In this document: positions 1 to 64,000 of the stretch, piece after piece | Layout: the number at the start of each line of letters is the position of its first letter | Numbering within the stretch: the first letter of the stretch is position 1 | Assembly: GCA_019695095.1 (NCBI GenBank) | Contig: JAIBAQ010000003.1 | Coordinates: 1 to 64,000, forward strand | Direction: 5' to 3' | Length of the DNA stretch: 64,000 nt | DNA from: Candidatus Hydrogenedentota bacterium | GTDB lineage: Bacteria; Hydrogenedentota; Hydrogenedentia; Hydrogenedentales; SLHB01 | The notes under the pieces: model-generated | The model's database searches: none | The model's input: only the letters and a program-made list of their open reading frames with translations | Told to the model about the DNA's origin: nothing | Made by a program: the position numbers and the translations under genes

Positions 1-148
1 CGCAGACGGTGTTACCTTCAGAGATCTTTCCGAGGCGGTTGGTTTTTCCGACGGAATGGAGGACATGCTCAATGAGCATTGTCTTACCCGTTCCGCCGTG
101 ACCTAGGATCCCCACGTTGCGAACCTTGCTGGAATCTGCGCTGGACAT
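1..148 (-). CDS. EF-G-like translational GTPase (N-terminus only)
   Basis: Only the first 49 codons are in the window; the gene runs off the left edge. The start (ATG at 148-146) follows a good ribosome site, GGGAGGG, at a normal distance. The N-terminus reads KVRNVGILGHGGTGKT, a P-loop (G1, GxxxxGKT) directly after the short lead typical of elongation factor G family GTPases. The canonical EF-G loop is GHIDAGKT; the GHGGTGKT form is characteristic of the second, EF-G-like subfamily (FusA2-type), whose role in translation is less defined than that of true EF-G. A minus-strand promoter candidate lies about 90 bases upstream. The family call rests on the P-loop and surrounding residues alone, because domains II-V are out of view. 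Confidence 0.72.
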   Translation of the reverse strand, partial: MSSADSSKVRNVGILGHGGTGKTMLIEHVLHSVGKTNRLGKISEGNTVC

Positions 149-244
149 TCTGGTTCCCTCCCGTATCGTTGCGAAAAGAGGTCGATTCGGCGCTCCGCAG
201 GCGCCCAGGTTAGGAATCCGTTAGCGCCGCCGACTGGGGCACTG

Positions 245-274
245 AGTATACCCGCCACACACTGGACGCCTCAA
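245..274 (-). promoter_or_regulatory. Sigma-70-like promoter for the EF-G-like gene
   Basis: On the minus strand, TTGAGG (274-269) and TATACT (250-245) are separated by 18 bp. Transcription would start near 238, leaving a leader of about 90 nt before the EF-G-like start codon at 148. Judged by eye against the consensus only. Confidence 0.5.
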
Positions 275-466
275 GTCGGGCTTACCGGCATTTCCCATGC
301 CCGCAGACGGCGCAGAAGGACGCAGACGGGGTTTGTCATGTTGGACTCGGATGGGAAGAGGTGATCGTGCGACCGGAAGAGCTGCCATCTATACTTTGGC
401 GTGATTCACCATGATTGTCTAAATCGTTGGCGTTGACTGGCAGACGTTTGGTACACTTTCAGAGAG

Positions 467-498
467 GCGCCCGTATCATGATTCGGGCGTTCTTTTTT
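467..498 (+). terminator. Intrinsic terminator with no upstream gene
   Basis: CGCCCG (468-473) pairs with CGGGCG (484-489); the intervening ATCATGAT can also pair. It is followed by the T-rich run TTCTTTTTT (490-498). The shape is that of a Rho-independent terminator on the plus strand, yet no plus-strand gene precedes it in the window. It ends 38 bases before the gspF-like start. Confidence 0.65.
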
Positions 499-536
499 CG
501 GTGGATGGGCTTCGATAACCGTCAAAGGGCACAGCG

Positions 537-1577
537 ATGGGCCTATTTTCGTCCCAGATCGCCATAAAGAAGATGGTCCCGCTCTGTCGCCAGATTGCGA
601 CGACGTACGACGCGGGCATCCCGATCGTGCGTGCGCTTGACGTGGTGGGACGCCAGCAGAAGGACAAGCAAGTCCGCGAACTGCTGACCCAGATGAACGA
701 TTCCATCAAGAATGGTTCGTCGCTGGCCGAGGCCGCGCGCGCACAAAGTAAAGTTCTGCCGACTTTCTTCATCGAGTTGATCGCAAGCGGCGAGCGCGGC
801 GGCAAGCTCGACGTGATGTTGCGGGATTTGGCGCAGTATTTCGAAGACCGTCTCGACATGCAGCGGCAGATTTCGCGAACCATGATGTATCCCTGCATTC
901 AGCTGGCATTTGCCTGGTTTTGCGGGACGTTTGCGTTGCGGCTGATTCCAAAGATCACGGCTGGATTCGCCGGTAAAGGTGAGGCTTTTGACCTGATGGC
1001 ATACTTCCGAGAGTATGCCATCTTTCAGGCAGAGGCGATGCTCTTTTTTGCTACATTTTTTGCGATTTGCGTGGTACTCTCCCGGCTTGGATTGTTCGGC
1101 TATATATGGGGATTCTTTGCCACGAAGATGTGGCCTTTGTCTCAGGTTACGCGACGATTCGCGCTGGCCCGGTTTTTCCGTAGCATGTCGTTACTCATTG
1201 GGAGCGGATTGCGAATCGATCATTGCGTGGAAAGCTCCGCGGCCGTGACCGCCAATCCGTACATGAAGAACGATTTGCTCAAAGCCATTCCGCTAATTCG
1301 CGATGGTTCGACTCTGGTGGAAGCCTTCAGCGTATCGCGTTATCTGACTCCGACGGCGCGTGAGATGATTCATATTGGCGAGGTGAGCGGACAATTGGAG
1401 ACCGCCCTTCGCAAAGTGTCGCAGTACCATTTGGAGGAAGCGACGCACGCCGTCAATGTAGTAACGAAGATATTCAATGCGTTAATAGTGCTCCTTGTGG
1501 CGGCGCTGGTTTGTTATATTTTGATCACATTCTATACGCAGTTGTATGGAGGGATGTTCGATGCCCTTGACGTTTGA
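537..1577 (+). CDS. Type II secretion / type IV pilus inner-membrane protein, GspF/PilC family
   Basis: The 346-residue product is an inner-membrane assembly protein of the GspF/PilC family, which couples the cytoplasmic motor ATPase to the pseudopilus or pilus. Two T2SSF four-helix domains are visible: one from about residue 10 (KKMVPLCRQIATTYDAGIPI) and one from about 205 (ARFFRSMSLLIGSGLRI). Hydrophobic segments lie near 120-142, 163-190 and 310-333, the family's three-helix pattern. It begins directly at the first F domain and lacks the roughly 50-residue N-terminal region of full-length PilC/GspF (usually about 400 residues). A separate protein at 51574-52587 carries a segment resembling that missing part. 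The gene overlaps the downstream parvulin gene by 17 bp, so the two are probably co-translated. No ATPase gene lies nearby. Confidence 0.85.
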   Translation: MGLFSSQIAIKKMVPLCRQIATTYDAGIPIVRALDVVGRQQKDKQVRELLTQMNDSIKNGSSLAEAARAQSKVLPTFFIELIASGERGGKLDVMLRDLAQYFEDRLDMQRQISRTMMYPCIQLAFAWFCGTFALRLIPKITAGFAGKGEAFDLMAYFREYAIFQAEAMLFFATFFAICVVLSRLGLFGYIWGFFATKMWPLSQVTRRFALARFFRSMSLLIGSGLRIDHCVESSAAVTANPYMKNDLLKAIPLIRDGSTLVEAFSVSRYLTPTAREMIHIGEVSGQLETALRKVSQYHLEEATHAVNVVTKIFNALIVLLVAALVCYILITFYTQLYGGMFDALDV

Positions 1578-2166
1578 GAAAGAAATTGAGGAAGAACCAA
1601 AGGATCGGACCAAGCTGATATGGTTGGGCGTGATTGTGGTTTTCATCGGCATGCTTGTCGTGATCTGGTCGTACGGCAGGTTGAAGCCCCACCATTCGGT
1701 AGTGCGTGCGAAGCACATTCTTATTTCGTCAAGTGTTGCGAACCCTGCGGAACAAGCGCGCGCACTCGAATTGGCGCAGGATTTACGAAAGCGGATTTTG
1801 GCCGGTGAGGATTTCGGGAAGCTTGCGGAGAAATACTCGAACGATCCACAGAGTGCAAGCAGAGGCGGTGACCTCGGTTACGTGGATAAGGGTACCCTCA
1901 CGCCGGGATTTGAAGAATACGTTTGGTCGGCGCCCGTTGGTCAGCTTAGTGAAGTTATCAAGACCAGCTTTGGGTATCACCTGATCGTCGTCGTTGACCG
2001 TATTGTCTCGGATATCGATCGTGCCAAGCAGCGTGAGAATGAGGAATGGCACCGCAAGATTTCGGGAGAGCGGCAGGAAACCGATCAGCCCGCGCCATCA
2101 ACGGCCGGAACCAGTGCCCCGGGTGAACAGTCTCCGACTCAGCCTGCTCCCGCTCCGGGGCAATAA
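1561..2166 (+). CDS. Membrane-anchored parvulin-type peptidyl-prolyl isomerase
   Basis: The start at 1561 is chosen because GGAGGG (1548-1553) sits 7 bases ahead; an in-frame ATG at 1546 has no such site. The 201-residue product has a short cytoplasmic lead, one transmembrane segment (about residues 18-38, IWLGVIVVFIGMLVVIW) and a PpiC rotamase domain (about 48-145). The family signatures are visible: VRAKHILI near the start, FGKLAEKYSNDP in the middle, GGDLGYV, and FGYHLIVV at the end. Parvulins isomerise X-Pro bonds, and this one would act on the outer side of the inner membrane on exported proteins. The last 40 residues are a Pro/Ser/Thr/Gln-rich tail. The 17-bp overlap with the GspF/PilC gene suggests a link to secretion or pilin folding, which is inference. 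Confidence 0.86.
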   Translation: MPLTFEKEIEEEPKDRTKLIWLGVIVVFIGMLVVIWSYGRLKPHHSVVRAKHILISSSVANPAEQARALELAQDLRKRILAGEDFGKLAEKYSNDPQSASRGGDLGYVDKGTLTPGFEEYVWSAPVGQLSEVIKTSFGYHLIVVVDRIVSDIDRAKQRENEEWHRKISGERQETDQPAPSTAGTSAPGEQSPTQPAPAPGQ

Positions 2167-2375
2167 GGCAGGCGGGAGGCCGCTTGTAGCCAAGAGAGGC
2201 GCGGTCCGTGCCTTGTGAGATTTGGCGTTTCGACCTGCTTCGTCAGTGCTACGTTCAAGCGGCGCGTAGGCGACGATATTGGATGGCGCCCTAGGCCCCT
2301 TATCCTGGGCTCCGATTGGGTTTGTCTGCAGTAGTCTGCATGAATTGCGATAATTGAGAGAGGAATTCGTATCAC

Positions 2376-4073
2376 GTGAGTCTTTACGACTGTCTATCAG
2401 GCCCTATCCTTGCGGCATTCCCAGAACTTGATGCCGCTGACCTCGCCTTCACTCCGCCGCCCAAGCTCGACATGGGTGATTTGGCGTTGCGAACCTTCGA
2501 GTCCGCCAAGAAACTGGGTGTGCCGCCTCCCCAACTGGCGGTGCGTATCGCGAAGGAAGTGAGTTTCGGTTCGGAAGTTAGAGAAGTACTTACGGCTGGG
2601 CCGTATGTCAACTTCCGCTTGAATCGCGATGTATTTGGAGCGGCTATTGTAGGTCGTATTTTGCGCGAAGGCGCGGCATACGGCTCGAACAAGAGCGGCG
2701 TCGGCAAGACGGCCCTTCTTGAGCATACGAGCATTAACCCGAACGCAAGTCCGCACGTGGGGCGCGCCCGAAACGCCATGATTGGCGACGGATTGGCCCG
2801 GCTGCTGCGCTTCGAAGGGTATGATCTGGAAGTCCACTATTACGTGAACGACATTGGACGCCAGATCGCTTTGCTGGTGCTCGCGTGCGATACGGCAGAG
2901 GAACGCTCGTTCGACGACATGCTGCGCATCTATAGCGAAGCCAATGCCCGCGCGGAACAGGATGAAGCGTTTGCGGCGCAAGGCTATGAGATGCTGGCGC
3001 GGATCGAGCAGGGCGACGCGGAAGCTCGCAAACGGTTTCACAAGGTCACGGAAATGTGCCTGCGTGGGCAGGTACAGGTGCTCGGCCGTTTGGGAATCGT
3101 GTACGACAAGTTCGATCGCGAATCCGACTTTGTAAAAGACCCGCGCCTGGAGCAGGTGCTGGAGGCATTGAAGGCCAAGGACGCTGTATTCGTCGATGAA
3201 GAGCAGCGCCTATCGGTGGACCTTTCCAAGATCGGTCATGCGTACGATGAGGGCCGTTACTTCGCGTTGCTGCGTTCCAATGGCAGTTCGATGTACGGTT
3301 ACCGCGATTTGGCGTATACCATCGAGAAGATGTCCAAGAATGCGGATCTGAACCTTATCGTGCTTGGCGAAGACCACCGGCTGTACATGCAGCAAATATC
3401 GCTGATATTGGCCGCGGCGGGAATTTCCACGCCGGAACCGATCTATTACTCCTATATCTTGCTGAAAGAAGGCAAGATGTCCACACGACAGGGCAAAGTC
3501 GTGCTGCTGTCCGACTTCCTCGATGAAGCTACGGCGCGAGCTATCGAGAAGGTCGAAGAGCAATGCAAGGATCTGAGTCCTGAAGAGTGTGCGGAAATTG
3601 CCGCGCACGTTGCGGTGGCGGCAATACGCTTTGCCATCTTGCGTGTGGGCGCCAACAAGAACGTGATCTTCGATTGGGATTCCAGTCTGTCATTCACCGG
3701 CGACACGGGTCCCTATGTGCAGTACTCGTGCGCGCGGATTTCGTCGATTCTACGCAAGTTTGGAAAGCCCGTTCCGATGGAACCCGTCTCGCCGTTTCCG
3801 ATGGAGACGAGCAGCGAATGGGCCTTGCTCACCAATCTCGCCATGTTCTCCGATGCGGTGCGGCAGGCTGTGTCGCAGCGCAGTTGCGCGCCCGTGGCGC
3901 AATTCGTTCTGGAGACTGCGCGGCTGTTTACAACCTTCTATCACGATTGCCCGGTGCTCGATGCGGCGACCGAGGCACAGCGCATTGCCCGCGCACAACT
4001 CTGTTACGCCACGCGCAGAACGCTTGAGAATGCCTTGCATCTGCTGGGCATTCAAGCGCTGGAACGTATGTAG
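2376..4073 (+). CDS. argS: Arginyl-tRNA synthetase
   Basis: The 565-residue product charges tRNA-Arg with arginine (class I synthetase). The GTG start at 2376 follows a purine-rich GAGAGAGG about a dozen bases upstream. An N-terminal Arg-tRNA-synthetase-specific domain (about 1-85) precedes the catalytic domain. The HIGH motif appears as SPHVGRAR (125-132), and the KMSK-like loop as KMSTRQGK (about 367-374), a form common in bacterial ArgS. The C-terminal half carries the DALR anticodon-binding domain, including [12 protein letters not shown] near 445 and the family-typical end [12 protein letters not shown]. Length matches the family (about 550-590). It stands alone between the parvulin and thioredoxin genes, with a gap of about 210 bp upstream. 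Confidence 0.96.
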
Positions 4074-4147
4074 TTCGTCGGCCGCGAGTGGCAGACGCTG
4101 GGAAGACTGGAACCAAGAGCGAAATCTGTAGGCCAGGGGAGGACGGT

Positions 4148-5266
4148 ATGACGCACCGGTTCTGCTTTGCGTTACTTGTGTTTTGTGCCGCGTTGACGTT
4201 GGGCGCGCGAGCCGAGGAGCAGCCCAAGACACTCGCCATCGGGGCATCTGCACCGGACTTCAGCTTGCCCGGCGTAGACGGGAAGACGTACACCCTGAGT
4301 GACTTCGCCGGCGCAAAGGTCCTGGTTATTGTGTTCACCTGCAATCACTGTCCGACGGCGCAGGCCTACGAAGACCGTATCATTTCCATCGCGCGTGACT
4401 ACCGCGACAAAGGAGTCGCGCTGGTCGCTATATCGCCCAATGACGACTTGGCGTTGCGACTCGACGAACTGGGATACACCGAGTTTGGCGATTCCTTCGA
4501 GGACATGAAGGTACGCGCCAAGGATCGCGGCTTTGACTTTCCGTATCTCTACGACGGCGAAAAGCAGGAGGTGTCAAAGGCCTATGGTCCAATATCGACG
4601 CCGCATGTGTTCGTTTTCGATCAAGAACGCAAGCTTCGCTACGCGGGGCGTGTCGATGATTCGGATAAGCCGGACAAAGTGAAATCGAACGACACTCGCA
4701 ACGCAATCGATGCGGTGCTGGCGGGTAAGCCGGCGCCCGTGGAGACGACGAAGACGATGGGCTGTTCCATCAAATGGTCGGACAAGCGCCACACCGTCCA
4801 GGAATCGTTGGACAAATGGGCGAAAGAGCCGGCGGCGTTGGAGTCGATGGATGCGGCGGGCATCGCCGGACTGGTCAAGAACGATTCAACGAAGCTGCGT
4901 CTTATCAACGTGTGGGCAACATGGTGCGGCCCGTGCGTCGCCGAGTTCCCCGAACTTGTGACCATGCATCGGATGTATCGAAAGCGCGATTTTGAAATCG
5001 TGACCGTCAACATGGATGCGCTATCCGAGCAGGCCAAAGTGCAGGAATTCCTGAGTAAGCAAGCCGCGTCGATGCGCAACGTTCAGTTCTCCGGAGATGA
5101 CAAATACACGCTGATCGAGGCCGTCGACAAGGAGTGGCAAGGCGCGATTCCGTACACGTTGCTGGTTGCTCCCGGCGGGAAAGTCATTTACCGATGCATG
5201 GGCGCCTTCGAGCCGATTGAGGTCAGGAAAGCCATCGTGGATTACCTGGGTCGCACCTACAAGTAA
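4148..5266 (+). CDS. Exported double-thioredoxin-fold protein (AhpC/TSA domain + TlpA-like domain)
   Basis: The ATG at 4148 is chosen because GGGGAGGA lies a few bases upstream and because it opens a clean signal peptide ([20 protein letters not shown]). An in-frame start 60 bases earlier would bury it. The 372-residue product has two thioredoxin folds. The first (about residues 28-190) is AhpC/TSA/redoxin type with a CNHC centre. The second (about 245-370) is TlpA/ResA type with the active site WATWCGPC. TlpA-type domains reduce or oxidise disulfides on the periplasmic side, and redoxin domains often handle peroxides. Two such domains in tandem suggest an extracytoplasmic thiol relay, but the substrate is unknown. 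An ADP-ribosylglycohydrolase gene starts 43 bp downstream. Confidence 0.82.
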
Positions 5267-5309
5267 TGCTGGCAAGCGAGGTATTGACGGAGAAAGTGGG
5301 GGAGAGTCA

Positions 5310-6371
5310 GTGCCTGATCTTCCGAGCATCCCAGAAGACCAGTTAGCGCGTTCCATTGCAGGTTGTATTCTTGGAACGGCAGTTGGGGATGCGCTGGGCC
5401 TGCCGATGGAAGGTCTCTCACCGAAGAGGGCTCGCCGAATCTTTGGCGAAGTCACTGGTCACCGGCTCCTGCCTGGAAAGGGCCTAGTTTCCGACGATAC
5501 CGAGCATACGTGCATGGTTGCGCAGGCGTTAGTGGCTTCAGCGCGTGAACCGGAACGCTTTCAGCGTGAATTGGCAAGGCGAATTAAACACTGGTTTTGG
5601 ATGCTGCCCGCCGGAGTTGGCCTTGCCACACTTCGGGCCTGCTTGAAGTTGAGTATAGGCACGCCTCCCTCACGGAGCGGCGTATTCAGCGCGGGCAATG
5701 GGCCGGCCATGCGCAGCGCGTTACTCGGACTTGTAGCGCGTGATTATGACCATCTTGTGGCTTTGGTCGACGCCAGCACTCAAATTACACACCGAGATCC
5801 TCGCGCAAATCACGCTGCATTCGCCGTTGCATTGGCAGCCAGGCTGTCGGCTTCACACGTGCAAGTCCGGGGCGAGGAATACGTAGCTCTTTTGCGCGAG
5901 GTTTTGGCCGGAGATTCGAACGAGTTTATCGATGCTGTAGCTAGAGCTGCCGAAGCAACCCCAATGACGACGGACTCATTTGCCATAGGAATGGGGCTTG
6001 AGAAAGGAGTAACCGGCTACGCGTTACACACTGTCCCGGTTTGCCTTCACGCGTGGTTCCGCAATCCGTCTGACTATCGCCAAGCTGTGGGCGATGTGAT
6101 TGCCTGCGGCGGCGACTCAGACACAACAGGAGCGATACTTGGCGCCATTGTCGGCGCTGCTGTGGGTGTGGATGGAATACCAGTGGATTGGGTGCGAGGC
6201 ATTGCAGACTGGCCGCGCACGGTGGGCTGGATGAACTTGCTGGCGGAAGCTCTCGCTTCTGAACGTACGATCCCCCCCGAGCTATCGCCTGTGGCGGTGC
6301 TTCTTCGCAATGCGATCTTTCTGGCGATTGTGCTCACACACGGAGTCAGACGGCTACTGCCGCCATATTGA
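5310..6371 (+). CDS. ADP-ribosylglycohydrolase family protein
   Basis: The GTG start at 5310 follows GGGGGAG with a 5-base gap; a longer reading would overlap the thioredoxin gene. The 353-residue product belongs to the DraG/ARH family, which removes ADP-ribose from proteins or hydrolyses related ADP-ribosyl compounds using two metal ions. Family motifs are clear: GCILGTAVGDALGLPMEG near the N-terminus, SDDTEHT (the first metal-binding motif) and GGDSDTTGAILGAIVGA (the second). The last 25 residues are strongly hydrophobic (AVLLRNAIFLAIVLTHGV), suggesting a C-terminal membrane anchor that is not standard in the family. No ADP-ribosyltransferase partner is seen in the window. The gene ends convergently with the YncE/phosphoesterase gene, 15 bp away. 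Confidence 0.88.
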   Translation: MPDLPSIPEDQLARSIAGCILGTAVGDALGLPMEGLSPKRARRIFGEVTGHRLLPGKGLVSDDTEHTCMVAQALVASAREPERFQRELARRIKHWFWMLPAGVGLATLRACLKLSIGTPPSRSGVFSAGNGPAMRSALLGLVARDYDHLVALVDASTQITHRDPRANHAAFAVALAARLSASHVQVRGEEYVALLREVLAGDSNEFIDAVARAAEATPMTTDSFAIGMGLEKGVTGYALHTVPVCLHAWFRNPSDYRQAVGDVIACGGDSDTTGAILGAIVGAAVGVDGIPVDWVRGIADWPRTVGWMNLLAEALASERTIPPELSPVAVLLRNAIFLAIVLTHGVRRLLPPY

Positions 6372-6384
6372 CTCTGGCGGTAGA
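6358..6384. terminator. Hairpin between convergent genes, possible bidirectional terminator
   Basis: CTGCCGCCA (6358-6366) pairs with TGGCGGTAG (6376-6384) over 9 bp with one G-U, around a 9-base loop. It contains the stop codon of the ADP-ribosylglycohydrolase and ends two bases before the stop of the convergent gene. Only a weak T-rich tail follows on either side. Confidence 0.45.
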
Positions 6385-6386
6385 CT

Positions 6387-8828
6387 TTACTTGACGCTTG
6401 CCGCGTGGAACCGGCTAATCGGGATCGGCATCTCCGAATCGGCGCCCTTGACGCTCTTCCACACGATTTCGTTCAATGCGAACATGGGCGTCCGGTCGTA
6501 TTCGCTGAAGTCCATTTCGTCCGATTCCTTCGCGCCCCATGCGGTGGCGACATTCATCTCATTGATGTAGGCGCTGGCCGCGACCTTTGTGAATGGCGTT
6601 GGGTCAAGCTTGTCGGAGAAGCTCGAGTACATGGGATTCGCGGCGGCATCAAATTGGCTCATGGGGGGCAATCCAAGTAACAGTTCCATGGTCCTCAGCA
6701 GGGAGCAGGTCGTGTAGAACGTGCTGTCGACAATGCCACGTTTGCAGTAAGGGCTGGCGACTAGGCCGACTGTCCTGCGCGCATCGACATGATCGGGGCC
6801 GTCTTGCGCGTCGTCTTCGATAACGAAGAGGGCGAGCTCAGGCCAATAGCGGCTGTTGCTGATCCGCTCGAGGATCATGCCCAACGCGAAATCGTTGCTC
6901 GCGACACACGCGCGCGGCGACGGGGTACCCGGCTTGGTACCGCGTGTGTGGTCTTCGGGAAGCGACATCACAATGAAGTTGGGAAGGCGCTTTTCGGGAT
7001 CGGTGCTATCGAAGTTCTTCTCGTATTCGTCGAACTCGCGGATGAATTCGGTGGCGTTATCGGTGTCGCGTGAACCCCAGGACGCGTAGTGAGGCGCCAC
7101 GTGGCCCTGCAACCCGGCAATTCCTTGGCTCGGCATCGCAGGCTCATTCTGGCTCTGACGTCGGGCAAATTCGCCATAGCTGCGGTAGGTGAGGCCTTTC
7201 TTGGCGCATTGGTCCCAGATATAGCCTGCGCCCGGCAGTACGGCGGCACTGCGCGGACTCGTGCTTTTGTTTCCGTAATCGGCGGGCCAGTTCTTCTCGG
7301 TCCAGTCGGTCGCGTACGCCGCGTTAGACCATTGGTGCCCGTCTTGGCTGACCTCCGCATCGCAGTAGAGGTTGTCGAGCAGGACAAACTGCTCGGCAAT
7401 CGCGTGGTGGTTCGGCGTGATATCGCGCCCGAATATGCAGATATCCGGATAACCGTTGCCTTGCGGCAGATCGCCAAACACCTGATCGTAGGTGCGATTT
7501 TCCTTGATGATGTATATGACATGCTTAATCGGCGAGCCCGCGCCGACCTTGCTGGGTACCACAGACGGACCGGACTTTGGCGGGCGCGCTTCGTTGAGCA
7601 GGTCATCGCTATAGGGGCTGTTCTTATAGGCCTGCTTTGTCAATTCGGGGAGGCGCTTCAATTCCTTTTCGACGTCGATGATGCTGATGGTGCCCTTCAT
7701 GAGCGACTTGGTGGACCCGAGGCCCTCCTTGCCGCCGGGCAACGGGCTGCGCGGGCCGCGAATATTCGAGGACGTCGTCTCGCCTTTTGCGTTGCCGACA
7801 AAAAGGAGGTCGCCTTTGTCCGCGAAGCATAGCGCGGAGGGATACCAGCCAGCAGGAAGAAAGCCGAGAACGGTGCTCTCTCCGGGTTCCTCCATTTCAA
7901 TGACGCAGACATTGTTGTTGTCGGCGTTGGCGACGAAGAGGGTCTCCTCGTCTTCGTCCAATGCAAGGGCATTGGGTGTGGAACCTTCCGGAGCTTTGGG
8001 GTGCATGGCGGTCAGGATACGTTGAACCGCACGCCGCTGTGCCGTGTCGACAACGACGACGGCATTGTCATTTGCGCAGCACACAAATAGGCGTCCGTCC
8101 TTCGTGAGCGCCATGTCATTGGGGTTGTCGCCCACGGGGATGGTGGCAACCACGGAGTTGGATGCTGTGTCAATGACGCTTACGGTATCGCTGGCCCAAT
8201 TGGAACAGTAGAGGGTTGCGCCGTCGGGCGTCAGAACGAGGTCGTAAGGGTTTTCCTCCACGCGAATGTGGCTGAGGATTTCGCCGTTTGTCGTATTGAA
8301 GGCGACGATTTCTCCTTTGGTGCGGCTTGCCGCGTAGAGCACGTCGCGCGAGGGGTGATGCACGAGACCCGACCAGAAGATTTGTTTGGGGTCAATGGGC
8401 TCCGTCCATTCCGCAACAGGTTTTTCAGAGAGTCTTCCCTTCGCGTAATCGAATACGTAGATGGGCGCACGGATTTCCCGGGCCGACTCGCTGTTGCCTC
8501 CGGAGACGTAGAGTCTCTTGCCGTCCGGGCTCCAGGCCAGTCCGAGCCACGCCGTGGGCAACGGTATATCTTGCACGGCCTCCTTTTTGCGAGGGTTCAT
8601 CACAATGAGTCCGTGACCGTTGAAGCCTCCGTGCAGCGCGACGACCGCTTTGCCGTCGGGAGCGGGGGAGATGTTGAGGGGAAGGTCGCCGCACTCGACT
8701 GTTTTGCCGATGGGCGTGATGGTCCAGCCGTTCGGCAAAAAGTAGCCGTCGGGCGAAGGGCCCGGCAACTGTGCCGCAAGAACAGGGACACAAACGAGCA
8801 TTGTGGCAATGATGATGAAACGTTGCAT
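6387..8828 (-). CDS. Exported YncE-like beta-propeller / alkaline-phosphatase-superfamily phosphoesterase fusion
   Basis: The start at 8828 (ATG preceded by GAGAGG) opens a signal peptide (MQRFIIIATMLVCVPVLAA); an in-frame start further upstream would hide it. The 813-residue product joins two modules. Residues about 40-400 form a YVTN/YncE-type propeller with repeated blades such as LYCSNWASDTVSVIDTA and LFVANADNNNVCVIE. Residues about 430-790 are a phosphoesterase domain (PF04185 type) with ENRTYDQVFGDL at its start and FVIEDDAQDGPDHVD near its end. Fusions annotated as bifunctional YncE/alkaline phosphatase proteins with this order are known. The substrate is not known; the protein is exported to the periplasm or beyond. 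It is a single gene with its own upstream region. Confidence 0.86.
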   Translation of the reverse strand: MQRFIIIATMLVCVPVLAAQLPGPSPDGYFLPNGWTITPIGKTVECGDLPLNISPAPDGKAVVALHGGFNGHGLIVMNPRKKEAVQDIPLPTAWLGLAWSPDGKRLYVSGGNSESAREIRAPIYVFDYAKGRLSEKPVAEWTEPIDPKQIFWSGLVHHPSRDVLYAASRTKGEIVAFNTTNGEILSHIRVEENPYDLVLTPDGATLYCSNWASDTVSVIDTASNSVVATIPVGDNPNDMALTKDGRLFVCCANDNAVVVVDTAQRRAVQRILTAMHPKAPEGSTPNALALDEDEETLFVANADNNNVCVIEMEEPGESTVLGFLPAGWYPSALCFADKGDLLFVGNAKGETTSSNIRGPRSPLPGGKEGLGSTKSLMKGTISIIDVEKELKRLPELTKQAYKNSPYSDDLLNEARPPKSGPSVVPSKVGAGSPIKHVIYIIKENRTYDQVFGDLPQGNGYPDICIFGRDITPNHHAIAEQFVLLDNLYCDAEVSQDGHQWSNAAYATDWTEKNWPADYGNKSTSPRSAAVLPGAGYIWDQCAKKGLTYRSYGEFARRQSQNEPAMPSQGIAGLQGHVAPHYASWGSRDTDNATEFIREFDEYEKNFDSTDPEKRLPNFIVMSLPEDHTRGTKPGTPSPRACVASNDFALGMILERISNSRYWPELALFVIEDDAQDGPDHVDARRTVGLVASPYCKRGIVDSTFYTTCSLLRTMELLLGLPPMSQFDAAANPMYSSFSDKLDPTPFTKVAASAYINEMNVATAWGAKESDEMDFSEYDRTPMFALNEIVWKSVKGADSEMPIPISRFHAASVK

Positions 8829-9143
8829 GACAGCACCTCTCGAGGGCGATGTGACTCCGCGATAAACACCCGGGGGGGATGATACGGGCATCCCCGAAGA
8901 CTGTCAATGACGCTATCCGCCGTACGATGGGTGAACGCGTCTCAGCCGACCCGTAGGACGGTCCGTATCTTGGCCGATTTGGCGCCAAGATATGTTGCCG
9001 AGAAATTCCACCATGAATACGAGACTTGCTAGAATATGGACTTCTTCCTGGAGTCCGGAGGCGTTGGGCAGGTCCATTCTTGGGAGAACATGACCTTACA
9101 TGTGTATTGAGCAACACCGAGACATATCGGTCGCATGTTCTGA
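8829..9143. other. Divergent intergenic region
   Basis: This 315-bp region separates the YncE/phosphoesterase gene (minus) from the methyltransferase gene (plus). It includes a -10-like TAGAAT on the plus strand near 9030, but no well-spaced -35 element. No open frame with a ribosome site, repeat or strong hairpin was recognised. Confidence 0.4.
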
Positions 9144-9989
9144 ATGCCTAACCGGGATAATGGAGGCGGATTGAAAGGATTGCGTCGTCGATTAAGCGAG
9201 CGTATTCGTTTGGCTTTGAAGCACATGATGGTCAAGGCGCAGTACGAGTACCTCAATAAGCTGGACAAGGAAGACAAGCAGATCCGGCTGCTGAACTACG
9301 GTTATGAGCCGATTTCTCCCGATGCGCCTCGACTTGAACTCTTGCCGGAAGAAGAAAGCAATCGTTACGCAATACAGCTTTACCACTATGTGGCGGGCGC
9401 AGTAGATCTTGCCGGAAAGGATGTGTTGGAGGTCGGGTGCGGGCGTGGAGGCGGAGCCGCCTTTGTGATGCGGCATTTCAGGCCTCGCATTATGGTCGGC
9501 GTGGACTTGTGGCGATCCTCCGTCAACTTCTGCAACGACGCGTATGACATGGAAGGATTGTCCTTCAGGCGCGGTAACGCCGAGTCGCTGCCATTTCCAG
9601 AGGATCGGTTCGACGTGGTGCTTAACATCGAATCCTCGCACCTCTACGACCACATAGAGGCGTTTTACGCGGAGGTGTTGCGCGTGTTGCGGCCCGGCGG
9701 TCATCTGCTTTTCGCCGATTTCCGCACGAAGGATCGGGTTCCCCAGCTTACCAAGGAGTTTGAGGAGGCCGGTTTCGAAGTCGTGCGCAACGATACCATC
9801 AACGAGAACGTGCTGGCGGCGCTTGACCTTGACGACGAGCGTAAACGCAAACTCATCGTGGAGCGTCTTCCGCAGCGCAGGCAGGAGCAGTTCAGTGTCT
9901 TCGCCGCTTTGAAGGGTACGCACATCTACGAGTGCATCAAGAGCGGTGACATCGAATACAAGCGGTACGTGCTGCGGAAACCGGCTTAG
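9144..9989 (+). CDS. Class I SAM-dependent methyltransferase
   Basis: The 281-residue product contains a Rossmann-type methyltransferase core at about residues 85-200. Motif I reads VLEVGCGRGGGA, motif II region is VGVDLWRSS, the acidic/adenine loop is GNAESLPFPEDRFDVV, and the post-I region ends with LRVLRPGGHLLFADFR. GCGRGGGA together with the surrounding sequence resembles the small-molecule methyltransferases of the phthiotriol/phenolphthiotriol group. This points to methylation of a lipid or polyketide-like hydroxyl group, but the real substrate cannot be read. The first 40 residues are basic and helical. Start choice is uncertain: the ATG at 9144 lacks a good ribosome site, while GGAGG (9161-9165) would serve a TTG at 9172. 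It stands alone. Confidence 0.78.
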   Translation: MPNRDNGGGLKGLRRRLSERIRLALKHMMVKAQYEYLNKLDKEDKQIRLLNYGYEPISPDAPRLELLPEEESNRYAIQLYHYVAGAVDLAGKDVLEVGCGRGGGAAFVMRHFRPRIMVGVDLWRSSVNFCNDAYDMEGLSFRRGNAESLPFPEDRFDVVLNIESSHLYDHIEAFYAEVLRVLRPGGHLLFADFRTKDRVPQLTKEFEEAGFEVVRNDTINENVLAALDLDDERKRKLIVERLPQRRQEQFSVFAALKGTHIYECIKSGDIEYKRYVLRKPA

Positions 9990-10015
9990 TCTGGGTACCT
10001 CGCGAACACGGCGGT

Positions 10016-10142
10016 CTAGGTGGAGTGACTCAGGGGCGGAATGTAGGGACAGACACGTCTCCGCTTCGCTGCGCTTGTGTCAGTCCCTGTTTTCCGCCGC
10101 TATTGACTCTTTCTTGGGTCAACCTGCGATTCACTGCACTAA
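10016..10142 (+). repeat. Short hairpin element, family A, copy 1 (MITE/REP-like)
   Basis: The core at 10037-10096 is a 60-bp imperfect palindrome with AGGGACAGACAC and GTGTCAGTCCCT as facing arms around a CCGCTTCGCTGCGC loop. Its outer ends are imperfect inverted repeats: AGTGACTCA at the left, and GATTCACTGCACTA at the right, which reads TAGTGCAGTGAATC on the other strand. Near-identical octamers CTAGGTGG (10016-10023) and CTAAGTGG (10139-10146) flank it. The left arm lacks about 20 bp present in the copy at 42.3 kb. The right end overlaps the hpt stop codon. Confidence 0.75.
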
Positions 10143-10663
10143 GTGGTCGATTCCATCATGTAGATGGCCGCAAGATGCCGGTGTGCGCCGTCGCAATCGA
10201 GTCCATAGCCGACTACGAATATATTGTCTACGGAGAACCCGACGTAGTCTGCGTGTATATCCGCCACGCGTGGCGCAGGTTTATCCAGCAGCGTGCATAT
10301 TCGCAAGCTAGCCGGATTGAGCGCGCGTAAGGCCTCGCGTATGGCCGAGGTCGTAAAGCCGGTATCGAGGATGTCTTCCACGATCAGCACATGGCGGCCC
10401 GCGAGATGTTCTTCGGGTTGAAGCGTAATCTCAACATGACCGGTAGAGTTCGTACCGCGATAGCTTCGCGCTCGCAAATAGTCGACCGTGACGGGGATCG
10501 AGAGTTGGCGCATCAGGTCGGAACCGAAGATGGTGGCTCCCTTTAAGACGATTAGAAAGACAAGATCCTTGCCTGCGTAGTCGATGGAAATCTGACGCGC
10601 CAAGAGCTCGACGCGCTCCCTGATCTCCTCCGCGGTAATAAGTGGGGTTTTGCTAAGTTTCAT
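10139..10663 (-). CDS. hpt: Hypoxanthine phosphoribosyltransferase
   Basis: The 174-residue product makes IMP or GMP from hypoxanthine or guanine and PRPP in purine salvage. The PRPP-binding motif of type I phosphoribosyltransferases is at residues 92-104 (VLIVEDILDTGFT). The upstream LKGATIFGSDL and the flexible-loop region RARSYRGTNSTG are typical of bacterial Hpt. The base-binding end (FVVGYGLDCDGAHRHL) departs from the usual GYGLDYAEKYRNLP, so base preference may differ slightly. The start codon overlaps the end of tilS by 11 bp, as expected for a translationally coupled pair; tilS-hpt adjacency is common in bacteria. The stop codon TAG lies within the right end of hairpin element A copy 1. 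Confidence 0.94.
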   Translation of the reverse strand: MKLSKTPLITAEEIRERVELLARQISIDYAGKDLVFLIVLKGATIFGSDLMRQLSIPVTVDYLRARSYRGTNSTGHVEITLQPEEHLAGRHVLIVEDILDTGFTTSAIREALRALNPASLRICTLLDKPAPRVADIHADYVGFSVDNIFVVGYGLDCDGAHRHLAAIYMMESTT

Positions 10664-12035
10664 CCTGTACTTCGATCTCTATGTAACGCTTGGTATGGGC
10701 CGTTACGGCGGCGTTTGCGCTCACGGCGTGTCCGACTATCCACACAATGGTATCTTCGGTGACTATCAACGGCAGCCGGTCGCGTTCTCCGATGGGCAAT
10801 CCAAGGTCGCCGAAGTAGTCTTTCAGCTTGCGCGTACCTGCCATACCCAGCGGAACGATACGATCGCCGGGTCTGCGCAACCGCACCCATAATTCCGAAC
10901 CTACGGCGTCTGCGTCAAACACTTGGCGGCTCTGGTTGCAGTACTCCCGCAAGGGTAGTGGCGGCGCTTGTTCCCGCTCGCTCACGACGAACCGCCGACC
11001 GAATGCAACGGTTTCGCCTGGGCATGCCAAGCGCACTGCCCTGGAATCGCTAGGCTCAACACTTCCAACAATCTCGGTCACATCACGCGCATTGCGCAGC
11101 AGGATGCCTCCGCCCAGATCGAATGAGGATCCTGCGGGCGCGTCGACGATGAAGAGCCGGGCGGATTCCACGCGATCGAACTCGCAGTCTACCTCGCGTT
11201 GCCATGCGAGTTCGGCCAATGCCCTTCGTTGCAGGGCCACGGCGGCTTCAGAAAATGCACGGCGAGTGATCTGTCCATTCGTGTAGCACGAGGCCAGAAA
11301 TTGTCTCGCCTGTTCGGCTACGTACTCGTTCTCTGCGCGCTGCAAATCCGCCAAACGAGTCAATGCCTCGCGTACCTGCGGATTGTATCCGCGTTCCAGA
11401 GCAGGAAGTAGCTCCTGGCGCACTCGGTTCCGCACGTACTCGGTTTGGGTGTTGGACGAATCCGTCCGATATGGAAGGTCCCTCTGGTCCAGGTAGCTCA
11501 TGATGGAGTCTCGGCTACACCCAAGGAGCGGACGCACGACGCGCACATTGTCCAACATGCGTACAGGTGGGATGCCTGTCAGTCCGCTGGGAGAAACGCC
11601 ACGCACGATGCGCATTAGGACGGTCTCGGCTTGATCGTCCGCGTGGTGCCCGGTGGCAATGGCGGTACAACCTTGCGCTTGTGCGACGGCCAGCAAGAAA
11701 GCGTAGCGCGCTCCCCTCGCATATTCTTCGAAGGACATGGGGGAGGCTTCGGCCTCTTCACGAATCGGACGGCGCTCACAGTGCATAGGCACTCCGTATC
11801 GTCGCGCCAGGGTTTCTACGAACGCGGAGTCTTCCGCGCTTTCAATGCCGCGCGTCTGATGGTCAAAATGCGCGACTTCGACGGCATACCCCAATTCCAC
11901 AAGGACGTCGAGCAGGCATACGGAATCGGCCCCTCCCGATACGGCGGCAAGCACCGATTCCCCGGGAGTCAACATGTGGAATTGGTCTAGGGTAGCTCGG
12001 ACGCGAGAAAGAAGGTTTGTAGGAGCGCCGGCCAT
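10653..12035 (-). CDS. tilS: tRNA(Ile)-lysidine synthase
   Basis: The 460-residue product converts C34 of the CAU-anticodon isoleucine tRNA to lysidine with ATP and lysine, changing both codon reading and charging identity. The N-type ATP pyrophosphatase loop SGGADS is at 33-38, followed by AHFDHQTRG, YARGARYAF and ATGHHADDQAET, which are standard in TilS. The C-terminal substrate-binding domain is recognisable by LRRPGDRIVPLG and KDYFGDLGLP. The ATG at 12035 follows AGGGGA at 6 bases; a longer frame would run into the tRNA. It lies 43 bp downstream of a CAU-anticodon tRNA on the same strand and overlaps hpt, so tRNA, tilS and hpt may be transcribed together. Confidence 0.95.
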   Translation of the reverse strand: MAGAPTNLLSRVRATLDQFHMLTPGESVLAAVSGGADSVCLLDVLVELGYAVEVAHFDHQTRGIESAEDSAFVETLARRYGVPMHCERRPIREEAEASPMSFEEYARGARYAFLLAVAQAQGCTAIATGHHADDQAETVLMRIVRGVSPSGLTGIPPVRMLDNVRVVRPLLGCSRDSIMSYLDQRDLPYRTDSSNTQTEYVRNRVRQELLPALERGYNPQVREALTRLADLQRAENEYVAEQARQFLASCYTNGQITRRAFSEAAVALQRRALAELAWQREVDCEFDRVESARLFIVDAPAGSSFDLGGGILLRNARDVTEIVGSVEPSDSRAVRLACPGETVAFGRRFVVSEREQAPPLPLREYCNQSRQVFDADAVGSELWVRLRRPGDRIVPLGMAGTRKLKDYFGDLGLPIGERDRLPLIVTEDTIVWIVGHAVSANAAVTAHTKRYIEIEVQDET

Positions 12036-12078
12036 GTGTCGTCCCCTGGACGTAGACCGAGAACGGAAGAAACGAAAA

Positions 12079-12154
12079 TGGTGGCGGAGCACGGACTCGA
12101 ACCGTGGACCTTGGGATTATGATTCCCCTGCTCTACCAGCTAAGCTACTCCGCC
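12079..12154 (-). tRNA. tRNA with CAU anticodon (elongator Met or Ile2)
   Basis: The minus strand folds as a full cloverleaf. The acceptor stem is GGCGGAG/CTCCGCC, the D-arm is GCTT-AGCTGGTA-GAGC, the anticodon loop is ATCATAA (anticodon CAT), the T-arm is CACGG-TTCGAGT-CCGTG, and the 3' ACCA is encoded. The G1-C72 pair and the absence of three G-C pairs at the base of the anticodon stem exclude initiator tRNA. The CAU anticodon fits elongator Met, or the Ile2 tRNA whose C34 is changed to lysidine by TilS; the tilS gene lies 43 bp downstream. The 27-43 position is a G-A mismatch. Which of the two it is cannot be settled by eye. Confidence 0.93.
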
Positions 12155-12303
12155 AGCCGTTTCAGCGCTCAAGAATAGCATATGATTGCGGGTGTTTTCT
12201 ACTTGGAGCCGTCCCGGTTGGAGGCGATAATGTGCCTTTGCCGCGGAGTCGCTTCGAATTCACCTTGTAGTGGGACGTGGCTGGTCAGCCGGGAGAAGCA
12301 CTA

Positions 12304-13080
12304 GTGAGTCAGTACTTGTGGCTCATACCTCTTGGTTTCGTTATTGGCGCCTTTGGCACGCTGATTGGCGCGGGCGGCGGGTTTGTCCTTGTTCCGCTAC
12401 TCCTCATCCTCTATCCGAAGGAGAATCCGGAGGTCATTACCAGCATTTCTCTGGCCGTCGTTTTCTTCAATGCGTTCTCGGGGTCGGTGGCATACGCGCG
12501 TATGAAACGCATCGACTACCGTGCCGGGATCTTCTTCTCGCTCGTGGGTATCCCCGGGGCTATCCTTGGCGCACTGACAACGTACTATGTTCCGCGAGAA
12601 GTCTTTCACGCGGTGTGCGGCATGGCCATGCTGCTTGCAGCGGGTTACCTGCTTTGGCAGCCCGCCCCGCATCAGAATCCGGAGCCCCAGGAAATCCCAG
12701 AAGAAGCCGCTCCAAGAATATCGTTCAATTTGCCGCTCGGCGCTCTCATCAGCGCGTGCGTGGGATACGTCTCGAGCTTGCTTGGCATTGGGGGTGGGAT
12801 CATCCACGTCCCCGCGTTGATTCGCGTGCTCAACTTTCCTGTCCATGTGGCCACGGCGACATCGCACTTCATTTTGGCGGTCATGGCGTTGACCGGCACG
12901 GTTGTCCACGTCGCGTCCGGGGCGTTTCACGTGGGATTCAGGCGGACATTCTTCTTGGCAATTGGCGTTGTGGCCGGAGCCCAAGTGGGGGCCGCGCTCT
13001 CACGTCACGTTCGCGGTCCATGGATCATCCGCGCGCTCGCCATCGCTCTGGCACTGGTGGCGTTGCGTCTCTTGCTCTAG
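12304..13080 (+). CDS. TauE/SafE family anion permease
   Basis: The GTG at 12304 (GGGAG, 9 bases upstream) gives a 258-residue product; an in-frame GTG at 12277 would add nine residues. It is an all-helical membrane protein of the sulfite exporter TauE/SafE family. Two repeats are visible, each beginning with a glycine-rich turn: GFVIGAFGTLIGAGGGFVLVP near the N-terminus and CVGYVSSLLGIGGGIIHVP near residue 155. About eight hydrophobic segments can be counted, separated by a Pro/Glu-rich loop (about 128-145). Members move sulfite, sulfonates or other small anions across the inner membrane; the substrate here is unknown. It is convergent with the TPR gene 31 bp away. Confidence 0.86.
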   Translation: MSQYLWLIPLGFVIGAFGTLIGAGGGFVLVPLLLILYPKENPEVITSISLAVVFFNAFSGSVAYARMKRIDYRAGIFFSLVGIPGAILGALTTYYVPREVFHAVCGMAMLLAAGYLLWQPAPHQNPEPQEIPEEAAPRISFNLPLGALISACVGYVSSLLGIGGGIIHVPALIRVLNFPVHVATATSHFILAVMALTGTVVHVASGAFHVGFRRTFFLAIGVVAGAQVGAALSRHVRGPWIIRALAIALALVALRLLL

Positions 13081-13111
13081 AGGGCACTCTTCATGCTCAA
13101 TCCGTTATCGA

Positions 13112-14554
13112 TTACGGCTTGAACAACTCCGCACTCTCGTTCTTCAGACGATTGATCTCAGCTTCGAACTGCGCCTCTGTGAGGGCTTTCAATGCCTTGG
13201 CGTCCTGTTCTTGAGCGACGGTTACCGCCAGATCCTGTGTGGCCTTGAGCACGCCCTTTCCGCTTAGCATGGGGGCGTTGCTTACGAGGTCCTGCTGGAG
13301 TTTGCCGAGTTTAGAGCCAACCGCCAACAGGCCCGCGCGTGCTTTGCTTCCTTCCTGCTGGAACTCGTCGCCGACCGTCTCATAAAGGTCTTGCGCTTTC
13401 GCCAGGAGCGTCATCGCTTCGCCAAATTCGCGGTTGAACTCGGCTTGCTCCGCCTTGGCCACGCACTCGTCCGCTTCCGCGACCGTCGATTTCGCCATCT
13501 CATGGCGCGTGTCGCGGTCTTTGATCAGACGCTGGGCATCGAGTAGCTTTGTCTGCGCATCGGGCCGCAGTTTGTCGGCTTCGCTCGCCTTCTGGTAGGC
13601 ATCAAGAGCAGCCTCCAGGTTTTCTTCCTGCAAAGCGGCGTCGCCTACTCGGATGTAGTAGTCGGCAATTCGCTCGGAGACTTCGCGGTCACCGGGCACC
13701 GCCGCCAAGACCGCGCTAAATTCCTGCATCGCCCTTTCGTACTTCCCAGCATCGTAGAACATATTTCCAATTTGCTTCTGAAGCTCGGGGGTCAATGCAT
13801 TTAGTTCTTCAAGCCGCTTGTACGAAGAGTCGGCTTCCGTATCGTTGCCACGTTTAATGTAGAAGCCCACGGCACTCAACGCGTAATCGCGTATCTGCGA
13901 CACGGAAGTGTTCGACGCAGTAACGCCGCTCTGAAGCACTGTCGTCAAAACGTCCGCGACAGCGTTCACGGAGCGACTCGCATCTTCGGACAACGATGCG
14001 CCCGCAACGCCCTTGAATCCGAGACCGGACTTGTAGTCATTCAGAATCAAGACTTCGTTCTTGGCGATTGCCGAACGAAGCGACGAGAAATAGGTCGCCG
14101 GGTCCACGGTTGCGCGCTTTCGCGTATCGAGCCGAGCCTTTTCGATGCCCTGGTCCACATCCGAATAGTACAAATCGCGGTACGTGGGATTGGACTCGGC
14201 AAGGGGCGTCGTTACGCGAGACACCAGCGCCCCGAGGGCCCCCAACCGGTACGCGAAATAGGGGTCGATGCGCTTTCCGCGCACGGATTGAAGCAGATAC
14301 ATTTCCGACTCGATCGCCCCAATGGGGTCGGCTTCCGCCAGGGGGTTAATTTCGGCAAGTTCATTTGCCGAAACGCTGGCGCCCGTACGCAAGTCTTTTT
14401 CAAGCTTGTCGAGCTTGACGCCGCTCTCGTTGGAGATGACCCGCGCCGCAGTCGTCACGATGGATTCTTGTGTCTTCGGCCCCCATGCGTGGACGGGAAC
14501 CGCAATCAACCCGGCGCAAAGCGCTCCTACAAGGATGGTCTTTCTCAAGGTCAT
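13112..14554 (-). CDS. Exported TPR-containing protein of unknown function
   Basis: The 480-residue product starts with a signal peptide (MTLRKTILVGALCAGLIAVPVHA). Right after it comes WGPKTQESIVTTAARVIS, which recalls the W-G-x-x-T/H start of zinc-dependent phospholipase C/S1-type domains, although the usual histidine is absent. Residues about 15-200 would form that helical domain. Residues about 225-340 hold TPR-like repeats (for example GNMFYDAGKYERAMQEFSAV and GDAALQEENLEAALDAYQKA), and the remainder is a long helical, probably coiled-coil tail. The start overlaps the upstream TPR/zinc-ribbon gene by the four bases ATGA, so the two are translationally coupled and probably act together at the envelope. 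The precise role is not recognised. Confidence 0.7.
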   Translation of the reverse strand: MTLRKTILVGALCAGLIAVPVHAWGPKTQESIVTTAARVISNESGVKLDKLEKDLRTGASVSANELAEINPLAEADPIGAIESEMYLLQSVRGKRIDPYFAYRLGALGALVSRVTTPLAESNPTYRDLYYSDVDQGIEKARLDTRKRATVDPATYFSSLRSAIAKNEVLILNDYKSGLGFKGVAGASLSEDASRSVNAVADVLTTVLQSGVTASNTSVSQIRDYALSAVGFYIKRGNDTEADSSYKRLEELNALTPELQKQIGNMFYDAGKYERAMQEFSAVLAAVPGDREVSERIADYYIRVGDAALQEENLEAALDAYQKASEADKLRPDAQTKLLDAQRLIKDRDTRHEMAKSTVAEADECVAKAEQAEFNREFGEAMTLLAKAQDLYETVGDEFQQEGSKARAGLLAVGSKLGKLQQDLVSNAPMLSGKGVLKATQDLAVTVAQEQDAKALKALTEAQFEAEINRLKNESAELFKP

Positions 14555-16143
14555 GACGTACTCCCCTGCATTTCGTTGCGCGCAAGTGCCGCCGTGGACG
14601 GCCTTGCCTGAGCCGATTGCTTGAGTTGGTCAACAAGCGCCTGGATTTCCCGCGCTCCCGATTCCGCGTCATTCGGATCCGCGCTGGATAGATACGATTC
14701 GAGTTCGCGAATGCCTTCCGCGATTGCGCGCCGCTGAACCAGCAGCAGGCCGGTTTCCAAATGTGCCGGCGCGTAATTCGGATCTTGTTGAATTGCCTTG
14801 CGGAAAGCGTCCATGGCTCCGTCGGGATCACCCGCTTTTGCAAGTCCGCGACCGCGTACAGTCTCCAGTTCCGCGCCTTCTGTGCCGGACAATTTCACGG
14901 TCACGGCGTTCAGCGACTCCAAAGCTCGCTCGGCGTTTTCCTGGCTTAGGTATACACGAGCCGCATGGATGGCCGCTCGGGCAGAATATTCATTCGATCC
15001 GCGGGCCAGTTCGTCAAATGCCTTGAGTGCCGGCTCGTACACGCGTTGCTTTGCAAGGCACACGGCGTGGAAGAACTTCGTCGATGGAGAAGTCTCGCCA
15101 GCGTCAATCGCTTCGCCCAGGAGCGCCACCGCTTGTCCGTACTGGCCTTGTGAAACGAGCAAGAGGCCTGCCTGCGCCAGTGCTTCCTTATGAATCGAGG
15201 TCTTCCCTTCAATGGCCTCGGTAAGTCTTGCGACGGCGTCGTCGACATTGCCCTGTTTGGCCGCAAGAATTCCAAGGGCTGCCTTGATGTTGGGGTCGTC
15301 CGGGGCTTGCGACCGGGCAGCTTCCAGTTCGCGTTGCGCACCGGCCTCATCTTTCTGGATTGCCATCGATACGGCCAAGGCCAGCCGTCGATCCGTGCTT
15401 TCAGGTGCTTTGTCCGCTACGCGTCGCAAGGATTCGATTTGGGACTCAGAGGAGTCCTTTGTTCCTTTGGCCAAGGCCAGCAAATACAAGACTTCGTCGT
15501 CGTCGGGGTGGGCCTTCGCGACGTTTTCGAGAATGGCGATTTGACGGTCGCGCGTTTTGTTGTCAGCGCGCTGTTGCATGCCGATCACCGCGAGAATGCC
15601 GGCGTCTCGGTCCGTGGGATTCAGTTGAGCGGCCTTCTCCAATGACTCCGCTGCGTTCGAATAGTCGCTGCTGCCCCAGTACAACTTGCCGAGCACGAGG
15701 TGGCCGCGCGCGTCATCGGCGTGTTTGGCGAGGTACTTGACCAGGAGATCGGTTGCTTCGGTAACGCGGCCGTCCGCGGCCAGTCGTTGCGCTTTGGCGA
15801 CAGGATCTCTGGTCAAGATGAACGCTGCAACGGCCCCGATGATAACCACGGCGATGGCCGCGGCGATTAGCGCGTTTCGCAGGGCAGGATTGTCAGGGGT
15901 TCGCACTGCACGCTGTTGTTCCTGTGCTATTTTCTGCCCGGTCAGAAGGTTCGTGCCGCACGCGACGCAGATAATGTCGCCGTCCCGTACGAGCGCCCCG
16001 CAGCTTGGACAGGTCTGGCTGCTGGCGGACGCCGAGGCGCGCTGTTGTTGTTTCGCGGGTTGTTTCCGGAGAAATCCGCCGCAATGAACACAGCTATCGA
16101 GTTTTGGATCGGTGAGTTTGTCACAGTAGGGACACTTGATCAT
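14551..16143 (-). CDS. Zinc-ribbon, single-pass membrane, TPR-repeat protein
   Basis: The 530-residue product (ATG at 16143) has a clear layout. Two zinc ribbons come first, at residues 4-21 (CPYC and CVHC) and 45-62 (CPSC and CVAC). A transmembrane helix follows at about 91-110 (ALIAAAIAVVIIGAVAAFIL). Then comes a large outer domain of about ten TPR-like helical pairs (for example GHLVLGKLYWGSSDYSNAAE and AHLETGLLLVQRRAIAEG). Such proteins present a protein-binding scaffold outside the membrane while the ribbons stay in the cytoplasm. The partner is unknown, but the next gene, also exported and TPR-bearing, overlaps by ATGA. An in-frame GTG 18 bases upstream is an alternative start; neither has a convincing ribosome site. 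Confidence 0.78.
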   Translation of the reverse strand: MIKCPYCDKLTDPKLDSCVHCGGFLRKQPAKQQQRASASASSQTCPSCGALVRDGDIICVACGTNLLTGQKIAQEQQRAVRTPDNPALRNALIAAAIAVVIIGAVAAFILTRDPVAKAQRLAADGRVTEATDLLVKYLAKHADDARGHLVLGKLYWGSSDYSNAAESLEKAAQLNPTDRDAGILAVIGMQQRADNKTRDRQIAILENVAKAHPDDDEVLYLLALAKGTKDSSESQIESLRRVADKAPESTDRRLALAVSMAIQKDEAGAQRELEAARSQAPDDPNIKAALGILAAKQGNVDDAVARLTEAIEGKTSIHKEALAQAGLLLVSQGQYGQAVALLGEAIDAGETSPSTKFFHAVCLAKQRVYEPALKAFDELARGSNEYSARAAIHAARVYLSQENAERALESLNAVTVKLSGTEGAELETVRGRGLAKAGDPDGAMDAFRKAIQQDPNYAPAHLETGLLLVQRRAIAEGIRELESYLSSADPNDAESGAREIQALVDQLKQSAQARPSTAALARNEMQGSTS

Positions 16144-16279
16144 CGTAGCCAAGGTACGCACCTCATGGGTTTGCGGGTAAACACCAGGCTCGCTCTTGCC
16201 AGCATTCCGGCATCCTGGAAGCCCTCAATACTCTTGCCATCGCTTCCAGATCCCGCAACGAACTCAACCACCCTAGTCC

Positions 16280-16377
16280 GGATTTCTCACGAACGCATCT
16301 CGTTGCTTATTCATCTTTACGATCTGCACAAAACATGAGACCGTTCTTCGCGAACAGAACGTGTTCGTGAGAAATCC
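16280..16377. repeat. Inverted-repeat element, family B, copy 1 (intact)
   Basis: GGATTTCTCACGAAC (16280-16294) is repeated in perfect inverse as GTTCGTGAGAAATCC (16363-16377), enclosing 68 bp. A smaller hairpin, GTTC-TTCGC-GAAC, lies inside. The left arm recurs at 39921 and 58736. It sits in the 308-bp gap between the TPR/zinc-ribbon gene and the small zinc-ribbon gene, which shows no other content apart from the hairpin at 16409. Confidence 0.7.
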
Positions 16378-16408
16378 TCATGGCACAACCTCAAAGTCTT
16401 GCACGCGA

Positions 16409-16448
16409 GCATTTTGCATTGGCGCTCAATTGCGCCGATGCAAAATGC
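16409..16448. terminator. Strong hairpin 3' of the small zinc-ribbon gene
   Basis: GCATTTTGCAT (16409-16419) plus GGCGC pairs with GCGCC plus ATGCAAAATGC (16438-16448), giving a 16-pair stem with one T-G mismatch position and a 6-base loop. It begins four bases past the stop of the minus-strand gene at 16452. There is no T-run on the minus strand, so it may protect the 3' end rather than terminate. Confidence 0.5.
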
Positions 16449-16451
16449 GGG

Positions 16452-16616
16452 CTAGTCGTCCGGAAAAGGCGCATCGCATTTCACACACGTCTTTGCGTCG
16501 AGCGAATTTCGCGCGCCGCATTTAGCACATCGTTTGCGAATCAATGCAGGCACCACCAACACTCCGATGAGCGCGATAACGCCCAGCATCACCAGTACAT
16601 AGGTGGTTCCAGGCAT
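16452..16616 (-). CDS. 54-residue membrane-anchored zinc-ribbon protein
   Basis: A small gene of 55 codons, read from ATG at 16616 to TAG at 16454-16452. The product has one transmembrane helix (about residues 5-26, TYVLVMLGVIALIGVLVVPA). A short cytoplasmic zinc ribbon follows, with cysteine pairs at 30/33 (CAKC) and 44/47 (CVKC) and an acidic end (FPDD). The N-out/C-in topology inferred from the basic RKR after the helix would place the ribbon in the cytoplasm. A GGAG lies about ten bases before the start. Two consistent modules in a frame this short make it likely to be real. Function is unknown. A strong hairpin follows the stop, and the neighbour upstream in sequence is another zinc-ribbon membrane protein. 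Confidence 0.72.
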   Translation of the reverse strand: MPGTTYVLVMLGVIALIGVLVVPALIRKRCAKCGARNSLDAKTCVKCDAPFPDD

Positions 16617-16831
16617 TAGTCTTTCGCTCCATCCGGCCGCATGATACGCCCTTCACGTCGCATCACCTGATTGATTATACCCCGATTCTATCCGCACCGG
16701 ATGGAACAGTCAATTAATTACTTGTAATCTGTGGCCGAGCTGCCGGCGCCTCGACGTGCAACATCTTGCCCGGCAATGTCTTAAGACTGGGGACTGGCGA
16801 TGTAGGCCGCGTGCGTTCCTTTTTCGCAGTT

Positions 16832-18166
16832 TTAGTCCGACGGCTCGCGACGATCCCGCTCTGCGAATTCATCGAGACGAGCCTTGAACTCAGCCTCTTT
16901 TCCCCGGCCGGCCGGATGGTAGTACGTTCCTCTCGGCACGCCGTAATCCTGCGTCACATACCCGTCCTTGTGATCATGGGCGTACTGATAGCCTTCACCG
17001 TGTCCGAGCTTCTTCGCGCCTGGGTAGTGCGTGTCTTGGAGGTGTATCGGCACCGCGACCGTCTTGCCTTCCTTCACGTCGCTCGTGGCTTGCGCGATGC
17101 CCATGTAAGAGGCATTGCTCTTCGGCGCGCACGCTACGTAGGTTGCCGCCTGCGCCAGGATGATCTGCGCTTCGGGCATGCCGATGAACTCGCAGGCTTG
17201 CCACGCCGCCGTCGCCACCACAATGGCCATCGGGTCAGCGTTGCCCACGTCTTCCGAGGCTGCAATGCAGATACGTCGTGCGATGAAGCGCGGGTTTTCA
17301 CCCGCGGCGAGCATCAAAGCCATCCAATACAACGCGGAATCCGGGTCGGTGCCCCGCATGCTCTTGATGAACGCGGAGGCAGCGTCGTAATGCTCGTCGC
17401 CGGTCCCGTCGTAGTGAATGAGTTTCTTCTGTATCGACTCCTGCGCGACATCGAGCGAGATCGCGACGATTCCGTCGACCGGGACCGTCGTCAATACGGC
17501 AATCTCAAGGGCATTGAGCGCCCTCCGCGCGTCTCCCTCCGAATACGTGGCGATGTGCAGTAGCGCGTCGTCGTCCGCACGCACCTCGATATCGGTCCAG
17601 CCTCGTTCCGGATGCGCCAGCGCGCGTTTCATCAGGCGTACTACGTGCTCCTCGGTAAGGCGGTGCAGTTCGAAAACCTGAGAACGAGAAAGCAAAGGAG
17701 CGACGACGGAGAAGAAAGGGTTCTCGGTTGTCGCGCCGACGAGAATGATATTGCCGTTCTCGACGTCGGGCAGCAGGGCATCCTGTTGTGCGCGATTGAA
17801 GCGGTGAATCTCGTCGACAAACACGATCGTGCGTTTGCCTTCATGAACGCGCCGGGCCTTTGCCGCATCGATCAACGCACGAAGATCCTTCACGCCAGAG
17901 GTCACTGCGTTAAGGTTGTCGAACGCCGACCGCGTACGCATGGCAATGATGCGCGCCAGCGCAGTCTTTCCGCAGCCGGGTGGGCCATAGAGCAGCAAAG
18001 ACGTGATGCGGTCGGCTTCTATGGCCCTCCGCAGGATTTTCCCTGGGCCCACAATGTGTTCCTGGCCCACCAAGTCGTCCAGCGTGCGGGGGGCAACGCG
18101 ACGCGCCAAGGGCGCTTCCTTGCGCAGTCTTTCCGCGGCTGCATGTTTGAAGAGATCGTCTGACAT
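16832..18166 (-). CDS. rarA: Replication-associated recombination protein A (AAA+ ATPase)
   Basis: The 444-residue product matches the RarA/MgsA/WRNIP1 family, which acts at stalled replication forks and on single-stranded DNA-binding protein-coated DNA. The start at 18166 is chosen because the family-typical N-terminus ([19 protein letters not shown]) follows 20 residues in; the longer frame runs into a tandem repeat. Walker A is GPPGCGKT (61-68), and Walker B is FVDEIHRFN (116-124) with the RarA-specific histidine-rich continuation. The sensor region [10 protein letters not shown] is near 145. The C-terminal tetramerisation domain holds the typical [20 protein letters not shown], and ends with [15 protein letters not shown]. 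It stands alone, divergent from chrA. Confidence 0.95.
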
Positions 18167-18220
18167 GGGCTTATGGTAGCGCACGCGCCGTGACTGGACA
18201 AAGGTTGGGTTTAGCGTGAC

Positions 18221-18270
18221 GGACACGGACGAACACGGACGGACACGGACCAACACGGACGGTCACGGAC
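18221..18270. repeat. Tandem repeat, 5 x 10 bp
   Basis: Five adjoining decamers fit the consensus GRACACGGAC: GGACACGGAC, GAACACGGAC, GGACACGGAC, CAACACGGAC and GGTCACGGAC. The array lies between the divergent rarA and chrA genes, about 55 bp upstream of the rarA start. It has no spacers, so it is not a CRISPR. Confidence 0.85.
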
Positions 18271-18455
18271 GTGATGGAGACCTGCGGTCGCCTGCCGACA
18301 AGTGTGTCGGCGGAGTGGCGCGGTCGGGAGATAGCGCCACAGCGAGGACGATATGGACGGAGTGGGCGGCGCCACGTATTCAATAGCAGCGAGGCTGTTG
18401 TGCAACGTGTGGCTTCGGTATGATTCAACGTGTGCCCTTCGAAGGAGGATGGTTG

Positions 18456-19631
18456 GTGCAGTCGGGTCGAGAGCGGAAATCCGATACGTGCGGTCCTGGT
18501 GTGACCGAAACCGAAAGCATGACTTTTCTCATCGCTGTCTTTCTTCGTCTGGGTGTGACGGCATTCGGAGGGCCTGCCGCGCATGTGTCTCTGATGGAGG
18601 ATGAATTCGTGTCTCGCCGCCGATGGCTGAGCCGCGAAGAATTCCTGGACCTGCTCGGCGCGACCAACTTGATTCCAGGTCCCAACTCCACGGAGATGGC
18701 CATTCACATCGGATACCGGCGCGCGGGCTGGCGCGGGTTTCTCATTGGCGGCGTATGCTTCATCCTGCCCGCGGCACTGATTGTCACGCTATTGAGTTGG
18801 GTCTATGTGCGCTATGGGTCGCTACCGCAGGCGGCGGGCCTACTGAGCGGAATTAAACCCGTAATCATGATCGTCATTTTTCAAGCGTTGTGGCGCATGG
18901 GGCGCGCTGCGATGAAGACGCGCGCGTTGCTTGCAGTGGCGATTGGGTGCGCCCTATTGAACGCGGCAGGCGTACATGAACTTGCCGTGTTGATGGCGGC
19001 GGGCATAACAGCGGTGTTCATAGTGCGCTTGCCGTCACGGACGGCGGCCGCGTTGGCTCTTCCATTGGGGTTTCCGTACGCGGCTGTTTCATTATCGGCA
19101 ACGGCCGCACCGTTTAGTATGGCCGCACTCTTCCTGTTCTTCATGAAGGTGGGGTCGGTCCTTTTTGGAGGCGGTTACGTGCTGTTGGCTTTTCTGCGCG
19201 CCGACTTGGTGGATCGATGGAGGTGGCTTACAGAAGCACAGTTGTTGGATGCCATCGCCGTGGGGCAAGTCACCCCAGGTCCTCTATTCACATCGGCGAC
19301 GTTTGTCGGTTATTTGCTCGCGGGCCCGTGGGGAGCGGCAGTCGCTACTATTGGGATCTTTCTGCCTGCATTTGTCTTCGTTGCCCTGAGTATCCCTTTG
19401 CTGCCTCGCCTGCGCACTTCCCCGACATTCGCTGCCGCGTTAGATGGTATTAATGCCGGTTCGCTGGCCCTCATGGCCGTGGTCTCGTGGAGACTTGGCG
19501 CGACTTCGCTGACAAATTGGCCTTCGCTGCTTATTGCCTGCATCGCCGCAGTTTTGTTGTTAGGCTATCGCGTCAATACAACGTGGCTGGTGCTCGGAGG
19601 AGCTGCGATAGGACTGCTCTTTCTCCGCTGA
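18456..19631 (+). CDS. chrA: Chromate transporter, two-domain ChrA family
   Basis: The GTG at 18456 is chosen because AAGGAGG (18442-18448) lies 7 bases upstream; an in-frame ATG at 18420 has no site. The 391-residue product is a chromate/sulfate-antiporter family membrane protein with two homologous CHR domains. Domain 1 begins with FLRLGVTAFGGPAAHVSLME and carries NLIPGPNSTEMAIHIG. Domain 2 begins with FFMKVGSVLFGGGYVLLAF and carries AVGQVTPGPLFTSATFVGY. About ten hydrophobic segments are visible. Family members export chromate from the cytoplasm. Not all homologues have been shown to do so, and nothing nearby (such as a ChrB regulator) confirms the substrate. It is convergent with the HTH gene. 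Confidence 0.87.
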   Translation: MQSGRERKSDTCGPGVTETESMTFLIAVFLRLGVTAFGGPAAHVSLMEDEFVSRRRWLSREEFLDLLGATNLIPGPNSTEMAIHIGYRRAGWRGFLIGGVCFILPAALIVTLLSWVYVRYGSLPQAAGLLSGIKPVIMIVIFQALWRMGRAAMKTRALLAVAIGCALLNAAGVHELAVLMAAGITAVFIVRLPSRTAAALALPLGFPYAAVSLSATAAPFSMAALFLFFMKVGSVLFGGGYVLLAFLRADLVDRWRWLTEAQLLDAIAVGQVTPGPLFTSATFVGYLLAGPWGAAVATIGIFLPAFVFVALSIPLLPRLRTSPTFAAALDGINAGSLALMAVVSWRLGATSLTNWPSLLIACIAAVLLLGYRVNTTWLVLGGAAIGLLFLR

Positions 19632-19667
19632 CGCTCGGGCAGGAAAGTCGTTACTGGTTTCCTTCCC

Positions 19668-20138
19668 TTAGCGGGCCGATTCGACAGGAGCGGATGGGAC
19701 AACAAGATCTTCGTCGGTGGTGCTTGCGTGAACGCGCTGCTCACCGGGGTCGGCGGCGGGGCGGACCACGACGGCGTAGGTTACCCAACCCAGAATGATG
19801 ATGCCGCACACGGCAGCCCAGGTGACGACTTCGTTCATCCAGGGAGGAAGCATGATCTGATTCGTGTCGGAGCGTCGAAGGAAGCGGCCTGAAGGCTTGG
19901 TGGCATCGTGATAGAGATCGATGTACCGATCGGGATCGAGCTCAAGGAATTGACAATAGGTCCGCAGGAAACCTACGGCGTAACACGGCGCAGGCATCTG
20001 TTGCATATCGCCTGCTTCCAGTGCGCGAATGAATGTCGGAGAGACGCGGATTTTGCGATAGACATCATCGACGGTAAATCCGAGTTCTTCCCGCCTTTGT
20101 CGCAGGTCTGTACCTGGGAATGCTTGCTTAACCGTCAT
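19668..20138 (-). CDS. RodZ-like helix-turn-helix membrane protein
   Basis: The 156-residue product has a cytoplasmic Cro/RodZ-type HTH domain (about residues 10-75; LRQRREELGFTVDDVYRKI, SPTFIRALEAGD, YAVGFLRTYCQFLELDP). After it comes one transmembrane helix (about 107-128, VVTWAAVCGIIILGWVTYAV) and a short acidic tail. This is the architecture of RodZ, which links the MreB cytoskeleton to the cell wall machinery, but the large periplasmic beta-domain of full RodZ is missing. The call is therefore RodZ-like. The ATG at 20138 lies four bases after the ftsK stop, with AGGTGG 10 bases upstream, so it is co-transcribed with ftsK. An in-frame start 33 bases earlier would overlap ftsK. Confidence 0.75.
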   Translation of the reverse strand: MTVKQAFPGTDLRQRREELGFTVDDVYRKIRVSPTFIRALEAGDMQQMPAPCYAVGFLRTYCQFLELDPDRYIDLYHDATKPSGRFLRRSDTNQIMLPPWMNEVVTWAAVCGIIILGWVTYAVVVRPAADPGEQRVHASTTDEDLVVPSAPVESAR

Positions 20139-20142
20139 AGTG

Positions 20143-22710
20143 CTAAGCCACCTCGTCGCTTGGCGGAGCACTCACCAGGATTTCCCGAGCTTTGCTTCCG
20201 CTGTGCGGCCCCACGATCCCCTTCAGTTCCATCATATCGATCAACCGCGCTGCCCGAGTATACCCGACTCTCAGGCGCCGTTGCACCATAGAAATTGAGG
20301 CCTGTCCAGTCTCCAACACAACCCGTATGGCTTCATCGAACAGTTCGTCGTCCTGGTCCACCAGGTCTTCGACGCTTTCTTTCGATTTCCCGAAGTTGGC
20401 GATCTCGTCGCGGTACTGCGGCGGAGCCTGGGTCTTCAGGTACGCGATGAGGCGATTCATCTCATCGTCGCACACGAATGCCCCCTGAATACGGGTGGGC
20501 TTAGACTGCCCGGCGGGAAGGTACAACATATCCCCCTTCCCGATCAAGCGTTCGGCCCCGATTTCGTCCAAAATGCACCGGGAATCCACCCGGGAGGAGA
20601 CCTGGAATGAGACTCGGCAGGGGAAATTGGCCTTAATAACCCCGGTTAACACGTCTACGGACGGGCGTTGGGTGGCGATAATGAGGTGGATACCCACTGC
20701 TCGGGCCAATTGCGCCAGGCGGGCGATGGCGTCTTCCACTTCGGCACGGGCCAGCATCATCAAATCGGCCAATTCGTCGATAACGCACACGATATACGGG
20801 AGTTTTCGGATAGCGGCCACGGATTCGCCGTTCTCTTCTTCTTGGCCCTCGCCTCCGACCATTTCGATTTCGCCGTTTTCGACGCTCTGGTTGTACACTT
20901 CAATATTGCGCACGCGCAGATGCGCGAAGAGTCGGTAGCGTTCTTCCATCTCGACGATGAGCCAGTTCAATGCGGAGGCTGCTTTTTTCGGATCCGTCAC
21001 GACCGGCGTGATCAAGTGTGGGATGTCGTTGAAGATCGACAATTCCACCATCTTGGGATCGATCAGCATCATCTGCAGTTCGTCGGGTGTGCGCCTGTAG
21101 AGCAGGCTTGCAAGCAGGGTCTTCACGCAGACGGTCTTTCCTGCGCCGGTCGCGCCTGCCACGAGCAGGTGAGGCATGGAGGCCAGGTCCGCGACCATTA
21201 CGTCACCTGCAATGTCTTTCCCAAGCGCGAGGTTCAATGCGCCTTTGCTTCGCGTGAAGATTCGCGATTCAAGGAGTTCGCGCACAACGACCGGTTCGCG
21301 GTCCTTGTTGGGTACTTCGATGCCTACGCGGCCCTTACCGGGGATTGGGGCTTCTACGCGCACGCGGTGCGCTTTCAATGCCAACGCAATATCGTCCGCC
21401 AATGACAGGAAACGGCTCACTTTGATTCCGGGCGCGGGTTCAAGTTCGAAACGCGTGATGGTCGGTCCGCGCGTTACATCCGTGACTTTGGCTTCAATGC
21501 CGAAAGTCTGCAAACATTCCTCAAGCATTGCGCTGGTGCGCACCAATTCCTGCGTGCGGTCCGCCATTTTCGGTGGCGCGGCAGGATCGAACAGATCAAT
21601 GGGAGGCCGCGTATATTTCTTGGGATACACGTAGTCCGGCGGCAACTCTTCTTGAACGTCCATCTTGCGGCGCGGCATGGGCGCTTGGCGGCCCTTTGGC
21701 TTCAAGGCCGTGAACTGAATGGGTGGCGGTGCTTCAACGACAGAGACCGTTTCTTCCTCTTCAATTTCCGCTACCATCCCGGAGTGCTTGTCGGCATTCG
21801 CGACATCCACCGCCTCTTCTTCATCCGAAATGAAGTCCTCGTCTTCAGCGGCAACCTTGTGGTTCGATACGCTTTCTGCGGAAGGCGTCGTAACGAATAC
21901 CGAGCGGCCTCCCCTGAATCGCACGATGTGGGGAGGTTCCGGCACGTCATCGTCGTAACCTGACGTGGCGATCACGGGGGTCAAATCAAACGGACACTCA
22001 TCGGTGGCCGCCAATTCCTCATCAAGGAGTTCGTCGATATCGGGAACGGACTCAGGCAGTTCTTTGCGCACACGAGGTCTTCCCCGCAGATCTTCTTCCA
22101 CATGCCCACGTCGAGCCGCCCACCAATCACCCACGCGCATAACCGAGCGAAGCGAGGATTTTACGAACCAGACGACAAAGAGGCGCAGATTGTTGATGAG
22201 CCGGATGAACAAGAATTCCGTGGAGAGCAACAGGCCTATGACCGCCAGCATGCCGGCAATGATGTTTGCGCCAATGACGCCAAAGTAGGTATCGATCAGC
22301 GATCCGGTAAACGCCCCGACCATACCTCCGACGGGGTCACCCTCGTGCGCCAAGGACATGTCGACGTGCAAGAGGGCCGCGACCGACGCGAGAAGCACCA
22401 ACGCTCCTACGGCGCGTATCCCCAGTCGGTCGAGCGGGCGGTTAGCGAGAAGCATTCCGCCCCAGACTCCTGTAATGACGTAGAGGGCATGAGCCGCGCC
22501 CCCGAAGACCAAGGTGAGTATCCCGGCAAGGGCGGCCCCCACAGGTCCCAGGACATTAGGCACTTCGGACATGCCATCTATAGGGCGGCGCACATCACTT
22601 TCATAGCCGTCGGTGACGAGGGCCAGGAAAATAATAATAGTAGCTAAAATTACAACTATGCCAACAATTTCGCGTCGCCGCTCAGTGTGCAGTTCTTCAT
22701 AGGCATACAT
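20143..22710 (-). CDS. ftsK: DNA translocase FtsK/SpoIIIE
   Basis: The 855-residue product pumps chromosomal DNA through the division septum and promotes dimer resolution. The ATG at 22710 follows GAGGTC by about seven bases. The N-terminus has four to five transmembrane helices (about residues 13-190), followed by an acidic linker (about 200-380). The motor domain carries Walker A GATGAGKT (519-526) and Walker B CVIDELADLM (about 641-650), plus ATQRPSVDVLTG. The C-terminal winged-helix gamma domain (about 786-850; VQRRLRVGYTRAARLID) reads the chromosome polarity sequences. A well-spaced promoter lies upstream at 22754-22782. The RodZ-like gene follows after 4 bp, so division and shape functions are probably co-expressed. 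Confidence 0.96.
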   Translation of the reverse strand: MYAYEELHTERRREIVGIVVILATIIIFLALVTDGYESDVRRPIDGMSEVPNVLGPVGAALAGILTLVFGGAAHALYVITGVWGGMLLANRPLDRLGIRAVGALVLLASVAALLHVDMSLAHEGDPVGGMVGAFTGSLIDTYFGVIGANIIAGMLAVIGLLLSTEFLFIRLINNLRLFVVWFVKSSLRSVMRVGDWWAARRGHVEEDLRGRPRVRKELPESVPDIDELLDEELAATDECPFDLTPVIATSGYDDDVPEPPHIVRFRGGRSVFVTTPSAESVSNHKVAAEDEDFISDEEEAVDVANADKHSGMVAEIEEEETVSVVEAPPPIQFTALKPKGRQAPMPRRKMDVQEELPPDYVYPKKYTRPPIDLFDPAAPPKMADRTQELVRTSAMLEECLQTFGIEAKVTDVTRGPTITRFELEPAPGIKVSRFLSLADDIALALKAHRVRVEAPIPGKGRVGIEVPNKDREPVVVRELLESRIFTRSKGALNLALGKDIAGDVMVADLASMPHLLVAGATGAGKTVCVKTLLASLLYRRTPDELQMMLIDPKMVELSIFNDIPHLITPVVTDPKKAASALNWLIVEMEERYRLFAHLRVRNIEVYNQSVENGEIEMVGGEGQEEENGESVAAIRKLPYIVCVIDELADLMMLARAEVEDAIARLAQLARAVGIHLIIATQRPSVDVLTGVIKANFPCRVSFQVSSRVDSRCILDEIGAERLIGKGDMLYLPAGQSKPTRIQGAFVCDDEMNRLIAYLKTQAPPQYRDEIANFGKSKESVEDLVDQDDELFDEAIRVVLETGQASISMVQRRLRVGYTRAARLIDMMELKGIVGPHSGSKAREILVSAPPSDEVA

Positions 22711-22753
22711 GGCTGGACCTCGGTTGCTGCTGCGACCGCTTCTATATATAGAA

Positions 22754-22782
22754 AGTGTAGCAAATTGCAGCGAGGAGTGCAA
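22754..22782 (-). promoter_or_regulatory. Sigma-70-like promoter of ftsK
   Basis: On the minus strand TTGCAC (22782-22777) and TACACT (22759-22754) are 17 bp apart. A transcript would begin near 22747, giving a leader of about 37 nt that contains the GAGGTC ribosome site. Confidence 0.62.
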
Positions 22783-23171
22783 CAGAATATTGTGTTCGCT
22801 CTCCGCCCAATATCTATTACTTGTGCCCAGTGCGTATACCGAGATAATTGCCTCCTATATATTGTTTTGCGTTTCAAATGACCACGTAAATCCTACGGAA
22901 AATTCAATAAATAATCTTATCCTTATTGTACCCCAATAGAAATGACTTGACAAGTTCATCTGAAAGGGTCTGACAGGGGCCAGTAGCAGAAGACAAAGAT
23001 ATAGCCTAGGGAGCAGGGTGGATGTATAATAATAAAACGTGATATTTGGGTCCGCACATACAGGGGCGCCCTCATGTCCTGCATCGCGGAGAGAAGATTT
23101 AGCATCCTATCGGCAACTGTTTATCCTCCGGACAATAATCTGTTGTCGGTGCCGTTGGAAGAAGGGCAGTA
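22783..23171. other. AT-rich divergent intergenic region, possible kinase promoter
   Basis: This part of the ftsK/kinase gap is clearly richer in A+T than its surroundings. On the plus strand a perfect -10 hexamer, TATAAT (23025-23030), stands without a good -35, giving a leader of about 135 nt before the kinase. No open frame with a ribosome site and no terminator are seen. Confidence 0.4.
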
Positions 23172-25655
23172 ATGAAGCAACGCATCCAGGCGCTAGTCGG
23201 CGTCGTTCTGACGCTGATTTTAGGCAATCTGGCTCTTGCTTGGTTTCTACTCCATGTCCTGAGCCAGGATGCAACGGACAGGCTTGCTAGGCTGCGCACG
23301 GCCCAAGAGAGCGAGATGGTCGCTGAGATGCGCGGCAGGGTCGACATCGCGTGCGACCTAATCCATTACATCATGAACACATCACCCACCGTGGAGGCAG
23401 CACAGCAGGCAGCGATAGAGGCGTGCGCTCGGATTCGATTTGGCGATGGGAATTACCTTTGGGTGCACCGTCTTGATCCCGGGGAACCGCGGAGAGCGTG
23501 GATGCTTGTGCACCCTTTGAAGGATTTGGAAGGCCATGAGGTCACCGGCCTGATTGACCTCGAACGAGTATCCAAGTTCTATCTCAATGGCGAGATAGTC
23601 GACAGGTCCGATCCGCGTGTCGCGGCCGTGAAACCGCTCGATATTTTCGCGGAATTTAACCGGGTCTGCCTTTCCCATCGTGAAGGGGTTGTCGGATATT
23701 ACTGGCCAAAGGCAACTGGAGGCCGGGCCACTGACGTGGGCTACCGCAAGCTCGCGTTTGTGAAGCTAGTTCCGGAGTGGAATTGGGTGGTGGGCGCCGG
23801 AGCGTATGCGGACGCGATCGACGAAGCAACAAACGCACGCGCAGCCGATTTGCACAATGAACATCTTAAGCTTGTCCATATGGCGCAAATTGCCCTGCTG
23901 CTGTTTTCGGCTGTAACGGTGGCTGTTGTTTCGTTTTTCGTATGGCGATTGATGCGGTGGCAGATCACGGAGTTGAAAGCGGAGGTGGAGGAGCGTAAGC
24001 GCACGGAAGCCGAGTTGAGGCAGAGTGAGCAGAATTACCGTGAAATCTTCGATGCGACCGACGTGGCGGTCTTCATCCACGATCGTTCGGGCAAGGTTCT
24101 CGACGCGAACAACTGCGCGTGCGAGATGCTTGGGTACTCTCGTGCGGAGTTGCTTTCGTTCGATCTGGACAAGATGGGGATGGGAGCGCCCCCGTACACC
24201 GGTAAAGATGCAAGGGAATGGTTTCGCCGGACCATTGAAGAAGGTCCTCAACGTCTCGAATGGCGCGCCCGCAGACGTGACGGAAGCATTATTGACGAGG
24301 AAGTCGCGCTGCGCGCATCGCGCATTGTAGGGACGGAGTGCATCCTTGCGGCGGTCCACAATATTACCGCGCGCAAGCGCGCGGAGGAGCAAGTGGCGCT
24401 CGACGCTCAGCGCTCCGCCGCACTGCTCGCGCTGAACAGAATGGATCGGTCCTCGCTCCAAGAGATTACCGACTTTGCCTTGGAGGAGGCGGTGCGCCTA
24501 ACCAAGAGTTCGATCGGCTATTTGGCTTTTGTCAGTGAGGACATGACGGAAATGACGATGCATTCCTGGTCGCGAGTGGCCATGAAGGAGTGCGCCATTA
24601 TTGATAAGCCCATTCACTATTATGTGGCAGAGACAGGATTGTGGGGAGAAGCGATTCGACAGCGCAGGCCCATCATCACCAATGATTATACGGCCGAGAA
24701 TCCCTGGAAGAAGGGGACACCGGATGGGCACGTTGCTCTCATACGCCACATGAACGTTCCCGTTTTTGCCGGAGGGAGAATCGTTCTTCTTGCCGGGGTG
24801 GGCAATAAGGAGAGCGACTACGACGACACAGACCTTACCCAGCTAACGCTCATCATGGAAGGCATGTGGGGAATTCTGGAGCGGATACGCGCAGAAGAGC
24901 GCATACGCGAACTGAATGTGGATTTGGAGCGGCGCGTGCAGGAACGCACCGCACAACTGGAGAATGCGAACAAGGAGCTTGAGTCATTTGCGCACACGGT
25001 TTCCCACGACCTTCGCGCGCCGCTGCGGGCTGTCGATGGATTCAGTCAGGCATTGACAGAAGAGTATGAGTCTCGACTTGACGACACCGCCCGGGACTAT
25101 CTGCACCGAATTCGCGGCGGCGCGAGACGCATGGGGTTGCTGATTGAGGACCTCTTGCGATTGTCGCGGCTGACACGCACAGAGATGCACGTGGACCGAA
25201 TCGACCTTAGCAGCCTGGCGCGAGGCATCGTCGCTGACCTTCGCGAAGTTCACCCGGATAGAAACGTCGACTTCGTCGTGGAAGACAACATTACTGCGTC
25301 GGCGGATTCCGCGTTAATACGCATTGCCCTTGAGAATCTTCTTGGAAATGCGTGGAAATTTACAGGGAACAGTTCCAGCCCACGCATCGAATTTGGTGCA
25401 CTATCGGACAATGGGACCGTTGCCTATTTCGTCCGGGATAACGGTGCGGGATTCGACATGGCCCACAAGGAAAAACTGTTCGGAGTCTTTCAGCGTTTGC
25501 ACAACAACGATGAGTTTCCCGGAACGGGTATTGGTTTGGCAACGGTACAGAGGATTGTGCGCCGGCACGGTGGGCGGGTGTGGGCCGAAGGTACACCCGG
25601 TATAGGGGCCGTGTTCTATTTCACCTTGGCGGAAGAAGCTTCGTTACTGAAATAG
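23172..25655 (+). CDS. Membrane sensor histidine kinase (Cache - PAS - GAF - HisKA - HATPase)
   Basis: The 827-residue product begins with a transmembrane helix (about 8-30). An extracytoplasmic single Cache domain (about 35-225) follows, containing NYLWVHRLDP and LAFVKLVPEWNWVVGAGAY, and then a second helix (about 240-260). The cytoplasm holds a PAS domain (about 285-405; YREIFDATDVAVFIHDRSG), a GAF-type domain (about 420-575) and a coiled segment. The HisKA dimerisation helix has FAHTVSHDLRAPLRAVDGF (phosphorylated His in SHDLRAP), and the HATPase domain has N-box ENLLGNAWKFT and GAGFD and GTGIGLATV motifs. It resembles bacteriophytochrome-class kinases in the catalytic part. It lacks a receiver; the next gene, 13 bp downstream, is a lone receiver and the likely partner. 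Cache domains bind small ligands. Confidence 0.9.
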   Translation: MKQRIQALVGVVLTLILGNLALAWFLLHVLSQDATDRLARLRTAQESEMVAEMRGRVDIACDLIHYIMNTSPTVEAAQQAAIEACARIRFGDGNYLWVHRLDPGEPRRAWMLVHPLKDLEGHEVTGLIDLERVSKFYLNGEIVDRSDPRVAAVKPLDIFAEFNRVCLSHREGVVGYYWPKATGGRATDVGYRKLAFVKLVPEWNWVVGAGAYADAIDEATNARAADLHNEHLKLVHMAQIALLLFSAVTVAVVSFFVWRLMRWQITELKAEVEERKRTEAELRQSEQNYREIFDATDVAVFIHDRSGKVLDANNCACEMLGYSRAELLSFDLDKMGMGAPPYTGKDAREWFRRTIEEGPQRLEWRARRRDGSIIDEEVALRASRIVGTECILAAVHNITARKRAEEQVALDAQRSAALLALNRMDRSSLQEITDFALEEAVRLTKSSIGYLAFVSEDMTEMTMHSWSRVAMKECAIIDKPIHYYVAETGLWGEAIRQRRPIITNDYTAENPWKKGTPDGHVALIRHMNVPVFAGGRIVLLAGVGNKESDYDDTDLTQLTLIMEGMWGILERIRAEERIRELNVDLERRVQERTAQLENANKELESFAHTVSHDLRAPLRAVDGFSQALTEEYESRLDDTARDYLHRIRGGARRMGLLIEDLLRLSRLTRTEMHVDRIDLSSLARGIVADLREVHPDRNVDFVVEDNITASADSALIRIALENLLGNAWKFTGNSSSPRIEFGALSDNGTVAYFVRDNGAGFDMAHKEKLFGVFQRLHNNDEFPGTGIGLATVQRIVRRHGGRVWAEGTPGIGAVFYFTLAEEASLLK

Positions 25656-25668
25656 GAGCGACAGACCG

Positions 25669-26100
25669 ATGAACTCCGAACGCGTCATCCTACTCGTGGA
25701 AGACAATCCTGACGATGAAGCGCTTACCATTCGTGCACTGCGACGGAGCAACATTGCCAATCGAATTGAGGTCTGCAGAAACGGGCAAGACGCCGTTGAT
25801 CGCATACTTTCAGAATCACCGGACCACGCAACGCCGTGTGTTGTGTTGCTTGATCTCAAACTGCCGAAATTGGATGGGCTTGAGGTGCTCCGTCAGATAC
25901 GCGCGAATGCGCGGACACGAATGATCCCCGTGGTTGTCTTAACGTCGTCAAGCGAAGAGGAGGACATTGTCGATAGTTATAGTCTCGGCGCCAATAGTTA
26001 TGTCCGTAAGCCGGTGGAATTCGATGACTTCTTTCGAGCGGTCGGCCAGCTCGGGTTATACTGGTTAGTGGTGAATGAGCCTTTCCCCGATTCGAGGTAG
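25669..26100 (+). CDS. Single-domain response regulator (Rcp1-like)
   Basis: The 143-residue product is one receiver domain with no output domain. The acidic pocket is VEDNPDDEAL, the phosphoacceptor aspartate lies in LLDLKLPKLDG, the switch Thr/Ser is in VVLTSSSEE, and the conserved lysine is in YVRKPVEF. The VEDNPDD...RRSN and long alpha-4 region resemble receivers paired with phytochrome-type kinases (Rcp1 type). It lies 13 bp after the sensor kinase and its stop is adjacent to the next kinase gene. It therefore probably carries phosphate between the two, as in a phosphorelay. A purine-rich GGAG precedes the ATG. Confidence 0.9.
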   Translation: MNSERVILLVEDNPDDEALTIRALRRSNIANRIEVCRNGQDAVDRILSESPDHATPCVVLLDLKLPKLDGLEVLRQIRANARTRMIPVVVLTSSSEEEDIVDSYSLGANSYVRKPVEFDDFFRAVGQLGLYWLVVNEPFPDSR

Positions 26101-26101
26101 T

Positions 26102-28033
26102 ATGAGTGAGCCTTTGCGTGTACTGATCGTCGAAGACAACGAAGACGATGCGCTGCTAATCATGCGGCAATTGCGAAGTCAGGGGTTTGATGTTTCTTGG
26201 GAACGCGTTCAGACGACCTCGGATATGAGATCAGCGCTTCAGACTCGTCCCTGGGACGTAGTGATTTCGGACTTTCACTTGCCAAAGATCACGGTGCAGC
26301 AGGCGCTGGAAGTACTTAAGCGCAGCACCCTGGATCTTCCTTTCATTGTCGTCTCCGGAACCATCGGCGAAGAGACCGCGGTCGAAATGATGAAGGCGGG
26401 CTGCCACGATTACCTGATGAAGGACCGCCTGATGCGGCTTCCCGAAGTTGTTCGGCGTGAGTTGCGCGAAGCGCGTATACGAGCCGAGCGGCGCAAGACA
26501 GACGAAGTGCTGCGTCAGCGCAATGAGCAGTTGCGCGGGATTGCGGCCCATATTCCGGGAGTAGTCTGCCAATTCAAGATCTCACCCGACGAACCGATCG
26601 CCGTTTCCTATGTGAGTGAACGTTGCTCGGAAGTCTTGGGGCTTCCCGACAACCCCATTGCCTTCTTGGAGCAGTTTCGTGGGCAGCTCCCGGCAAGCGA
26701 TCGGCAGCGCTTCGACCAGTCGTTACGCGATGCGGCAGCGGCTTTCCGGAACTGGAATTTTGACGGACGGTTGGACGCGGAAGACGGCAATACGAAATGG
26801 ATCAAAGGGATGGCCAGTCCATCGCGATCCGAAGACGCGGTTGTGTTAAACGGGATCTTATTGGATGTTACCGAGCAACAGAAGATTTCGGAGCAGTTGA
26901 GCCAGGCGCAAAGAGTGGAATCGGTGGGGCGGCTTGCCGCAGGGGTTGCGCACGATTTCAACAACATGTTGACACCGATCCTTGGGTATGCGGAGATGCT
27001 GATATCCGAGGGGAATAGTCCTGAAAGGCAACGGGAGCAATTACTCGAAATCAAGCTAGCCGCGGAACGCGCTCAGGAGCTGACGCGCCAACTCCTGGCG
27101 TTCGGCCGCAGGCAGACGCTTCAAATCAGGCCCGTCGATCTGAATGTCATTATTGCAGGGATGGAGAAGTTGCTTCGGAGGACTTTGCAGGAGAGCGTTT
27201 CGCTGCGGATTACGCTCCATCCGAAGCCATGTACGATTCTGGCGGACACGGGGCAGGTCGAGCAGATTCTCATGAACCTGGCCATAAACGCCCAGGATGC
27301 GATGCCCGACGGCGGAACGCTCAACATTGAGGTGTCTCAGGCTGAACTGGATGAGACATATCGTGAGAATCACCCCGTTGCCATCACGGGATCCTATGGG
27401 GCGCTTATCGTCAGTGACACGGGTTATGGAATGAGTGAGGAGACCCGGAGGCAGATTTTCGAGCCTTTCTTCTCGACAAAAGGCGAGATGGGTACGGGAA
27501 TGGGCCTGGCTACCGTCTATGGAATCGTGAAGCAACATGGCGGGTTGATCTGGGTATACAGCGAACTCGGTAAAGGAACGACGTTCAAGGTCTACCTACC
27601 CGCGTCTTCGCTTCAGTCCACTCCAGCAGCAAACAAAGGGCCTGCACTGAAGGAACTGCGAGGCTCCGAGACCGTCATTCTTGTAGAAGACAATCAGATG
27701 GTCCGGGATCTCGCCACCGCGGTACTGGAACGGCAAGGTTACACGGTACTCGCAGCGAACGGGGGGCCGGAAGCGCTGACTCTACTGGGGCGGAATTCCG
27801 AGTCAGTCCGGTTGATCGTCACAGATGTCGTCATGCCTGGCATGAACGGTCAACAACTCTACCGAGAGGCATCAAGACTCTGTCCTGGGATCAAGGTCCT
27901 ATTCATGTCTGGCTATACGGGCAACGTCATCGCGCAGCACGGCATTCTCGAAGGCGGCACGGCCTTCATTCAGAAGCCCTTCTCGGTTCAAGGTCTTGCT
28001 GCCAAAGTACGCGAAGTGCTTGCGGATTCGTAG
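26102..28033 (+). CDS. Hybrid histidine kinase (REC - PAS - HisKA - HATPase - REC)
   Basis: The 643-residue product has a receiver at both ends. N-terminal REC: about residues 4-125, VLIVEDNEDDALL, phosphoacceptor in VISDFHLPK, Lys in YLMKDRLMRL. A PAS-like segment (about 150-265) follows. The HisKA helix has GVAHDFNNMLTPILGYAEM, and the HATPase has MNLAINAQDAMPDGG and GTGMGLATV. C-terminal REC: about 525-640, VILVEDNQMVRD, phosphoacceptor in IVTDVVMPGMNG, Lys in FIQKPFSV. The DFNN form of the H-box is common in soluble hybrid kinases. The start at 26102 is taken because GAGGT is just upstream; an in-frame ATG at 26075 lies within the preceding gene. It has no transmembrane segment, so it acts in the cytoplasm and is likely fed by the lone receiver upstream. 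Confidence 0.9.
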   Translation: MSEPLRVLIVEDNEDDALLIMRQLRSQGFDVSWERVQTTSDMRSALQTRPWDVVISDFHLPKITVQQALEVLKRSTLDLPFIVVSGTIGEETAVEMMKAGCHDYLMKDRLMRLPEVVRRELREARIRAERRKTDEVLRQRNEQLRGIAAHIPGVVCQFKISPDEPIAVSYVSERCSEVLGLPDNPIAFLEQFRGQLPASDRQRFDQSLRDAAAAFRNWNFDGRLDAEDGNTKWIKGMASPSRSEDAVVLNGILLDVTEQQKISEQLSQAQRVESVGRLAAGVAHDFNNMLTPILGYAEMLISEGNSPERQREQLLEIKLAAERAQELTRQLLAFGRRQTLQIRPVDLNVIIAGMEKLLRRTLQESVSLRITLHPKPCTILADTGQVEQILMNLAINAQDAMPDGGTLNIEVSQAELDETYRENHPVAITGSYGALIVSDTGYGMSEETRRQIFEPFFSTKGEMGTGMGLATVYGIVKQHGGLIWVYSELGKGTTFKVYLPASSLQSTPAANKGPALKELRGSETVILVEDNQMVRDLATAVLERQGYTVLAANGGPEALTLLGRNSESVRLIVTDVVMPGMNGQQLYREASRLCPGIKVLFMSGYTGNVIAQHGILEGGTAFIQKPFSVQGLAAKVREVLADS

Positions 28034-28145
28034 CCCCGCGAGGACGTTGTGAACCGGGCACGGTTACATGATGCATGCATTTTAGTTTTTGCTGTGATGA
28101 GCGAGAACTCCACCTGTCGTCCCTGCGAGAAGTCTTCCAGGCGTA

Positions 28146-28175
28146 TTGACTTGTTTTCTGAACCAGTGCGACAAT
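28146..28175 (+). promoter_or_regulatory. Promoter candidate for the acyl-CoA dehydrogenase operon
   Basis: TTGACT (28146-28151) and GACAAT (28170-28175) are 18 bp apart. Transcription would begin near 28182, about 100 nt before the acyl-CoA dehydrogenase start. The -10 matches four of six consensus bases. Confidence 0.45.
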
Positions 28176-28281
28176 AACGCGTTACGCTGGAGATCGGGCA
28201 AGGATCTGTCGACGTCACGAATTCCTAACTGCCGGTAGGTAACCCTTTCCCCGTTTCTGCAACGCAGGTGCGGAGGCGACT

Positions 28282-30063
28282 ATGACCGACATCGCGACTC
28301 TTAACGAACAGCAAATGCGCATGGCCGAGGAGTTGCTCTTCTCCGGCAAACGGTTACCTAGTTTCGTGAAGGCTCTCTTTTTTGGCCTGTTCGATGCGGA
28401 ACGCGTTCTTCCCTATCCAAACGTAGGCGACGAGGAAAGATCGCGAGTGGATAGGCTTGTCCGGGAGCTGAATGCGTGGGCGGACGAACACCTCGATCCG
28501 GTGGCCATTGACCGCAACGAGAATATCCCGGAAGACGTTATTGCCGGGTTGGGTAAGTTGGGCGTTCTGGGTTGCACGATTTCCGATGAATACGGTGGGC
28601 TTGGGCTCACGCAGTTTGGCTACTGCCGGTTGGTCGAAGAAATTGCGCGGCGCTGTGGATCGACGGCCCTTTTCGTTAACGCGCACCAGAGCATCGGTCT
28701 CAAGGCATTGCTGCTCTTCGGCACGAAGGAGCAGCGTGAACGTTGGCTGCCGCCGCTTGCGCGGGGCGAGGCGCTTGCGGCTTTCGCGCTGACCGAACCC
28801 AACGCTGGTTCCGACGCGGCTGGCGTCGAGACGCGCGCCGTCTATGATCCCGCGCGAAACGCGTACGTGATCAACGGAAAGAAGCAATGGATCACGAACG
28901 GGGGAATCGCGGACATACTGACGGTGATGGCGCAGACTACCGTCGAGACCAAGAACGGTCCTCAAGACAAGGTGACCGCGTTTCTGGTCACCCCGGACAT
29001 GCCCGGTTTCGTTGTCACGGACGTTGCTCTCGAGAAGGTGGGAATGCGCGGCACGAAGACGGCCAAGCTTTCCTTCGAGAATCTGGTGGTGCCAGCGGAG
29101 AATATTCTGGGCAAGCTCGGTGCGGGTTTGAAAATGGCCTTGACCGTGCTCGACTTTGGGCGCACGACATTCGGTGCGGGATGCACCGGCAACTGCAAGG
29201 AAATGGTGGAACGCGCCACGAAGCACGCAATGGAACGCCATCAGTTTCAGCGACCGTTGGCGTCGTTCGGACTGGTGAAGGAGAAGCTCGCGAAGATGGC
29301 CGCCCTGGTGTATGCCATGGATGCGGCCACGTACTTGACCGCCGGTTTGCTTGACCGCGGCGAAGAAGACTTCATGCTGGAAACGGCCATCATCAAGGTC
29401 TTCGCAAGCGACTGCCAGTGGAAGATCTGCTATGACACGATGCAGATTCTGGGTGGCCGATCTTTCTTCACCGATGAACCCTATGAACGCATGATGCGCG
29501 ATGCGCGCCTCAATACTATCGGCGAAGGTTCCAACGAAGTGCTCCGCGCGTTCATCGCCATCGTCGGTATGCGCGACGTGGGCATGCAACTGAAGGACGT
29601 CGCCGATTCGGTCACGTCGCCCTTGCGCGCGCTGGGGAAAGCGTTTGGCATTGGCAAGACGGCGCTTGAGCGAGCCATGAAGACACCCGCGATTCCCGTG
29701 CGCGCGTACCAACTGCAGGACGAAGCCAAGAAACTGGGCGAGGCCGTACGGCGATTCGGTTTCTCGGTGCAGCGCGCGGTCATTCGGCATCGCGAGAACA
29801 TCGTCGAGCAGCAGATGCTGCTCGATCGCCTGACGAACGCGGTCATCGCGCTCTACACGGTGACTGCGGTCATCAGCAAACTCGATGGCTTGCTCGCCAA
29901 CGCGGACGGAAAGTCAGACGCAATAGCCAACGATCTGGCGGTTGGGAAGCTGTATTGCACGATGGCATTCGAGACGATAGACCGTTCGCTGGATGCGCTT
30001 TTCAAGAACAATGACGCAGAAATCTACGGGATATCGGATCGCCTGACGGGTTATCGCGGTTGA
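28282..30063 (+). CDS. Acyl-CoA dehydrogenase, VLCAD/ACAD9-like long form
   Basis: The 593-residue product is a flavin-dependent acyl-CoA dehydrogenase that introduces an alpha-beta double bond and passes electrons to ETF. The N-terminal, middle and C-terminal ACAD domains are in order (about residues 60-440). Signature motifs are ALTEPNAGSDAAG (substrate/FAD loop), GKKQWITNGG, KVGMRGTKTAKLSFENL, DAATYLTAGLLD and LNTIGEGSNEVLR. About 150 extra C-terminal residues form a helical domain, as in very-long-chain enzymes, so it is longer than the roughly 380-residue short forms. The next genes encode a carboxyltransferase and an AtuA-like protein. That context points to oxidation of a branched acyl-CoA such as isovaleryl- or citronellyl-CoA, rather than ordinary beta-oxidation; this is inference. 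Confidence 0.9.
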   Translation: MTDIATLNEQQMRMAEELLFSGKRLPSFVKALFFGLFDAERVLPYPNVGDEERSRVDRLVRELNAWADEHLDPVAIDRNENIPEDVIAGLGKLGVLGCTISDEYGGLGLTQFGYCRLVEEIARRCGSTALFVNAHQSIGLKALLLFGTKEQRERWLPPLARGEALAAFALTEPNAGSDAAGVETRAVYDPARNAYVINGKKQWITNGGIADILTVMAQTTVETKNGPQDKVTAFLVTPDMPGFVVTDVALEKVGMRGTKTAKLSFENLVVPAENILGKLGAGLKMALTVLDFGRTTFGAGCTGNCKEMVERATKHAMERHQFQRPLASFGLVKEKLAKMAALVYAMDAATYLTAGLLDRGEEDFMLETAIIKVFASDCQWKICYDTMQILGGRSFFTDEPYERMMRDARLNTIGEGSNEVLRAFIAIVGMRDVGMQLKDVADSVTSPLRALGKAFGIGKTALERAMKTPAIPVRAYQLQDEAKKLGEAVRRFGFSVQRAVIRHRENIVEQQMLLDRLTNAVIALYTVTAVISKLDGLLANADGKSDAIANDLAVGKLYCTMAFETIDRSLDALFKNNDAEIYGISDRLTGYRG

Positions 30064-30166
30064 CGAACCGCAAACGCTAGTCAGGTGAAGTGTCTGCAAG
30101 AGTTTTCTTGTGCTGTGTGTCTTGGTCGCGATAACGCTGAGGTCTTAGCATGGATATGGCGTCTTG

Positions 30167-31795
30167 ATGGCAGACATACCTCCTCCAGCTCCGGCTCCGT
30201 TGCGGGCGCTCACGGAGGACATCCTCGCGCAAGAAGCGGTGTTACGCGAAGGCGGTGGCCAAGCAGGACGCGAGCGCCAGAAACGACTCGGCCGTCTTAC
30301 GGCGCGGGAGCGCATCGCGGCGCTGCTTGACTCGCCGGAACAGTTCTTCGAGCTCAATCTGTGGGCCGCTTACGAGATGTATCCGATGGTTGGCGATGTG
30401 CCCGCCGCGGGTGCCGTTACCGGCATCGGTTCTGTGCACGGCAAACCGTGCATGATTGTTGCCAACGATGCCACCGTGAAAGCGGGCGCCTTCTTTCCTC
30501 AAACCTGCAAGAAACTGCTTCGCGCGCAACGCATCGCCTTTGAGTGCGCGCTGCCCACCATCTACCTTGTCGATTCCGCGGGGGTCTACCTGCCGTTGCA
30601 GGACGAGATCTTTCCCGATGAAGACGATTTCGGGCGCATCTTCCGCAACAATGCGGTCATTTCGGCGGCGGGTGTGCCGCAACTCGCGGCGATCATGGGG
30701 AACTGCATTGCGGGCGGCGCGTACTTGCCCGTGCTCTGCGACAAACTACTCATGACCGAGGGCAGCGGGCTTTATCTTGCTGGACCCTCTTTGGTGAAGG
30801 CTGCGATCGGGCAAGTCGTCGATCCGGAAGAGCTTGGCGGCGCGAGTATGCACGCGGCGATCAGTGGGACGATTGATTTCCGCGAGCCTACAGACGAAGC
30901 ATGTCTTGATCGTATCCGTTCCCTGATCGAGTTGCTGCCCGGAGAGAAATGGAATGAATCCTTGGACGGCGATCTGTCGACGCGTCCCGCCAAGGATCCC
31001 GAATCTGTCTACGCCCTCGTGAGCGCGGACGGACGCAAGGAATACGATACGCACGCGCTGCTTGAAACCATTGTAGATGCGGGTTCCATGCAGGAATTCA
31101 AGGCGGACTACGGCCAAACACTTATCACAACTTATGCGAAGATTGGGGGCATTGCCGTAGGCATCGTGGCGAATCAGCGTCAGCGCGTGCAGTCAGTGAA
31201 AGAGGGTTTGCAGATTGGCGGCGTGCTCTACGCTCACAGCGCCGACAAAGCCGCGCGATTCGTCATGGACTGCAACCAGACCGGCATCCCGCTGGTCTTC
31301 ATTCAGGATGTTTTCGGCTTCATGGTTGGCCGCGATGCCGAACAATCCGGCATTATCAGAAGCGGCGCCAAACTCGTCAATGCGATGAGCAATTCCGTGG
31401 TGCCCAAGATTACCGTAGTGGTCGGCGGTTCATTTGGCGCGGGTAACTATGCGATGTGCGGCAAGGCCTACGACCCTCGCTTCATTTTTGCGTGGCCCTG
31501 CGCCCGCTACGCGGTGATGGGCGCAGACCAGGCCTCCGGGACGCTCTTCGACATCATGAAGAAAAGCGCAGAACGCGATGGCAAGGAATTCGATACCGAA
31601 GACATGAATCGGCTGCGCGAGATTGTGAAGAAGGACTACGAACACAAGACGGACATTCGATACGGCGCCGCGCGCGGCTGGATCGACGCTATCATCGCTC
31701 CTCACACCACGCGAAGCGTGCTGATTACCGCGCTAAGCCTGGCGAAGAGGACTCCGCCTCCTGCGCGGTATCACACGGGGGTGTTGCAGACGTGA
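30167..31795 (+). CDS. Biotin-dependent acyl-CoA carboxylase, carboxyltransferase (beta) subunit
   Basis: The 542-residue product carries both halves of the acyl-CoA carboxyltransferase fold (crotonase-like N- and C-domains). It moves the carboxyl group from biotin to an acyl-CoA. N-half: RLTARERIAALLDS near residue 45, then LPTIYLVDSAGVYLPLQDE and GNCIAGGAYLPVL. C-half: PLVFIQDVFGFMVGRDAEQSG, ITVVVGGSFGAGNYAMCG and YAVMGADQASGTLFDI. The SAGVYLPLQ and GFMVG patterns resemble methylcrotonyl- and geranyl-CoA carboxylase beta subunits more than propionyl-CoA ones. The biotin-carrying alpha subunit is not in the window. Start at ATG 30167; a TTG directly before it also fits, and the ribosome site is weak. 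It lies 103 bp after the dehydrogenase and 32 bp before the AtuA-like gene. Confidence 0.9.
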   Translation: MADIPPPAPAPLRALTEDILAQEAVLREGGGQAGRERQKRLGRLTARERIAALLDSPEQFFELNLWAAYEMYPMVGDVPAAGAVTGIGSVHGKPCMIVANDATVKAGAFFPQTCKKLLRAQRIAFECALPTIYLVDSAGVYLPLQDEIFPDEDDFGRIFRNNAVISAAGVPQLAAIMGNCIAGGAYLPVLCDKLLMTEGSGLYLAGPSLVKAAIGQVVDPEELGGASMHAAISGTIDFREPTDEACLDRIRSLIELLPGEKWNESLDGDLSTRPAKDPESVYALVSADGRKEYDTHALLETIVDAGSMQEFKADYGQTLITTYAKIGGIAVGIVANQRQRVQSVKEGLQIGGVLYAHSADKAARFVMDCNQTGIPLVFIQDVFGFMVGRDAEQSGIIRSGAKLVNAMSNSVVPKITVVVGGSFGAGNYAMCGKAYDPRFIFAWPCARYAVMGADQASGTLFDIMKKSAERDGKEFDTEDMNRLREIVKKDYEHKTDIRYGAARGWIDAIIAPHTTRSVLITALSLAKRTPPPARYHTGVLQT

Positions 31796-31827
31796 TGATA
31801 CAAATTTGGAATTAATCAGGGGCTCCA

Positions 31828-33195
31828 ATGAGTAACGATGCACTGCGAATCGGCAACGCGCAGGGATTCTGGGGCGACAGCATGGATGCCCCGGCGACGT
31901 TGTTGGCGCAACAACCGGATCTCGATTACCTGACGCTGGATTATCTCGCGGAAGTGTCGCTGTCGATCATGGCCGTGCAGCAGCAGAAGGACCCCTCGCT
32001 CGGCTATGCGCGCGATTTTGTAGAGGTCGTGAGGTCGCTCTCGCCCGCGTGGCGCGGCGGATCGAAGTGTAAGGTCGTTACGAATGCGGGTGGGCTCAAT
32101 CCGGAGGGGTGCGCGAAGGCGTGCGCCGCTGCGTTGCGCGATGCGGGGTGCAGTCATTTGAAGGTAGCCATTGTCGCGGGGGACGATGTCCTTCCGCTGA
32201 TAAAGGCGGCGGACGGCGGCGAAGAACTTCTTAAGAACTTGGAAAACGGAGATCCTATCTCGTCGGTGAAAGAAAGACTCGTAACGGCAAATGCCTACTT
32301 AGGCGCGAAGCCCGTTGCAGACGCGCTTGTGTTGGGTGCGGATATCGTCATTACCGGCCGCGTGGCCGATCCGAGTCTCGTTGTAGGTCCTTGCGCGTAT
32401 CACTATGGTTGGTCGTGGGAAGACCACGACAAAATTGCCGGTGCGTTGATTGCAGGGCACATCATCGAATGTGGCGCGCAAGTCACGGGGGGCATATCGA
32501 CGAACTGGCTCGACGTGCCTAATCCAGAGACGATTGGGTTTCCGTTTGTTGAGATGGCCCCGGATGGTTCCTGTGTCGTGACGAAGCCCGTTGGTAGCGG
32601 GGGATGGGTTACGGAAGAAACGGTCAAAGAGCAGCTCTTCTACGAGATCGGAGACCCCGCCGATTACCTCAGTCCCGACGCCCGCGTATCGTTCATGGGG
32701 TTATCGCTACGTGACGAGGGTAATGACCGCGTTCGCGTTGAGGGAGCAAAGGGCAGCGCGCCAACGCCGTATTATAAGGTTAGCGCGACGTATCGGGACG
32801 GCTATTGGGCGCAGGGCATGCTGACGGTCTTCGGGCGCAATGCAGTGAAGAAGGCTAAGCGTTGCGGCGAGATTGTGATCGACCGTGTGCGCCGCGCCGG
32901 ATTCGAACTGGAACGCACAAACGTCGAATGCCTCGGCACGGGGGCTTGTGGACCTGGTTTGTTCCCCGAGCCTGAATTGCTGGAAACCGTCCTTCGCATC
33001 AGCGTGGCCGATCCACGCAAAGAAGCCGTCGAACGTTTCTCCAAAGAATTGGCGCCGCTTGTCACCAGCGGCGCGCAAGGAGTCACCGGATTCTCCGCGG
33101 GTCGCCCGCGAGTCAGCCCAGTGTTTGGCTATTGGCCCTGCCTTATTGAAAAGGGCCGAGTCACGCCACGCGTGCACGTTTACGAATCCTGGTAG
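31828..33195 (+). CDS. AtuA-like protein (DUF1446, acyclic terpene utilisation family)
   Basis: The 455-residue product belongs to the AtuA/DUF1446 family, whose founding member is needed for citronellol/geraniol catabolism in Pseudomonas; its exact reaction is not established. Family features seen are LRIGNAQGFWGDSMDAP at the N-terminus, LDYLTLDYLAEVSLSIMA, VTNAGGLNPEGCA, GADIVITGRVADPSLVVGP, HIIECGAQVTGGISTNW and GAQGVTGFSAGRPR. It follows AGGGG at six bases. In this window it ends an operon of acyl-CoA dehydrogenase, carboxyltransferase and AtuA, the same three activities found together in terpene (atu) and related branched-chain pathways. The substrate cannot be fixed from sequence. Confidence 0.88.
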   Translation: MSNDALRIGNAQGFWGDSMDAPATLLAQQPDLDYLTLDYLAEVSLSIMAVQQQKDPSLGYARDFVEVVRSLSPAWRGGSKCKVVTNAGGLNPEGCAKACAAALRDAGCSHLKVAIVAGDDVLPLIKAADGGEELLKNLENGDPISSVKERLVTANAYLGAKPVADALVLGADIVITGRVADPSLVVGPCAYHYGWSWEDHDKIAGALIAGHIIECGAQVTGGISTNWLDVPNPETIGFPFVEMAPDGSCVVTKPVGSGGWVTEETVKEQLFYEIGDPADYLSPDARVSFMGLSLRDEGNDRVRVEGAKGSAPTPYYKVSATYRDGYWAQGMLTVFGRNAVKKAKRCGEIVIDRVRRAGFELERTNVECLGTGACGPGLFPEPELLETVLRISVADPRKEAVERFSKELAPLVTSGAQGVTGFSAGRPRVSPVFGYWPCLIEKGRVTPRVHVYESW

Positions 33196-33650
33196 CGAGA
33201 ATTTCACCGATCAAGATCCCGATACACCTGTTCGCGCGTTCGGCATGGGGCGGTGTGTGGGGTTTAAGGCAGATGTTTGCCTGGCGCTGCTTCAGAGCAG
33301 CTATTCGGCACGGAGGAGGTAAACCACCAATCACACGAATTACACGAATGGAGAGTGGCAATCATGCCCGTGTCGTGTGTCACCCGTGTTTCACGGATTA
33401 CGTTATACCGAGCTTGGCGATCGGGTGGCTACTCGGGAAGCGGATTTTGAAGCCCGATGCTTCGCTTCGCTCAGCATGACAAACCAAAGAAGGCTCGGCG
33501 CGGCGTCGTGATGAAGCTGTTACTCTGGGGCCTTTCACCACAATGCTGAACGCGCGTTGTGCCTCCTAGGAATAAACACGGCAAGAACAGAGCCGCGTAT
33601 CGTAGGAGCGAAGCGAGGGATCTGACTTGGAGTCTGAACGGATTGGACCG
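33196..33650. other. Convergent intergenic region with an inverted GAGCGAAGCGAG repeat
   Basis: This 455-bp gap between the AtuA-like gene and pfkA has no credible open frame. GATGCTTCGCTTCGCTC (33456-33472) and GAGCGAAGCGAGGGATC (33606-33622) form an inverted pair matching at 14 of 17 positions, 133 bp apart. A run with repeated CACGAAT units lies near 33331-33350. The rest resembles decayed repetitive sequence. Confidence 0.5.
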
Positions 33651-34622
33651 TTAACTCGCGAGAATTCGTGCGATGCGATCGAAGCCCGGATCGAACTGCG
33701 TCCGGCATTCCCAGGTTTCGGAGAGCGGTCGCAACAGGATGTTGTTTGCGTTGATCGCCACCATCTTGCCGGTCTCGCCTTCGAGCAGCGCTTCCACGGC
33801 GCGCACGCCCATCCTGCTAGCCAGCAATCGGTCAAACGCCGACGGCGTTCCGCCGCGCTGCAAGTGACCGATTACGGTCACGCGAAAGTCTTTGAATTCA
33901 CTGATGTCGGCGATCTTCTTTGCGGTATCGAATGCGCCACCGGCCTCATCACCCTCTGCAACAACTATGATAGCCGAACGTTTCCCGGCAGCTTGACCCA
34001 CACGAAGATGTTCCACGATCCGCTCAACTTCTGTCGGGCTTTCGGGCACGAGAATTTCCTCCGCGCCCCCAGCGATGCCGCTCATCATGGCGAGATATCC
34101 GCTTCGGCGGCCCATGACTTCCACGTAGAAGATGCGGTCGTGTGACATGGCCGTATCTCGTAACCGGTCAATAGCATCCATCGCGGTATTCAGCGCCGTG
34201 TCGTAGCCGATGGTGTAGTCCGTTCCGCCGATGTCGTTGTCGATGGTGCCGGGCAGGCCAATGCATCGAATGCCGTGTTCCGAATGCAGCGCCAGCGCAC
34301 CACGGTACGATCCGTCGCCACCAACGACAACGAGCCCCTCGATACCATGCTTGCGCAACGTTTCGGCGGCCTTGGTGCGTCCTTCCGCTTCGAAGAAGGG
34401 TTTGCAGCGCGCGGTGTGAATGATGGTGCCGCCGCGATTGATAATACCGCTCACGTCGCGCGGTCCCAGCACTCTGACCTGGTCGTCGATCAGCCCTTGA
34501 TAGCCACGGTATATCCCCCAGACTTCGAGTCCGTGATAGGAACCCGCGCGGACGACGGCGCGAATCGCGGCATTCATACCCGGCGAATCGCCCCCACTTG
34601 TCAGAACCCCAATCTTCTTCAT
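33651..34622 (-). CDS. pfkA: ATP-dependent 6-phosphofructokinase
   Basis: The 323-residue product phosphorylates fructose 6-phosphate to the 1,6-bisphosphate, the committed step of glycolysis. The phosphate-binding GVLTSGGDSPGMNAAIR is at 5-21. The GGDGS motif at 101-105 is the ATP-type sequence; pyrophosphate-dependent enzymes usually carry GGDDT or similar. PGTIDND at 124-130 holds the catalytic aspartate (D128), followed by EVMGRRSGYLA. Length and the final RPLSETWE region fit bacterial PfkA of about 320 residues. The ATG is preceded by GGGGG at a normal distance. It is a single gene. Confidence 0.95.
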   Translation of the reverse strand: MKKIGVLTSGGDSPGMNAAIRAVVRAGSYHGLEVWGIYRGYQGLIDDQVRVLGPRDVSGIINRGGTIIHTARCKPFFEAEGRTKAAETLRKHGIEGLVVVGGDGSYRGALALHSEHGIRCIGLPGTIDNDIGGTDYTIGYDTALNTAMDAIDRLRDTAMSHDRIFYVEVMGRRSGYLAMMSGIAGGAEEILVPESPTEVERIVEHLRVGQAAGKRSAIIVVAEGDEAGGAFDTAKKIADISEFKDFRVTVIGHLQRGGTPSAFDRLLASRMGVRAVEALLEGETGKMVAINANNILLRPLSETWECRTQFDPGFDRIARILAS

Positions 34623-34710
34623 ATCGAACCCCCATGCTGGTGAGCGGAAAAACGATGAAACTTGCGATGCGAGAGTATTCTACCCAATTCTCGGGCAAGA
34701 ATGGCTGTCG

Positions 34711-34808
34711 CGAGTGAAGTGAATCATGCTGATGGCATCTGCGGAAAGCAGGGACAGACACGTCTCCGCTTCGCTGCGCTTGTGTCAGTCCCTGTATTCC
34801 GCCGCTAC
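34711..34808 (+). repeat. Short hairpin element, family A, copy 2 (right end missing)
   Basis: The 60-bp palindromic core is at 34742-34801 and matches copies 1 and 3. The left end, CGAGTGAAGTGAATCATG (34711-34728), matches the inverse of the right end of the other copies, which supports terminal inverted repeats. The sequence shared on the right ends just past CCGCCGCTA (34800-34808); the remaining right arm is absent. The stop codon of the minus-strand gene at 34805 falls inside this conserved element sequence. Confidence 0.72.
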
Positions 34809-36655
34809 TGCTGTTCGTGGACAGGACTGAGAGGAGCGGCTTTGGCGGCGAATTCCAGGGAACGCGCGCGCCACTCCGCCAATGAAGCTACCCCCGTGGC
34901 TTCAATCTCGCGTCCTTGCTCGACCAGACTCTTCGATTCCGACATCAGACGACCGACTTCGGCGAGCAGCCAATCCGCGCGTTCGTGCGTATTGTTCGTT
35001 CCGCCGGAGCCGGTCAAGTACTGCGACTGGTACTCGCCGCATCGATCCAGCGTGGCCTGGAGCACTTCGAGAAACGGTTCGCCCGCTTCCTGTTCCAACA
35101 CACAAAGCGTACGCACAAGACGCGACATCGAAGCCATTGCCGGCACTGCGACTTCTTTTCCCATTTGGCCCTCGTGCCATTTCTGCTCCAAAACTGGGAA
35201 GAGCCTCAGTATCGCAAAGAAGTTCAAGCGGTCCGGTTTTCCACCCTTGATGTCCGCGATCGACTTCATGATCGCCATGAGTTCCGGCGGCAAACCTTCC
35301 TGGAACGCTTTCGTGCCCACAAACGCTTGCGCCTCACGTCGCGCCATGTTGCGCGCCGCCTTCGTAAGCAGATCTCCGCCCGAACCGCTCAGATACATCG
35401 GTTGATGCGTCACGTGCAACGACAGGTCTCCGTCCTTGCCTTCGGGGACGGATATGGGGTTATTCACAGCGTTAGAGCAGACGAGTTGCGTTGCATCGCC
35501 CACGCCAATGGAGACGTCTTGCTCGTCTTTGTTTGCCCAAAGCAGCAACGTCCAGGTATTGCCCACGCGAAAGATATACGCGTCAATGTCCTTCGGCATC
35601 TCCAGAGGACCCACATATTGTGCGGCTCCGAGCCGGTTCACAAGCGCGGTCGTGTACACGTAACCGTCCTGGAATTTTCCTTCGGAGAACAGCAGTCCAG
35701 GCTCCAAGAGGCATAGGCGCGCGCCTCCGGCCAGGTTGCGAGTGCAGTTTTGCACCAACGCCAATCCTGCATCCGTCGAAAGCGGATCGGCGCCGATACC
35801 CATAACGTTGGTGCCGAATCCTTCGTATCCGAGCGACTCCGATGCGGCGCGCAAGCCGCCGAGCGAATCGCACTGCAGCATGTCGTTACGCAGAACAACC
35901 GACGAGGCAAACCGGCCAGCGCCGTTTGCCAGCAGCGTGGCAATTTCCTGCTCATTAGACACCATGGGCATAATGGCCGCACGCGAACCGCCTTTTCGGA
36001 CTGCCTCGGCGATAGCATCGAACGCCACACTGGCCTCCGGTACGGTCACGATCCACGCAGCTACCTTGTCGAGCAGCGTGCGCGCCAGGACCTCGCAACG
36101 TTCGGGGGCATTGGGCAGCTTGCTCGCGTCCACCAGCAGGGATACGAGACATCCGCTCTTTACGGCACGTTCGACCGCTTCTTCGATGTGCTCGATATCT
36201 GCGTTCATGCAGACTTGCCGCGCGGGTATACCCTGGAAAGCCACCAACGCCTTATCGTCTGGCTGCTGAAGATGAACGCCAAGCGGCGCAACGAGTTTTG
36301 CGTTGGGTCTGTCGATACGGCAATAGGCCAAGTCGAATTCCGCAGCCTGACCGTTCACGTTCAGCGCGACGTGCGTTTGAAATTGGCCTCTATCTGGCGG
36401 CGCCCCTTCGACCTGATGCCAATGAGTACCCTGGGCGCGTAACGAGATGGCGGGTAGGTCAACGACAGCAGACTGCCCAGCCGTGCCGGTGAAGGTGACC
36501 TTTCCGGTGATCTTCAGGTCGGACTCTGCATTGGCCTTGATCTGGAGAATCAGCGGATCGTCGACATAAACGAAGGGGATCGGTTGATCGGGCGCTAAGC
36601 TCACCTCAATCGAGGGCGCACCTAGCATCAGCATAAGGGCGGCAAATAGTGTCAT
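34805..36655 (-). CDS. Exported protein of unknown function
   Basis: The 616-residue product starts with a short hydrophobic signal (MTLFAALMLMLGAPSIEVSL). An N-terminal beta-rich region (about 15-130) resembles an immunoglobulin-like or beta-sandwich module. A middle region (about 150-330) alternates strands and helices (for example GCLVSLLVDASKL, RAAIMPMVSNEQE) in a way that suggests a TIM-barrel or hydrolase-like fold, and the C-terminal 200 residues are helical. I recognise no catalytic motif, so no enzyme is named. The start overlaps the upstream MBL-hydrolase gene by ATGA, so the two are translationally coupled. The last codons run into hairpin element A copy 2, whose conserved TAGCGGCGG supplies the stop. 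The original C-terminus may therefore have been different. Confidence 0.62.
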   Translation of the reverse strand: MTLFAALMLMLGAPSIEVSLAPDQPIPFVYVDDPLILQIKANAESDLKITGKVTFTGTAGQSAVVDLPAISLRAQGTHWHQVEGAPPDRGQFQTHVALNVNGQAAEFDLAYCRIDRPNAKLVAPLGVHLQQPDDKALVAFQGIPARQVCMNADIEHIEEAVERAVKSGCLVSLLVDASKLPNAPERCEVLARTLLDKVAAWIVTVPEASVAFDAIAEAVRKGGSRAAIMPMVSNEQEIATLLANGAGRFASSVVLRNDMLQCDSLGGLRAASESLGYEGFGTNVMGIGADPLSTDAGLALVQNCTRNLAGGARLCLLEPGLLFSEGKFQDGYVYTTALVNRLGAAQYVGPLEMPKDIDAYIFRVGNTWTLLLWANKDEQDVSIGVGDATQLVCSNAVNNPISVPEGKDGDLSLHVTHQPMYLSGSGGDLLTKAARNMARREAQAFVGTKAFQEGLPPELMAIMKSIADIKGGKPDRLNFFAILRLFPVLEQKWHEGQMGKEVAVPAMASMSRLVRTLCVLEQEAGEPFLEVLQATLDRCGEYQSQYLTGSGGTNNTHERADWLLAEVGRLMSESKSLVEQGREIEATGVASLAEWRARSLEFAAKAAPLSPVHEQQ

Positions 36656-37266
36656 AGACCCACCAGAAACGGGTTGGTTCGCCGTTCGGTTCCGATCGTT
36701 GTTGCAGGACCGTGTCCGCTGTAAACCACCGTTTCATCTGGAAGCGTCAGCAATTTCGCACTAATGGACTGCAGCAACTGTTGATGACTCCCTCCGGGAA
36801 GGTCTGTGCGGCCTATGGAACCGGCAAACAGCACATCTCCCGCGAGCACAAAACCGTCTCCCACAAGCACAATGTGACCAGGCGAATGACCCGGCGCGAA
36901 ACGAACCTGGAGTTCGATGTCACCTACGCGAACGGAATCACCTTCATCAATTGTACGATTCGGCTCGGGCGACGGCGGAAATGGAACGCCGAACATCATT
37001 CCTTGCTGAGGGACAGCGCGCAGCAACGGCAGTTCGTTCTCATGACAAATCAGTTCCGCGCCAGTCTGCTCCAAAACCTCACCGTTTCCACCGCAATGGT
37101 CGCAATGGCAATGGGTGTTGACCACGGTTCGTACAGTATATCCTTTGATGGCATCGGCAAGTTCCCTCGGAAACTCACCGGGATCTACAATCAACGCTTC
37201 CCCTCCATGGCGAACCACATAACAATTCGTCATGAACGGGGTCATCGGCAATGCAATTATCTCCAC
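36652..37266 (-). CDS. MBL-fold metallo-hydrolase (glyoxalase II-like)
   Basis: The GTG at 37266 is chosen because GGAGGAT lies six to seven bases upstream; another in-frame GTG at 37302 has no such site. The 204-residue product has the metallo-beta-lactamase fold. The metal-binding motif is THCHCDHCGG (HxHxDH), with later ligands in APGHSPGHIV, AGDVLF and YSGHGPATTIG. This single-domain hydroxyacylglutathione-hydrolase-like subfamily cleaves thioesters or related compounds; the exact substrate is unknown. A cysteine takes the place of the usual Gly/Phe between the metal histidines (HCHCDH), which is unusual. It overlaps the downstream gene of unknown function by four bases. Confidence 0.85.
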   Translation of the reverse strand: MEIIALPMTPFMTNCYVVRHGGEALIVDPGEFPRELADAIKGYTVRTVVNTHCHCDHCGGNGEVLEQTGAELICHENELPLLRAVPQQGMMFGVPFPPSPEPNRTIDEGDSVRVGDIELQVRFAPGHSPGHIVLVGDGFVLAGDVLFAGSIGRTDLPGGSHQQLLQSISAKLLTLPDETVVYSGHGPATTIGTERRTNPFLVGL

Positions 37267-37508
37267 GAATATCCTCCAGCTAATGACCGATGCTACGGTC
37301 ACCGCGACACCGAATCAAATCACTCGAATGCGATTCCCGCCGCATGGAGACGGGGACTACCGCAGTATCGTTGCGCGCAGGAATCCGCCTGCGCGAATTT
37401 TCGTCAAATGTGCTCCAAACTCGCTACCAGTATGCATGAAGAAGTACTTCAATTTCCCCAATCGAACTGCCTGTCGGGGCACCCCCTGCGCGTGGTCAAT
37501 GAGAAAGC

Positions 37509-39662
37509 CTACGTGGCGGACTCTCGGCAAGCCTCGTCCAATACCTGCCGAACGACTTGCGCCATGCGATACGCCTCGATCGGTTTGTTTAGATACGCCC
37601 GAATACCCAGGCTTGTTGCTTCCTCCCTTGTCAGGGGTACGCTATAGCCCGTTGCCAATATGATCGGCAGCCCCTTGCGCAGCCGCAGAACCTCCTGGGA
37701 CAATTGCATGCCGGTTAGCTGTGGCATGTTTTGGTCGGTTATCAGCAAATCGAACCGTCTGGGATTCTCTCGGAACAGGCGCAGCGCTTCCTCGCTGTCT
37801 GTGGCCATGACAACCCGATACCCAAAGCGCTCGAGTTGCCGGCACAACAATTCGGCGAGGATTTCCTCGTCATCCACTACCAGTATGCATTCGCTTCTGC
37901 CTGTAAGTTGTTGCTGCTGCGCATGCTCCAGGTTTTCTGGCGCTTTGACTGCCGGTAGCCAAACCTCGAAGACAGATCCCACGCCCAGTTCGCTTTTTAC
38001 GTTCAATATCCCGCCGTGCGCGCGCACAATTCCGTGTACGGTAGAGAGGCCTAAACCGGAGCCTTTTCCCATTTCCTTCGTCGTAAAGAACGGGTCGAAA
38101 ATACGCTCAAGATTGTTGCTGTCTATACCGATCCCCGTGTCTTTCACTGCGAGTACCACGTGCTGTCCTTCCTGAAGATCCGGGATTCCGTGAGACGACC
38201 CCGCTTGGACCGTGATAAGCCGCGTCGACAATTCGATTTGTCCTTTTCCGTCTACCATTGCCTGATACGCGTTCGTGCAGAGATTGACGATGACCTGCTG
38301 TAACTGGGAGATGTCCGCGAATACGTACCCGTCCTGTCCACCTAGCACTTCCTTGATTTCGACCGACGCGGGGATTAGGGCGCGTAGCAGTGTCAGCGCT
38401 TCGTGCGCAACGGCATCGATATGTGCATGAACACGGCGTTCTTCCATCTGTCTGCTGAACGTTAATAGCTGCCGTACGAGGGCAGTCGCGCGTGACGATG
38501 CCTGCAGCACCTTCTTAACGTCTGCGTACGCCTCCATATTGGGCTCCAATTCCTGCAATGCCATCTCCGCATATCCCATGACAGCGGCTAAGATATTGTT
38601 GAAATCGTGGGCGATCCCGCCCGCCAAGGTTCCGATGGCTTCCAGCTTTTGCGCCTGCTGCAATTGACGTTCCAGCGCGACCTCGGCCGTCACGTCGCGC
38701 GTCACGGAAACGAAGTGTGCCAAGCGGCCTTCGGAATCGCGCACCGGCGAAATGGTGGCATTCCATTCGTACAGCGAATTGTCCTTTCGCTTGTTCACAA
38801 AACGCCCATGCCAGAGGTCGCCTTTCCTCAAGGACTCCCACATTGCGCCGTAGAAGCGCTCGTCCTGCTTGCCGCTCTTGAGCAGAGATGTGGACATCCC
38901 CACGGCTTCTTCAGGCGCATATCCAGTGATTTGAGAGAATGCAGGATTGGCATATTCGATCTTGCCCTCCAAGTCCGTCATGAAGACGGCCTCCGCGGCA
39001 TTTTCTATGGCCGTTATGAGCATCGCGCGTTCCACTTCGGCCTTCTTCCGCTGAGTCATATCTCTACCCACGCAGAGCACTTGCAGAACGTCGCCTTTAT
39101 CGTCGAGCACCGGAACGCAATCGAAGAAATAGGTGTGCTCTTGTCCGCCCAATATCAGTACGCATTCCTTTTGCTGCCGCGTGTGCCTCGCATACGTGTC
39201 TTCGAGCAGAGGCGACACCGCGGCGGACACTTCCGGTTTCAGTACATCTTCGCTTCGTTTTCCAAGGATTGCCGAATCCGACTTGCCTATCACCGAACGT
39301 GCCACGGCGTTCACGACTTGGATTCGTCGCTCTGCGTCGAGCATTAGAAACGCGTAGGGGAACTGATCGACACATGTCCTGAAACGCTGTTCGCTCAGTG
39401 ACAACTTGTCGTGCGCCCGCTGCATCGACGATGTGTCCCAGTAGACCATCAGCAAAACCAGCAGCGATGTAAACACGACGAAAGCAAGGCCTTTAACGGT
39501 CTGCATCATCGCTACAAACTCAGTGTCGTTTCCCCACGCCAGGAGGATTCGATCCGAGAAGACAATCCATAGGCTGGCTGCCAGCGCATAGAGCAGAGCG
39601 ATTCGCAGGGCGCGTTGTGCGGGGGTCGGGGGTGAAGGAGTTCGTTCGGCACGCACGATCAT
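37509..39662 (-). CDS. Membrane hybrid histidine kinase (2 TM - PAS - PAS - HisKA - HATPase - REC)
   Basis: The ATG at 39662 follows AGGAAGGA closely; an upstream in-frame GTG lacks a site. The 717-residue product has two transmembrane helices at about 22-42 and 57-80, with a very short outer loop, so it probably senses something within the membrane or cytoplasm. Two PAS domains follow: PAS1, about 90-215, starting FRTCVDQFPYAFLMLDAE; PAS2, about 220-340, starting AIENAAEAVFMTDLEG. The HisKA helix has GGIAHDFNNILAAVMGYAEM, and the HATPase has VNLCTNAYQAM and GSGLGLSTVHGIV. The C-terminal receiver (about 595-710) has ILVVDDEEI, LLITDQNMPQLTG and YLNKPIEAY. It is transcribed alone. The internal receiver implies a phosphorelay, but no partner is adjacent. 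Confidence 0.9.
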   Translation of the reverse strand: MIVRAERTPSPPTPAQRALRIALLYALAASLWIVFSDRILLAWGNDTEFVAMMQTVKGLAFVVFTSLLVLLMVYWDTSSMQRAHDKLSLSEQRFRTCVDQFPYAFLMLDAERRIQVVNAVARSVIGKSDSAILGKRSEDVLKPEVSAAVSPLLEDTYARHTRQQKECVLILGGQEHTYFFDCVPVLDDKGDVLQVLCVGRDMTQRKKAEVERAMLITAIENAAEAVFMTDLEGKIEYANPAFSQITGYAPEEAVGMSTSLLKSGKQDERFYGAMWESLRKGDLWHGRFVNKRKDNSLYEWNATISPVRDSEGRLAHFVSVTRDVTAEVALERQLQQAQKLEAIGTLAGGIAHDFNNILAAVMGYAEMALQELEPNMEAYADVKKVLQASSRATALVRQLLTFSRQMEERRVHAHIDAVAHEALTLLRALIPASVEIKEVLGGQDGYVFADISQLQQVIVNLCTNAYQAMVDGKGQIELSTRLITVQAGSSHGIPDLQEGQHVVLAVKDTGIGIDSNNLERIFDPFFTTKEMGKGSGLGLSTVHGIVRAHGGILNVKSELGVGSVFEVWLPAVKAPENLEHAQQQQLTGRSECILVVDDEEILAELLCRQLERFGYRVVMATDSEEALRLFRENPRRFDLLITDQNMPQLTGMQLSQEVLRLRKGLPIILATGYSVPLTREEATSLGIRAYLNKPIEAYRMAQVVRQVLDEACRESAT

Positions 39663-40070
39663 TCGTCCTTCCTGGAGCGGAACCACATGGGGAACGACCC
39701 TGGTGCTGCATTCCAGGAGCCGTGAATCTAGACGACCTTACAGCAACTTCACCTCATAGTCTTCTATGCAGTACGTGTATTTGTCAATATTAGCGCCATT
39801 CTCAGGCAGTCAAGCGCGAATTGGGTGGCAGCAGTTTCGGCGGAACTTGACCGACTTTCAGACTGGGGGAGTGGCGCATCGGCAACCACTCATTGAATGC
39901 AGCCCGTGACGTTCTTATCCGGATTTCTCGCGAACACATACGGACTTGTCTCGTAACCAGTGTGTTCACGAGACTTACGGCAAAACAGCATGATTCTGTT
40001 TGGGGTAAAGTGCTCCCCGATACCAGTGCGAGTCAGTGGGACGTAGAGTTCTCGGTAGCGTCGTCTGCCG
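39663..40070. other. Intergenic region with a decayed family B repeat
   Basis: This 408-bp gap lies upstream of the hybrid kinase and downstream of the GHMP kinase. A consensus -35, TTGACA, on the minus strand (39787-39782) stands 15 bp from TAGAAG (39766-39761), a weak promoter candidate for the kinase. A family B repeat occupies 39921-39975. No other gene-like content was found. Confidence 0.4.
39921..39975. repeat. Inverted-repeat element, family B, copy 2 (degenerate)
   Basis: GGATTTCTCGCGAACAC (39921-39937) matches the left arm of the copy at 16280 with one change in the shared 15 bases. The facing arm near 39962 (GTGTTCACGAGACTTA) has diverged from the expected GTGTTCGCGAGAAATCC. The enclosed segment is only about 24 bp. 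Confidence 0.55.
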
Positions 40071-41120
40071 TTACCGTTCCTCGACTTCCCACCTTCGCAA
40101 TCCCATGCGAGAAAGGTAGGTGGGAATGACTTGGTACTTGGGATCGAGTGTGGGCAGGGACTCTATGAACGAGCGCTTGCGTTCGCCTTCCGCCCCAAAG
40201 AGGATAGTCAGACTTCCACCTTCGCCGCCCGCGCCATTAACTTTCCAACCCACGGCCGAATGCTGCCTGGCCAAATCGATGACGGCTTCGGCATCCGCCG
40301 ACACCAGTTTGGGATGCAGGGCTGCCTGGGCTTTGGTATTGGCGATCATGCACGACCCCAGAGCGTCGAAGTCCCCTTTGAACAGCGCATCCTTGCCCGC
40401 GTGCGCTGCCGCTCGCAGAGGAGTGAGCGCGGACTTGTCGGCGCCTTCTTGATCCAAGCGTTGAATGACTTGGCCATGCACGTCGCTGGAAGAATGAGAG
40501 TGTCCCAAGAACACGAGAACCAAGCGGCGCTCCAACTCCCACCATACTGAATTCGGTACCGAGATCTGCGATACCGACGCGTACGGATACTGAAACATCT
40601 CGATGAAACAGATGCCACCGTACGCGCTGCACAACTGATCTTGAATGCCGCATTGCAATCCAAGTTTCTGTGTTTCGACTTTGTGGGCGAGCGCGGCGAT
40701 TTCGTGCGGCGTGCGTTGTCCCGGCGTGAGAAGATCCAACGCGCCAAGTAAGGCCACGGTTACCGCCGCCGAAGTCCCTGTCGAAGCGCCCGCGGGTGCT
40801 GCGCTATATAGATTCACTTCAAAACTCAAGGACTTCGGCAGTTCCATGATATCGATGGATGCCTCAATCAGCGGATGACGGTCGTAGCGAATTCGCGCCG
40901 GGTCAATGGTGTACCGGTCACCGAAGTTCTCCGCGTTTATTGTGATGCGATTTTCGGGGTTGCCGTCTTCGGTTACATAGATCTGCACTTCCGCGTACGG
41001 ATAGACGCCGATATTGAACACGGCCCCTTTTTCTGCAAACCACGTATCCGTCCAACCGCCCAAATCGCATACCCGAATGGGCGCCATTGCATTGATGACT
41101 CTACGCCGGTGCTCGGCCAT
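40071..41120 (-). CDS. GHMP-family sugar kinase
   Basis: The ATG at 41120 gives a 349-residue product; a longer frame overlaps the sialidase gene. The N-terminus reads APIRVCDLGGWTDTWFAEKG, close to the R-[IVL]-D-[FL]-x-GGWTDT start of heptose- and fucose-type GHMP kinases. The nucleotide-binding motif 2 is present as SAAPAGASTGTSAAVTVAL, where the usual GLGSSSA is replaced by GASTGTSA. Motif 3 is NGAGGEGGSLTIL near the C-terminus. These kinases phosphorylate a sugar or sugar phosphate, often at C1; the closest visible resemblance is to D-glycero-D-manno-heptose 7-phosphate kinases. It lies 28 bp after the exported sialidase gene on the same strand, so it may phosphorylate a sugar released by that enzyme, which is inference. 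Confidence 0.8.
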   Translation of the reverse strand: MAEHRRRVINAMAPIRVCDLGGWTDTWFAEKGAVFNIGVYPYAEVQIYVTEDGNPENRITINAENFGDRYTIDPARIRYDRHPLIEASIDIMELPKSLSFEVNLYSAAPAGASTGTSAAVTVALLGALDLLTPGQRTPHEIAALAHKVETQKLGLQCGIQDQLCSAYGGICFIEMFQYPYASVSQISVPNSVWWELERRLVLVFLGHSHSSSDVHGQVIQRLDQEGADKSALTPLRAAAHAGKDALFKGDFDALGSCMIANTKAQAALHPKLVSADAEAVIDLARQHSAVGWKVNGAGGEGGSLTILFGAEGERKRSFIESLPTLDPKYQVIPTYLSRMGLRRWEVEER

Positions 41121-41148
41121 ACCTGTAATCCTTCCCGTGCGCCTGGCA

Positions 41149-42231
41149 TTACCACGTAAGCCATTCGATGCCTTGTTTCGTTGCCTTGAACTTCCGCGCG
41201 CGGATGCTGGAACCCTCTCCCTCTTCGTAGTAGACAATCAGGATAGAGCCGTCCTTCAATGCCACCATGCTGGGATATGCCCCGTGATGCTCTTCATCGA
41301 CCACCACGTTATCGCTCCACGTTTTGCACTCATCCAGAGAGAAGTGAAGACTTGTCTTTGGCAGGCGGTGTGCACAAAGAATGATGTCGTCTGGAGTTCG
41401 GTACAGGTACGGGCAATGTCCGGAGTATCCCATTGGCTCCGAGACGCTCCACGTTTGCCCGCCGTCTTTGGAAATCGAATACCGCATACTCTCCGAAGAT
41501 GTGCGCTGCGCGGCATAGAGGCTTCCGTCTTTCAACTCGATGACGTCGGTTTCCGCATCCAGACGCAGTCCCCCGTTTGGGATGTCCACCGGCGGACTCC
41601 AAGTCTTTCCCTTGTCCTTCGAGATGATGACAGCGCCAAAGGCGTCATCGCCCGTCTCGTCGTAGAGCCCCAGAATAAGGTCCCCATTCTTCAACTCGCG
41701 AATGGGCGAACTGCAGTAGTAGGAGCTGATGAGCCGTGCTTCCGACCAGGTTTTCCCGTTGTCCGCCGACTCCACCATCCAACTGCCAATTCCACGGTAA
41801 CCTTTTTCACCCTTATGACGGAGCGTGAAGAAATTGCACAAGATTCTTCCGTCGCTGAGTTGCACGATTGACGGATCTCGATCATCGTCTGGACCGTCGA
41901 ACAAGGTCTCCGCGGGCGTCCACGTCTTGCCTTCATCGGATGAGAAACACATGCTCACGCGACCACCTTTTGGGTGTTCCGCGTCGGGCAGCGACACGTG
42001 CGTCCAGCCCGCGTAAAAAACGCTCATCAACCTGCCATCTTGAAGTCGGCACACATCGGGGAAGGCTTCATACGCTCCAGCACCGGCATCCGAGCAAACG
42101 TAGACGAAATTCCGGCCGGCCTCCATCGCGACAGGCGCCTCCTTGGATTGCGCAGCTTCCTGAGCCGCTGCGATGCTCCCGGAAACTACGGCAAAAGCGA
42201 TCAGAACTTGACGTATGAGTTGCTCGCGCAT
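41149..42231 (-). CDS. Exported sialidase-like BNR/Asp-box protein
   Basis: The ATG at 42231 follows GGGGGGAGG and opens a signal peptide (REQLIRQVLIAFAVVSGSIAAA). The 360-residue product is a six-bladed propeller of the exo-alpha-sialidase superfamily. Asp-box motifs (S-x-D-x-G-x-T-W) appear four times: SSDEGKTW, SADNGKTW, SKDKGKTW and SKDGGQTW, plus the weaker SLDECKTW. An early FPDVCRLQDGRLMSVFYAG blade and RDPSIVQLSDGRILCNFF fit the bacterial sialidase-like group. Not all BNR proteins cleave sialic acid, and the catalytic Tyr/Glu and Arg triad was not traced with certainty. The adjoining kinase gene suggests use of the released sugar. Confidence 0.82.
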   Translation of the reverse strand: MREQLIRQVLIAFAVVSGSIAAAQEAAQSKEAPVAMEAGRNFVYVCSDAGAGAYEAFPDVCRLQDGRLMSVFYAGWTHVSLPDAEHPKGGRVSMCFSSDEGKTWTPAETLFDGPDDDRDPSIVQLSDGRILCNFFTLRHKGEKGYRGIGSWMVESADNGKTWSEARLISSYYCSSPIRELKNGDLILGLYDETGDDAFGAVIISKDKGKTWSPPVDIPNGGLRLDAETDVIELKDGSLYAAQRTSSESMRYSISKDGGQTWSVSEPMGYSGHCPYLYRTPDDIILCAHRLPKTSLHFSLDECKTWSDNVVVDEEHHGAYPSMVALKDGSILIVYYEEGEGSSIRARKFKATKQGIEWLTW

Positions 42232-42308
42232 GGCGGCCTCCCCCCTGGTTGTCCTTCTGCAGTGCGTCAAACGAATCATACCACTATGCCAACCGGCTCA
42301 AGCCAAGT

Positions 42309-42467
42309 CTAGCGGAGTGACTCATACCGATGGCATCTTATCTTTCGGAAAACAGGGACAGACACGTCTCCGCTTCGCTGCGCTTGTGTCAGTCCCTGTT
42401 TTCCGCCGCTATTGGATCTTCCTTGGGTCAACCAATATGTTGCCTTAATTACGATTCGCTGCACTAG
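42309..42467 (+). repeat. Short hairpin element, family A, copy 3 (most complete)
   Basis: This 159-bp element has a core palindrome at 42346-42405 with 20-bp arms broken by a single A-A mismatch (CGGAAAACAGGGAC and GACAC facing GTGTC and GTCCCTGTTTTCCG). The ends are imperfect inverted repeats of about 18 bp, matching at 13 positions: CTAGCGGAGTGACTCATA at the left, and CTAGTGCAGCGAATCGTA read from the right. Direct repeats CTAGCGG occur at both ends (42309-42315 and 42464-42470). The right end contains the stop codon of the panE-like gene. Confidence 0.78.
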
Positions 42468-43420
42468 CGGGACTTCGAGACTCCAAGGGCATGCTCCCGC
42501 GCATGGACAAGCCGGGTAAGCAGGGCGTTGGTGGGGCAGTGAATGCCAAGTCCGGCGGCGTAACGAACGATTGCACCGTTGAGCGCATCGATTTCGGTGC
42601 GTCTCTTGTGAACGAAATCGGCGCGCATGCTTGCATAGTGCGCGGCAGTCGGCGGAATCAGCGTGTGGAAGAGCAGGTCGATGTACTCCTCCGCCGTGGA
42701 AGGGGCCAGCGGAACCCCCATTTTGTGCCCCACCGCGTATAGCTCATTGACGATTTCTCGCATGATTGTGCGCGTATGCTCGGTCTCGAGCAACGCGCCA
42801 TATGGGACATCCAGCATCGCAGACAAGGGATTTAGCGCGCAGTTGTACGCGACTTTTCCCCACAGTACCGTCGAGATTGCGTCGGTGTACACCGTGGGCA
42901 GACCGGCGGCATCCATTGCTGCGACAATCTCACGCACACGGTCCTCCGGCGTTTCGTGAGAGTAGACGCCCAGCGCCGTAGGATTGGCGATAACCGTCAC
43001 CTCCACCCATCCAGGTTCCTTCACGACGACTCCGTATATTGCCCTCGCCCCCACCGTCCGGCGCCAACCCACCGACTCGGCGATGACTTCCGCATTGCCC
43101 AGTCCATTCTGGTAGGAACATACCAGGGTGGACTCGGAAACCAGCGGCAGGATGGCCTCAACGGCGGCATGTGTGTCGTACGCTTTCACTGTGATCAGAA
43201 TGAGGTCGTAGGGCGTGTCCGTCTTTGAGGGCGGTTGCGTACGCGCATCGATTCCCCGAATCTGATGCTCGCCCCAAATACCCGTAATGCGAAGGCCACT
43301 GCCGCGCACGTTGTCCATGTGAGCGCCTCGGCCCACAAGGGTGACGTCGTGTCCGGCTTTTGCCATGAAGCCGCCGACCACACTGCCGATGGCGCCCGCC
43401 CCCATCACGAGAATTCGCAT
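42464..43420 (-). CDS. Ketopantoate reductase family protein (PanE/ApbA)
   Basis: The ATG at 43420 has GGAG five bases upstream. The 318-residue product has an N-terminal Rossmann domain with the NADP(H) motif ILVMGAGAIGSVVGGFMAKAG (about 3-23) and a C-terminal 6-phosphogluconate-dehydrogenase-like helical domain. The family motifs are visible as VTVKAYDT, YQNGLGNAEVIAE, VLWGKVAYNCALNPLSAMLD (with the catalytic lysine in GKVAYN) and LHFHTLIPPTAAHYASMRAD-like spacing before EIDALNGAIVRYA. Ketopantoate reductase makes pantoate for coenzyme A; many paralogues reduce other 2-keto acids. Without pan genes nearby I do not assign panE firmly. The TAG stop lies in the end of hairpin element A copy 3. 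Confidence 0.86.
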   Translation of the reverse strand: MRILVMGAGAIGSVVGGFMAKAGHDVTLVGRGAHMDNVRGSGLRITGIWGEHQIRGIDARTQPPSKTDTPYDLILITVKAYDTHAAVEAILPLVSESTLVCSYQNGLGNAEVIAESVGWRRTVGARAIYGVVVKEPGWVEVTVIANPTALGVYSHETPEDRVREIVAAMDAAGLPTVYTDAISTVLWGKVAYNCALNPLSAMLDVPYGALLETEHTRTIMREIVNELYAVGHKMGVPLAPSTAEEYIDLLFHTLIPPTAAHYASMRADFVHKRRTEIDALNGAIVRYAAGLGIHCPTNALLTRLVHAREHALGVSKSR

Positions 43421-43646
43421 ACTGCTCCAGTCTACATGCCGCATTCATGCGGCGTCTTCCAGCACGATACGAGTACTCCTCCCGACTGGTCAAGCAGGGA
43501 CGCAATCTGGCGGGGGCATTTATGGCGAATTGGCTTTAGGGCTTCGTATGGCCTCGACCGGGTTTGCCAATCTATACAGCACAAGTCATAGGCCGGGCCC
43601 GGCCCTTCGAAGGAACCGAACCCGGCTTGTCGTCATCGTCAATCCG

Positions 43647-44183
43647 TTAAGCGGAAACATTCAACAACGACAGCCCCCACGAATTCGCAAGGTCTGTGTT
43701 GTCGCCGGATAACAACGAAGACAGCAGGCTGTTGTTGTCCTGATAGGCCGACATGGCGGCTTGATCCGGACCTTGGGGAGGCGGCGGCATAATCGCCCTA
43801 AACAACTCCCCTTCCGCACTGTCCATGAGCGATTGGACGCTCTCGTCGTTATCCTCGCTGGTTCCACTTTCCATCAGCGAGCGAATCTGCTCCATGTGGT
43901 CCTTGATGGTGGAGATCAGTTCGTCCTGGCTCAGAAGACCATCCCCGTCGACATCGGCCGCCGAGAAGGCGTCGTCCGAGAGCGAACTCACCTCGCTTGC
44001 GCTCAAGTAGCCGTCGCCATCCGAATCATTGGTTTCAATGTATTCGGTGGCGCGTGACTCGACCATCTCGCTGGGGTCCATTCCTGGACCTCGCATGGAC
44101 CGCATCTGGGAACTGGATGAGCTCCCACTCAGCTTCGATAGGAGAACGCTGGTGAGCGAATCACTGATAGCACTGATGTTCAT
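43647..44183 (-). CDS. Small EF-hand calcium-binding protein
   Basis: The 178-residue product, with a strong ribosome site (GGAGGAAG), contains two canonical EF-hand loops about 20 residues apart: DSDGDGYLSASE (about 53-64) and DVDGDGLLSQDE (about 77-88). The N-terminal 35 residues are Ser/Met-rich without a signal peptide. The C-terminus has a Pro-rich spacer (MPPPPQGPDQ) and a Ser/Asn/Leu-rich end (LLSSLLSGDNTDL). Layout and composition recall XopAW-type and other small bacterial EF-hand proteins that bind calcium in pairs. No catalytic domain is present. It is transcribed alone; role unknown. Confidence 0.78.
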   Translation of the reverse strand: MNISAISDSLTSVLLSKLSGSSSSSQMRSMRGPGMDPSEMVESRATEYIETNDSDGDGYLSASEVSSLSDDAFSAADVDGDGLLSQDELISTIKDHMEQIRSLMESGTSEDNDESVQSLMDSAEGELFRAIMPPPPQGPDQAAMSAYQDNNSLLSSLLSGDNTDLANSWGLSLLNVSA

Positions 44184-44462
44184 CTTCCGCTTCCTCCATG
44201 AGTTGGAAGTGTTGTACTGCCCGTTCGCATCCAGAGCGCCCGGTCAGACAACTGTTACTGCATGCTTCGTTCTGCAATGGGTGCCAAGTGCTTTCTCGTC
44301 TGATCTCCTTCCTCCCTAAGCATGAGGATGCACAGAAACCGACTCGTGCCCTGTGGATAGAGGTGCATGCCGCGGAAGACACTTGTTACAGGACGGGCGT
44401 GTGGACGTGGGGGAAGTCAGTGTGAGCCAGGTAACGGAACAGGGACGTGGAGCGATCGTTTC

Positions 44463-45056
44463 TTAGCTGGCGTTGCGTCGACGCGCTTTAGCCGGGGCTT
44501 TGGCTTTCTTGAAGCCAACGACGAACATTTCGATGAAGTCCTGAGGCTTTTTGCCTTCATATTCCCGCGCATTGAAGACGTCAACGAGGGCCTGATAGTC
44601 CTCTTGATGTTTCGAGTCTTCTAGGTACAGGTCGTACAGAGGCTTTGTCGGCACCGAACCATCGCGATGACGAGGGCATCCCACGTCGGTATGCAGTGAA
44701 AAGCCGCGAAACTCGCCTTCGCGCGATTCATGCAACGCAAACGGATAGAGCCTGCAGAGGATGGGCCGGGCCTCATAGATGCCGCAATACTTGGTTTTCT
44801 TGTCGAGGAAGTGACACCCCTTGTCATCGCGCCGCAAGGCCATCATGTAGCGTTCGTCATCACACTCAAGCCAGGTGGGGTCAGTCTTGTCGACACCGGT
44901 GATTTCTTCCGGCGTCAGGAATTCCAGGAATTCGTACGGATTCGCGTTCGTCGCCTTAACGATGCGAATGACATCGTAAGGCGTCGGAAGACACACGACT
45001 TCCGTGCAGCAGTGGTTGCAGTGGTGACATTTGAAATGAACGATATCGCGGCCCAT
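44463..45056 (-). CDS. YkgJ family cysteine-cluster protein
   Basis: The 197-residue product has the cysteine pattern of the UPF0153/YkgJ family: FKCHHCNHCC (C10, C13, C16, C17) at the start, followed by C22. The later cluster is GCHFLD, YCGIYEARPILCRLYPF, and GCPRH near residue 135. These cysteines are thought to bind zinc or an iron-sulfur centre; the family's biochemical role is unknown. The C-terminal 25 residues are very basic (KKAKAPAKARRRNAS), suggesting nucleic acid contact or disorder. No good ribosome site precedes the ATG. It is divergent from acpP. Confidence 0.84.
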   Translation of the reverse strand: MGRDIVHFKCHHCNHCCTEVVCLPTPYDVIRIVKATNANPYEFLEFLTPEEITGVDKTDPTWLECDDERYMMALRRDDKGCHFLDKKTKYCGIYEARPILCRLYPFALHESREGEFRGFSLHTDVGCPRHRDGSVPTKPLYDLYLEDSKHQEDYQALVDVFNAREYEGKKPQDFIEMFVVGFKKAKAPAKARRRNAS

Positions 45057-45273
45057 GGCGCGGAAAGATAGCGCATGCGGCGGCGCGGTTCAAGGATAAA
45101 TTTCGCGGGGCGGCACAGTTCCATTTTGGATTATGCGTTGCAGACATTGGCCAGTTAGGGGGGTGTCTGCAAAGTGGCAATTGGCGGATTGCTTTGATAT
45201 AGTATCGCGCCGTGTCTGGCCAGTTGCTTCACGGGCTGGAACGGAAATCTACAGTGAGAAGGAGGTGAACTGA

Positions 45274-45510
45274 ATGGCAGACAACAACGTCGCGGAGATG
45301 GTCCGGAAAATCGTGGTCGAGAAGTTGGACCGCAAGCCGGAGGAAGTAACGATGGAGGCCCGCTTCATCGATGATCTCGGCGCGGACTCTTTGGATTTGA
45401 CCGAGTTGTTGATGGCGTTGGAAGAGGAGTACAACATCGACATCGACGACGAGGCTAACGAGATCCAGACGGTTGGCGACGCGGTAAAGTACATCGAGTC
45501 GAAGCTCTAA
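45274..45510 (+). CDS. acpP: Acyl carrier protein
   Basis: The 78-residue acidic product carries growing fatty-acyl chains on a 4'-phosphopantetheine arm. The attachment serine is S39 in [12 protein letters not shown], and the four-helix pattern ([43 protein letters not shown]) is typical. The ribosome site AGAAGGAGGTGA is close to a perfect complement of the 16S tail, consistent with a highly expressed protein. fabF follows 114 bp downstream and then rnc, the standard acpP-fabF-rnc order seen in many bacteria. Confidence 0.97.
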
Positions 45511-45522
45511 GGGTTAACGATC

Positions 45523-45540
45523 GCGCCTGTGTTTGGGCGC
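45523..45540 (+). terminator. Weak hairpin between acpP and fabF
   Basis: GCGCC (45523-45527) pairs with GGCGC (45536-45540) around an 8-base loop, followed by TTTGC. It could partially terminate or stabilise the acpP message and so allow more ACP than FabF. The stem is short, so this is tentative. Confidence 0.3.
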
Positions 45541-45624
45541 TTTGCATAAAGACATTGCCACTTTCGCCCAGTCCGTGGCACAATCGTGCGTCACGGACTG
45601 GGTGTTCAATTCTCAGGGGCCATT

Positions 45625-46854
45625 ATGGGAACCAGAGTTGTTGTTACGGGGATGGGAGTTGTCTCTCCCCTAGGAAACGATGTCAAGACGTTTTGGTCGG
45701 CGGTGTGCGCTGGCAAGTCGGGCATTCGTAAGCTCGATCGGTACGATGCCTCGGCCCTACCCACGCAAATTGCCGGTCAGGTGGAACCATGCGCGCCCGC
45801 GGATATCCCTCCAAAGGAGATCCGGCGCAAGGATCTGTACTCGATTTATGCCCTTGTGGCATCGGACGAGGCGTGGGCGCAGTCGGGCATGGACCTGTCG
45901 CGCGAGACTCCCGAACGATGCGGCGCAATCATCGGAAGTGGAATCGGCGGTATTTCGACCCTCATAGAGGGGCACGAGACCTTTCTGAAGGAAGGGTATC
46001 GTCATCTGTCTCCTCTAACGATTCCCAAACTGCTGACCAATATTGCCGCCGGCGAGGTGGCCATGCGGTTTGGGCTGCGGGGTCCCAACAAGTCTGTCGT
46101 AACCGCTTGCGCGACCGGTGCGCAGTGCATCACGGAAGCGGCGAACGCCATCAGGCTGGGGCAGGCGGATGTTATGCTGGCAGGAGGCTCGGAGGCGTCA
46201 CTCACCGCGTTCAGCATGGGTGGTTTCTGCGCTATGAAAGCCATGTCACGCCGGAACGATGAACCCGAACGCGCCAGCAGACCCTTCGACATGGACCGGG
46301 ACGGGTTTGTTATGGGTGAAGGAGCCGGCATACTCGTACTTGAGTCCGAGGAGCACGCCAAGGCCCGTGGCGCGGAAATCCTGGGTGAAATCGCCGGATA
46401 CGGCGAAACCAGCGACGCCTATCATTTGACGGCTCCGTTGCCGGACGGCGCTGGCGTCGCTGCATCCATGCGGATTGCGATGAGCGAAGCGCGGGTGAAC
46501 CCGGCTGACGTGGCCTACATAAATGCCCACGGCACGAGCACCAAGCACAATGACGCCACCGAGTCCGCGGCGTTGCGCACCGTATTTGGCGCCGACATGC
46601 CCCCGGTGAGTTCCACGAAATCGATGATGGGTCACCTTGTGGGCGCGGCGGGTTCGGTGGAAGCAATTACTTGTCTTTTGTCCATTCGCGACGGTGTCTT
46701 GCCGCCGTCCATTAATTATGAGACGCCAGACCCGGAATGCGATGTAAACTTGGTGGCAAACCAGGCTCGCGAGTCGCGGGTTGATGTAGCACTTTCAAAC
46801 TCGCTAGGATTCGGTGGGCATAACGCCACACTGGTCTGCAGACGATATGGGTGA
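45625..46854 (+). CDS. fabF: 3-oxoacyl-[acyl-carrier-protein] synthase II
   Basis: The 409-residue product (ATG at 45625 after AGGGG) condenses malonyl-ACP with acyl-ACP in fatty-acid elongation. It has a complete Cys-His-His triad: C162 in TACATGAQ, H302 in NAHGTSTKHND and H337 in MMGHLVGAAG. The start VVVTGMGVVSPLG and the end SNSLGFGGHNATLV are family hallmarks. Its substrate carrier, acpP, is immediately upstream. The last eight bases overlap the rnc start, coupling the two genes. Confidence 0.96.
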   Translation: MGTRVVVTGMGVVSPLGNDVKTFWSAVCAGKSGIRKLDRYDASALPTQIAGQVEPCAPADIPPKEIRRKDLYSIYALVASDEAWAQSGMDLSRETPERCGAIIGSGIGGISTLIEGHETFLKEGYRHLSPLTIPKLLTNIAAGEVAMRFGLRGPNKSVVTACATGAQCITEAANAIRLGQADVMLAGGSEASLTAFSMGGFCAMKAMSRRNDEPERASRPFDMDRDGFVMGEGAGILVLESEEHAKARGAEILGEIAGYGETSDAYHLTAPLPDGAGVAASMRIAMSEARVNPADVAYINAHGTSTKHNDATESAALRTVFGADMPPVSSTKSMMGHLVGAAGSVEAITCLLSIRDGVLPPSINYETPDPECDVNLVANQARESRVDVALSNSLGFGGHNATLVCRRYG

Positions 46855-47563
46855 AGAACCGGTACGTGCTGAACAACTGAAATCGCTTATGGCGCGATTG
46901 GGGATTCGAATTCTCCAAACCGAACTCCTTGATCGCGCGCTCACTCATGCTTCCATCGCCGCCGAAACCCAAGAACCCGTTTCTGATTATGAAGCCCTCG
47001 AGTTCCTGGGAGACGCCGTCCTGGGCTTGGCGGTAGCCCACCACCTTCTCGAACACAAACCCAATAGTACGCCCGGGGAGTACAGCCGGATTCGCGCGGC
47101 ACTTGTCAACCGCCGGACGCTGGCGGAACTGGCTCAGAAGCTGGATATCGCCCCGACTATCCGCTTGGGCAAAGGGGAGGAGCAGTCCGGGGGGCGCCAC
47201 CGCTCGGCGCTCCTTGCCGACTGTGTCGAAGCGCTCATCGGGGCCATCTATCTGGACCAAGGTTGGGAAGCCGCCCGCGACTTCGTCATCCACGTGACCC
47301 ACGAAGAGTTCGAAGAAGCGCTGACCCAAGACGTGCAATTGGATCATAAGTCCCGCCTGCAACACTACTGCCAGGCAGAACGTATTCCGCTACCGAAGTT
47401 CGAGTTGGTGCGCTCGGACGGCCCCGACCACCGGAAGCAGTTTGAGGTGGAGGTTTTACTCAAGGACCAACCCCACGGCAGGGGCGTCGGACTGAGCAAG
47501 AAAGAGGCGGAGCAGAATGCCGCGCGCGTAGCCCTCGAACGCGTAGGGGTCTATAGAGCCTGA
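46847..47563 (+). CDS. rnc: Ribonuclease III
   Basis: The 238-residue product cleaves double-stranded RNA in rRNA precursors and other transcripts. The ATG at 46847 overlaps the fabF stop by eight bases. The signature EALEFLGDAVLG (49-60) carries the metal-binding E52 and D56; the second acidic pair is D125 and E128 in LLADCVEALIGAIYLD. The C-terminal dsRNA-binding domain (about 166-236) has PKFELVRSDGPDHRKQFEVE and GVGLSKKEAEQNAAR. Length and domain order are standard. It ends the acpP-fabF-rnc run. Confidence 0.96.
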   Translation: MGEEPVRAEQLKSLMARLGIRILQTELLDRALTHASIAAETQEPVSDYEALEFLGDAVLGLAVAHHLLEHKPNSTPGEYSRIRAALVNRRTLAELAQKLDIAPTIRLGKGEEQSGGRHRSALLADCVEALIGAIYLDQGWEAARDFVIHVTHEEFEEALTQDVQLDHKSRLQHYCQAERIPLPKFELVRSDGPDHRKQFEVEVLLKDQPHGRGVGLSKKEAEQNAARVALERVGVYRA

Positions 47564-47957
47564 CAAAGCCGACGTCAGCGTAAAGTGAAAAAAACACCAA
47601 TACTCACTGAAGAGTCTACCAATAAGAAAGTAGGCGCTGCTGACGAGTTACTGCTGTTCCGCAATTGTTAAAGCCGAGCCATCCGCGTGAAAGCACGAAA
47701 GCCCTAATGTCTCGACGACGCCGATTGGGTGAGTACTGCCTCTTTCCCAAGCCGCCTTGCAGTGCGCGTATCCAGGAACTTCGACACCACTGCGTTCGCA
47801 CCCTGGAAACCTCTTGCGGAAACGAGGATGCTGTGTTAGGCTGCGATTAAGCTTGCAAGGCTTAGGTGTACGTCAACTGGTATTGGGTCCCAGTATGCGT
47901 ATACCACGATCTGTGTGTCCTGGTAAGAGCAATTCTATGTACATAGGGAGAAGGGTC
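47564..47957. other. Intergenic region before the prepilin-like gene
   Basis: This 394-bp gap follows rnc and leads into the prepilin-like gene. An A-run (47587-47593) lies just after rnc, but no hairpin precedes it. No promoter with good spacing, open frame or repeat was recognised. Confidence 0.35.
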
Positions 47958-48803
47958 ATGTCCAACCGCAGTGCCAAAACCGGATTCACGTTGATTGAAT
48001 TGCTGGTTGTCATCGCCATTATCGGAATTCTTGCGGCAATCTTGTTGCCGGCCCTGGCTCGCGCGCGCGAAGCGGCGCGGCGGGCTTCCTGTCAGAACAA
48101 CCTCAAGCAGATGGGGTTGGTCTTCAAGATGTATTCAAACGAATCGAAGGGGGAGAAGTTCCCGATGAAATGTCCCCCCGAGGTGCTGACGAATCCGTGT
48201 TACACCTTCGACGCAGTGAGTGTGTATCCCGAATACCTGACGGATCTCTCGGTGAACCTTTGTCCGTCAGATCCAGCCGGAGCAGGGTTCGTCGACCCGA
48301 CCAACCTCACGGATAGTTGGATTCCAAATCATCAATTGGACGTCGTGGAGTTCAACCAGAGCGGCGACCAGTCGTACATTTACTTTAGCTGGGCGATTCC
48401 ACGCGACAACAGCCTGCTGACGGGGTGGGGAAGCTTCCCGGGCGATGTTGTCAGCAACTTGGCCGCCTCGCTTCTCGACATCAATTTGCGTGACGACGAC
48501 ATCGAAGTGGACAGCCCGGCGCATCCGGTGCTTGGTGCGTTCACCATTCATCGCCTGCGTGAGGGAATCGAACGGTTCTTCATTTCCGACATCAACAACG
48601 CCGCAGCTTCTGCGGTCGGCCAGTCCGAGCTTGCAGTCATGTGGGATGTGACGAGCACGGATGTGTCGGCATTTAACCACGTCCCAGGTGGCGCGAACGT
48701 ATTGTTCATGGACGGACACGTGGCGTTCGAACGCTATCCGCAAACGACGTTCCCGGTGAGCGAAGAGTTCGCCATTCTCTCGGGAGCCGCCGCGAGCTTC
48801 TAG
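47958..48803 (+). CDS. Prepilin-like protein, DUF1559 / H-X-DG type
   Basis: The ATG at 47958 follows GGGAGAAGGG. The 281-residue product has a class III/type IV-like prepilin leader: basic MSNRSAKT, then [19 protein letters not shown] with the conserved Glu at +5, cleaved by prepilin peptidase. The helix continues into [20 protein letters not shown] and LKQMG, the hallmark of the DUF1559 family abundant in Planctomycetes, Lentisphaerae and relatives. Near the C-terminus [17 protein letters not shown] gives the H-X-DG motif (here H-x10-DG). Such proteins are surface or pseudopilus subunits of unknown individual function, often present in dozens of paralogues. The GspF-like protein at 537 could serve their assembly, although it is far away. 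A clear terminator-like hairpin follows. Confidence 0.9.
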
Positions 48804-48835
48804 TTCCTAGGCGACCCAGGTAGACCCAAAACTTC

Positions 48836-48874
48836 GCGGGAGATGCCCAATCGGGTGTCTCCCGCAGTTCATTT
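48836..48874 (+). terminator. Terminator after the prepilin-like gene
   Basis: GCGGGAGA (48836-48843) pairs with TCTCCCGC (48858-48865), with GCCC/GGGT extending the stem inside around an AATC loop. The tail AGTTCATTT (48866-48874) is only moderately T-rich. It starts 33 bp after the stop codon. Confidence 0.6.
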
Positions 48875-48951
48875 GCGCAATAAGGGGCAATGGCAGCGCA
48901 TGTTGTTGCGCAACGAATGGCAGGTGTCGGCAGATCAAGTGAAAAAGGAAG

Positions 48952-49644
48952 CTACGACAAATGGCGGCGCAGCAGCTTGCAGAGCCTTTCGGAGAAACGC
49001 CGCGCAACGCTGACCACGTCGTGATGAGTGAGGGGCGTGGGGGAGCAGCAGTTGTTCGTAACGCACGAAATGACCGCGAACCGAATGCCGAGTTCGCGGC
49101 AGCGTTGTGCCTCCGGGGCGGTACTCATGCCGACTACGAAACCACCGAGATGGCGCAGAATTTCGATCTCGGCCCGTGTCTCGTAGTTTGGCCCGTGCAT
49201 CCACCGGTAGTCGCCCGTGAAGTCGCAGCCGGGAATGATGAAGTCCGTGTCAATGGATTCAGGCCGGTTGGTCCAGTCCACGAAGGGCCACGTGTGCAGG
49301 CGCGTAATGGCGACCAAGTCACCGGGATTCATGTCTGGAAGCAGCCCGCCAACCACATTGGTGAACACAATTGTCCGTATACCCTGTGCGTGCAGATAGT
49401 CAACAGGAGCCGTGACGGTCTCGTAAGGGAGTCCCTCATAGAAATGAAGGCGGCCGCACTGGAGAATCATGGTTTTGTTGGCGCAAGTCCCCGTGACAAA
49501 GGCCCGGTCGTGTCCGGCAAGCGGGGCGTGCCCGAGATTGCAGGCCGCTTCAAAGGAGACTACGTCGTGTATCGAGTCGAGCAGGGGCCTGAGGTTCAGG
49601 CCTGATCCGGAGACTACCGCAATCTTCGGATCTAACTCGGCCAT
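48952..49644 (-). CDS. Purine nucleoside phosphorylase (PNP-I, trimeric type)
   Basis: The 230-residue product splits purine (deoxy)nucleosides with phosphate, releasing the base and ribose 1-phosphate. Family motifs are SGSGLNL (phosphate-loop start), CGRLHFYEG (phosphate-binding Arg and His), NVVGGLLPDMNPGDLVAI, HGPNYETRAEI (base-binding Glu) and VVGMSTAPEA (ribose-binding Met-Ser). It is shorter than typical 270-residue enzymes at the N-terminus, where about 25 residues are missing. The SLVTN loop reads SCVTNN, with C/N changes that may alter base choice. The start overlaps the end of the upstream dGTPase-like gene by 13 bp, so purine (deoxy)nucleotide breakdown is coupled. Hpt at 10139 could salvage the released base. 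Confidence 0.86.
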   Translation of the reverse strand: MAELDPKIAVVSGSGLNLRPLLDSIHDVVSFEAACNLGHAPLAGHDRAFVTGTCANKTMILQCGRLHFYEGLPYETVTAPVDYLHAQGIRTIVFTNVVGGLLPDMNPGDLVAITRLHTWPFVDWTNRPESIDTDFIIPGCDFTGDYRWMHGPNYETRAEIEILRHLGGFVVGMSTAPEAQRCRELGIRFAVISCVTNNCCSPTPLTHHDVVSVARRFSERLCKLLRRHLS

Positions 49645-50663
49645 GACTCAGGGAAGAACAGCTTGCTGTAGAGTTGCATGGCGTAGGAGTCGGTCATTCC
49701 TGCCAGGAAGTCGACCGTTCGGCGTTCGAGGGGCTCAGCAGGATCGCCAGCGCTGCTTTCCTGAGTGGGATTCTCAAGCAGATGCGAATGGAGTTCACGC
49801 AGGATTTTCTTGGCCTTGTCGATTTCGCTGCGGATAGCCTTGCACGGATAGAGATTGGCATACAGATAGGAACGCAGTTCGACCGTCGCGAGACGTACTT
49901 CCTCGGTCATAGCGATCACGCCATCCGAACTGCCTTCGATAAGGGCCGTTACCATGGCATTGATGCGTTTGGAGGACGTGTGCCCCACAAGGTCGATGGC
50001 CTCCTTGGGAAGGTCTTCAATGGAAATGAGGCCGCCGCGGATCGCGTCGTCAATATCGTGGTTGATGTAGGCAATCGCGTCGCTAACACTGACCACTTGG
50101 GCTTCGAGCGTCACGGTGCGGTCGCTTGGGCGTTTAAACAAAATGATCTTGCCTTTGGAATGGTTCAAGATGCCTTCGCGAACCTCGGCGGTAAGATTCA
50201 ACCCGGGACCGCGTCTGGAGGGCTCAAGCTTCTCAACCACGCGAAGGCTTTGTTCATAGTGTCGGAAACCGGGGGCGTAGACTTCGTTGAGGACCGCCTC
50301 GCCTGCATGCCCGAACGGCGTGTGCCCGAGATCGTGTCCAAGTGAAATGGCTTCGGTGAGATCTTCGTTGAGGAACAGGGCACGGGAAACGGTACGTGCT
50401 ATTTGCGCGACCTCCAGCGTGTGCGTCAATCGTGTGCGGTAATGATCGCCTACGGGGGCGAGGAAGACCTGCGTCTTATGTTTCAGCCGGCGGAACGCCT
50501 TGGTATGAAGTATCCGGTCGCGGTCGCGTTGAAAGGCGGTGCGAAAGTCGTGTTCAGGTTCGGGGCGTTCACGGCCTTGCGACTCGGCGGCGAGCGCCGC
50601 GTGTGGACTGAGCGTCTGGCGCTCTCGCTCTTCAAGCCGTTCACGAATCGTCATTGTGCGCAT
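49632..50663 (-). CDS. dgt: dGTPase-like HD-domain deoxynucleoside triphosphate triphosphohydrolase
   Basis: The 343-residue product removes triphosphate from dNTPs, giving a deoxynucleoside. The HD motif is complete: RLTHTLEVAQIA supplies the first His, GHDLGHTPFGHAGE the HD pair, and DAIAYINHDIDDA the last Asp. The early FRTAFQRDRDRILHTKAFRRLKHKTQVF stretch is a hallmark of the bacterial dGTPase-like family (short type 2/3 forms of about 340 residues). Two possible starts (50663 and 50654) are nine bases apart, neither with a strong site. It overlaps the purine nucleoside phosphorylase gene by 13 bp, so the deoxyguanosine produced may pass straight to phosphorolysis. Confidence 0.88.
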   Translation of the reverse strand: MRTMTIRERLEERERQTLSPHAALAAESQGRERPEPEHDFRTAFQRDRDRILHTKAFRRLKHKTQVFLAPVGDHYRTRLTHTLEVAQIARTVSRALFLNEDLTEAISLGHDLGHTPFGHAGEAVLNEVYAPGFRHYEQSLRVVEKLEPSRRGPGLNLTAEVREGILNHSKGKIILFKRPSDRTVTLEAQVVSVSDAIAYINHDIDDAIRGGLISIEDLPKEAIDLVGHTSSKRINAMVTALIEGSSDGVIAMTEEVRLATVELRSYLYANLYPCKAIRSEIDKAKKILRELHSHLLENPTQESSAGDPAEPLERRTVDFLAGMTDSYAMQLYSKLFFPESWPS

Positions 50664-50711
50664 CCGGGAAGCCGTGACAGAACTTGGTGTACCGGCTCGG
50701 TTCTCACGCCG

Positions 50712-51440
50712 TTACTTGCCCTTGGATAGGCGCCGCGCCAATTCCGTGGGCAAACCTGCTTCAATAATCTTCCGCTGGCACGTCTCGATGTCGTACTCGA
50801 CGCGGCAGAACTCGAAGGTCATCTTGTCGCTTTCGAATAGTCCGTACGCCGCGCGCGGATCGCGGTCGCGAGGCTGACCAACCGCGCCGGGATTGATGAA
50901 ATAACGATTGGACGGATGAAGCTGGCGAACCTCCGTGCTGTGGTTCACGGTATTGCCTTTTTCGCTGAAGAACGAGGGACGGTGACTATGTCCGAAGAAA
51001 CAGATCGAGACATCGCGTCCGTTCAGGAATTCGAGCTGCCGCATGGCGTCCAGCCAATCGATAATGTAATCGTCGCGGCTGCTGGGAGATCCGTGGACCC
51101 CCAGGCATGTCCCGCGAAAGACGATTTGTTCGGGGCAGGACGAAAGCCACCGGCGGTGATCGTCGTCAAGCTGCTCGATTTGCCATTCGATCACACGCTT
51201 GGCCGCTTCGCGGAAGAACCAAGGATCTTCCAGTCTGCAGACGGCAGCGTCGTGATTGCCCATGATGGTGGGAATTTCACGTTCGCGGACAAGTTCCACA
51301 ACTTCATTCGGGTTGGCGTTATATCCGGTAAGGTCACCCAAGCAGATGGTTTTGTCGGGTTTGCGCTTATCGATGTCATCCAACACCGCCCTGGTTGCTT
51401 CCAGGTTGGCGTGTAGGTCTGCAATAATTGCGATCAACAT
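50712..51440 (-). CDS. Metallophosphoesterase (calcineurin-like)
   Basis: The ATG at 51440 gives a 242-residue product with the dimetal phosphoesterase motifs in order: ADLHAN (D-x-H), GDLTGYNANPNE (GD), GNHDA (GNHD), VHGSPSS (GH-like), and GHSHRP (GHxH). INPGAVGQPRD follows. It belongs to the YfcE/MJ0936-like group, which hydrolyses phosphodiesters or phosphomonoesters; the substrate is unknown. A longer frame upstream is possible, but the conserved motif begins seven residues after this Met. It lies 48 bp upstream of the dGTPase-like gene on the same strand, so it may form one transcript with the dGTPase and phosphorylase genes. Confidence 0.88.
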   Translation of the reverse strand: MLIAIIADLHANLEATRAVLDDIDKRKPDKTICLGDLTGYNANPNEVVELVREREIPTIMGNHDAAVCRLEDPWFFREAAKRVIEWQIEQLDDDHRRWLSSCPEQIVFRGTCLGVHGSPSSRDDYIIDWLDAMRQLEFLNGRDVSICFFGHSHRPSFFSEKGNTVNHSTEVRQLHPSNRYFINPGAVGQPRDRDPRAAYGLFESDKMTFEFCRVEYDIETCQRKIIEAGLPTELARRLSKGK

Positions 51441-51573
51441 TCCATTCGGAAATCCGGCCCAATGCCCGGACCCAGTTCGCGGTGGGGACAGCCCCAATTG
51501 GCCCTCCGCGGTCGTATGACTGCTTCAACACATGCGCCCGATTTCCGAGCCGGCGCTATGAAAACATGCTCGC

Positions 51574-52587
51574 TCAAAAGTCGTCGGGTACCTGCGGATG
51601 GGCCCCGGGCTTTTGACCGCGCTCGATAATTTTCTGCAATTGTGAGACTTTCTTTTGGGCGTGCGTATTGTGGGGCTCCACATGGAGCACCTTTTGCATG
51701 CACTCAAGTGCCGCTTCGTATTCGCGACGCTTGATGTGCTGCACGCCGATGTTAAACTGTGCGGCCAACATCTTCCGCCGAATTCGCTTCGACTGCGGAA
51801 ATTTCTTTGCTGCTAATCGGTACTGCTCTAACGCGCCGCTGTAATTGCGCGTTTCGAAATAGAAGTCGCCGGTGGTCTCTTCCTGGGAGAGATCGCTCGC
51901 GGCATCTTCCGCCTTGCGCGCCTGCGCTTCTTCGACTTTCCGTTCTTTCCATTCTTCGGGGGTGTAGATGCGCTTGACCGCAGACCGTTCCACCAGCGCG
52001 CTGATGTTGTTGGTCGTGGGATCGGCGGGGATTACGTGAAAACGCGGCTCGTCCGGATCGTAATGCAAGAGCGAACTGCCCCGCAGGATTTCACCGTCCT
52101 TAAACTCGATGATCAACTCGTTGCCTTCCGCAATCCACTCGCGGTAGCGCAGCGACTTGTCGTAGTTACCGTCGAAACTCTTCACGTAGAAGACGGCTTT
52201 GAGATCCGCATACCGAACCTGAACCGTCTTTCCCGTTGTCACACCTTCCGAGTCCACCTTGTCGAGATGGAAGATACTTTCTTTTGGGTTCAACGCGAAA
52301 CAAACACCGTACTCGGTCCGGCCATCAAGATACCTCACCACGAGCCGTTGCCGGGTTTGCCGCTTCTTGAGTTGTTCCTGTCTTTTTGCCTCCTGGCGTT
52401 CCAACTCTTCCCGTTGAGAGCGCCACCGGTACCGCTGTTCGTCGATAATCGACGCTGGCCGTACTTCGAGTACGTACAACCCTTGTCGACCCACTTCCTT
52501 GACTGCGTCCGCTTCGCTGTTGGCCTCCAGGATGCCGAACGATTCTGCGCCGGCATTGTCGATGGCCTTATACGCGAACTTACCCAC
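51574..52587 (-). CDS. GspF-N-like / TPR protein of unknown function
   Basis: The GTG at 52587 follows GGAGGAGGG, the best ribosome site; a longer frame reaches 52668. The 337-residue product begins with GKFAYKAIDNAGAESFG and ANSEADAVKEVGRQGLYVLEV, which strongly resembles the N-terminal ~50 residues of GspF/PilC proteins (F-Y-x-A-x-D-x-x-G ... A-x-s-x-x-e-A...G-l-x-v). A charged Arg/Lys/Gln/Glu helix (about 60-85) follows, then a beta-rich middle (about 85-200) resembling PilZ-like or SH3-like strands (LVVRYLDGRTEYGVCFA, GEILRGSSLLHYDPD). TPR helices fill about 245-330 (GDFYFETRNYSGALEQYRLA, ALECMQKVLHVEP). No signal peptide is present, so it is probably cytoplasmic. Function is not recognised. 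Confidence 0.72.
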   Translation of the reverse strand: MGKFAYKAIDNAGAESFGILEANSEADAVKEVGRQGLYVLEVRPASIIDEQRYRWRSQREELERQEAKRQEQLKKRQTRQRLVVRYLDGRTEYGVCFALNPKESIFHLDKVDSEGVTTGKTVQVRYADLKAVFYVKSFDGNYDKSLRYREWIAEGNELIIEFKDGEILRGSSLLHYDPDEPRFHVIPADPTTNNISALVERSAVKRIYTPEEWKERKVEEAQARKAEDAASDLSQEETTGDFYFETRNYSGALEQYRLAAKKFPQSKRIRRKMLAAQFNIGVQHIKRREYEAALECMQKVLHVEPHNTHAQKKVSQLQKIIERGQKPGAHPQVPDDF

Positions 52588-52980
52588 GGCTCCCTCCTCC
52601 TTGCGGTTGTACCGGACCTCGACAGGAAAGAGACCCATGCGTGGCAACGGATTCCGCGCAGAAAACACGGAGCGCAGGCACGGACGTACACACCGCTCCT
52701 GAGGTTCTCCCCAAGAGCAGGCTACGCCAACGCAACCTTATATGAACCTTACCATGCATGCCGCATCCTGTCAAAAGACGAAATATGCTTAACCCTTTGG
52801 TAACGCACGCGTTCCACGGGGTGCCCGCACTGCGGATTCGACACCGAGCTTCGCAAAGCAAGGAGCTGACAATACTGCACGAGGCACTATTGTCGTCAAG
52901 ATTCTTGATTCTAGTGAATTACCGCATCAGGTTACAAGGCGCTTGTGAGCTGGCCGTCATGCCTTGTCCGGATTTGCCGA
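52588..52980. other. Intergenic region
   Basis: This 393-bp gap between the GspF-N/TPR gene and the end of galK shows no convincing gene, promoter or repeat. The sequence CCGGATTTGCCGACTAG just past the galK stop recalls the start of family B, but only eight bases are shared. Confidence 0.35.
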
Positions 52981-54339
52981 CTAGAGATAGCCCGCCGCTG
53001 GAGCAGGACGAACCACCAGAATTGCCGCATCCTGCACACTCGGAGCGAGAGATTGGGGCAGACAATCGTAGTACTTCTTTTTTACTTCGTCGTAAAACGC
53101 TTCGGTTTTGCTTGAGGGGACAAGGTTGACCGTGCATCCGCCAAATCCCGCGCCAGTGAGCCGCGAGCCGCGGCTTCCGCCCGCGCGCCCTGCAGCCACA
53201 AGTAGATCGAGTTCGTCGCAACTGACTCGGTAATCGTCCCGGCAACTTTCGTGGGATGCGTTCATGAGGTCGCCAAACCCCGCGGCATCTCCCGCAAGAA
53301 GGCAGTCGCGCCCGAGCTCAACGCGTTTGAATTCCGTGAGCTGATGGCGTGCGCGGGCTTGAAGCCGAAATCCTCCCTCGGGTTCCGGAAGATCGCCCAG
53401 CCACTTTGCGCGAATCTCGTCAACGGACAGTTCCAGGAAACGCGCCGCCTCGGCCAGCGTTGTCGCTTCGCGAGGGAACGTCTGCGCAAATAACGCCTCG
53501 ACTTCTGCGTTGGTTAAACAAAGCGGGCCCGACCAAAGATCGTCGAGCCGATTGAACTCAATTTCGGGTCCGAACTCTTCTTGAGCCTTGCGCTCAACCA
53601 TCGCGCGAATCAGCCGGCAGGACAAGGGCCCTTCGTTGTATCGATGCAATGCGCCACCGGACTTGTCGGCCTTTACGAGCGAATTGCACACAACGATGTC
53701 GTGATCGGGGAAAAGCGGCGCTTGCTCGACGCGCAGCGGATGGAAATTGATCTTGCAGGCAGCGCCTGCGCCACCCAGCAGAATAATGGCCTGGTCCATG
53801 CCGCCGCCTTGCGTGCCCACGTAGCGTTCCGCTTCCGCCAAGAGACTCGCGAGTTCGATGCGCGAGATTCCTGCATTGTCGAGGGAAACGTTCAGCACGC
53901 CGAGGTAGGCCAATGCCGACGCAACGACCAAGGCCGTGGAAGAACTCAGCCCGGCGGCCATTGGAATCGTGCCGTTGACAAGCAGATCCATACCGGGATA
54001 CGTGCCAGGCTGCAGCTTCGCGTTGAGTCCTTGTACGGCCGCTTTGCAGTAGTTTTCCCACGCGCCACGCGGAGACGCGGGGATGGACGGCGAATTGGAA
54101 AATTCCGCATTGGGATAGTTGCCCTGGATTTCGCGAAGACAGATCTTCGAATCCGCGCGCGGCGCAAACGCAATGCGGATTTCACGGTCAATCGTCATGG
54201 GCAACACCGGCAAGCCGTTGTAATCGACATGCTCGCCGATAAGATTCACCCGCCCCGGCGCACGGCACACCCTGGGCGCGCATGCCTTAGGGAAATGGGC
54301 GCGGAATTCGCGAAGAAGGTTGTCTATATCGCTGCTCAT
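52981..54339 (-). CDS. galK: Galactokinase (GHMP family)
   Basis: The 452-residue product phosphorylates galactose at C1 in the Leloir pathway. The galactokinase signature GRVNLIGEHVDYNGLPVLPM is near residue 30, the nucleotide-binding motif 2 is PMAAGLSSSTALVVASALA (about 125-145), and motif 3 is GSRLTGAGFGGCTVNLV near residue 390. GTQGGGMDQAI carries the catalytic Asp region. It is longer than typical bacterial enzymes (about 390 residues); the excess is in the middle (about 230-310). That could also fit N-acetylgalactosamine kinase or another C1 sugar kinase. No galT or galE is adjacent, so the assignment is at family level. It is transcribed alone. Confidence 0.86.
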   Translation of the reverse strand: MSSDIDNLLREFRAHFPKACAPRVCRAPGRVNLIGEHVDYNGLPVLPMTIDREIRIAFAPRADSKICLREIQGNYPNAEFSNSPSIPASPRGAWENYCKAAVQGLNAKLQPGTYPGMDLLVNGTIPMAAGLSSSTALVVASALAYLGVLNVSLDNAGISRIELASLLAEAERYVGTQGGGMDQAIILLGGAGAACKINFHPLRVEQAPLFPDHDIVVCNSLVKADKSGGALHRYNEGPLSCRLIRAMVERKAQEEFGPEIEFNRLDDLWSGPLCLTNAEVEALFAQTFPREATTLAEAARFLELSVDEIRAKWLGDLPEPEGGFRLQARARHQLTEFKRVELGRDCLLAGDAAGFGDLMNASHESCRDDYRVSCDELDLLVAAGRAGGSRGSRLTGAGFGGCTVNLVPSSKTEAFYDEVKKKYYDCLPQSLAPSVQDAAILVVRPAPAAGYL

Positions 54340-54655
54340 AGATAGCGGATCCTGATACGGTGCCTTCGGAGCGCGATTGTAGCCAAGGCATGCATGAGGT
54401 GCAAAGCGTGTGCCTAAGGCTGAAGCGGGGTGGATTGTGCTTTCAGAACGACACGAAGTATTCTTCGTGTCATCTCTGGCAAAATGAGAAAGCAGAAGTC
54501 ATTCAGAAGCGATGGCGCCCTAAGTGTCGAGTAAGGAACTCATCGGGGGAGTGCGCGAACTTGCCGGGGTAGAGACCTCACCGCGTCTCGAAACTCACGA
54601 TCAAGTGATTCCGGATTTGTCTGGGGGTAGGTATTGACGGGGAGGAGATGCAGCG
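54340..54655. other. Divergent intergenic region with a perfect hairpin
   Basis: This 316-bp gap separates galK and the beta-helix gene. GACACGAAG (54450-54458) and CTTCGTGTC (54463-54471) form a perfect 9-bp stem around TATT. It could be a stem-loop in the beta-helix leader or an operator. GGAGGAG at 54641-54647 is the ribosome site for the next gene. No promoter with good spacing was found. Confidence 0.4.
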
Positions 54656-56704
54656 ATGCGAACTATGGTGACGATCATTCTTGCACTCGGATTCCTTGCG
54701 GTTTTAAGTGAGGCGGAGACTTTCTATCTGTCTCCTTCCGGAAACGATGCCAATCCAGGTACGGAAGCGGCGCCATTTGCGACGCTGGAAAAGGCGCGTG
54801 ACGCCGCTCGTACTGCGAAATCATCGGCTAAGGATGGTGTATCCGTGGTCATTGCTGGCGGGGTATACACACTCGACAAGCCGGTAGTGTTTACACCGGA
54901 AGACTCGGGAACAGCGGAACGTCCAGTGAAGTATGTGGCGAAAGAGGGCGAGCAACCGGTGTTTCGCGGCGGGCGAACAATTACCGGATGGAAACGCGCC
55001 GAAGGCGATCTGTGGACCGTCGAGATCCCGGAAGTGAAAGCGGGTACATGGTATTTCCGCCAGTTGTTTGTCAACGGCGAGCGGCGTCCGCGAACCAAGC
55101 TGCCGCAAGACGGTTACTACACCATTGCCGGCGGAGGGACTCCTCCGAAGCGGTCATTCAAGTTCAATGCGGGAGAGATCAATCCCGCATGGAAGAATCT
55201 GAACGATGTGGAAGTGATTGTGCTTCAGTTCTGGACAGAGGCGCGGTTGCGGATTGCGTCCATCGACACCGCAACCAATATGGTTGTATTCACTGGCGAC
55301 GCATTTCGCCCGCTCGATTGGAACAAGGGATGGTATGTCGAGAATGTTCGCGAGGCATTAAACACGCCGGGGCAATGGTATCTCGATCGGGCCACGGGCG
55401 TGCTCACGTATTGGGCCAAGCCCGGTGAAGATTTGGAGAAAGTTGAAGTGGTGGCGCCTGTCTCGCGCTATTGGATGCGCTTCGAAGGAGACGCCGCCAA
55501 CGGCGCGTTTGTCGACCATCTCACGTTCGAGGGACTCCACTTTGAGTACTCGGACTGGAGGCTTGATGACACTCTGGGCTACAGCTATCCCCAAGCGGCC
55601 ATCGACGAGCATCCGAATGAGCCCTTGTTTCAAGGATGGCCTGAAGGCGATTCGATTCCGCAGTCGCAAATCGAAGTGCCTGCCGGAATTTTCGCGAGTG
55701 GCGCGCGAAACACGGCATTCATGCAATGCGAATTTGCGCACACGGGCGCGTGGGCCATGGATTGGCAGACGGGGTGCAAGGATATCGCCGTTTCAAGAAG
55801 TCACTTCTACGATCTGGGCGCAGGCGGGATTCGAGTGGGAAGCCCCAAGATCGCGCCCTCTGACGCCTTGGAGACCTCACGGGTCACAATCGAAGACTGT
55901 CGCATCCACGACGGCGTGAGGGTATACCAAGGTGCACCCGCGATTTGGATTGGACAAAGCAGCGACAACACGGTCGCCCACAACGAAATTTACGGTCCGT
56001 TTGAGTGGGCCATCTCGGTGGGTTGGAATTGGGGATACACGCCGCCGAACCGGGCGCGCGATAACAAGGTTGAGTTTAACCACGTGCACGATCTGGGCGA
56101 CAGTCCGCTGGGTACGCACGGGGCCATCTATTCGCTGGGTGTTCAACCGGGCACTGTCATTCGCAACAATCACATTCACGACATACGCGGTGGCGGGAGC
56201 GGCATTGTGCTCGACAACGCGAGCGTAGGCGTATTGGTTGAAGACAACGTCGTGCATCATTGCTCGTATTCGTCGTTCATGAGCAATTTCAACGACCTCG
56301 GGAACATGGTGTTCAACAATGTCTTTGCGATGGCGACGAAAGATCAGTTGCATCGTATTGGAGATGTTCCTGCGGACAGGACCAAGATCCACCAGACCGG
56401 CGTGTTCTTTCACAACATCTTCTATTGGGATACAGGCACGCTGTTCGAGAGCAAGGATTGGGTCGACTACAACATCATCATGGAGAACAATCTCTACTTC
56501 GATGCGACTGGCGCACCTGTCACGTTTTGTTCGTTTTCATTTGACGAGTGGAAGGCCAAAGGACTCGACCAGCACTCGCTGGTCGCGGATCCTTTGTTTG
56601 TCAATCCGGCTGGCGGCGATTTTTCGCTCAAGCCTGAATCGCCTGCCTTCCAATTGGGGCACAAGGCCATCGATATGAGGAATGTCGGTCCCAGGTTCCG
56701 GTAA
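54656..56704 (+). CDS. Exported right-handed parallel beta-helix protein, probable polysaccharide-active enzyme
   Basis: The 682-residue product has a signal peptide (MRTMVTIILALGFLAVLSEA). Its N-terminal module, FYLSPSGNDANPGTEAAPF and ATLEKARDAAR, is typical of large secreted beta-helix enzymes. Repeated coil segments follow from about residue 270, with short beta-strands and Asn/His turns (for example FEGLHFEYS, IEDCRIHDG, HNEIYGPF, VEFNHVHDL, IRNNHIHDI, VEDNVVHHC, FNNVFAMA). The end, SPAFQLGHKAIDMRNVGPRFR, is also common in the group. This architecture includes fucosidase- or xylanase-like GH141 members and pectate-lyase-like proteins. I cannot name the substrate or catalytic acids. Together with the sialidase it suggests glycan foraging. 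Confidence 0.82.
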   Translation: MRTMVTIILALGFLAVLSEAETFYLSPSGNDANPGTEAAPFATLEKARDAARTAKSSAKDGVSVVIAGGVYTLDKPVVFTPEDSGTAERPVKYVAKEGEQPVFRGGRTITGWKRAEGDLWTVEIPEVKAGTWYFRQLFVNGERRPRTKLPQDGYYTIAGGGTPPKRSFKFNAGEINPAWKNLNDVEVIVLQFWTEARLRIASIDTATNMVVFTGDAFRPLDWNKGWYVENVREALNTPGQWYLDRATGVLTYWAKPGEDLEKVEVVAPVSRYWMRFEGDAANGAFVDHLTFEGLHFEYSDWRLDDTLGYSYPQAAIDEHPNEPLFQGWPEGDSIPQSQIEVPAGIFASGARNTAFMQCEFAHTGAWAMDWQTGCKDIAVSRSHFYDLGAGGIRVGSPKIAPSDALETSRVTIEDCRIHDGVRVYQGAPAIWIGQSSDNTVAHNEIYGPFEWAISVGWNWGYTPPNRARDNKVEFNHVHDLGDSPLGTHGAIYSLGVQPGTVIRNNHIHDIRGGGSGIVLDNASVGVLVEDNVVHHCSYSSFMSNFNDLGNMVFNNVFAMATKDQLHRIGDVPADRTKIHQTGVFFHNIFYWDTGTLFESKDWVDYNIIMENNLYFDATGAPVTFCSFSFDEWKAKGLDQHSLVADPLFVNPAGGDFSLKPESPAFQLGHKAIDMRNVGPRFR

Positions 56705-56732
56705 AACCAGGGATTGCTTTCGGACGTCGGAA

Positions 56733-57713
56733 CTACGCGGTCACTGTCTTCGCGGGAAGAAACGAATCCGCGAAGATGTCTTTCATGGCTGCCCCGAGCA
56801 GGAAGGTCTTCTTCTGCATCATCTTTACAAAATCAGGGTGGCCGCATAGGAAGACGCGAGAACCGCGCAGTGTAGAAAGCGTGGACGTGACATGTGCGTC
56901 GAGAGCGCCAACGTGTGTCTGCGCGTCGGCGGGACCTTCAAGCACGCACGGATAATAATGCAGATTTGAATGTGTGTGACTGAGCGCGCGCAATTCCTCG
57001 ACGAGATACAAGCCTTCCTGGCGGATGCTCCCGTGGAAGAGGTGAATGTCTCCCGTGTGCCCATGGCGAAGTGCGTCTCTTGCGATCCCGTAAAGCGGCG
57101 CGAGGCCCGTTCCCGTTCCTGCAAGCACCAGGGTTTGTCCGAAGTTGCCCACCGTGTAGAAGCAGTTGCCGTGCGGCCCGAGAAGGTCCACGAAGTCTCC
57201 CTCTTTGGCGCTATCGTGTACCCATCCGCTGACAATCCCGCCGGGCATACGCGCAATGTGCATATGGAGATGGGGATCTTCGGTGGGAACGCTCGCCAGC
57301 GAGTAGCTTCTGACTGTGCCACAGGTCAAGGCGATATTCGCGAACTGCCCCGGCCGATATTCAAACGCGGCATCGCACTCCAGAGTCAGCTCTGCGACTG
57401 TAGCATTCAGTGAACGTACTCTCGCCACGCGCGCGCGGTGACGGAGTCCGGCGTCGTTTGGGCGGACAACTTCCAGGCTGCCATCGGGTTTACAGCAGCA
57501 TGCGAGAAAGTAGCCCTGCTGACGGAGCGTGTCGCGCAGACCTGCCTGAGCCGTGGCGGGTGGTGTTCCCTCCACGGCCCTCAATAGACATGACTGACAG
57601 ACACCGCTCCGGCAGGAGCTGGGTATGGTGACTCCCGCTACCTCCAGCGCTTCCAGCACCGTGTTCCCGGGTGGAACCTCGTAGGTGGTGCCTTCGAAGA
57701 CCAATTCGCTCAT
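56733..57713 (-). CDS. 2Fe-2S ferredoxin / FAD / NAD(P)H oxidoreductase
   Basis: The 326-residue product has three modules. A plant-type 2Fe-2S domain (1-85) has cysteines C34, C39 and C42 in CRSGVCQSC, and the fourth ligand in the ACCC at 71-74. A ferredoxin-reductase FAD domain (about 95-190) carries RSYSLAS (135-141). The NAD(P)H domain begins with LAGTGTGLAPLYGIARD (about 197-213), followed by FHGSIRQEGLYLVEEL and CGHPDFVKMM. This is the phenol-hydroxylase-P5 / CDP-glucoseen-reductase arrangement, passing electrons from NAD(P)H to a partner. It lies 20 bp downstream of a truncated haemoglobin gene on the same strand, so that globin is the likely partner. Together they match the parts of a flavohaemoglobin, with an added iron-sulfur domain. 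Confidence 0.88.
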   Translation of the reverse strand: MSELVFEGTTYEVPPGNTVLEALEVAGVTIPSSCRSGVCQSCLLRAVEGTPPATAQAGLRDTLRQQGYFLACCCKPDGSLEVVRPNDAGLRHRARVARVRSLNATVAELTLECDAAFEYRPGQFANIALTCGTVRSYSLASVPTEDPHLHMHIARMPGGIVSGWVHDSAKEGDFVDLLGPHGNCFYTVGNFGQTLVLAGTGTGLAPLYGIARDALRHGHTGDIHLFHGSIRQEGLYLVEELRALSHTHSNLHYYPCVLEGPADAQTHVGALDAHVTSTLSTLRGSRVFLCGHPDFVKMMQKKTFLLGAAMKDIFADSFLPAKTVTA

Positions 57714-57733
57714 GTAGTCCAGGTGGCGCCGGA

Positions 57734-58099
57734 CTAACGGCTGAGCACGTCGTTGCGTGTGGACTCGGCAATGGCAAGTACTTGCTGGATCAATTCCGCG
57801 GGCGCGGATAGTTCACTAAGCGCCTTCTCAAGATTCTCTTTCACGGCGTCGAAATGCGTGTCATTCAGTCCGCGAGCCACGAGATGAGCGTGCGCCCTGC
57901 GCATGTCTGCGCCGGTGTAGTTGTGCGGTCCGCCAAATGCCATCGTCAAGAACGCCTTTTGTTTGGCCGCCTGACGTTCCATGTCGACGTCATCAAAGAA
58001 GTGACTGATGCGATCGTCTCCGAGTACATGACGGTAGAAGATATCGACCGCCGCCTCGACCGCCGCCTGCCCGCCCAGAGTCTCGTACAGAGTTGCCAT
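57734..58099 (-). CDS. Group I truncated haemoglobin
   Basis: The 121-residue product has a 2-on-2 globin fold. It begins with LYETLGGQAAVEAAVDIFYRHVL, in which Tyr22 fits the distal B10 tyrosine. It continues with DDVDMERQAAKQKAFLTMAFGGP and the proximal F8 histidine H70 in MRRAHAHLVARGL, and HFDAV follows. Group I truncated haemoglobins (GlbN/trHbN) often bind O2 tightly and turn NO into nitrate. GGGAGG sits seven bases before the ATG. A promoter and an NsrR-box-like operator lie just upstream, and the reductase that would re-reduce the haem follows 20 bp later. All of this points to NO detoxification, although no biochemical proof can come from sequence. Confidence 0.9.
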   Translation of the reverse strand: MATLYETLGGQAAVEAAVDIFYRHVLGDDRISHFFDDVDMERQAAKQKAFLTMAFGGPHNYTGADMRRAHAHLVARGLNDTHFDAVKENLEKALSELSAPAELIQQVLAIAESTRNDVLSR

Positions 58100-58127
58100 G
58101 AAACAGCCTCCCGAAGTTGGTTTGCAG

Positions 58128-58154
58128 AAAAGATGTATGTAGTATACATCTTTT
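58128..58154. promoter_or_regulatory. NsrR-box-like operator
   Basis: AAAAGATGTAT (58128-58138) is repeated in perfect inverse as ATACATCTTTT (58144-58154), separated by five bases. It closely follows the 11-bp spaced AAGATGYAT-type half-sites described for NsrR in other bacteria. It lies 29 bp upstream of the truncated-haemoglobin start and 101 bp upstream of the divergent NsrR-like gene, and it contains the -10 hexamer of the globin promoter. Confidence 0.8.
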
Positions 58155-58169
58155 GCGGTGACCGATCAA
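58141..58169 (-). promoter_or_regulatory. Promoter of the truncated-haemoglobin operon
   Basis: On the minus strand TTGATC (58169-58164) and TATACT (58146-58141) are exactly 17 bp apart. The -10 hexamer lies within the inverted repeat, so a bound repressor would block RNA polymerase. The transcript would begin near 58134, about 35 nt before the start codon. Confidence 0.72.
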
Positions 58170-58227
58170 TCTCTATTGAATCATCGGCACTGGAAACATT
58201 GAACCTGCGGCAAGGGGCTCGTCGTGG

Positions 58228-58233
58228 TACAAT
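58228..58233 (+). promoter_or_regulatory. -10 element for the NsrR-like gene
   Basis: TACAAT (58228-58233) is preceded by TGG, giving an extended -10 element (TGG-TACAAT). No -35 has correct spacing. The transcript would begin near 58240, with a leader of about 16 nt that contains GGAAGGA. Confidence 0.4.
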
Positions 58234-58255
58234 TTGCGCGACGGAAGGAATCTCG

Positions 58256-58732
58256 ATGCAATTAACATTGCACACAGACTATGCGTTACGAATGCTCCTC
58301 TACTTGGCATTGCGCGCGAAGGGCGCCACGATTTCGGAGATTGCGGAGCGTTACAACGTTTCGCGCAATCATCTTGTGAAGATAGCCCACGCGCTCGGGA
58401 AGAAGGGCCTGATAGAAACAACTCGCGGCCGCGCGGGAGGGTTACATCTTGCAAAGCCTGCCGCGGAGATCAATATCGGCGCAGTTGTGCGAACGATGGA
58501 GCCCAACTTTGACATTGTGGAGTGCTTTGACAAGAAGCGAAACGAATGTGTGATTTCGTCGGCTTGCGAATTGCGCCGAGCGCTTTACGAGGCACAGCGC
58601 GCTTTCTTAACGACCCTAGATCGTTACACGCTAGCCGATCTCACGGCAAACAGCGCGCAACTGGGAGCTTTGCTTGATAAGAGACCGCGTACGTCTGCCC
58701 GCGGTACAGGCCGTTCTCGCGTGAATCACTAA
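58256..58732 (+). CDS. nsrR: NsrR-like Rrf2 family iron-sulfur regulator
   Basis: The ATG at 58256 follows GGAAGGA; a longer open frame upstream runs through the operator and is not the gene. The 158-residue product is an Rrf2-family winged helix: QLTLHTDYALRMLLYLAL at the start, and the recognition region ISEIAERYNVSRNHLVKIAHALGKKG. RGRAGGLHLAKPAAEINIGAVV follows. The cluster cysteines are C90, C98 and C104 (DIVECFDKKRNECVISSAC). These fit the three-cysteine pattern of NsrR, whose Fe-S cluster is destroyed by NO so that repression ends. It is divergent from the truncated-haemoglobin/reductase operon with a shared operator between. The basic tail after residue 140 is longer than usual. Confidence 0.85.
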   Translation: MQLTLHTDYALRMLLYLALRAKGATISEIAERYNVSRNHLVKIAHALGKKGLIETTRGRAGGLHLAKPAAEINIGAVVRTMEPNFDIVECFDKKRNECVISSACELRRALYEAQRAFLTTLDRYTLADLTANSAQLGALLDKRPRTSARGTGRSRVNH

Positions 58733-58733
58733 C

Positions 58734-58752
58734 CCGGATTTCCCACGAACAC
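58734..58752. repeat. Family B repeat, copy 3 (half element)
   Basis: CCGGATTTCCCACGAACAC (58734-58752) matches the left arm of family B at 16278-16296 with two changes. It begins within two bases of the nsrR stop codon. No facing right arm is seen within 75 bp, where the next gene ends. Confidence 0.5.
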
Positions 58753-58809
58753 TTCCCGTGACATCGCGCGATCAGTGCGCTTGCCCTTTATTCGGGACAC
58801 TGGCATTCC

Positions 58810-60372
58810 TCAGCTTTCATGCACAGAGAGCGAAGACTTGGCTTCTGATCGCCACGGACCCACAATATTGTCCTTGAATGTCAAAAATAGAATAAAGATG
58901 GCAAAAGCAGATGCTCCCCATCGCGCAACTCCTACCGTAACGGCAATGATCAACGTGGGGAGTGCCGAAACTGACCAGGAACTTCCGGGCAACAGAAGAT
59001 ACCGTAGTGAATCTGCAACGAGTCCGACGGATGCACTGCCAAGGCATCCCAGCAAAACTACAGCGACAACATAGTGTAGAGCTGCCGATACGGCGGAGAG
59101 TGCCGGAGAATCGCCTGCGGTTCCGCAGGCTATCGCGACGACAAGCATGAGCCGCACGATGCCATCCGCAATAGATACTAAGCACACCGCGCCAAACCAG
59201 GGGAGGTTGCTCCATTCGAATAGCGCGGGAACGTTTGACTCACCGAACAACGAGGAGGCAAACAACGACGTGGATATTGCGTTGACGGCCAGAGCGGGCA
59301 GGAACGTAGCGGCTCTCATGAGCTCTGTATGGAAGATGCTACGCGCCAGAGCGTCGTCCTTCGCAGCCGTCACAAAGAGAAGGTCAAGGTCGCCTTTTCG
59401 TCGCGCCGAAGAGAGAATGATCGCGGCGTCGTATGAAACGACCAGCATGATGAGCAGGCCAACAACGCCAAACGGGATCAGGCCAACAAGTACGCTCGCG
59501 ACGACCACTACAACTGCCAATGGACCCTGCAATAACCCTGCGCCGCACTCACGAGCGGTGGCGTTGAATAGACGGGCCAAAGGACCCAGACGAAGCAAGG
59601 GGGGAGTCCAGTGGATTGGCATGGGTCTGTAGTGCCGCCGCGACCCGCTTTGCGAAGGGGAAGATTCTGGCCTCCAGAGAATGGCGATACTGATCCGAAG
59701 CGAAATTGCAGCCACGGCAATACAGGTAAGCGTCAAGGGTCCGCCTATCCACCATGTTTTCTGACTGTCGTCGACAAACGGAGAAACGCTCGGGAAGAGA
59801 GCCGCGGTGGCGGCGCATAGAGCCATGCTCAACCCGAGGCAAATGATATAGGCATCCGCCGCGCGGCGCACGTAGGTAGATGCCAATATGCCAATTGCAG
59901 TCATAGCGAGATTGAGTCCGCTTATTACGGCAAGATCGTAGAGTGACGCCTGAATCGTAATGCCGCCGAGAAAGGCTGCAATCCCTTGAAGCGGGAGGCA
60001 ACTGAGTACGAGCATTTCGCTTTGGATAAACGCGGCAAGTGCCTTCGCAAGCACGAGATCATGCGCGCGGCAGTCTGTGAGCAGAAGCAAGTTGAGGGTG
60101 TTTTCCTGACGCTCGCGCGCAATCGATCCTGCCGAAAACAGCGGCGCTCCAAACAGAGCCACCCCCAGTTGGAAGAGCAGAAGTACGTTTCGGAGCATGC
60201 TTCCCAGCGATTCGGCGGATGTCCCCGCGGTGTCCACGCCCATCGTCTCTCCAATCCCGAACATAAGGAACACAAAACAGACAACCGCGGGTGCGGTACG
60301 CAGCAGGTACATAGACTTCTTGCGACCGCTTCGAGAGAGTTCCAACGCAATTAACGGCAGGTGATGGGCCAT
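58810..60372 (-). CDS. ABC transporter permease (ABC-2 type)
   Basis: The 520-residue product is a polytopic membrane protein with about 12 hydrophobic segments in two blocks (about 20-235 and 285-505), joined by a cytoplasmic loop with basic residues. The motif RERQENTLNLLLLTDCRAHDLVLAK near residue 85 resembles the coupling region of ABC-2 permeases (RE-x-x-TL-x-x-LL-x-T). A second similar element, ARRKGDLDLLFVTAAKDD, occurs near residue 330, so the protein looks like two fused half-permeases. It lies 7 bp after the ATPase gene and closes a three-gene operon. The cargo is unknown. Confidence 0.8.
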   Translation of the reverse strand: MAHHLPLIALELSRSGRKKSMYLLRTAPAVVCFVFLMFGIGETMGVDTAGTSAESLGSMLRNVLLLFQLGVALFGAPLFSAGSIARERQENTLNLLLLTDCRAHDLVLAKALAAFIQSEMLVLSCLPLQGIAAFLGGITIQASLYDLAVISGLNLAMTAIGILASTYVRRAADAYIICLGLSMALCAATAALFPSVSPFVDDSQKTWWIGGPLTLTCIAVAAISLRISIAILWRPESSPSQSGSRRHYRPMPIHWTPPLLRLGPLARLFNATARECGAGLLQGPLAVVVVVASVLVGLIPFGVVGLLIMLVVSYDAAIILSSARRKGDLDLLFVTAAKDDALARSIFHTELMRAATFLPALAVNAISTSLFASSLFGESNVPALFEWSNLPWFGAVCLVSIADGIVRLMLVVAIACGTAGDSPALSAVSAALHYVVAVVLLGCLGSASVGLVADSLRYLLLPGSSWSVSALPTLIIAVTVGVARWGASAFAIFILFLTFKDNIVGPWRSEAKSSLSVHES

Positions 60373-60379
60373 GTGCAGG

Positions 60380-61357
60380 TTACGTTTCTTGCGGAGCGGA
60401 ATTGGGGCTATCGCCCGAATCCGTGTTTCGGTCAGGATCGGTCATCTTTAGAAAGACATCCTCAAGCAACGCCTCCTCCTCTTCTATGGTCAGCACCTTG
60501 AGGCCTTCCTTCACCAAGCGTGCCGCAATGAAGCTGAAATCGTCCATATCTTCCGGCAAGTCAATTGTAATGGTGTTGTCTACGGTATCGACGCGTTTGA
60601 CCGCTGGGTAGCTTGCAAGCAATTCGGCGGCTCGTTGCGTATCGCCAATCGTCTTGACCCTAATTCGCCGGCCGCTCCGCGCAAACGTCAGCGCCTCCTT
60701 GATCGAGCCGTTGTACAAAACCGATCCGTTGTCGAGGATGCACATGCGTGTGCAAACGGAACTCAATTCGGAGAGAATATGCGAGGAGATGAGGATGGTC
60801 TTTCCCATTTCCCGCAACACATTCAGAACCGCAAGAAGCTCGATTCGCGCACGGGGATCAAGCCCCGACGCCGGTTCATCCAGTATGAGCAGCTTTGGAT
60901 CGTGTACCAGGCAGCGGGCCAATCCGAGACGTTGCCGCATTCCGCGGGAAAGCCCATCTATCTGACGCTCGCGCAGGCTGTGCAGCCCTGTTAGTTCCAG
61001 GCAGTCTTTTACGACACGAGTGCGATCCGGTTCTTCAATACCGTAAGCTGCCGCGAAGAATTCAAGATACTCGTGAAGAAGCATGTCCCGGTAAGCGCCG
61101 CCCGAATCGGGCATGTATCCGATGAGCGGCCGCACCCGGTTTTCTTCACCGTTCACATTGAAGCCAAACACATTGGCCCGGCCCATATCTGGACGCATAA
61201 GGGTCGCGAGAATACGAATCAGGGTGGTCTTCCCCGCGCCGTTGGGGCCAATTAAACCGCAAATCTCGCCCGAACCGACAGAGAACGAAACGTTGCGCAA
61301 CGCGACGGTCTTGTCGAACGATTTGAATATGTCTCTGACCTCAACCACCGGACTCAT
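60380..61357 (-). CDS. ABC transporter ATP-binding protein
   Basis: The 325-residue product powers the adjacent permease. Walker A is GPNGAGKTT (37-45), the signature motif is LSRGM (136-140, instead of LSGGQ), and Walker B is LLILDEP (156-162) followed by ASGLDPRARIEL and the H-loop SSHIL. The C-terminal 90 residues form a domain seen in CcmA/NosF-type ATPases that contact the permease or sense substrate. The preferred ATG is at 61357; one at 61363 is nearly as good (AGGAG is three to nine bases upstream of these). It follows the membrane-protein gene stop by 13 bp and precedes the permease by 7 bp. Confidence 0.9.
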   Translation of the reverse strand: MSPVVEVRDIFKSFDKTVALRNVSFSVGSGEICGLIGPNGAGKTTLIRILATLMRPDMGRANVFGFNVNGEENRVRPLIGYMPDSGGAYRDMLLHEYLEFFAAAYGIEEPDRTRVVKDCLELTGLHSLRERQIDGLSRGMRQRLGLARCLVHDPKLLILDEPASGLDPRARIELLAVLNVLREMGKTILISSHILSELSSVCTRMCILDNGSVLYNGSIKEALTFARSGRRIRVKTIGDTQRAAELLASYPAVKRVDTVDNTITIDLPEDMDDFSFIAARLVKEGLKVLTIEEEEALLEDVFLKMTDPDRNTDSGDSPNSAPQET

Positions 61358-61370
61358 TCTCATCTTCTCC

Positions 61371-63272
61371 TCACGGCCCATCTTGCCCCGGATAGACGAT
61401 GACTTCCAGCCGTTCGAGGCAGTCTCCCGTTAGTGTCTCTCCATTCACGAGGATTGAGCCGAGAACTCTTGTATTCATTGTCGCCACAAAGAGTAGACCA
61501 CCCCGGGCCAATGCGGCGCGCGCATCCATTTCTCGGGTTATAGATTGCTGGAGTCCATCTGCCTGAGATGGACACCCCATGCGTGCAAATGCCTCGCTGG
61601 GTAGTCGGCTTGGAAATTCGCTGGATTGGGCTCTGTCGAGGACAAGAGAAGTCTCTGAATCTGGTTTGATGGAGCCGGACACGCTCCAAACTTGTGTTCC
61701 GTAGCAGACCCAACAATTCTCCAGGTCGACCCTGCCCATGTTCGCGATAGACACGGTTTCTATTCCGTTGGGAGACTCCAGACGTAGACCGACTGGGCAG
61801 GGCGCCGTACTTGCGGTGCTGTTCAGATACACGCGGTAATTCCATATTGGGACTCGGTCGATTGTCGCGTATTGGTCATTTTCAAAGGTTGCGGGCTTTA
61901 GCGTCGGCCAAATCTCGGCTAATGGGTTCAACGGTTGGAACAAGCAGCCCAATTCGTCTGACAACGCATACGTGCCCGTGGCAGGAGTGAACAGGCTAGA
62001 AAGGCGGCACTGAGTGGCTGTTACTACACCCGGCGCATACAGAGTCCGTTGAACAAATCGTACGCCCAGTTCACCTCCGACGAGATACTTCGCTCCCAAC
62101 CAAGAACCCGCTGTGAAGACAACCATAATTATGGGAAACGTGACCCACGTAAGATAAGGCTTCCCCAGGAACTTGACGAAGCTGTGGTCAAGCGGGCCAA
62201 TAGCCACTGCATACATGGCAGTCAAGAGTACAACGAGGGCAATCCTATTGCGGGGTTGCTGGACCGGCTTCGCCGCCGTGATGAGCTTTAGCGCATTGTA
62301 TCCCGTGCTCGGTTGTGTGCCGTTGGCTGAACCTGAATCTTGACTGGAGGCAAACAAGTACCCCAGTATCCGCTGCTGCCACATAGCTGTCCAGCCCTCC
62401 CAGCTGCTTACAGCCGGGGCTTCAAGGGGCACCGCTACGCACACAACACTTCCCAGGCCCATGTTGCGACGGACGACGAGAGGGATGCCGTTCGACTCCA
62501 GCAAGGTCGTGGCGCGGTCGATGATGCCGGTCATGACTTCTGTCTGGCCGCCAAAGTGGGAAATGTTGAGCAGTTCCAAGGCGCGTGGCTTCAGGGGCAG
62601 CATGTCTCCTGACGCCAAGTTCATCACCCCGTCCGTTTTCGCGTCAACGTCGACGATCCAGACGCCGCCACGCAAAACCCAATTGTGCAATGCGCTCAAG
62701 CGATTACTTTCCAAGGGATGCTTGATTGCAGTTGAGAAGGCAATGACATCAAACATCTGTAGTCCTTCCCAACGATCGGGCAGTTGTTCCGGCGTCAGAA
62801 ACACCCGAGTGCTGAGAATGTTACCCCTTTCGTCTATAGCTGCTGGAAAACCTGGGGGTATCGGACCAATTATTCCTATCATGGGCGTGAGAGGAGGTAC
62901 AGAAGTGACCCGCTCACTGGTCTCGGAGACTATATTGTTCCTCCCGGCCTTGTATTGGACTTTAACCCGGTCAGGTGCTGCTAAAGTTGCGGGAAGGTAA
63001 AGAAAGACGGACTTGCGGGAGTGCGGCGGCAGTTCAATCGTCTTAGTCGCCCTGCTGACCGCCATTTTCGCATTCGTGAGACTTACGTCAACAGTTCCGT
63101 TCCTATCCACCTCGTCGTTTTGCAGGGTGACAAGAACGGGCGTGATCGCACCGGGCCGCACTACCCCGCCCGCGCCGGCTATCAACGAAATCTGCACGCT
63201 GGCATGAGCGCTGAGTGCGGTGAGACCCAAGAGTATGTACGCAACCCAATTTTGCGAGATAGAAGACCCCAT
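61371..63272 (-). CDS. Large exported/membrane protein linked to the ABC transporter, function unknown
   Basis: The ATG at 63272 gives a 633-residue product with an N-terminal hydrophobic signal (SQNWVAYILLGLTALSAHAS). An outer domain (about 20-340) comprises a beta-sandwich-like part and a Rossmann/GATase-like part (VIAFSTAIKHPLESNRLSAL, HNWVLRGGVWIVDVD). Two transmembrane helices follow near 345-365 and 385-405 (IALVVLLTAMYAVAIG and VTFPIIMVVFTAGSWLGAKYL), and then another outer domain of strands. Such proteins are found beside ABC-2 exporters in related phyla, in the spirit of GldG-like or DUF4350 proteins, but identity was not established. A TTG 21 bases upstream is an alternative start; both lack a clear ribosome site. 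Confidence 0.65.
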   Translation of the reverse strand: MGSSISQNWVAYILLGLTALSAHASVQISLIAGAGGVVRPGAITPVLVTLQNDEVDRNGTVDVSLTNAKMAVSRATKTIELPPHSRKSVFLYLPATLAAPDRVKVQYKAGRNNIVSETSERVTSVPPLTPMIGIIGPIPPGFPAAIDERGNILSTRVFLTPEQLPDRWEGLQMFDVIAFSTAIKHPLESNRLSALHNWVLRGGVWIVDVDAKTDGVMNLASGDMLPLKPRALELLNISHFGGQTEVMTGIIDRATTLLESNGIPLVVRRNMGLGSVVCVAVPLEAPAVSSWEGWTAMWQQRILGYLFASSQDSGSANGTQPSTGYNALKLITAAKPVQQPRNRIALVVLLTAMYAVAIGPLDHSFVKFLGKPYLTWVTFPIIMVVFTAGSWLGAKYLVGGELGVRFVQRTLYAPGVVTATQCRLSSLFTPATGTYALSDELGCLFQPLNPLAEIWPTLKPATFENDQYATIDRVPIWNYRVYLNSTASTAPCPVGLRLESPNGIETVSIANMGRVDLENCWVCYGTQVWSVSGSIKPDSETSLVLDRAQSSEFPSRLPSEAFARMGCPSQADGLQQSITREMDARAALARGGLLFVATMNTRVLGSILVNGETLTGDCLERLEVIVYPGQDGP

Positions 63273-63417
63273 GTCTGCGATACTATGCGTCAAGAGGCCA
63301 TCGAGTCAACAGGCAGGGCGAACGGAGTAGTCAAATAGAGATACTGGACGGCGGCAACTCGATATTCAATAAAAACGGCATTGCAAAAACCGCACAAGCC
63401 GCAAATTTTGGAAATTG

Positions 63418-63446
63418 TTGACTCTATTCTGCACTATGGTTATAAT
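63418..63446 (+). promoter_or_regulatory. Strong sigma-70-like promoter
   Basis: TTGACT (63418-63423) and a perfect TATAAT (63441-63446) are exactly 17 bp apart. It is the closest match to consensus in the window. Transcription would begin near 63453, about 205 nt before the start codon at 63659. Confidence 0.75.
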
Positions 63447-63590
63447 TTGTCCGTAAGGGCAGTATTTACCTGGGGGCATAGGCGAGATGTTCCGCCTCTC
63501 CTTTATGACTCACTCGGGGTCAGTCCAATCTGTATGTTGCATTCATGGACAAGTGACGCCGAGTCGTAGCCCAGGCATTTGTTGTTGAAG

Positions 63591-63610
63591 GACTTAATCC
63601 CCATTAAGTC
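63591..63610. promoter_or_regulatory. Perfect 8-4-8 palindrome in the leader
   Basis: GACTTAAT (63591-63598) and ATTAAGTC (63603-63610) form a perfect inverted repeat around four C residues, 48 bases before the start codon. It could be an RNA stem-loop in the leader or a protein-binding site. Confidence 0.5.
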
Positions 63611-63658
63611 AAGGGACAGGTTGTATTTGATAGAAGGCAGGATGAAAGGAGTCCACGG

Positions 63659-64000
63659 GTGAGCACAAGCAAATGGTCATTGCGGGCGCGATTGATTGCC
63701 CTCGGTACGTTACTTCCTGCCTTGTTGGTTGGTGCCCTCTTCTTTCTTTACTACACCCAGTCTCGGAACGCAACAATCGATGCGTATGTAGACAAGGCGC
63801 GGTCTATCTGCCTGACTGCGGAAGGCGCGCGGGAAGGCATGGAAGAGAAGTGGAAACAGGGCGTCTTCACCCTGGAGATGTTGCAGGCATGGGGGAAAGA
63901 AGGCGAGGAAGGGCAAACCAAGATTCTTGGCGCTGTGCCCGTAGTGTCCGCCTGGCAGGCGGCGATGTCGAAGTCGGAAGAAGGGAACTACACCTTTAGA
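63659..64000 (+). CDS. Membrane sensor or chemoreceptor with Tll0287-like domain (N-terminus only)
   Basis: The GTG at 63659 follows GGAG; 114 codons are visible before the window ends. A basic lead is followed by a transmembrane helix (about residues 9-30, [20 protein letters not shown]). The following extracytoplasmic segment reads DKARSICLTAEGAREGMEEKW and ILGAVPVVSAWQAAMSK, which match the Tll0287-like (DUF3365) haem/ligand-binding sensor domain. That domain is usually attached to methyl-accepting chemotaxis proteins or histidine kinases. The signalling half lies outside the window, so which of these it is cannot be told. A consensus-like promoter and a leader of about 205 nt precede it. 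Confidence 0.75.
   Translation, partial: MSTSKWSLRARLIALGTLLPALLVGALFFLYYTQSRNATIDAYVDKARSICLTAEGAREGMEEKWKQGVFTLEMLQAWGKEGEEGQTKILGAVPVVSAWQAAMSKSEEGNYTFR

Follow-up and report, generated by a model that had tools for sequence, protein, structure and literature searches.

The glbN locus of this Candidatus Hydrogenedentota genome very probably constitutes a self-contained NO-detoxification cassette, in which a two-chain, NO-induced NO dioxygenase is encoded together with its own reductase. Gene content, gene order, an NsrR box, conserved cofactor residues and conserved linkage were all observed directly. A two-chain NO dioxygenase, the function proposed in the first-pass annotation of this DNA, is the reading that best accommodates these observations, from which its activity is predicted.

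Organisation of the glbN locus

Three intact open reading frames make up the block within the window, the whole 64,000-nucleotide stretch that was analysed. On the minus strand, glbN (57734–58099) encodes a 121-residue group I truncated haemoglobin and is followed, after a spacer of exactly 20 bp (57714–57733), by the gene for a 326-residue Fer2–FAD–NAD reductase (56733–57713). A 156-bp gap separates glbN from a divergent gene on the plus strand (58256–58732), which encodes an nsrR-type Rrf2 repressor of 158 residues. The first-pass annotation had placed all three reading frames correctly, in coordinates, strand and the 20-bp spacing.

A conserved fourth gene downstream of the block was sought in the relatives, and none was found. 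The neighbouring gene in the window (54656–56704, plus strand) encodes a 682-residue right-handed β-helix protein. It contains a GH141 insertion domain and is probably an enzyme that acts on polysaccharides and has no tie to the globin block. In four relatives, MoeA-like, MOSC-like and MobA-like molybdenum-cofactor genes lie near the globin block (L115 in G050, L121 in G053, L120 in G055 and L124 in G031), as judged from sequence only.

The truncated haemoglobin

GlbN matches the Pfam family Bac_globin (E = 2.1e-19), and its nearest solved structures are Synechocystis GlbN, to which it is 57% identical, and other group I truncated haemoglobins (E = 5e-35), which bears out the original class assignment. 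The group I fold signature is accompanied by the proximal HisF8 (residue 70), TyrB10 (22), PheCD1 (F35) and the distal glutamines GlnE7 (43) and GlnE11 (47), as well as LysE10 (46) and PheE14 (50). Residues Y22, F35, F50 and H70 are invariant among 98 related globin sequences, and Q43 (97/98), K46 (97/98) and Q47 (94/98) are nearly so.

Synechocystis GlbN has a distal HisE10, whereas the Hydrogenedentota protein has lysine at this position. Lysine at E10 is also known in other group I globins, so no conclusion on haem coordination is drawn from it. The C-terminal haem-linking histidine of Synechocystis GlbN is absent, and covalent haem attachment of that kind would not be expected.

Other truncated globins of the relatives occur in different settings. 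In a 914-residue protein of genome G049 (contig C663; L117:351–3092, plus strand), a truncated globin domain is combined with a chemotaxis (MCP) signalling domain and several PAS domains; this domain content predicts a chemoreceptor built on a truncated globin, where globin-coupled sensors usually have the 3/3 type. In genomes G004 and G020, another group I globin, only distantly related (34% identity; L024:1501–2472 and L025:1501–2470), has a different Rrf2 gene (31% identical) behind it and no reductase alongside.

The reductase

The Pfam families Fer2 (E = 2.8e-15), FAD_binding_6 (8.4e-9) and NAD_binding_1 (6.2e-14) all match the second gene product, in agreement with its initial description as a 2Fe-2S/FAD/NAD(P)H reductase. 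Its N-terminal plant-type [2Fe-2S] domain carries Cys34, Cys39, Cys42 and Cys72, which are invariant in 84 orthologues. The motif RSYSLAS is found in the FAD-binding domain, and GTGTGLAP and CG-x-P in the NAD(P)-binding domain.

By model scores, the reductase is nearer to PRK05713, MmoC and BenC than to the reductase domain of Hmp. It shares domain order and cofactor motifs with the BenC, MmoC and PRK05713-type reductases, but it falls under every curated cut-off (the top NCBIfam model, PRK05713, gives 184.6 bits against a cut-off of 338) and its gene partner is a globin. No oxygenase gene was seen in the neighbourhood of the reductase gene.

In genome G042 (contig C95; L116:126–5216, minus strand), a single protein of 1697 residues combines the reductase, by in-frame fusion, with an entire one-module non-ribosomal peptide synthetase (condensation, adenylation, carrier and thioesterase domains); glbN and nsrR are still adjacent. 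The surroundings of nine other relatives contain no such fusion.

The regulator, its NsrR box and the predicted glbN promoter

The divergently encoded protein belongs to the Rrf2 family (Pfam, E = 6.3e-39), and its best PDB match is Streptomyces coelicolor NsrR (5n07, E = 1.8e-20). NsrR is also its top NCBIfam model (138.9 bits; cut-off 182), followed by RirA (130.8 bits). The three-cysteine pattern that had suggested NsrR is present as Cys90, Cys98 and Cys104, which are invariant in 56 orthologues; Asp8 is conserved in 55 of these, the remaining one having a gap. An NsrR orthologue in genome G028 (L113:3694–4200, minus strand; 59% identical) lies on a 5.6-kb contig that carries no globin.

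The NsrR box that the first-pass annotation had given without coordinates is located at 58130–58152. It is 23 bp long (AAGATGTATGTAGTATACATCTT), agrees exactly with the operator AAGATGYAT-N5-ATRCATCTT and sits within a perfect 11-5-11 inverted repeat (58128–58154), 30 bp from the glbN start codon. When the whole 6.77-Mb assembly was scanned with AAGATGYATNNNNNATRCATCTT, allowing at most three mismatches, this was the one site returned, with 0 mismatches; the reversed pattern, used as a control, gave three matches per strand.

A candidate glbN promoter (58141–58169, minus strand) consists of a −35 element TTGATC and a −10 element TATACT separated by a 17-nt spacer, with 9 of 12 consensus matches. 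It is the only promoter-like site in the gap between glbN and the regulator gene and is directed at the globin, although the consensus scan found two such sites in the region against 0.9 expected and is weak evidence on its own. The −10 element falls inside the NsrR box, an overlap that would fit repression by occlusion.

Across related loci, the box was found in 52 of 55 with an adjacent NsrR gene (p ≤ 0.01 against mononucleotide shuffles of the related sequences), in 12 of 29 that have the globin–reductase pair with no NsrR gene nearby, and in 3 of 14 that lack the reductase.

Conservation and linkage

Linkage was assessed in an order-level sample of 60 genomes (the host, G000, and 59 relatives), in which 18 globins with 63% or more identity to the query were counted as orthologous. 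The reductase adjoins 16 of these 18 and NsrR adjoins 17; upstream of the globin with no NsrR neighbour, the contig stops after about 300 bp. Two Hydrogenedentota globins (in G045 and G050) have no neighbouring reductase and count against the pairing. A separate reductase search (E below 1e-50) recovered 16 orthologues, all adjoining glbN, with the next match at E = 9e-18, and none of 11 distant truncated globin paralogues (22–38% identical) has such a reductase alongside.

The arrangement extends well beyond the order. Among the best 80 named loci, which represent Gamma- and Betaproteobacteria, Acidobacteriota, Planctomycetota and Hydrogenedentota and belong mostly to phyla other than that of the host, the reductase lies directly downstream of the globin in 72, and 44 also have a related Rrf2 gene; several further loci are truncated where the contig ends. 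All 84 globin–reductase pairs are encoded on the same strand, 3–279 bp apart. In Acidobacteria, nsrR is the third gene, behind the globin–reductase pair, and the box is still upstream of the globin. Chance co-location of the three genes was rejected on these counts (16/18, 17/18, 16/16 and 72/80). The association in relatives is non-random, contrary to the outcome that the first-pass annotation had named as refuting its proposal; its impression that the combination is less common is contradicted by the same 72 of the best 80 named loci and by a prediction in Legionella from 2005.

In a tree of the reductase, a branch with SH-aLRT 90 (not starred) sets the 16 Hydrogenedentota members apart, with Acidobacteriota next to them. 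The protein distance matrices of globin, reductase and regulator co-vary (Mantel r 0.65, 0.51 and 0.80). This grouping and the correlated distances would fit a long residence of the block in Hydrogenedentota. The glbN–reductase pair is also carried by three Methylocystis plasmids (NZ_CP044330.1, 99706–101023, and two others), one of which is typed as mobilizable.

Genomic context of NO metabolism

No Hmp-type globin (PF00042) was matched in the host genome, a MAG that is 95% complete, and any PF00042 match was found in only 3 of the 60 genomes searched. Two other NO-related loci are present. Host contig C289 (L134:326–4999) encodes a 762-residue NorB-type NO reductase (NorB cytochrome c-like and COX1 domains) together with NnrS, and contig C16 (13056–14906) encodes Hcp. 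Each lies beside its own diverged Rrf2 gene, only about 26–27% identical, and no good NsrR box was found at either, which suggests that each NO-related locus in the host genome may have one regulator. The idea that NsrR governs further loci in the host genome was rejected, since the box occurs once and the other NO loci have no good one. The host genome encodes a further haem-copper oxidase-family protein. With a NorB-type NO reductase route elsewhere in the genome, an aerobic NO route at the glbN locus alongside it is plausible.

Relationship to known systems

Rodionov et al. identified the Legionella pneumophila glbN–lpg2536 operon as the sole NsrR target in 2005 and proposed a role in NO oxidation (PMC1274295). 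Gardner restated this prediction in 2012 and argued for ferredoxin-reductase-like electron donors to truncated globins (PMC3820574). Smagghe et al. observed in 2008 that an Escherichia coli hmp mutant exposed to an NO donor is protected by Synechocystis GlbN, which can thus stand in for Hmp; reduction is limiting for NO scavenging by GlbN-like globins, and the paper asks for their cognate reductases to be identified, a lack named as the main gap for testing NO dioxygenase roles (PMC2323109). As NO dioxygenation is almost universal among globins in vitro, the reaction itself is not diagnostic (PMC2323109). In the available portion of a 2024 Hydrogenedentota paper, nsrR and glbN are listed with no link drawn between them (PMC10866078). 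A search for truncated haemoglobins with Rrf2 or 2Fe-2S partners returned no literature beyond PMC1274295, PMC3820574, PMC2323109 and PMC10866078, and no published biochemistry was found for any glbN–reductase operon of this kind.

As judged from its published description, the Legionella operon likewise places a ferredoxin-reductase gene behind that of a cyanoglobin-type truncated globin, with an NsrR site upstream; it is the only NsrR target in a genome with no hmp and carries the same proposal of NO oxidation. The present locus differs in its host phylum and in having nsrR divergent and adjacent. The Hydrogenedentota genome also has Hcp and NnrS, both of which Legionella is reported to lack, a difference of context and not a property of the operon. 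Given the Legionella prediction and the work of Gardner and Smagghe et al., this kind of system was already known as a prediction; what is new is the host phylum, how widely the operon occurs, the residue conservation and the evidence that the box is the sole site, whereas the operon type itself is neither uncommon nor new.

Flavohaemoglobin Hmp shares with the present system a globin, FAD and NAD(P)H chain, NsrR control and the predicted conversion of NO to nitrate. Hmp is a single chain in which an M-family 3/3 globin is fused to FAD/NAD domains; here, separate open reading frames encode a truncated (2/2) globin of the Bac_globin family and a reductase with an extra 2Fe-2S domain. Descent from a split Hmp was rejected because the globin belongs to another family, and oxygenase-type Fer2–FAD–NAD reductases outscore the Hmp reductase domain as matches to the second protein. 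The term 'split flavohaemoglobin', applied to the locus initially, is therefore misleading as a statement of ancestry, and the system is better described as analogous to Hmp.

Alternative explanations

The regulator could sense iron or Fe–S status in the manner of RirA or IscR, with the operon answering iron supply or oxidative stress instead of NO. The C-X7-C-X5-C cysteine spacing alone cannot tell NsrR from RirA, and RirA scores only 8 bits behind NsrR, with neither model past its cut-off; the ten orthologues of the regulator that were scored likewise stay under the equivalog cut-off, which counts against the NsrR assignment throughout. NsrR is nevertheless the best model in all ten, about 8–32 bits ahead of RirA. 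With an operator that matches the NsrR box exactly, an NO-type globin as the target and neither iron-uptake nor isc/suf genes seen beside the block, an iron sensor is very unlikely.

Two further alternatives concern the enzymes. The pair might perform another redox job, such as anaerobic reduction of NO, nitrite or hydroxylamine, or removal of peroxide, in which the reductase would supply the haem with electrons. Activities of that sort are described in vitro for other truncated globins, with peroxidase activity reported for one truncated haemoglobin, and a NorB-type NO reductase and Hcp are already encoded in the genome, so that the NO response would be layered. Such a job is unlikely, as the TyrB10/GlnE7/GlnE11 distal set of O2-stabilising group I globins is retained, the haem-copper oxidase-family protein is compatible with O2 use, and NsrR control and the missing Hmp fit an aerobic NO dioxygenase. 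It is more doubtful still that the genes are merely co-regulated, with the reductase serving another acceptor and unspecific cellular reductases reducing the globin. The usual partners of Fer2–FAD–NAD reductases are oxygenases, and the two members that have no adjacent reductase would agree with such an arrangement; yet all orthologous reductases in the order adjoin the globin, no oxygenase gene was seen in the neighbourhood, and the pair is intact both on the Methylocystis plasmids and in Acidobacteria despite the move of nsrR to third position.

Proposed mechanism and significance

In the favoured reading as a two-chain NO dioxygenase, NsrR carrying its Fe–S cluster would occupy the one box, which overlies the −10 element, and keep glbN–reductase transcription off. 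NO would damage the cluster, NsrR would leave the DNA and a bicistronic mRNA would be made. The ferrous-oxy truncated globin would then convert NO and O2 into nitrate and be left ferric, while the FAD of the reductase would accept hydride from NAD(P)H. Single electrons would pass to the ferric haem, probably via the 2Fe-2S domain, with oxygenase reductases as the model, and the cycle would repeat. The response to NO, repression by NsrR, electron transfer to the globin and NO dioxygenation are predicted steps.

The arrangement described in Legionella is widespread, occurring in uncultured Hydrogenedentota, methanotrophs, iron oxidisers and Acidobacteria. There is about an even chance that the block represents a mobile, self-regulated two-chain NO dioxygenase and a common bacterial alternative to Hmp, in which the truncated-globin haem receives its electrons from the 2Fe-2S domain instead of straight from the flavin, and which would supply a dedicated reductase for group I globins. 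A three-gene block conserved across phyla with its own operator would name the missing reductase partner of these globins.
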